Virus record (IMG/VR): IMGVR_UViG_3300032240_001926
Span: 1 to 23,986 of that record
Source: a virus
Length of the DNA: 23,986 nt
Direction: 5' to 3' (one strand)
Part shown: one piece after another, positions 1 to 23,986 of the stretch
How the letters are laid out: each line of letters begins with the position of its first letter
Numbering within the stretch: the first letter of the stretch is position 1
Translations under genes and position numbers: made by a program
The notes under the pieces: model-generated
The model's input: only the letters and a program-made list of their open reading frames with translations
Told to the model about the DNA's origin: nothing
Databases searched by the model: none

Positions 1-640
1 CTTCAGTCCAAGCTTTAGCTGTTTCAGCATCTGTGTGAACAGGTGATGGGTCATCGTGCATTACAGTTTGAATAACCGTATAAGTTGCACCTTTAGGAGT
101 TTTTGCTTTAGCTAATTCAATGATTAAATCACGTCCATTAACAGGGTCAGTAATATCACCTTTAGCCTTCCAAATTGGAATAATTTTGTCAAGGATACCT
201 TCGTTTTTGTAGTTGTGTTTAAAACGCCAGAATTTAACTCCATCCGCTTCGTTATCTCGGTCAACTACTTTAACAATATAAAATTTACGTGGTTTATACG
301 CCTTCGCAAGTTCTTTATCAGATTCTTTACCTGTTGACATTAATTCATCATGAATTTCTGTCAAAGGTGAACGCTCGTTGTCGTTCTTTCCTGGGTCATA
401 GATTTTATTCCATTTACCCTCAACTTGTACTTCGTGATACCAAACTTCTTTGAAGGGTGATGACCCGTCAGGTGTTGGTAAAATACGAAGACGTTTTTGT
501 CCTGAATTTTCATTATTTGGAAGGATAGCCGCAAAGTATTTTTTCATTCTGTCTTCTTGAGACATTTTTGAGGTGTTACTTCCACCTGATTTCGCTTTTT
601 CGTACTGAGCGAGTACAGCATCTAAAGAATTTGTCGCCAT
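1..640 (-). CDS. gp32-like single-stranded DNA-binding protein (5' part, runs off left edge)
   Basis: The protein starts at ATG 640-638 and is open for 213 codons to the window edge, so the C-terminus is missing. It resembles T4 gp32, which coats single-stranded DNA during replication, recombination and repair. Seen: an N-terminal stretch rich in A, K and Q (about residues 1-25), then KRLRILPTPDG (T4 has AVIRFLPSKND at the equivalent place), VEGKWNKIYDP (T4: KNGKWYIETCS), a lysine-rich turn AKAYKPRKFYIVKVVDR, and VKFWRFKHNYKNEGILDKI, matching the T4 segment VFKYRFGKKIWDKI. The T4 zinc-binding region is replaced by a shorter Cys-free stretch, and no cysteine occurs in the visible part. The gene has its own promoter and is not part of the upstream structural unit. 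In T4 the C-terminus is an acidic tail that contacts replication proteins; here it lies outside the window. Confidence 0.85.
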   Translation of the reverse strand, partial: MATNSLDAVLAQYEKAKSGGSNTSKMSQEDRMKKYFAAILPNNENSGQKRLRILPTPDGSSPFKEVWYHEVQVEGKWNKIYDPGKNDNERSPLTEIHDELMSTGKESDKELAKAYKPRKFYIVKVVDRDNEADGVKFWRFKHNYKNEGILDKIIPIWKAKGDITDPVNGRDLIIELAKAKTPKGATYTVIQTVMHDDPSPVHTDAETAKAWTE

Positions 641-667
641 TGTTTATAGAAATTTAAGTTAATAATT

Positions 668-699
668 CAAGTATAGTTGTGTCAGCCGTAATAGTCAAA
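668..699 (-). promoter_or_regulatory. Promoter for the gp32-like gene
   Basis: On the minus strand TTTG (699-696) is followed after 20 bases by TATACTTG (675-668). This closely fits the Bacteroidota primary sigma factor pattern TTTG-N19-21-TAnnTTTG, with one mismatch in the second element. The same bases also read TTGACT-N17-TATACT, near the classical sigma-70 consensus. Transcription would begin around 661, giving a leader of about 20 bases before the ATG at 640. It lies in the 65-base gap after the 225-aa gene and would give gp32 expression independent of the late genes. Confidence 0.6.
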
Positions 700-705
700 T
701 AATTT

Positions 706-1383
706 TTATCTGTAACTGTATGATTGTGTATCATCATCAGAAGCCAAATAATCATTAAAACTATTTTTGATTTCAGAAGGTGAATATCCTTCAACATCAT
801 CTGATGTGATAACATATTCATTTTTTCCTGATTTTTCAATATCTTCCATTTTGTCATCAAAAAAATCAGTTAATTTTTGATTAAATGGACCAGAGTCAAG
901 ACTTCTCAATTCCAATTTTTCTTGTGGAGTCTTCTCTCTATATTTTTCAATCTTTTGTTCAATACTGTTAATCTTATTCATAATATTATCCATTTCAGAT
1001 AATTTACCTTCTAAACTTGAAAGTTGGTTGAATAAGTTTTCAAAGTATTCAGATTGTTTTTCTTCCATATTTTTTTGAGATGTCACTAAATCAGTGATAT
1101 CTAATTCTTCAGTATCACCTGAATCTTCAGTACTTTCTCCTTTGTCGTCTATTTTTTCAACATCAGGGTCATTTTCAACATCCACAGGTGTTGGTTCCGC
1201 AGGAGCTGCAGGAGCAGGTGCGGTAGCATCTGTCGGTGGGACATCCGGTTCACCACCAGGAGGTGGGGGCGGTAATTCTTCACCAGGTGCCGGTGGTAAA
1301 TCAGGAGCGTCTTGCTCCATAATGTATTTGTTGATTTTGTTATATCTTGTTAACTCCTCAATAATTGTTTTAGACACGTCCAT
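706..1383 (-). CDS. Acidic proline-rich coiled-coil protein, probable phage structural or assembly protein
   Basis: A 225-aa protein of unknown function. Residues 1-24 form a short charged, amphipathic segment ending in YIMEQ. Residues about 26-70 are a proline/alanine-rich linker that includes PPPPPGG, encoded by locally GC-richer DNA. Residues about 70-95 are very acidic. Residues about 98-155 look like a coiled coil (EYFENLFNQLSSLEGKLSEM and following). The rest is charged and ends in SYSYR. It starts 4 bases after the stop of the 74-aa gene, with no Shine-Dalgarno, so the two are probably cotranscribed. The extended linker and coiled coil would suit a scaffold, prohead core or virion-associated protein. 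The IMEQ near the N-terminus resembles a T4 prohead protease site (L/I-x-E). No enzymatic motif was seen, and the role is inferred only from composition and location. Confidence 0.7.
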   Translation of the reverse strand: MDVSKTIIEELTRYNKINKYIMEQDAPDLPPAPGEELPPPPPGGEPDVPPTDATAPAPAAPAEPTPVDVENDPDVEKIDDKGESTEDSGDTEELDITDLVTSQKNMEEKQSEYFENLFNQLSSLEGKLSEMDNIMNKINSIEQKIEKYREKTPQEKLELRSLDSGPFNQKLTDFFDDKMEDIEKSGKNEYVITSDDVEGYSPSEIKNSFNDYLASDDDTQSYSYR

Positions 1384-1387
1384 TTTT

Positions 1388-1612
1388 TTAACCGTTCAAT
1401 AATTGTTTATATCCTTGTGTAGTTTCTACATTAATTTTTTTGTTAATTGTCATAGTGTTACCTACTCTTTCAATCAATCCATCTTTCATTCTCACTGTGT
1501 AGCAATCTCCAGTATCCAAATCACAAACTTCTTTATAACCGTTACCTTTGTCGGTTTCAGTAATCCTTGTATTTTTACCAAGGTATCTATCTAAAGCTTC
1601 TTTTGTATTCAT
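1388..1612 (-). CDS. Small conserved-looking hypothetical protein (74 aa)
   Basis: I do not recognise this protein. It has an N-terminal MNTKEALDRYLGKN helix-like start, then what looks like a small beta-rich core, EVCDLDTGDCYTVRMKDGLI, with two cysteines six residues apart, and a lysine/threonine-rich tail. It starts at ATG 1612, preceded by an A-rich leader and the TATTTATAAATA palindrome, and is followed 4 bases after its stop by the 225-aa gene. It is therefore the first gene of a two-gene unit between the baseplate operon and the gp32-like gene. The clean start context and tight spacing argue that it is real. Function unknown. Confidence 0.65.
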   Translation of the reverse strand: MNTKEALDRYLGKNTRITETDKGNGYKEVCDLDTGDCYTVRMKDGLIERVGNTMTINKKINVETTQGYKQLLNG

Positions 1613-1619
1613 AACTTTT

Positions 1620-1631
1620 TATTTATAAATA
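1620..1631 (-). promoter_or_regulatory. TATTTATAAATA palindromic box upstream of the 74-aa gene
   Basis: The minus strand reads TATTTATA at 1631-1624 and, overlapping it, TATAAATA at 1627-1620. The first is the box that recurs upstream of other genes here. The second is identical to the T4 late promoter consensus, but lies only 7 bases from the ATG. It sits in the 34-base gap after the stop of the 2101-aa gene and is the only candidate for starting transcription of the 74/225-aa pair. Confidence 0.45.
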
Positions 1632-1646
1632 TATCATTATTTTGAA

Positions 1647-4600
1647 TTATGCTTGAGTAAGCACATTTATATTGTTTGGGTCGGATAAATTAACAGGATT
1701 CAATATTAAATAAGATTGCTGAACTTTTTCTCTAATACTAGCATAACTTAACGCATTTGTTGAAATATAATTATCATAATATTCATCGGTTTGTTGGGAT
1801 TGTAATGACCAATATTTAATATACAATCTAGTTAAATCTTCTATTATAGTAGCGTTTGTAGAGTAAGCTAATTCTGAATAGTAGTTCTTTAAATATAAAT
1901 CCATAAATTGTAAATTATTCTTTATACTTGGGAATTTAACAATTGGAGATAACTTATTACCAAAAGTTAAACAAGTATATTCCTTTTTATCATCAAATTT
2001 GGTAGGTAAATTTCCAGACCATTTTCTAGATAAATTTACATTTGTTAAATTATTGTTAAAGAACTTAATATTACCGTCTGAATTATTTGAAAGGTATACC
2101 AATGTAAATAAAGCAGCTTTCTTTTGTAGAGTATCTGCAACAATTCCAATTTCTTCAATAACTTTATTATAACTTAATGTTTTACTATCTCCTGTAATTT
2201 TAACATAAGAACTATATGCCGAATTTGTGTCACAACTTTCATTCTTGGTATCCACAGGATTTTGTGTTACAGAATTAGTAGTCTGTTGATTTGCAGCAGT
2301 AACCGTTGTTGCAGATTTAGCTTGTCTATCTTTTTCTTTTTTAACTTGTTCGTAGTAATTTTTAGAAATTTCTAATTTTAAACTCGTTAATAATCCTTGT
2401 TGGTCAGGTAATGTGTAAATTTTTTGTCTTACACCTGAAAATGTAGTTTCAAATGAACCAGGCGCAATACTGTGATTTACTTCAAGTATTAAATAAGGTC
2501 CACTAAACATTGGGACATTTCTTAATGTAAAATACATTACAGGTTGAATAGTCGCATTACCCATAGACTGAACTGTACAAGAGTAGCTTCTATTTTTATA
2601 TAAGTTAAATAAACTAACGTTTTGAGTTTGTGACCTTTTTCCATTTGTTAATTGTGATAATTCATATTGCATTAATAATGACTCCGATGTTGCTTTACCA
2701 ATATCTTGAGCCAAGTTTAAATTGTAAAACATACTTTGTTTTTGTAACCCAAAGTCAACCGCAAATCCAACAACTTTATTTGATTTTTCATTTCCGGTTG
2801 AGCCATCAACAGACTTTAATGGATTATCTTGAGCTTTGTCAATTCTAAATGAGTCATCACAAAATCCATTTTGTTTGGTGTCAATTAAAGTATTACTTGA
2901 TGGGTCTGATGATAATATGTTTACAAATTTAGTATTTGTATCAGTGTAATCAACTTCAGTGAATGTACCAAACATTAAGTTAGCACTTTCTTGAGGTCCT
3001 CCAGCACCATTTTTTTGATTATAAAAGTTAATATATCCCGGCATTGTAAATGTTACAAAGTGATGGTCTTTAAGTATTTCAGCAATAATTGTGTATATTG
3101 AAGTTGCAGGGTCTACAGATTTTATTTTATTGTTAACTTTAAAAATGTCAACTAATATCTTATCCCCAACATCTCGGCTAGCTTTATCTAAAAATAAGAA
3201 AGATTCCATAAATGAGTCTTGGTCAAAGTTGTTAGACGCAACCCATTTATCATTTAAAGCCTTAAACATATCATAGTATTCAACTTTTTCTTTACCCCCA
3301 ACTAATGCCGATGATATTGTTTTGATACTTTCAATTTTAACTGCCGGTAAAGTTTTTTGTAATGTTGTTAATGTATTATTTAATACATTATTTTTAAATA
3401 AATTTTTATTTGCCAAATACAATCTGTTATCACTAATAAAACTAGAAGTCGGATTAGTTGGATTTTTAAAAACGTAACTTGAATACAATTTAATAATTGG
3501 AGCTAATAACTTAATGTTATTTTCAGTAAAAGGGATATCAAATATTTCAAAGAAATTCGTAATACTTGACCCTGTGTTAGAATAAACATTACCACCAATC
3601 GTTGAAAATCCTACGTATTCCCTTAAAGTAACCCATTCGTTAGGGTAATTAAATTGTGAATCCGATAAACTAACCGCATTATTTGCCGTAGGTAATGCGT
3701 TTGGTGTTAAAATTTTATATGACCCAAAATCAATAGGGTCAACCACTAATTGAGTTGTAGAGTCACTAAAGAAAGAATCATAGATTGCTCTATTATAATC
3801 ATATGGGTTTGCTCTTTTTAACACAACATCAACATTTAAAAATTGTGTTAAAGTTTGAAGCTTATTATTAAACTGATTATTTTGAATTTGAGAAATGACT
3901 TGTTGTGAATTAGTACCATTTAAATTAGGTACTTTAAGTAACAACTTCATAATCATTTGGAAATTTTTATATTCTGAAATTGTGGTTGCCTCTGAATTTG
4001 TACTTGAATATTCTTTTTGCGGTTGGGAGAATTTTAAAAATTCTTGTTCAAAAATATCTAATTCATCTTTAGTAAAGACACCAAATATATCTTCAATTTT
4101 AGAATAACCATTTTGATAAATAAATGTAAATTCATTCTGTTGTTTTGAGTCAGAATGTATATTTGTCATATACTCATCATAGTTTGGTTTAGTAATTCCC
4201 GTTGGGTCAAAATATCCAAAATGAGGGTTTGACCAATCTAATCTAACTGAACCATTATATGTACCAGGAACATCAAAATCTTTTTGTAAATCCCCTGTTC
4301 CTGTATTAAAGAATTCATAATATAATTGATTTACATTAGAACCAAATGATGGTAACACATAATAACTTCCGTCATTATTTGTAGTATTTTTAAGTGCACA
4401 AGAATATGTGGAAATGTTTAAATATAATGCCGGGTCGTATGTACTTTCATTACTTGAAATTCTTGTACTATTTGGAGAATACATTTTAAATGTACCGTCA
4501 GACAAATAATACGACATTGTATTATTAATATTTGTATAGTTTAAATCAATTAAATCGTAACCATTATAAAAATAACTAAAATCATTAATTAGTTTAGGAT

Positions 4601-7600
4601 AAAATCCTAATGAAATTGTTTCATATACAAACCCTGGTAAACTTATCACATCAATATTTTTAAGAGTAATATTAAATGTTTCAGTTGTTGATGTTATAGT
4701 ATATGTTGTATCAGTATTACCATCTATAGGGTTATAATCTGATTCGTAATTAAATGACTTCCAACATTCATCTAAAATATCAACACCTGTTTCAAGATAC
4801 GTTTTATAACGGTACCAAATAGAACCATATTTTAAAATCCAAGCATACGGTAATTTGTGTAACCCACCAAATTTTCTAAACGAAGATGCAATATAATCTA
4901 ATTCAGTATAATTCTGATTGCCTGTTCCAGTACCAGTAACTTGCATATATTCTTTATACCTTTCTCTTAAAGTTGCCAAAGGTAATGAATTGAGGAAAAG
5001 ATATGCGGATTGAACATATGCAGTATTTGAACCGTTTTTTTCATTTTGAACTCCATTCTTAATTGAGTTAATAAAGAAAGGAGTATTAAACATTGACGTA
5101 CATTGAGCTTGTGACATCAATCCTTTATAATTGTCATAAAATACACTACCAATAGTTACTAATGAATTTTTAGTATCAGTTAATAAGTTAGTGTAAAAAT
5201 CATTATTAAAATTACTTGTATTAATTTGTTGTGACTTTCTATAATTAAAATTTGTCACGGGTCTATTAAAATCAAAATCCGTATTTTTATCGTAGTTAGT
5301 AACAGTTTTTAATGTTGGATTAAACATTATTGATTGAGAAGTACTATTAAATAAATCATAATTTGAAATACTTTTACCGTCTGAAATGTTAGAGTTAATC
5401 CAATCATTACTAATAAATGGTAACGTGTCGTAAAAATAATATTTGTTGTGAGTACTACCCTGAAAATATGATGTTAATGATTCAGGTTTGTCAAAATCAG
5501 GGATTGGTTGTGAAAAATCTGTTGGGAAATTAAAATATAATTTAGATGGTACTTGTGTTGTTTCATAAATTTCTTGAGTGACAAATCTATCTCTAATATA
5601 TTTGTTCCACGATTCCCCATTACCGTTATTTGAAATATGTTTTAAATAATCATCATAACCCGCAACATCAGGTTTATAATTAACCAATAAATCTAAAAGG
5701 AATGGATTACTTGTACCAATACTACTTGTAATACTTTTTGAAGTCGCTTCAGTAATTAAATTAATTAATTGTGTTTTTTGATTTTCTTCTCTATCAAATC
5801 CTTGGTAATATGTTTGTAACATAATCCTTTCAATTATTTCATAGAAAAATTTTGTTTCGTCTTTATCAGAAAAAATTAAACTACTAATAGGGGTATCAAA
5901 TGTTGATAAAGATAATCTATAAACATCTTTATTTTCATTTTGATTTGAGACATACGGATTCGGAGTACTTTCTCTTTGAGCATATCCCTTAACAAATTCT
6001 TCAACAAATTCAACTTCAGGCCATATCTCATAATTTTGAGATTGGACTGCGTTTTGATATTCAGGTTCACCAGGGTAAGCAATTTCATATTTAGTATCTC
6101 CTGATGCAGTAGTTTCTTTAACTGTAAATAAAGGCCAAGGAAAAACTTCAGAAGTTGATACAGGTTGAGAAGTATTATTACAATTCACATCATTAATTGT
6201 AAATTTACCCTTACGATATTCATTGTTTCTTTGTTCATAAGCTTTAGTATGAACATCATCTAATAATCCATAAAACGCTTCAACACTTACCACAAAAACG
6301 GCAACAATATTTCGGATAGTAGGTGAAAACCCTATACCCGCACCATTTGGGCTTGTCAATATTTTTTCTAATTCATTTGCAATTTTTTCTTCATATGATT
6401 TACGTCTCTCAATTGATTTTTTCTTTAACTCATTAGTATAGTACATAAACGTACTTTCATTACCCTCAAAAACAAAAAACTGATTGGGTACAGGTTTTAC
6501 GTCATAACCATCAGCACTTACCGCAACTGCCCCTCCAATAACTTTAGACAAACTAGCTGTAAATTCAGTTAATCCTGAAGCTGGCGGTTGTTTATGATAT
6601 CTAGCAATATAAGTTGACTCAATATCAATTTGGTCAACAGTAAATGAAATTTCTAAATCTTCTATTTTTATTTTTGATGGTAAACTTAAACTACTTTTAT
6701 TTAATAAATCATTATAATTTAAAATTATTTTATTAAGTTCTTGAATCGCATTTGTTTTATCCTGTTGAGTAATTTCCCCAGTTTTACCTTTAGTATTAAA
6801 TTTAGTCTTAAAAGTATAATATTTTCTTTTTGTAACTTTATCAATAAAAAAATCTGAAGTATCCATATATTGATTAAACCACGAATCCCCACCACCATAT
6901 AAATAAACATTTCCTTGGTACTTCTCAACATTATCTAAATAAGTGTCGCAATCTGTAAGTGGTTGAAAATCAACCTGTCCTGAATTAGTTAAAACATCTT
7001 GAACGAATTTATCTAATTTGTATTGTAATTCCTGAACAGTAATATTTGGAAAGTTTGCAGGTAAAGTACCATTAGCCCTATACTTGTCATAAAGTTGTAC
7101 CATTTTTTGGTATCCCTTTTGAGATGTCTGAACTTCACTAACACTTTGATTACTACTATTTGATGTATTACTTTGTTTTGTTATTGTAAATTTTGATGTA
7201 TACATATGTGGGGTCGCTAACACCTCACCTAAAGTAACTTCCCCAAATGGTCCGTATTTGTACGCTATGAACACTAAAGTAACTATAAAGTTACCTGAAG
7301 ATGAATCATATGATGAATTAAATTTTTGTAGTAACAATGGATACCTAACCGCCTTACCATAAAAACCTTTAAGAGTTAAATAAAATACAGGATATGGTAA
7401 TGTGAAAAATGCTGCGTATGGTGAGTTATTACCTTGTTCAAACATTGAACGTCCTCTTACATCAACAAGTGTAATTGTCACTGTTGGTGTAAATGATGCA
7501 TTAGTTCTCATTTGAATATTTGAGATACCTAAAAATCCATTGTCAATTAAATTACCATCATTTCTAATGTTGTCTCTTAAATCACCAATAGATTGTCCTT

Positions 7601-7952
7601 GTTGTTGTTGGTAATTAATAGACCTAGCAGTATTAACCGCAGCATCAGTACCTAATAATTCACTTAAATAATTGTTAGAAAGAAATTCCCTATCACCAGG
7701 TTTAAGGAAATTAATCTTACCAATAGTAACAGTTTCAGACCCAACTTGATTGTTAGCAACACCGTATACTAATTTACTTCTTGGGGTTAATTTACATTCC
7801 AAGTTAGCGTACATTACTAAATTTTCCTGCTTTACATATCTATCTTCCTTACCATTCTCACCATTTACAGAGTTTGGGTCTACAAGAAAAATGTTTTCAT
7901 AATCTAGGTCAATATATATACTTTCAGATTTGTCAGTGCTGTTAACGGCCAT
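1647..7952 (-). CDS. Giant baseplate structural protein (2101 aa), hub-like C-terminal region
   Basis: The N-terminal region (about residues 140-240) carries ISNIQMRTNASFTPTVTITL, VDVRGRSMFEQGNNSPYAAF and YLTLKGFYGKAVRYPLLLQ, a pattern I associate with large phage baseplate proteins. The middle (about 700-1650) is long, rich in N, S, T and Y, and unassigned. Around residues 1785-1840, SMGNATIQPVMYFTLRNVPM, GPYLILEVNHSIAPGSFETT and FSGVRQKIY resemble the baseplate hub fold family (gp27 / gpD / VgrG type: G-x-P...P, then a V-x-H-x-I-x-PG-F-T strand pair). A linker rich in K, Q and T (about 1850-1910) leads to a C-terminal domain (about 1915-2101) that faintly resembles a lysozyme or glucosaminidase fold. 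The ATG overlaps the end of the 107-aa gene by 11 bases, implying coupled translation. T4 has no baseplate protein this large, so fusion or domain insertion is likely. Naming a single T4 equivalent would be a guess. Confidence 0.75.
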   Translation of the reverse strand: MAVNSTDKSESIYIDLDYENIFLVDPNSVNGENGKEDRYVKQENLVMYANLECKLTPRSKLVYGVANNQVGSETVTIGKINFLKPGDREFLSNNYLSELLGTDAAVNTARSINYQQQQGQSIGDLRDNIRNDGNLIDNGFLGISNIQMRTNASFTPTVTITLVDVRGRSMFEQGNNSPYAAFFTLPYPVFYLTLKGFYGKAVRYPLLLQKFNSSYDSSSGNFIVTLVFIAYKYGPFGEVTLGEVLATPHMYTSKFTITKQSNTSNSSNQSVSEVQTSQKGYQKMVQLYDKYRANGTLPANFPNITVQELQYKLDKFVQDVLTNSGQVDFQPLTDCDTYLDNVEKYQGNVYLYGGGDSWFNQYMDTSDFFIDKVTKRKYYTFKTKFNTKGKTGEITQQDKTNAIQELNKIILNYNDLLNKSSLSLPSKIKIEDLEISFTVDQIDIESTYIARYHKQPPASGLTEFTASLSKVIGGAVAVSADGYDVKPVPNQFFVFEGNESTFMYYTNELKKKSIERRKSYEEKIANELEKILTSPNGAGIGFSPTIRNIVAVFVVSVEAFYGLLDDVHTKAYEQRNNEYRKGKFTINDVNCNNTSQPVSTSEVFPWPLFTVKETTASGDTKYEIAYPGEPEYQNAVQSQNYEIWPEVEFVEEFVKGYAQRESTPNPYVSNQNENKDVYRLSLSTFDTPISSLIFSDKDETKFFYEIIERIMLQTYYQGFDREENQKTQLINLITEATSKSITSSIGTSNPFLLDLLVNYKPDVAGYDDYLKHISNNGNGESWNKYIRDRFVTQEIYETTQVPSKLYFNFPTDFSQPIPDFDKPESLTSYFQGSTHNKYYFYDTLPFISNDWINSNISDGKSISNYDLFNSTSQSIMFNPTLKTVTNYDKNTDFDFNRPVTNFNYRKSQQINTSNFNNDFYTNLLTDTKNSLVTIGSVFYDNYKGLMSQAQCTSMFNTPFFINSIKNGVQNEKNGSNTAYVQSAYLFLNSLPLATLRERYKEYMQVTGTGTGNQNYTELDYIASSFRKFGGLHKLPYAWILKYGSIWYRYKTYLETGVDILDECWKSFNYESDYNPIDGNTDTTYTITSTTETFNITLKNIDVISLPGFVYETISLGFYPKLINDFSYFYNGYDLIDLNYTNINNTMSYYLSDGTFKMYSPNSTRISSNESTYDPALYLNISTYSCALKNTTNNDGSYYVLPSFGSNVNQLYYEFFNTGTGDLQKDFDVPGTYNGSVRLDWSNPHFGYFDPTGITKPNYDEYMTNIHSDSKQQNEFTFIYQNGYSKIEDIFGVFTKDELDIFEQEFLKFSQPQKEYSSTNSEATTISEYKNFQMIMKLLLKVPNLNGTNSQQVISQIQNNQFNNKLQTLTQFLNVDVVLKRANPYDYNRAIYDSFFSDSTTQLVVDPIDFGSYKILTPNALPTANNAVSLSDSQFNYPNEWVTLREYVGFSTIGGNVYSNTGSSITNFFEIFDIPFTENNIKLLAPIIKLYSSYVFKNPTNPTSSFISDNRLYLANKNLFKNNVLNNTLTTLQKTLPAVKIESIKTISSALVGGKEKVEYYDMFKALNDKWVASNNFDQDSFMESFLFLDKASRDVGDKILVDIFKVNNKIKSVDPATSIYTIIAEILKDHHFVTFTMPGYINFYNQKNGAGGPQESANLMFGTFTEVDYTDTNTKFVNILSSDPSSNTLIDTKQNGFCDDSFRIDKAQDNPLKSVDGSTGNEKSNKVVGFAVDFGLQKQSMFYNLNLAQDIGKATSESLLMQYELSQLTNGKRSQTQNVSLFNLYKNRSYSCTVQSMGNATIQPVMYFTLRNVPMFSGPYLILEVNHSIAPGSFETTFSGVRQKIYTLPDQQGLLTSLKLEISKNYYEQVKKEKDRQAKSATTVTAANQQTTNSVTQNPVDTKNESCDTNSAYSSYVKITGDSKTLSYNKVIEEIGIVADTLQKKAALFTLVYLSNNSDGNIKFFNNNLTNVNLSRKWSGNLPTKFDDKKEYTCLTFGNKLSPIVKFPSIKNNLQFMDLYLKNYYSELAYSTNATIIEDLTRLYIKYWSLQSQQTDEYYDNYISTNALSYASIREKVQQSYLILNPVNLSDPNNINVLTQA

Positions 7953-8265
7953 AATAGAAGAAATAATTATCTAATTGATTTTTATAATCTAACAGACTAC
8001 TCTCTAAAGGAAATGGTATTCTCAAAGGATATCCATCAGGTATATTATTTTCCATTCCACCAAATTGTGGGTTAGCTTGTAAAATTAACCAACCAAAATA
8101 TGGAGTATCATAAAATTGTTGTGAAATTTTATCTAAACGAGAACGACCAATTTTATAAGTGTATCTTCTATCTGTAGATTTACTTGTTAATTTAACATAT
8201 GGCACAACAGTTTGTTCCCCGTTAAAAAGGAATGAATTATATCGGTTGTAATACTGAAATGGCAT
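7942..8265 (-). CDS. LysM-like baseplate wedge protein (gp53-like)
   Basis: A 107-aa protein. The core RRYTYKIGRSRLDKISQQFY, then DTPYFGWLILQANPQ and NNIPDGYPLRIPFP, has the LysM layout: a Y-x-h start, a helix with D-x-h-x-x-x-h-Y, a W-x-h-h-x-x-A/N-N segment, and a final G-x-x-L-x-h-P strand. Phage baseplates commonly use such small LysM proteins: T4 gp53 in the wedge, and gpX in P2-like phages. It is shorter than T4 gp53 (196 aa) and is nearly all LysM domain. The start lies 3 bases after the stop of the 1639-aa gene and the end overlaps the 2101-aa start by 11 bases, so the three genes form a tight baseplate operon. In this setting the LysM domain most likely acts structurally rather than binding peptidoglycan. 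Confidence 0.7.
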   Translation of the reverse strand: MPFQYYNRYNSFLFNGEQTVVPYVKLTSKSTDRRYTYKIGRSRLDKISQQFYDTPYFGWLILQANPQFGGMENNIPDGYPLRIPFPLESSLLDYKNQLDNYFFYYGR

Positions 8266-8268
8266 AGT

Positions 8269-11200
8269 TTATATGAATTTTATTTTATCATTAAATGTAA
8301 TTAAATCATTTGTTAAGTTAACAGTTTTGTAGATATTTTGTAATTCTGTTTGTTGTTGTGACGTTGGGTTTGTAAGTTGTGTAAACGGAACGTTTCTTTC
8401 AACACCTTTAACAAACGGAGTATATTTGTCTTTGGAATAAAGATTATTAAACTGTGTGGTAATATTTGGGAAATTATCGGCTACCACATTTTGAGCGTTT
8501 CGGTATATACTCATACCATAATTTAATTGATTTTCAATTACTGATGACATACTTTGTGGAGAATTAACGTTAGTGATATTAACTGTTAATTTTTTTAAAA
8601 AATCCGGGTTAGTTTTAGGATTATTCCACATACCATACATTAAAGTACCCATTTTTTGATATATTATTGGATATTCAGTTAATGATATTGATGGTGAAAT
8701 TGCAAAATTTTCTTTGTCGTATGTGTCAGTCAAGAATCCATTATTTTTAAATAAAGTAATAAAACTATTTAAGTCAGTACCTACTTGACTATAATCTAAT
8801 TGTAAATTAGTGAATACTGTACTAGCACTTAAACCATAAACAGTCGTACTATTGTCAACTTTAATTTTACCATCACTTGCTAAGTCAACATAGTTTAATT
8901 TTCTTAAAACTTGAACATAATTTTCTTGAACCGATGTTAAATTATTAACAATTTCACTAACACCATTTAAATTATAAACTTTACATTCATTAAAAAGATT
9001 GGTTAAATTTGTTTTGAATTTTTTAATATCTGAATTTTTAAATCCTGCATTTTCTAACTCAATCACAATATAATTTGTGTCTATACCATTAATTAAATTA
9101 TTTGTCAAATCTTCTAACGTTTTTTGAAAATCAACATATTTTCCAGCTATTTCACTTGTAGTTGGTGTACTAAATTTTCTTATGTCACCTCTATAACAAT
9201 TATGATATTTTGTAGTTAATTGGGTCATACCATAACCATAGTTCGCAGCAATTTTTTGAGTACTCTGATATACCGTATCAAAATAACCAATGGTACTATC
9301 TAATAACGTATCCATTATTTTAGTAAAACTTGTAGTACCAGTAGTCCCTGAAGATGTCCTAAATATATCTTGTACATCCCCAATTGTTGAACCTCCATTA
9401 GTTTCAGGAACACCGTTATTAGTTATAGGTACAATAGGTTTACCATCAAATATTGCAGCAATTATTGACTCATCTAATGCTTTTGTACTTTCAGTTTCAT
9501 CAGCTCTTTCATCATACATTTCAGTATTTGCGTAGAAATTAAATGATAGTGCATTTTGTAACTTATCAATTGGTTCTTTTAATCCCATACCTCCAATAAT
9601 TGCAAATCCCATAGTTACGTTAGCAATCATCGGTTGAACACCAATACCTTCAGGATTTAAATCTAAAATTAATGGGTCATAAGTTATACTTAATGAATTC
9701 GGTATAATTTTAGTATTATAAAAATCACCAATTCTTAAGACAAGAACAGGTGGAGTACCAAAAGAAGTATTAACAGCATCATTTGAAACTACCTCACCAT
9801 TTAGTCCTTTTGTTTGGATAGTATCACCAGGTCTAACACATTGTTGTAAAAATGTTAATCGTGAATTTAATCCTTCAGGTGTCATTGAGTGAAAAGCCGG
9901 ATGGAAATGAGTCAATTTTTGTCTCATATTATCATAGAAGTTAGGGTCTTCACCTTTAACCATATCAAAGTAATTACATTCACTTAAAAGGTATCTTAAA
10001 AGTTTTTTAGCAATTTTTTCTCTATTTTTTTGTTTTTGTCCAACAACAACAGGTTCAGTTTTAGTAATAGTATCTTTAGTTGTTTTTGGTACATTAGTTA
10101 CAGTTATAGTTTCTTCATTATTATCAGGTTGTGGTTCTGATTGGGCTTGTACAATTTTAATTGTGCTAATACCAACTTGTCTACATCCCATCGCATTTGC
10201 CGAATAAATTTGATTTGGAGGAGGTCCTCCTTCACCTTTTGCTGTGTAGAAATCTGGATTATCACTATCACCACAATTTAATTTTTTAGGCTCAATATTT
10301 TCACCATAAACCCAAACACCATTTATTTCACCAAGAGCTTCTCGTTTAAATTTTAATTTACCATCTTGAATTAATTTAGCAAATGTATTTTCCCCATCAA
10401 ATTTATAAGTTTTAAACGTATTTTCAACATTACTAACTCTTCTACTCGCCAAGTCTTTATTATATCCAACACTTGCTGTTGGGGATGTTGTTCCAGTTAA
10501 AGTAATTGTACATTGTTCAATTCTACCCTCACTTAAATCAGCATATAAATTTTTCATTAATTCCTGAACTTTCTTCCAATTCCATTCAATTATATCAAAC
10601 ATTTCACTAACCCCATCTACTTGGTCAGCGTTCGCACGTGATTTGTAAACAGATTTTTGAGTTGAATAAGATGAATATAATGTTTGATAATTAGTAGTTG
10701 TCTCTCTTTTACGAGTATCTGGGTCCGGATAATCATTTTCATAAAAGAATCCATACTTATTTTCATAAGCAGATGGGTCAAAATTAACCGGTGGATTTGG
10801 TGTTGGGTTAGGAGTTACTGTTACAATTTCTTCATTTATAGTATTAGTAATTTCAGTGATAGTTGTTTGATTTTGAATAATGTTTTCAACTTCAAAGAAA
10901 AATTCAGGTGGAAAATTTTGATATATTGTTGCCAAATCATATAAGTCATAATTTTTACAACCTGAAAAAAATGAGTCTAAAATTTTATTCAATACCTTAT
11001 CATCCATACTTTTATAAACTTTGTTAACTAATAAATTAACAATTGACGGATGGTCAACAATTATTTTAAAACTTAAAGTACCAGTTCTTGTAGTATCTTT
11101 ATAAGTGTAAATTGGTTCAGGTCTTCCAAGGAAAGAATTGGAGTGAAAGTTAGGCGTTGATGTATCAGAAAAACTAATTCCATATGGTGGGAACCACATA

Positions 11201-13188
11201 ATCCTACCTTTATTAGGGCCTCTTTCACAAGCAGGTAAATCTTTGTATTGTAAACCGGCTCTTGTAGAACCCGCCCAAGCCAAATTCTCAATTGAGAACA
11301 TATATTTTTTAACTGAAGCGTTTTCTGATTTAACATTAAAAATGTTAGTTGAACTTTCTTCACTTGAAGGTGCAATGTTTAAATTAAATGTTGAATCAAA
11401 TACTGAATATGTTGATTTTCTTATGTTACCATTAATTTCCCCCCCATCAATTCTTGCGGTAATTTTTTGTAAATCTTTATGTGTATAATACGGAGTATCT
11501 TTAGTAAACACACGACAATATTCATATCCAATAGGATTTGAATTATCGTCAGTAAACGCCATTACTTGAGAACCTTTGGTCATTATCTTATAACCATCGT
11601 GGAAAACTTTACTGATTTGATTAATCGCGTTACCAGCGTGTTTTAATTTTCTTTGTCCCTCAACTTTATCAGCTGCGTCTATTAATTGTTGAGTCTTAAC
11701 TAATATACTATTATCTCTAACAAAATCAGTATTTGTTGAAGATAACAATACTTCTGAAGCGTGTCCTGTAATAACATTTTCAATAATACGGTATTCAGGG
11801 TCCACTTTAGTAGTACCTGATAGACCAGCTCTTTTACCAGCATTATTAATTGTCTTTGTTGATGACCAAACAAACCCTCCATCAACGTTTGCACTTGAGT
11901 CAGTTGTTGATTGCCCTTTTAAACCAAATTTAATACTTGAAATTTGTTTTCCTTCAAACTCTTCAGATACAATATCTTGTCCATAAACAATTGCCGATAA
12001 CTCATCACCTTGACTATTTTCAGGTAACTCACCTGAAGGTGATGTTAAAGTACTAACATTAATTGTTTTTGACCCTACGTAGTAATAACCGGCACTTGAT
12101 TGGTTATCAAATGGATTGATAGCATTTGCTATTCTTTGTAGAATTGGTCTGTTATAATAAGGTTTGTATAAATTAAAATCTAAATTTTTAAATAAAAAAG
12201 ATTTTTGAGCACCACCCGTATTCACTAAAAATAACTCTGAAGGAGTATCTTGGTTGGTTCTTAAAATTCTTTGAGCTAAACTACCTAAACCTGTTTTATT
12301 AAACGCACTTTTAATTTGTCCGTATAAACTTTGTTGACTATTTGGGTCAGTTAGATATTGTCCAGGTATAATTGAATTTGGAAAATATGTACCACTTATC
12401 TTTTCAAGAGTTGTTAATATTCTTGTACTTCCAACTGTAATTCTAAAATCCCTATCAATTAACGGCTCAACACCTGTAACCATCTCAAATGGGTTAGATA
12501 ACGCATCACTATTAATAGGGTTTGCCATATTAGCAACTTGTCTACTAATTCTTTCAGTATAATAGTCTTTAAGTTTTTGAGCTCCAATTTTAGCTAAAAC
12601 TGTATCATTAGATAACGGTCCGTTACTGCCTTGTGGATTATCTTCCGTTAATAATGAAAGTAATGTATAACTTGATGAGTTACCAATAACATTTGTATAA
12701 TATGGTTGACCTAAACCAGGTAATATAACTGTTGTAACAAAATATAAAAGTCCGTTAGCACTAGTACTAAACTTATTAACACCAACCGCTAACTTATAAA
12801 AGTCAGATGTAATGATTGGTAATTTTTCATCATTAATAGTATATTCATTAAAATTACCAATAGCCCCTATAGGATTACCATTAGCATCAAATGTTTCCGT
12901 GGAATTTGTTGTTTGTAGTGTTGTAATAAATTCCGCACCATCTAATATTCTTGTTGGCCCATATTGATTCAACGAACCCAATACCCTTGATTGGGACATT
13001 GGTGAGAACATATTTGTTGTTACACTTGGGGTATCAACCACTCCACTAACGTTTTGAACAATCTCAAATGTTGGATTATTTACATTTGAAGTAAATGAGC
13101 CCTCTACATTATACGGTGGTAGATTTTTTGCTAATAGTGAGTCTCTTAAAGACTGTGTACTGATATAGGATAATGGCACTTCAGGCAT
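8269..13188 (-). CDS. Giant multidomain baseplate protein (1639 aa) with OmpA-like segment and tube-like domain
   Basis: The N-terminus (VPLSYISTQSLRDSLLAKN, then LPPYNVEGSF) begins a long structural region. About residues 629-715 hold FSIENLAWAGSTRAGLQ, MWFPPYGISFSD and FLGRPEPIYTYKDTTRTGTL, which look like a conserved structural module. About 780-800 is a T/P-rich linker (TPNPTPNPP). About 890-930 reads CTITLTGTTSPTASVGYNKD and LASRRVSNVENTFKTY, close to the OmpA C-terminal motif (G-x-TD...N-x-x-LS-x-x-RA-x-x-V), with the usual TD changed to TS. About 1143-1200, GTPPVLVLRIGDFYNTKIIP and GIGVQPMIANVTMGFAIIGG look like a tail-tube-like baseplate domain of the T4 gp48/gp54 or CIS-tube type. 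Residues 1200-1639 are mostly helical. It is the first gene of the baseplate operon, and a TATTTATT box lies upstream. The combined length suggests a fusion of proteins that are separate in T4. The family calls are by motif only. Confidence 0.75.
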   Translation of the reverse strand: MPEVPLSYISTQSLRDSLLAKNLPPYNVEGSFTSNVNNPTFEIVQNVSGVVDTPSVTTNMFSPMSQSRVLGSLNQYGPTRILDGAEFITTLQTTNSTETFDANGNPIGAIGNFNEYTINDEKLPIITSDFYKLAVGVNKFSTSANGLLYFVTTVILPGLGQPYYTNVIGNSSSYTLLSLLTEDNPQGSNGPLSNDTVLAKIGAQKLKDYYTERISRQVANMANPINSDALSNPFEMVTGVEPLIDRDFRITVGSTRILTTLEKISGTYFPNSIIPGQYLTDPNSQQSLYGQIKSAFNKTGLGSLAQRILRTNQDTPSELFLVNTGGAQKSFLFKNLDFNLYKPYYNRPILQRIANAINPFDNQSSAGYYYVGSKTINVSTLTSPSGELPENSQGDELSAIVYGQDIVSEEFEGKQISSIKFGLKGQSTTDSSANVDGGFVWSSTKTINNAGKRAGLSGTTKVDPEYRIIENVITGHASEVLLSSTNTDFVRDNSILVKTQQLIDAADKVEGQRKLKHAGNAINQISKVFHDGYKIMTKGSQVMAFTDDNSNPIGYEYCRVFTKDTPYYTHKDLQKITARIDGGEINGNIRKSTYSVFDSTFNLNIAPSSEESSTNIFNVKSENASVKKYMFSIENLAWAGSTRAGLQYKDLPACERGPNKGRIMWFPPYGISFSDTSTPNFHSNSFLGRPEPIYTYKDTTRTGTLSFKIIVDHPSIVNLLVNKVYKSMDDKVLNKILDSFFSGCKNYDLYDLATIYQNFPPEFFFEVENIIQNQTTITEITNTINEEIVTVTPNPTPNPPVNFDPSAYENKYGFFYENDYPDPDTRKRETTTNYQTLYSSYSTQKSVYKSRANADQVDGVSEMFDIIEWNWKKVQELMKNLYADLSEGRIEQCTITLTGTTSPTASVGYNKDLASRRVSNVENTFKTYKFDGENTFAKLIQDGKLKFKREALGEINGVWVYGENIEPKKLNCGDSDNPDFYTAKGEGGPPPNQIYSANAMGCRQVGISTIKIVQAQSEPQPDNNEETITVTNVPKTTKDTITKTEPVVVGQKQKNREKIAKKLLRYLLSECNYFDMVKGEDPNFYDNMRQKLTHFHPAFHSMTPEGLNSRLTFLQQCVRPGDTIQTKGLNGEVVSNDAVNTSFGTPPVLVLRIGDFYNTKIIPNSLSITYDPLILDLNPEGIGVQPMIANVTMGFAIIGGMGLKEPIDKLQNALSFNFYANTEMYDERADETESTKALDESIIAAIFDGKPIVPITNNGVPETNGGSTIGDVQDIFRTSSGTTGTTSFTKIMDTLLDSTIGYFDTVYQSTQKIAANYGYGMTQLTTKYHNCYRGDIRKFSTPTTSEIAGKYVDFQKTLEDLTNNLINGIDTNYIVIELENAGFKNSDIKKFKTNLTNLFNECKVYNLNGVSEIVNNLTSVQENYVQVLRKLNYVDLASDGKIKVDNSTTVYGLSASTVFTNLQLDYSQVGTDLNSFITLFKNNGFLTDTYDKENFAISPSISLTEYPIIYQKMGTLMYGMWNNPKTNPDFLKKLTVNITNVNSPQSMSSVIENQLNYGMSIYRNAQNVVADNFPNITTQFNNLYSKDKYTPFVKGVERNVPFTQLTNPTSQQQTELQNIYKTVNLTNDLITFNDKIKFI

Positions 13189-13202
13189 TTATTACGTTTT
13201 TT

Positions 13203-13210
13203 AATAAATA
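13203..13210 (-). promoter_or_regulatory. TATTTATT box upstream of the baseplate operon
   Basis: The minus strand reads TATTTATT followed by AAAAAACG, 14 bases before the ATG at 13188. It matches the recurring TATTTATA box at 7 of 8 positions and lies in the 38-base gap after the tape-measure-like gene. Confidence 0.35.
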
Positions 13211-13226
13211 GATACAACTTAAATTT

Positions 13227-15257
13227 TTAAGCACGTAAGTACGATTGATTATAATCTGAAGGAGCATTAGTCACACCATTGTTATCCATTTTTTTACGAA
13301 TACTATTGAGTAAACTTTCTACAAGTCCCTGATTATTTTTAAATGACTCACTTAACATTCTAGTATCTAGATTAGGTGGGACATTTGAAAAATCCATAGT
13401 GACTTTAATATCACCTTCAATTTTTTCCATCTTATGATTAACATCTTGTGGTTTTGACATAGATTCCGACATTGCCCTATTCATTGACGCCATCATACTT
13501 GTATCAATGTTATTTCTACTATTCGCTTCTCTTGTCATCTCTTTCATTTTTTCAATGATGTCCCCACCACCTAACATTTTCATCATACCTTCTCTTTGAG
13601 CAAAGAACCCATTGTCATCAGGGTGTGTTTGAACTACCTGTTTACTATTACCATCACCAAAAACAAATCCGTCGTGTATTTCACCTCTATTTGACGGTGG
13701 TGGTGCAATTCCTCCAGCGGCGTTTTGAACGACTCCATTGTCTTTAAATAAACTCATTTGTTCAACCCTTTTGAGATTTTCTTCAAATCTAAAACTCGCT
13801 CTATTAACCGCATCACCTAAACTATTTAAAGTACCTGTAAAAAGTCCAGTAAACCCTGCAACAGTGCCATCAAATCCTGTAGCAACGTTAGTAATATTAT
13901 TATAAATGTCTTTTAAATTATCACCAGCATCGTCAATACTTTTAGAAATACCTTTAGTATCCAACGCTTTAGCAATTGGTTCAAGTATTAAATCATTAGC
14001 AGCAATAGATAAATCAACAACCGCACCTCCCAATTTTGAACCCGCAATTGCCATACCTCCTGATTTTTCAATAGCTTCCAAACTGTTAGCCATTCTTGTC
14101 AAGAAATCTATTTGGTCTTTTTGTAAATCTATCATATCTTTTGGATTCGCATATTGTTCAGAAATCGCTTGTAAATCTTCTTTACCAATTTCCGATACTA
14201 ATTTTTCTTGAGTTTTACCTTGTTTATCTTCAAATTGGACATAATAACGTTTATTACCTTCAGAATCTGTTTTTAATGTTGCTAAATTGGCTAACATAGT
14301 TTTTTGTTCTTCAGTAACATCAAATTCTGGCATTTTTATTTCTGCCATTTTTAATTTTGCAGTTTCCGATTGAACAATCATTTTACTGAATTCAGAGGCA
14401 GAGTATCCCGCAGCTTCCGCAAGTTGTTTAATCACGCCTCGTTTTTCTTTGAAGATTTCTACTTCACCTGTTTCTTTATTGACGTATGTCATTCCTTCCC
14501 CTAACTTAAGAATTTGGTTTTGTAATTCCTCAACATTGTTAGTCGCTAAATCCATTGCTCTAAATGGGTCAACAAGTTCACTTTGTATACCTAATGCTTG
14601 TAATCTTGCAGAAAACTCAACCGCTTGTTCGGGTCCAATTAATTTATCCGCCAAATTAAATACACTTCCCATATCCATTTTAAACATTGCAGATTTTGCC
14701 GCCATTTTAGATAGTCCTTCAACCCCTCTTTCAAACCCGTACATATTCATTTTATCAAGGTTTGCAACCATACGACTTGATACCTCTTGAGCATCCAATC
14801 CCATAGCTCTAGCCTGATTAACAACACCTTCCATAGTGTCTTTAATATCGTAAACAGATTTACCCGCATTATCAAATGCATTAATTAAAGTACCGGCATA
14901 TTCACCCGTTACTTCAGTTGTTGCAAATAAATCATCATAATACTCTTTTTGTAAAATGACTTGTTTATTTGTATTGTTTACTAAATCTTGTTGGATTTTT
15001 ACAATGTCGTCTAAAGAACCACCTAATAATTTAACATCAGTGAAGGCACCTGCAATATTGTTTTTAATTAAATAAGACAACTCTCTACCACCACCCATAG
15101 TGTTGATAATTTTAGTCATCCCTACGTCAACTTCCTCTAAAGATTTAACAATCTCTCCACTGTCTAATACTTTTGATAAAGAACCTCCTAACGCAGATGT
15201 AAATCCTTGCAAGACATCATTAAGACCTTCACCTAAATTTTTTAAAAATCCCGCCAT
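13227..15257 (-). CDS. Tape-measure-like tail protein (676 aa)
   Basis: A 676-aa, mostly helical, A/M/K-rich protein with glycine-containing hydrophobic stretches. It begins MAGFLKNLGEGLNDVLQGF. Residues about 150-210 read YGFERGVEGLSKMAAKSAMF and FNLADKLIGPEQAVEFSARL, the kind of helical repeat typical of tape measure proteins. Near residue 535 is a glycine-rich turn (HDGFVFGDGNSKQVVQTHPD) like those near tape measure C-termini. A tape measure protein spans the tail lumen and sets tail length; T4 gp29 has 590 aa, so a tail somewhat longer than T4's would be expected if the rule of length per residue holds. Position supports the call: it directly follows a gp26-like gene with a frameshift-like extension and precedes the baseplate genes. 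An alternative is another long hub-associated protein. Confidence 0.65.
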   Translation of the reverse strand: MAGFLKNLGEGLNDVLQGFTSALGGSLSKVLDSGEIVKSLEEVDVGMTKIINTMGGGRELSYLIKNNIAGAFTDVKLLGGSLDDIVKIQQDLVNNTNKQVILQKEYYDDLFATTEVTGEYAGTLINAFDNAGKSVYDIKDTMEGVVNQARAMGLDAQEVSSRMVANLDKMNMYGFERGVEGLSKMAAKSAMFKMDMGSVFNLADKLIGPEQAVEFSARLQALGIQSELVDPFRAMDLATNNVEELQNQILKLGEGMTYVNKETGEVEIFKEKRGVIKQLAEAAGYSASEFSKMIVQSETAKLKMAEIKMPEFDVTEEQKTMLANLATLKTDSEGNKRYYVQFEDKQGKTQEKLVSEIGKEDLQAISEQYANPKDMIDLQKDQIDFLTRMANSLEAIEKSGGMAIAGSKLGGAVVDLSIAANDLILEPIAKALDTKGISKSIDDAGDNLKDIYNNITNVATGFDGTVAGFTGLFTGTLNSLGDAVNRASFRFEENLKRVEQMSLFKDNGVVQNAAGGIAPPPSNRGEIHDGFVFGDGNSKQVVQTHPDDNGFFAQREGMMKMLGGGDIIEKMKEMTREANSRNNIDTSMMASMNRAMSESMSKPQDVNHKMEKIEGDIKVTMDFSNVPPNLDTRMLSESFKNNQGLVESLLNSIRKKMDNNGVTNAPSDYNQSYLRA

Positions 15258-15260
15258 AAC

Positions 15261-15268
15261 AATAAATA
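15261..15268 (-). promoter_or_regulatory. TATTTATT box just upstream of the tape-measure-like gene
   Basis: The minus strand reads TATTTATT, then 3 bases, then the ATG at 15257. It matches the recurring box at 7 of 8 positions. So close to the start codon it would act in the ribosome landing region or give a leaderless transcript, rather than act as a classical promoter with a leader. Confidence 0.25.
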
Positions 15269-15284
15269 ATTAAAGTTTAGTTTT

Positions 15285-15446
15285 TTACTCTGTTTTAGGA
15301 GTATGAATCTCAATTATTTTATTCACCAAATATCTTCTTTGGAAAATCGGTAAGATTAGAAAGTCATAATAAGAAATATTCATCTTTGAGGATAAGATAA
15401 AAAACTCATCCATTTGATGTACGTAAAAATCAGAAGAAAGGCCGAA
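15285..15446 (-). CDS. Frameshifted C-terminal extension of the gp26-like tail assembly protein
   Basis: After the T-run at 15450-15445 a second frame is open for 53 codons to TAA at 15287-15285, reading FGLSSDFYVHQMDEFFILSS, then KMNISYYDFLILPIFQRRYL and VNKIIEIHTPKTE. The in-phase protein ends only a few residues past the T-run (FFRPFF). The second frame is closed upstream by a TGA about 24 bases before the T-run, so the two frames overlap just at the slippery tract. The last part (Y-Y-D-F-L-x-x-P-x-x-x-R-R-Y-h-h-x-K-I) looks like a real helical domain similar to small tail assembly proteins of other myophages. A ribosomal shift of -2 or +1 would join it to the upstream gene and give about 299 or 298 aa. 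It could instead start at ATG 15413 as a free 42-aa protein, or the shift could be a T-run sequencing error. Confidence 0.6.
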   Translation of the reverse strand, partial: FGLSSDFYVHQMDEFFILSSKMNISYYDFLILPIFQRRYLVNKIIEIHTPKTE

Positions 15447-16182
15447 AAAACTCCACCCCAAAGGTCACGTTCAACGTTACCTTTCTTCCGGACGGGGCGA
15501 TTAATTCTCTCTTTAAGTCATATCTTGGTTCATTTTCAATTAAGAAATTACGGATGTATTTTGAATCCATAATAGGCATTTTTTCAATAGCCTTGGCAAT
15601 TTCACCTTTATCTCTTGTACCGTTTAATTCAACGATTTGATGTAATAATGTTTGAGTCGCCTTTGGTGGTACTAATCCTTGTGGGTAATTTTCAAGATGT
15701 CTATTAATTTCTAAATCTTCACCAAATGTTAACAACTTTATTTTAGCAGTAATATTACTTTTTGGTAATGTTACAATAAAAAGTCCCTCCTCATCAGGTT
15801 CAACTAAAGATTCTTTAATATTCATTTCTGATAAATCAACCTTACCAACAAATGGTTCACCCGTTGCAGGGTCAATTGTAGTTAAGTTATATTCAGAACC
15901 AAATGAAGTATTTCTTAAAAATATCAATATAGCTTCAATATCACCATCCAACATCGCTTCAGGTTTCAAATCAGGTTCATATAATTTATTTCTAATTAAC
16001 GCATTAATAATTGATTGTGAGTCAGCTTTTTTAATATTCATCAAATGATTCTCATCTGATGCCGTTAAAAATCCAACTTTAACACTTTTCTTTTTATTTT
16101 TGTAGAATTTACCACCGCTGGGTAAAGTCACAATATCGTGAGGTAAGTTAAAACCTATTTGACCAGCTTCTTTTGAATCCAT
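15430..16182 (-). CDS. gp26-like tail/baseplate hub assembly protein (zero-frame product, 250 aa)
   Basis: A 250-aa protein of the T4 gp26 / myophage tail assembly chaperone type. It opens with LPHDIVTLPSGGKFYKNKKK (the LPS-G-x-x-Y motif), then VKVGFLTASDENHLMN, LDGDIEAILIFLRNTSFGSE (the D-h-x-x-h-L-x-x-h-R motif with an aromatic-G pair), TLPKSNITAKIKLLTFGEDL and IAPSGRKVTLNVTFGVEFF. The cysteine pairs found in some relatives are replaced by IDPATGEPFVG. Acting in the cytoplasm, such proteins help assemble the tail initiator or keep the tape measure soluble. Its place between the tube and tape-measure-like genes fits this. The frame stops with TGA soon after a GAG-TTT-TTT-CGG tract; a shifted frame extends it (see the entry at 15285-15446). 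A terminator separates it from the tube gene, so it needs its own promoter; the leader (TTATTATAAGTAATAAAAAC) is AT-rich but lacks an exact TATTTATA box. Confidence 0.75.
   Translation of the reverse strand: MDSKEAGQIGFNLPHDIVTLPSGGKFYKNKKKSVKVGFLTASDENHLMNIKKADSQSIINALIRNKLYEPDLKPEAMLDGDIEAILIFLRNTSFGSEYNLTTIDPATGEPFVGKVDLSEMNIKESLVEPDEEGLFIVTLPKSNITAKIKLLTFGEDLEINRHLENYPQGLVPPKATQTLLHQIVELNGTRDKGEIAKAIEKMPIMDSKYIRNFLIENEPRYDLKRELIAPSGRKVTLNVTFGVEFFRPFF
15444..15450 (-). other. Candidate programmed frameshift site (TTTTTTC)
   Basis: The zero frame reads GAG TTT TTT CGG. Moving back two bases after the second TTT gives TTC GGC CTT; skipping the C gives GGC CTT. Both enter the extension frame. 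The tract resembles in form the GGGGGGC slip site of the phage Mu tail assembly genes, where a -2 shift is known. No stem-loop was clearly seen downstream. Confidence 0.5.
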
Positions 16183-16233
16183 ATAAATTTGTTTTTATTA
16201 CTTATAATAATCAATAAAAAAGTTTTAGTAAAT

Positions 16234-16255
16234 AAAAAACCCCACAAATGTGGGG
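16234..16255 (-). terminator. Rho-independent terminator after the tail tube gene
   Basis: CCCCACAAATGTGGGG at 16240-16255 folds into a 6-base-pair GC-rich stem with a 4-base loop. On the minus strand it is followed by TTTTTT (16239-16234). It lies 23 bases past the tube stop codon. Confidence 0.85.
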
Positions 16256-16278
16256 CTCTTATTAATATTAATTTTAAA

Positions 16279-16767
16279 TTAGTATACTAAAATACATCTG
16301 TCAGGTCTTAAAGTTGCCGTAATAGTTGCTAAACCATCTGTAGAGTAACCTAAAGCGTTGAAGTTAACGTCAGTTAAGAAGGTGTCTTGTAACAACCATT
16401 TTTCTACAACAACTCCTGTTGGGTCTAACATTTCCAAGTCAATGTTTTTCTTATAACCCGCAGCATAACCCATACGTCCTGTAACAGACTCAGCGTGTAG
16501 ACGAACCCACTCCATAAGAGCTTGTGCTGCTGAAGGTCCAATTGGGTCACGGAACGTAACGTTAATTGTCTGCCAGTTAAATCTACCTGCAACGAATGTT
16601 GAAGTGTTTAAGAACTGAATCTCCGTAGCACCGATTGTGATGTGTGGTCTACTTGTAGATTCAACAAACCATTCATTAATTCCCAAAGAGGAATCAAATC
16701 TTAATATAAATCTATTCTGCCTTTTCGGTTCGTAAGGAATCGGCATTTTCATCAGCAAATCAGCCAT
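16279..16767 (-). CDS. Tail tube protein (gp19-like)
   Basis: A 162-aa protein matching T4 gp19 in length (163 aa) and pattern. Seen: MPIPYEPKRQNRFILRFDSS, INEWFVESTSRPHITIGATE, the loop and strand NWQTINVTFRDPIGPSAAQA, LMEWVRLHAESVTGRMGYAA, IDLEMLDPTGVVVEKWLLQD and YSTDGLATITATLRPDRC. The R-F-x-L-R-F start, the h-x-h-x-h-R-DP strand and the D-P-x-G-x-x-V-E-x-W stretch are typical of contractile phage tube proteins. Subunits form stacked hexameric rings inside the sheath. Its codons are more even and less AT-rich than those of the giant baseplate genes, as expected for a highly expressed gene. It is a single-gene unit with a TATTTATA box 33 bases upstream and a terminator downstream. Confidence 0.92.
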   Translation of the reverse strand: MADLLMKMPIPYEPKRQNRFILRFDSSLGINEWFVESTSRPHITIGATEIQFLNTSTFVAGRFNWQTINVTFRDPIGPSAAQALMEWVRLHAESVTGRMGYAAGYKKNIDLEMLDPTGVVVEKWLLQDTFLTDVNFNALGYSTDGLATITATLRPDRCILVY

Positions 16768-16800
16768 AATGTTTTTTTGTTTTTTTCTGTTTTATTCTTC

Positions 16801-16808
16801 TATAAATA
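16801..16808 (-). promoter_or_regulatory. TATTTATA box upstream of the tail tube gene
   Basis: An exact TATTTATA on the minus strand, 33 bases before the ATG, followed by GAAGAATAAAA. The tail sheath leader has the nearly identical TATTTATAGAAAAATAAAA at 31 bases, so the resemblance extends to 18 of 19 positions. Confidence 0.5.
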
Positions 16809-16860
16809 TATCCCAAAAGAAAAATCTATTTACTTTTGTTTTTTTTTGTAAATATTTCTA

Positions 16861-17703
16861 CTAGTCTCCGGTTTTAGTATCATTGAACTTCTTTTTTTCA
16901 CCAGTTTTTGTAGTATACATTTTTAAACTTTTTTCTTCTTCATCAGATAGTTTATCAGCCATAGCTTGTAAATTTCTTTCATCATCATCTGAAAATCCAA
17001 TTGTAGGTACAAATCTATTAGATACGTCATCAATCATTTCTACATCCTGTTGTAACATTTGAGCCTGTTGTCTAACGTGTGAAATAAATTTTTTCATAGC
17101 TACCACCTTACCTTCTTCAGGATTAGTCGCACTACCTTCACCATAAGTAACAGGCGAATACTGATTCATATTCATATATAAATCAATTAATTGTTTATCT
17201 GATAGTGTTTCCGTTGAAAGTCCTTTAATTTGGTCACGGTATTTACGAAGATTTTTTACAAGTTCTTTTTTAGAAATTCCTCCAATTTCACCTTCAATCA
17301 ATTGTCTAATAGCGTTTTTTATTGCGATAGGGTTATGTCCACGAGCTGTGATGATAGCAAATATTGAACCACCGTTAATTGCTTCCACAAAGTCACTCCA
17401 AGCTGGTCCTTTTTTAGCAATAAGACTACCAATAATAAAGTCTTTATCTCCCTTTTCTCCAAAGTTTCTAAAAGGGTCTTGAGCAAAATCTACAATAGTA
17501 TGTCCATTATAGTCAAATTCTTCTTTTCCAACCATTGTACGATACTTTGCAAAATCGTGAGTTCCCATACCAACTTCTTTACCTTCTTTGTCTTTAAGGA
17601 CTATTTTGGTTGGCATATACATAATGTTGTCATCCCAGTCAAAAGCGTAATACTTTAAATCTGGTGTTCCTTCTTCTGTAAAACCTTCAAAAATGTTTTT
17701 CAT
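16861..17703 (-). CDS. HAD-superfamily hydrolase encoded between tail sheath and tube
   Basis: A 280-aa protein with the haloacid dehalogenase phosphatase motifs. Motif I is YYAFDWDDNIMYMP, with nucleophile D22 and acid/base D24. Motif II is FAIITARGHNP, with T119. Motif III is probably a lysine in NPEEGKVVAMKKFI (K199 or K204/K205). Motif IV is IGFSDDDERNL, with D239/D240. All catalytic positions appear present, so an active phosphatase or phosphotransferase is plausible; the substrate cannot be read from the sequence. The C-terminus is lysine- and threonine-rich. The N-terminus MKNIFEGFTEE resembles the T4 capsid-targeting sequence MKTYQEFIAE. It ends in TAG. The gene lies after the sheath terminator and before the tube leader, with a TATTTATA box 4 bases upstream of its ATG. 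HAD enzymes are not part of the T4 tail module, so this looks like an accessory gene. Confidence 0.8.
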   Translation of the reverse strand: MKNIFEGFTEEGTPDLKYYAFDWDDNIMYMPTKIVLKDKEGKEVGMGTHDFAKYRTMVGKEEFDYNGHTIVDFAQDPFRNFGEKGDKDFIIGSLIAKKGPAWSDFVEAINGGSIFAIITARGHNPIAIKNAIRQLIEGEIGGISKKELVKNLRKYRDQIKGLSTETLSDKQLIDLYMNMNQYSPVTYGEGSATNPEEGKVVAMKKFISHVRQQAQMLQQDVEMIDDVSNRFVPTIGFSDDDERNLQAMADKLSDEEEKSLKMYTTKTGEKKKFNDTKTGD

Positions 17704-17707
17704 ATCT

Positions 17708-17715
17708 TATAAATA
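17708..17715 (-). promoter_or_regulatory. TATTTATA box upstream of the HAD gene
   Basis: An exact TATTTATA on the minus strand, ending 4 bases before the ATG at 17703. It lies between the sheath terminator and the HAD start, the only space available for a promoter here. A transcript starting from it would be leaderless or nearly so. Confidence 0.4.
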
Positions 17716-17726
17716 TTCAGTTAAAT

Positions 17727-17753
17727 AAAAAACCCCCAATTAAGGGGGTTTTT
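17727..17753 (-). terminator. Strong rho-independent terminator after the tail sheath gene
   Basis: A perfect inverted repeat, AAAAACCCCC and GGGGGTTTTT, around the loop AATTAA. T-runs flank the stem on both strands, so it could work in both directions. It lies 17 bases past the sheath stop codon. Confidence 0.9.
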
Positions 17754-17770
17754 AAAATTATGATATCATT

Positions 17771-20700
17771 TTAGATATTCTCAAACGATGCTCCTGTTGG
17801 AGTGATTAAGAACTCAATGTCAATGAATTCAAGAGATTTAGTTGGTTTGATATAGATTTTACCAATCATTTGGTTCTTATCTAAATCTTCAGGAGTGTTT
17901 TGAACTGTAACTCTGAAGTCGTACAAACCTCTGTCTCTTCTAATTGAATCCAAAATTGGGTTAACTGAATCCAAGAATTGTTGTCTTACTACTTGGTCGT
18001 TTTGTTCAAACAATAATCTTACGGCTACTGCTGAAATCAATTTACGAGCTTGTAATAACAATCTTCTTACGTTGATTCTGTCAAGAGCAGATTCTTTAAC
18101 TTGTAAAGTTTTGTTACCCCAGATAACTGTTCCAACATCGTTGAAAGTTGCGATTGGGTTAATTCTTCCTTTGTAAAGAGTGTCTCTATCTTCTTGAGTT
18201 AACTTCTTACGTGCTTTAATTGCATTTACTAATCCACGTGTGTAACCTGCCGCTGCGAACCAAGGGAACGCGATGTTATCAGTCAACGCTAAGTTTCTAG
18301 TTACTTCCGCAGTTGGTGGTAAGTAGATTTGTGTATTATTAACTGTATCACGAGTAAGTACCCAAGGATAGTAAGTTGCTGTGTAGTTAGAGTCAATTCC
18401 TGATGTTTCTAAAATATCTACAACTTCTTGTGGGTAAATTAAATTATCCATAGATGTTGAAGGTTGTAGTAAGTTAAAGTCAGGGATAGTTGTGATGTAG
18501 ATAGAGTCAGCTCTATTATTCTCAATCATATCAATTGACGCTTCAACAAGATTACTGTTGTTATCAATATCAATACCAGGTGTTACAAACACGTTGATAT
18601 TAATTGCTTCAGGGTTTGCAAATGTTTGTTGTCCTAACAAATATGCGTAATAGTCAGTGTTTGCCCAATCAACTGTGTTATCGCCTACAGTGATACGTTT
18701 AAACATACCGGTACCTGTTGCGGTTGGGTATCTTGTTGATTGACAAGCTCCTTTTAAATAACCTGATTGTCCAAGTACGAACCTGTCAGAATTAGTTCTT
18801 CTTTCAGTGTAAATGTCCCATCCATCAAAACCACCTTGTACAACTAATGTGAACTTACGTGCGTAAAGTCTGTAGTATGGATTAGTTTCTGAAGTTGGTT
18901 CAGAGTGGAAAGATGCCACACCACAATCAAATGCTTGTTGTCCTGCAGTTACGTAAGCAGTTCCAATAGTCACTGCGGTAGCACCACTGTCCATATGGAA
19001 ACCTCTTGTTTTGTAAGCCCAATCAGAACCAGTAATTGCATCACAAAAATCACTAATTGGATTTTGTTTTCCTTTATATTGTAGTAAACTGTCGTCTACT
19101 CCAAATTGTGAAGAAAATCCTAAATAACTTCTTCTAACATTATCACCTGAACTCTTTGTTGAGTTATTAGTTCCACTTGAATTACCGAATGGAGGGTCAT
19201 AAATTGTTTCACCAGGGAAATAATATTTTGTTTTATACACAGGGAACGCTGGGTCAATTGTTGGGTATTCTCTATTGATATATCCTTCAAATCCACAAGG
19301 AAGTGCGTCAGTTGGAGCGTCGTAGTTAGCCTCAACCATAATGTATTTAGAGTTCAATGCATACTCTCCGTCTAATGTACCAATCTTTTTTGCGATGTAG
19401 TTATTAAGATTTGGGTCCATAGAACAGTTAGTGAATTTCTCTAAAGTAACAGGGTTTTCATCTGTGTCGTAAAAATCACGAACAATCACATCAAATGTAC
19501 CATTAGTGAATGATATATTAGCAATTGTGATTTTAATTTGTGTGTTAGCCGCATTACCATCAGAGATTGTATAGAATTTAAATAATTCATATACTTTATT
19601 ACCTCTCAATTCTGATACAACCCAAGGAGATACTGGTGTTTGATATTGTTCTAAATAGAAACCTAATGAATCACTTTGTAAACTTCTTGCAGAATCAGTT
19701 GAATCTAATCCTAAAGTACAATTAAGACCTCTAATATAACCTTTATTATAACCATAATTTAACAAGGTAGAATAAACTTCCTCAACAAATACAGGGACTG
19801 TTTCTTTTGGTTTACCAAAATTAGTAATACCTAAAACTTTAGATATGTAGTTAGCACTTGTTGGTTGTAAAGATACTTCATATTGGAAATTAGTACTATC
19901 AATAGTAACCCCTGATATTAAAAATGTTTGGAATGGATTACTTGTAACTGCCGAATAACTTCCTGAACAACTCATTATTAAATCTGTTGTTGCGGAGATT
20001 TGATATACTGGTCCGTTATCTGAACTATAATCTGCCAATCCTCTTGAACGTAAAGTCGCAATTGATATGTTATTATAATTAGAAAACGCAGTTCCACTTA
20101 AAGTATAATAGTTACCTGAAACAGTTCCTGTGAAAGACCCTGCAGTTCCGTAAGCGTTTCCTGAAAAACTAGTTACTTGTGAGTTAAAAGAATATCCTGT
20201 ATAATCATCTCCTGAAGTTATGTTGAAGTTTGAATAAAACCAAGCGTCTGACATTCCATCACAAGTGATTGCCGATAAACTTGTTACTCCAAAATTATTA
20301 ATATTGGTAGTGTAAGCCGATAAACTTGTATAATCAGTTCCTGAAATCGGTCCCCAAAAACTAGCTGTGGTCGCTGATGTTGATGGGGTTCTCATTAAAC
20401 CTAATAAGAAAGATTTCATATCATCAGAAATTGTTGATGTTCCTCCCGCAAATGTTGTATAAGTACTTGTGAAGTTGTTTAAAAGTGGTCCGGGAATTGT
20501 TGTAGTGAACGAAATTGATGACGTTGATGCAGTAGTTCCTGTGAATTTAATAGTATAAGACGTTTTTGCCGCATTATACCCAACGGTATTACAATCAACA
20601 TTCGCAACTGTCGCAATTGACCAAGATGGTCCCGCATCGTAACCTGATAATCCAAGTACTCTTGTTACAAATAATTGATTTGATTGTTGTAAGTATGATT

Positions 20701-20944
20701 TTGCAATGTAAGCTGCTTCATACTTTGGGATTTGTGTGTTCACGAATTTTTCAGGGTCAGTACCTCCAAAGTAAAGTTGGTATTCGTCGTAATTAGTTAC
20801 GAAGATTGGTTCAAAGGCTGGACCTTTTAACGCTTCCCCAACGATTCCTAAAGTAGTAACACCTACGTTTTGAGACACAAAACTCAAATCTCTCTCTGAT
20901 GTATACACACCGGGAGAAACGAAAACTGTGTTTGATGTTGCCAT
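17771..20944 (-). CDS. Tail sheath protein (gp18-like), unusually large
   Basis: A 1057-aa contractile tail sheath protein; T4 gp18 has 659. The N-terminus, VFVSPGVYTSERDLSFVSQN, then LGIVGEALKGPAFEPIFVTN and YEAAYIAKSYLQQSNQLFVT, is typical of sheath proteins. Typical later segments are TFDVIVRDFYDTDENPVTLE (about 480-500), LALTDNIAFPWFAAAGYTRG (about 880-900) and DRINVRRLLLQARKLISAVA to the C-terminus, which forms the inner domain that links subunits around the tube. Between about residues 105 and 375 lies an inserted region rich in S, T, G, N and Y (for example SGNYYTLSGTAFSNYNNISI), which would project outwards from the sheath. The gene is a single-gene unit: a TATTTATA box 31 bases upstream, a strong terminator 17 bases downstream. 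Contraction of this protein drives the tube through the host envelope. Confidence 0.93.
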   Translation of the reverse strand: MATSNTVFVSPGVYTSERDLSFVSQNVGVTTLGIVGEALKGPAFEPIFVTNYDEYQLYFGGTDPEKFVNTQIPKYEAAYIAKSYLQQSNQLFVTRVLGLSGYDAGPSWSIATVANVDCNTVGYNAAKTSYTIKFTGTTASTSSISFTTTIPGPLLNNFTSTYTTFAGGTSTISDDMKSFLLGLMRTPSTSATTASFWGPISGTDYTSLSAYTTNINNFGVTSLSAITCDGMSDAWFYSNFNITSGDDYTGYSFNSQVTSFSGNAYGTAGSFTGTVSGNYYTLSGTAFSNYNNISIATLRSRGLADYSSDNGPVYQISATTDLIMSCSGSYSAVTSNPFQTFLISGVTIDSTNFQYEVSLQPTSANYISKVLGITNFGKPKETVPVFVEEVYSTLLNYGYNKGYIRGLNCTLGLDSTDSARSLQSDSLGFYLEQYQTPVSPWVVSELRGNKVYELFKFYTISDGNAANTQIKITIANISFTNGTFDVIVRDFYDTDENPVTLEKFTNCSMDPNLNNYIAKKIGTLDGEYALNSKYIMVEANYDAPTDALPCGFEGYINREYPTIDPAFPVYKTKYYFPGETIYDPPFGNSSGTNNSTKSSGDNVRRSYLGFSSQFGVDDSLLQYKGKQNPISDFCDAITGSDWAYKTRGFHMDSGATAVTIGTAYVTAGQQAFDCGVASFHSEPTSETNPYYRLYARKFTLVVQGGFDGWDIYTERRTNSDRFVLGQSGYLKGACQSTRYPTATGTGMFKRITVGDNTVDWANTDYYAYLLGQQTFANPEAININVFVTPGIDIDNNSNLVEASIDMIENNRADSIYITTIPDFNLLQPSTSMDNLIYPQEVVDILETSGIDSNYTATYYPWVLTRDTVNNTQIYLPPTAEVTRNLALTDNIAFPWFAAAGYTRGLVNAIKARKKLTQEDRDTLYKGRINPIATFNDVGTVIWGNKTLQVKESALDRINVRRLLLQARKLISAVAVRLLFEQNDQVVRQQFLDSVNPILDSIRRDRGLYDFRVTVQNTPEDLDKNQMIGKIYIKPTKSLEFIDIEFLITPTGASFENI

Positions 20945-20975
20945 TTAAATGAATGATTTAAAATTTTTATTTTTC

Positions 20976-20983
20976 TATAAATA
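20976..20983 (-). promoter_or_regulatory. TATTTATA box upstream of the tail sheath gene
   Basis: An exact TATTTATA on the minus strand followed by GAAAAATAAAA, 31 bases before the ATG. Almost identical in sequence and spacing to the tail tube leader. The opposite strand reads TATAAATA here. Confidence 0.5.
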
Positions 20984-21020
20984 CTTGTTGATTTTTCAAA
21001 AAACTTTATTACAACCAATC

Positions 21021-21055
21021 TATTTATTATTTAGTATGAAAAAATTCTACTTTTG
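21021..21055 (+). promoter_or_regulatory. Putative promoter region of the small plus-strand gene
   Basis: TATTTATT at 21021-21028 lies 32 bases before the ATG at 21061, the same distance as in the sheath and tube leaders but on the opposite strand. TACTTTTG at 21048-21055 fits the Bacteroidota -7 element TAnnTTTG, with TTTA (21023-21026) 21 bases upstream in place of TTTG. The second element would place the transcript start at or next to the ATG. Which of the two acts cannot be decided. Confidence 0.35.
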
Positions 21056-21060
21056 TATCT

Positions 21061-21210
21061 ATGAAATATAAGAACCTTAAAATATCAGAATACCATCACA
21101 ATTTGTTGAAAAAACATTGTGATAAACACGGTCTGAAAATTTTTAAATTTATTGAGGGGTTAATAAAAAAGAATTGTAGTGACAAAGGTGATATCTACGG
21201 AGAATCTTAA
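21061..21210 (+). CDS. Small ribbon-helix-helix-like protein (49 aa), possible DNA-binding regulator
   Basis: This is an intact 49-codon gene on the strand opposite its neighbours. The protein reads MKYKNLKISEYHHNLLKKHC, then DKHGLKIFKFIEGLIKKN and a short tail. A short lysine-rich strand, a helix starting at S-E-Y-H-H, a G-L-K turn and a second helix (FKFIEGLIKKN) match the ribbon-helix-helix pattern of small phage and plasmid repressors. Such proteins dimerise and insert the strand into the DNA groove. The basic charge supports nucleic acid binding. It sits between the gp15-like and sheath genes; its stop overlaps that of the gp15-like gene in the shared bases TTAA. It may be an early or middle gene placed among late ones, possibly controlling the sheath leader beside it. 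Being small and judged only by pattern, it is moderately certain as a gene and less so in function. Confidence 0.6.
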   Translation: MKYKNLKISEYHHNLLKKHCDKHGLKIFKFIEGLIKKNCSDKGDIYGES

Positions 21211-22244
21211 ATGAACTCAATTGTGAATGGTACCGATGAAACTGATGATGGATTTATTTGTGTAATCTCAATTCTTAAAGTATCACCATTGTTGATTTGT
21301 ATTTTAGAAACGTCAGTACCGTAAAACAGATTGTTAATGTAAACATCGTAGGAATCCACATTAATAGTGTTACCAACTGTAAAGTTTCCATTGTACTCAT
21401 ATGTCTCTTGTTTTGATGTTTCACCCACATTATATTGAAAAGTGTATGAAAGACCTTCACTATCAATATTTCTAACTTTTTTAGATTTGTAAGTTTTAGT
21501 TTCAGCCTCAATTAATTGTAATACACGACTAATTGCTGGCTTAACTTCAAACTCATCTTCATCAATTAAAAATCCCATTAGAGTAAATTGATAACTTTGA
21601 ATGTAATAACGTCTTTTTTCAACATCCATAACAGACTCATCTGAAATGTCATTCATTATGATTGGAATATAGTGTCCTTTAACATTTGTGTAGGCTTGTC
21701 TTGATGAAAATTTCTCAATTACTTTTTTGTTAAACTTATTTAATTCTCTCATTCTGTTACAAACAATTTTAACAGAATAAGTAATATCAACAGGAACTGG
21801 TTGTGGGATTGTGTAAACATCATAACCTTTTCTATCCCCATCCCAACTAGGTACTGCAGCATAAAAATATTGTCGTCTATTAGGTATCGTCCAAAGTAAA
21901 GATGGTAATGAACCGTACTTAACTTCGGGCATTCTAATGGTTGTAACAAATGGAGGTTCAGGGTTTTTATCTAAATTTTGAAATGTCCAAGTTTTAGTAA
22001 AGTTAGCCCAATTTTGAGTTGTCATTATAATATCAATAATTGGTACTTTAACTCCTTCAGTACTAATCTCCAAATCGTTTTTAACAAAATCTAAAAATCC
22101 TCTATCCAAATCTTCGTGTAAAATGGATTTAGGTAGATAAGTTCCGTGCTCGTTAATCATATCAAGCATTTCAATCCTACGAGGTAATCCTTCTTTTTTT
22201 GGGATAAGACTAATATCTTTCTTTATTTTTTTTGGTAATCCCAT
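21207..22244 (-). CDS. gp15-like tail terminator / sheath stabiliser with extra C-terminal domain
   Basis: A 345-aa protein. Several segments follow the layout of T4 gp15 (272 aa), which caps the tail and stabilises the sheath: VKVPIIDIIMTTQNWANFTK (gp15: FIRVPITYASKEHFMMKL), VDITYSVKIVCNRMRELNKF leading into a helix (gp15: IKMIYELSIFTRYEDDMFQI), HYIPIIMNDISDES and RRYYIQSYQFTLMGFLIDED (gp15: RRRIEWSLTFEVNGWMYPP). The last 80-90 residues (YEYNGNFTVGNTINVDSYDV and on) look like an added beta-sandwich domain. The start is one base after the stop of the upstream 171-aa gene, so the two are cotranslated. It directly precedes the sheath gene on this strand, apart from the opposed small plus-strand gene. 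The assignment is by pattern only; another neck protein is possible. Confidence 0.6.
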   Translation of the reverse strand: MGLPKKIKKDISLIPKKEGLPRRIEMLDMINEHGTYLPKSILHEDLDRGFLDFVKNDLEISTEGVKVPIIDIIMTTQNWANFTKTWTFQNLDKNPEPPFVTTIRMPEVKYGSLPSLLWTIPNRRQYFYAAVPSWDGDRKGYDVYTIPQPVPVDITYSVKIVCNRMRELNKFNKKVIEKFSSRQAYTNVKGHYIPIIMNDISDESVMDVEKRRYYIQSYQFTLMGFLIDEDEFEVKPAISRVLQLIEAETKTYKSKKVRNIDSEGLSYTFQYNVGETSKQETYEYNGNFTVGNTINVDSYDVYINNLFYGTDVSKIQINNGDTLRIEITQINPSSVSSVPFTIEFI

Positions 22245-22245
22245 T

Positions 22246-22761
22246 TTATAATCCGTTAAATTCGTTTGGTCCTACAGGTGACGCATTTATTGTTCTGTAG
22301 AATGGTTTGTAACCCGCATAAGTATGTTTGTTATCTGAAACAACTCTACCGTCATTATTAACCACGTAATATCTTACACGGTTTTCTTTTTCGTAGTACC
22401 CAATGTAATCACCGTACTCAATATCAACACCAAGTTCATCTAATTGTGATTGGTAAACAGATATTCTAATATTACCAGGTTCAAATTGATTAATTTTACT
22501 ATTACCTAAATTTTTATTTTCAGGTGCAGATACTTGGACGTAAGCCTTGAACTCAATTGGTGGATGAAATTTAACCCCATTTGATAGAGCTTCACCATAA
22601 ACATCGTCAATATCTGTCTTTTGTTTATCAACTCTATACAAAACCAAAGTAAAGTTCATATCACCGTGTAACCATTCTTTTCCTAATTCAATATCAAGAT
22701 TAAAATCCTCGGCTCCAAAAAATTTTCCTAAACGAGTAATTGGTACATTTCTTTGTGACAT
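22246..22761 (-). CDS. Putative neck / head-tail connector protein (171 aa)
   Basis: I chose the ATG at 22761 (MSQRNVPITRLGKFFGAEDF). A longer reading from 22833 would add 24 hydrophobic residues and run back over the divergent helicase start, which is less likely. The protein is soluble and beta-rich: NFTLVLYRVDKQKTDIDDVY, FKAYVQVSAPENKNLGNSKI, IRISVYQSQLDELGVDIEYG, DYIGYYEKENRVRYYVVNND and TYAGYKPFYRTINASPVGP. The pattern of a short beta barrel with GDYIGY and YKPFYR resembles T4 gp14-type neck proteins, which join the head to the tail, but the match is by impression. Its place directly upstream of the gp15-like gene fits the T4 order of gp13, gp14, gp15 and gp18. A TATTTATC box lies 3 bases before the start. 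Confidence 0.5.
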   Translation of the reverse strand: MSQRNVPITRLGKFFGAEDFNLDIELGKEWLHGDMNFTLVLYRVDKQKTDIDDVYGEALSNGVKFHPPIEFKAYVQVSAPENKNLGNSKINQFEPGNIRISVYQSQLDELGVDIEYGDYIGYYEKENRVRYYVVNNDGRVVSDNKHTYAGYKPFYRTINASPVGPNEFNGL

Positions 22762-22764
22762 ATT

Positions 22765-22772
22765 GATAAATA
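22765..22772 (-). promoter_or_regulatory. TATTTATC box in the divergent intergenic region
   Basis: The minus strand reads TATTTATC 3 bases before the ATG at 22761. It matches the recurring box at 7 of 8 positions and lies in the short AT-rich gap between the neck-like gene and the divergent helicase gene, where both promoters must be located or overlap the genes. Confidence 0.3.
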
Positions 22773-22814
22773 TCTTTATTTCACTTATTATTATGAGTAA
22801 TGTAATATTGACAG

Positions 22815-23986
22815 TTGGAAACAGGAACTTCACATTTAAGTATTGAACAAAAGGCTCTTTCAGTTTTGGAAAACTATGAAGGGTCTAATAACTATATTCT
22901 TAAAATTAAGAAGCAATGTAATGCTAATAAAAAACATATCCCAACAAGAGCACAGTGTGAGTATGTTTTGTCTTTTGAAAAAATAGTTCCTAAAGTTGCC
23001 AAAAAATGGGTCCCGATTGATTCATATTTTTCTAAAAAACTTGTTGACGATAATCCATTTATTAAAGAACCTGACCAAATTTATGTTGAAAAGATTTTAG
23101 TTGAAAAAGACAAGTCTTACCATATATGGGGTAAAGTTTTTAGTGCTGAAACTATTCACGACTTTTGGGTTCCTAAAGCGGCAGTTATTAAAGATTATAA
23201 AGAAAATGTTGTTGAGGTTGATTATTCTAAATATGAAAAACGACCACCATTATCACACCAAAAAGAAGCCATTGAGAAGTTATTAAAAAATGACAAGTTT
23301 ATTTTAGCGGATGATATGGGGCTGGGAAAAACTACGAGTACGGTTATTGCTTCTTTAGAAAGTGGGTCTAAAAGAATTTTAATTATATGTCCCGCATCTT
23401 TAAAATTAAATTGGGAAAGAGAAATCAGAAACTATACTGATAGGTCTGTTTATATTTGTGAGGGTAAAAAATATGAGGACGCCGATTTTATTATTACAAA
23501 CTACGACATTCTTAAAAACTTCCACGACCCAAAGGACAAAGAAAATTCATTAATTTTAAAAACTAATTTTGACCTTGTTGTTATTGATGAGGCTCACTAT
23601 GTTTCAAATGCTCAAGCTCAAAGAACAAAAATTATAATGGATTTAACCAAAGATATTAAAAGACTTTGGTTATTAACGGGAACACCAATGACTTCTCGTC
23701 CTATGAATTATTATAATATTTTAAAATTAATTGATAGTCCTGTTAGTCAAAATTGGATGGCTTACGCAATTCGTTATTGTAACGGGTACCAATTTAGAGT
23801 TGGTAATAAAAAAGTTTGGAATGTTACGGGAGCGTCAAATTTGGAAGAGTTGAGAGAAAGAACTTCTCGTCAAATACTTCGTAGATTAAAAACTGATGTT
23901 TTGGATTTACCTGAAAAAATTATGACCCCTGTTTACCTTCGTTTAAAATCAAGATTATATGAAGGACTTATGGGTGAATATTATGA
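22815..23986 (+). CDS. SNF2-type DEAD/H helicase (5' part, runs off right edge)
   Basis: At least 390 codons of a superfamily 2 helicase. Visible motifs: LSHQKEAIEKLLKND (Q-like), FILADDMGLGKTTSTVIA (motif I, Walker A), ILIICPASLKLNW (motif Ia), LVVIDEAHYVSNAQAQRTK (motif II, DEAH) and RLWLLTGTPM (motif III), then the SNF2-type RQILRRLKTDVLDLPEK segment. The second RecA domain lies outside the window. Such ATPases move along duplex DNA; phage versions (T4 UvsW is a functional analogue) act in replication and recombination. The first 160 residues have no known domain. The frame opens at 22812 after a TGA and has no ATG before the Walker A motif, so TTG at 22815 (METGTSHLSIEQKALS) is the best start. 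An ATG at 22793 lies in another frame. It is transcribed away from the structural genes, as expected for a DNA metabolism gene. Confidence 0.85.
   Translation, partial: METGTSHLSIEQKALSVLENYEGSNNYILKIKKQCNANKKHIPTRAQCEYVLSFEKIVPKVAKKWVPIDSYFSKKLVDDNPFIKEPDQIYVEKILVEKDKSYHIWGKVFSAETIHDFWVPKAAVIKDYKENVVEVDYSKYEKRPPLSHQKEAIEKLLKNDKFILADDMGLGKTTSTVIASLESGSKRILIICPASLKLNWEREIRNYTDRSVYICEGKKYEDADFIITNYDILKNFHDPKDKENSLILKTNFDLVVIDEAHYVSNAQAQRTKIIMDLTKDIKRLWLLTGTPMTSRPMNYYNILKLIDSPVSQNWMAYAIRYCNGYQFRVGNKKVWNVTGASNLEELRERTSRQILRRLKTDVLDLPEKIMTPVYLRLKSRLYEGLMGEYY

Follow-up and report, generated by a model that had tools for sequence, protein, structure and literature searches.

A conserved candidate +1 frameshift at a rare arginine codon in the gp26-like tail chaperone gene of T4-related environmental phages

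Does the gp26-like tail gene of this environmental phage encode one protein or two? In the window, by which we mean the whole 23,986-nt stretch analysed (IMG/VR virus record IMGVR_UViG_3300032240_001926), frame 0 of the gene reads GAG (15453–15451) TTT TTT CGG CCT TTC TTC TGA (15432–15430) on the minus strand. The +1 (equivalently −2) frame is closed by a TGA at 15467–15465 and is then open until a stop ending at 15285; the two frames overlap by 35 nt around the T-run. An earlier note on this DNA had described both the early TGA and the narrow overlap correctly, and from them had proposed a programmed frameshift in a gp26-family tail gene next to a tape-measure-like gene. Comparison with relatives strongly supports that proposal. 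At a probability of about 0.9, we read the locus as a gene from which rare-codon +1 programmed frameshifting makes two tail chaperones: a short form, TAC-N, and an extended form, TAC-NC, which carries an additional C-terminal (T) domain (Table 1).

Table 1. Features of the candidate frameshift locus and its neighbours in the window
Feature	Position	Strand	Basis or remark
TAC-N, gp26-like putative tail assembly chaperone, 250 aa, frame 0	15430..16182	minus	Pfam, phrog_150 and AlphaFold matches
Slip codon TTT (P-site Phe)	15445..15447	minus	TTT in 99/99 representatives
A-site CGG, rare Arg codon	15442..15444	minus	C at 15444 would complete UUC after a +1 slip
+1-frame C-terminal (T) domain, 52 codons and stop	15285..15443	minus	With TAC-N, would form TAC-NC, 298 aa
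Tape-measure-like gene, 676 aa	13227..15257	minus	27 nt after the T stop; role suggested by position and length
Tail tube gene (gp19-like)	16279..16767	minus	phrog_4542, 1.4e-24
Terminator-like hairpin between tube and TAC genes	16235..16260	minus	Similar stem in relatives
Hairpin outer helix, 5′ strand GCCCC	15494..15498	minus	Pairing in relatives
Hairpin outer helix, 3′ strand GGGGU	15455..15459	minus	Ends 7 nt before the slip codon
Hairpin inner helix, 5′ strand AAAGGU	15479..15484	minus	Compensatory changes in relatives
Hairpin inner helix, 3′ strand ACCUUU	15460..15465	minus	Compensatory changes in relatives

The frame 0 product matches the Pfam family T4_baseplate (PF12322; 8.6e-8, 32.6 bits against a curated cut-off of 24.5) and phrog_150 (baseplate hub; 4.6e-9), the latter match ending at residue 249. 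Judged by these matches, the gene is a member of the T4 gp26/gp51 family. The T domain by itself gave no significant family match, and the tape-measure-like protein matched no Pfam or PHROG profile. In an AlphaFold model of the long form (mean pLDDT 83) the T domain consists of helices at residues 252–267, 271–276 and 279–293. The model gave 52 matches at E ≤ 0.001 to predicted phage gp26/baseplate-hub proteins, and no significant match in a Foldseek search of the PDB. The extended form would be 298 aa long, with 52 codons following the slip codon, rather than the roughly 299 first estimated.

The gene sits between the tail tube gene and the tape-measure-like gene, and in the 86 relatives measured a long ORF begins 11–81 nt past the T stop. 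As in genes of the lambda G/GT type, the short ORF ends within the frame overlap and the downstream ORF has no conserved start of its own.

The earlier note had suggested aligning relatives to see whether the break is kept in place. Several hundred loci were collected by three queries, with patterns that hardly touch the slip motif, and by one profile that includes the protein motif EFFR[PV]. Collapsing these at 90% nucleotide identity over 420 nt left 106 representatives, of which 99, the window included, have an EFFR-type end and, at less than 90% nucleotide identity to each other, form the analysed set. The frame breaks at the same codon in all 99, and in none does a continuous frame encode both parts. 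The same break is found in the isolates Bacillus phage SP-15, Listeria phage LIS04 and Streptococcus phage GXN1; no relatives were found among GTDB species genomes. In 98 of the 99 the +1 domain is 46–61 residues long, the exception (L162) stopping after 20. Differences within the T domain fall mostly at third positions of +1-frame codons (1842, 948 and 3794 at positions 1, 2 and 3, respectively), and the residues that bridge the frame 0 stop, LSS[DEN]Y, are conserved among the representatives. Of the other seven representatives, five belong to a related group whose frame 0 products end in FFW... and which has a +1-frame domain too, and two have other overlaps.

The direction of the shift can be read from the slip site itself. 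TTT-C is present in all 99 representatives, and a step from UUU to UUC would let tRNA-Phe(GAA) re-pair with a cognate codon one base forward. The earlier note had allowed for either −2 or +1, and a −2 ribosomal shift on a six-T run, as in Mu, would reach the same frame: the window has such a run, as do 97 of the 99 representatives overall, and the second TTT would re-pair perfectly after −2. Yet L024, L104 and phage GXN1 read TTC TTT C, which has only three T in a row, and they keep both TTT-C and the same +1 domain. At these sites a −2 shift would put Phe-tRNA on UCU and a +1 shift gives UUC, so the direction is best read as +1. A −2 shift also leaves unexplained the CGN codon that follows the slip codon in 99 of 99 sequences, and we consider it very improbable. 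Phage SP-15 (GAA TTT TTT CAC) and the huge phage LR756508 (AAC TTT CTA) obey the TTT-C rule as well; LIS04 (TTT TTT AGT) keeps the +1 overlap and lacks the C. By the pattern of conservation, the essential elements are TTT-C, the rare arginine codon and an upstream hairpin, and the T-run, which the earlier note had taken as the frameshift element, is not essential.

The T domain could instead be made separately, by internal initiation or by coupled re-initiation after the TGA. The +1 frame of the window does contain an ATG (MDEFF), and in KVP40 and Bellamy small ORFs after gp26 are annotated as separate genes. By contrast, 28 of the 99 representatives have no ATG, GTG or TTG before the SYxD motif and 53 have no ATG, and the LSS[DEN]Y residues, which lie before any start, are conserved across the stop; together these make internal initiation unlikely. 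In three representatives (L093, L094 and L100), moreover, the frame 0 stop lies two codons later. Separate synthesis is on this evidence highly improbable. Nor is the two-gene solution of T4 seen in 12 large related records (94–322 kb, completeness not known), because each has a single gp26-like match, with no second full-length gp26-like gene, and one convincing T-domain match.

Transcriptional slippage on the T-run would yield a mixed mRNA population in which one U fewer fuses the frames, and runs of T can indeed slip polymerase. Six T are, however, short for efficient polymerase slippage, L024, L104 and GXN1 have only three in a row, and slippage would explain neither the rare codon nor the hairpin; we find this explanation scarcely credible. 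The remaining alternative raised by the earlier note, a sequencing or assembly error in an error-prone homopolymer whose true length of five T would fuse the frames, is practically negligible, given that the same break recurs in 99 distinct sequences from many independent metagenomes and in three isolates, with none continuous, that some relatives without a T-run keep it, and that the codons flanking the slip site are under extreme synonymous constraint.

The +1 reading gains further support from the codon that would occupy the A site. The codon after the slip is CGN in all 99 of these related sequences (CGG 43, CGC 35, CGT 19, CGA 2) and AGA or AGG in none; the C after TTT is thus there because CGN is used instead of AGR. 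Elsewhere in the same genes AGA accounts for 78% of arginine codons, CGG for 0.2% and CGC for 0.4%, so that the two codons found after the slip in 78 of 99 representatives together make up about 0.6% of arginine codons in the rest of the gene. In the main genes of the window CGG is 1 of 210 arginine codons, and that one is at the slip site. Likewise, each of 38 coding sequences examined has a single in-frame CGG, at the slip site. Part of the CGG and CGC excess may reflect dual coding, as the +1-frame residue (Gly, Ala or Val) also determines which base ends the CGN codon.

Judged from codon use in the phages only, CGG is a probable hungry codon. In the tRNA regions of six of the 12 large related records, a set from which the tRNA-rich record G008 was left out, the tRNA-Arg anticodons were UCU, ACG or UCG, and none was CCG. 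The records G001, G008 and G004 (those of L020, L019 and L147) gave 21–29 tRNA matches, with one tRNA-Arg(ACG) and one tRNA-Arg(UCG). The tRNA-Arg(ACG) of one relative could read CGC and CGT, which counts against the codon-hunger model.

A scan of the gene for synonymous-codon constraint placed its top clusters at the slip site itself (GGG ... CGN CCT TTC TTC) and about 17 codons before it (GCC CCN TCN GGA). These two segments can pair as the outer helix of a hairpin (Table 1): GCCCC/GGGGY is fully paired in 96 of 99 sequences, and in L147 and L194 UGUCC faces GGACC, two compensating changes. In phage GXN1, at 27% protein identity, the equivalent codons carry GUCC/GGAC and are separated by one codon more. 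In the inner helix, which is six pairs long, relatives exchange GC for AU and GC for CG. Taking both helices together, 91.4% of cells are paired and 37 cells have changed on both sides; of 500 shuffles, none reached the hairpin's values on four of five measures and two did on the fifth, and slid registers were at most 63.5% paired. RNAalifold recovers the outer helix unaided. Folded as a single sequence, the hairpin of the window does only moderately better than its shuffles do (z −1.8). The hairpin has a 9-nt bulge on its 5′ side; the bulge (window 15498–15487, minus strand) holds TCN GGA, of which GGA is almost invariant. The consensus fold contained no convincing downstream stimulator, and a search of Rfam returned only one sub-threshold chance match, to a CRISPR repeat.

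Two other readings of this region were considered and set aside. The GGGG could serve as an internal Shine–Dalgarno sequence, but it lies 9–12 nt before the slip codon, unlike in prfB, and is replaced by GGACC in L147 and L194, where UGUCC compensates; we therefore prefer the hairpin. A candidate pseudoknot would pair a purine-rich GGARAAA in the hairpin with CCTTTCTTC after the slip, a pairing that covariation cannot test because its 3′ side is invariant.

How might these elements act together? In the model that we favour, most ribosomes would end in frame 0 and release TAC-N. A fraction would stall with Phe-tRNA on the UUU slip codon, since CGG, the codon that follows, is very rare in the phage. 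The tRNA would then step one base forward onto UUC, and reading in the +1 frame would produce TAC-NC with its T domain. The hairpin, with its base 7 nt upstream of the slip codon, would refold just behind the ribosome and favour the forward step, the presumed order being a stall at CGN followed by the hairpin-favoured step. With E. coli ribosomes and model constructs in vitro, refolding of an upstream hairpin weakens −1 frameshifting and promotes +1 frameshifting at CUUUGA, its +1 effect being about 60% of that exerted by the internal Shine–Dalgarno sequence (PMC6321510). By analogy, refolding behind the ribosome probably helps the +1 shift here. The timing of its action is uncertain, because with the slip codon in the P site the 3′ strand would still lie near or within the ribosome. 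That this natural and deeply conserved +1 site works by a hungry arginine codon and a hairpin refolding directly behind the ribosome, with the ratio of the two tail chaperones set by RNA structure upstream and not downstream of the site, we regard as an even bet. If the roles parallel those of lambda G and GT, the tape measure would be coated by TAC-N, and tube subunits would be brought in by TAC-NC.

Frameshifting of the G/GT type is widespread in long-tailed phages except T4 (reviewed in PMC5009743). As with lambda gpG/gpGT (PMC5009743), a single gene immediately preceding that of the presumed tape measure would here yield a short chaperone and a frameshift-extended one; the lambda shift is −1, whereas that in the window would be +1 at UUU-C, with a rare arginine codon and an upstream hairpin. 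With T4 the window shares the gp26-family N domain, but T4 has two separate genes, gp26 and gp51, and no frameshift, whereas the window has a single gene with a putative +1 shift. In T4, gp26 is reported to be the short and gp51 the long chaperone (Vladimirov et al. 2022, as cited in PMC10885494 and PMC12846349), and the assignment of gp51 as the long form agrees with phrog_150, which spans gp51 to profile position 280 and gp26 only to 235. In addition, phrog_634 groups the gp51 C terminus and the small ORFs that follow gp26 in Bellamy and KVP40 into one family. A profile comparison of the T domain with the gp51 C terminus aligned the two at the right place without reaching significance (P 0.53).

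Other +1 systems resemble the locus in part. In the haloarchaeal myovirus HSTV-2 a +1 shift has been inferred as 'very likely' at the tail chaperone position (PMC5009743); the likeness is one of position and direction, in another virus lineage and host domain. The prfB (RF2) gene and the tail gene of Listeria phage PSA share the +1 slip of a P-site tRNA beside a slow A site (PMC5009743, PMC10885494), but their A-site codon is a stop, in place of the rare sense codon and hairpin of the window, and prfB uses an internal Shine–Dalgarno sequence where the window has a hairpin. The Vandenendeviridae and Andersonviridae also have a conserved T-rich site (GTTTTT) in a myovirus tail chaperone gene; there the direction is −1, and the available text of PMC12846349 reports no upstream hairpin.

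Although lambda G/GT-like frameshifting is already known, the sequences point to +1 slippage at TTT-C in a T4-family tail chaperone gene as a new form of it, a candidate +1 version shared by many T4-related environmental phages and by isolates such as SP-15, LIS04 and GXN1. In the upstream hairpin, with its compensatory changes, nature provides a case on which to test whether a 5′ hairpin can push ribosomes forward, as model constructs have shown (PMC6321510). The annotations of SP-15, LIS04 and GXN1 omit the +1-frame T domain from the chaperone gene.

The shift direction varies within the family: in Bellamy, KVP40 and LR756511 it is the −1 frame that encodes the T domain, either beside a T-run or with overlapping stop and start codons. 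The LR756508-related group (L169–L177, L179–L183, L185 and L186) reads TTT TGG CCT and has a +1-frame T domain, with an overlap of only 23 nt in several members; the slip is possibly at TTT-T before the Trp codon. In L178 and L184 the T-domain ORF lies in another frame with an overlap of only 4–13 nt and is possibly made by re-initiation.

Stems similar to the terminator-like hairpin between the tube and chaperone genes occur in 72 of 99 relatives and in none of the shuffled sequences, and a terminator is annotated at this place in SP-15; the hairpin may lower chaperone expression relative to the tube. Two long ORFs in the tail/baseplate region of the minus strand (1647–7952 and 8269–13188; 2101 and 1639 aa) have no PHROG match. 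The tail sheath protein (17771–20944, minus strand) has 1057 residues, about twice the usual size, and ends in recognisable sheath C-terminal domains.
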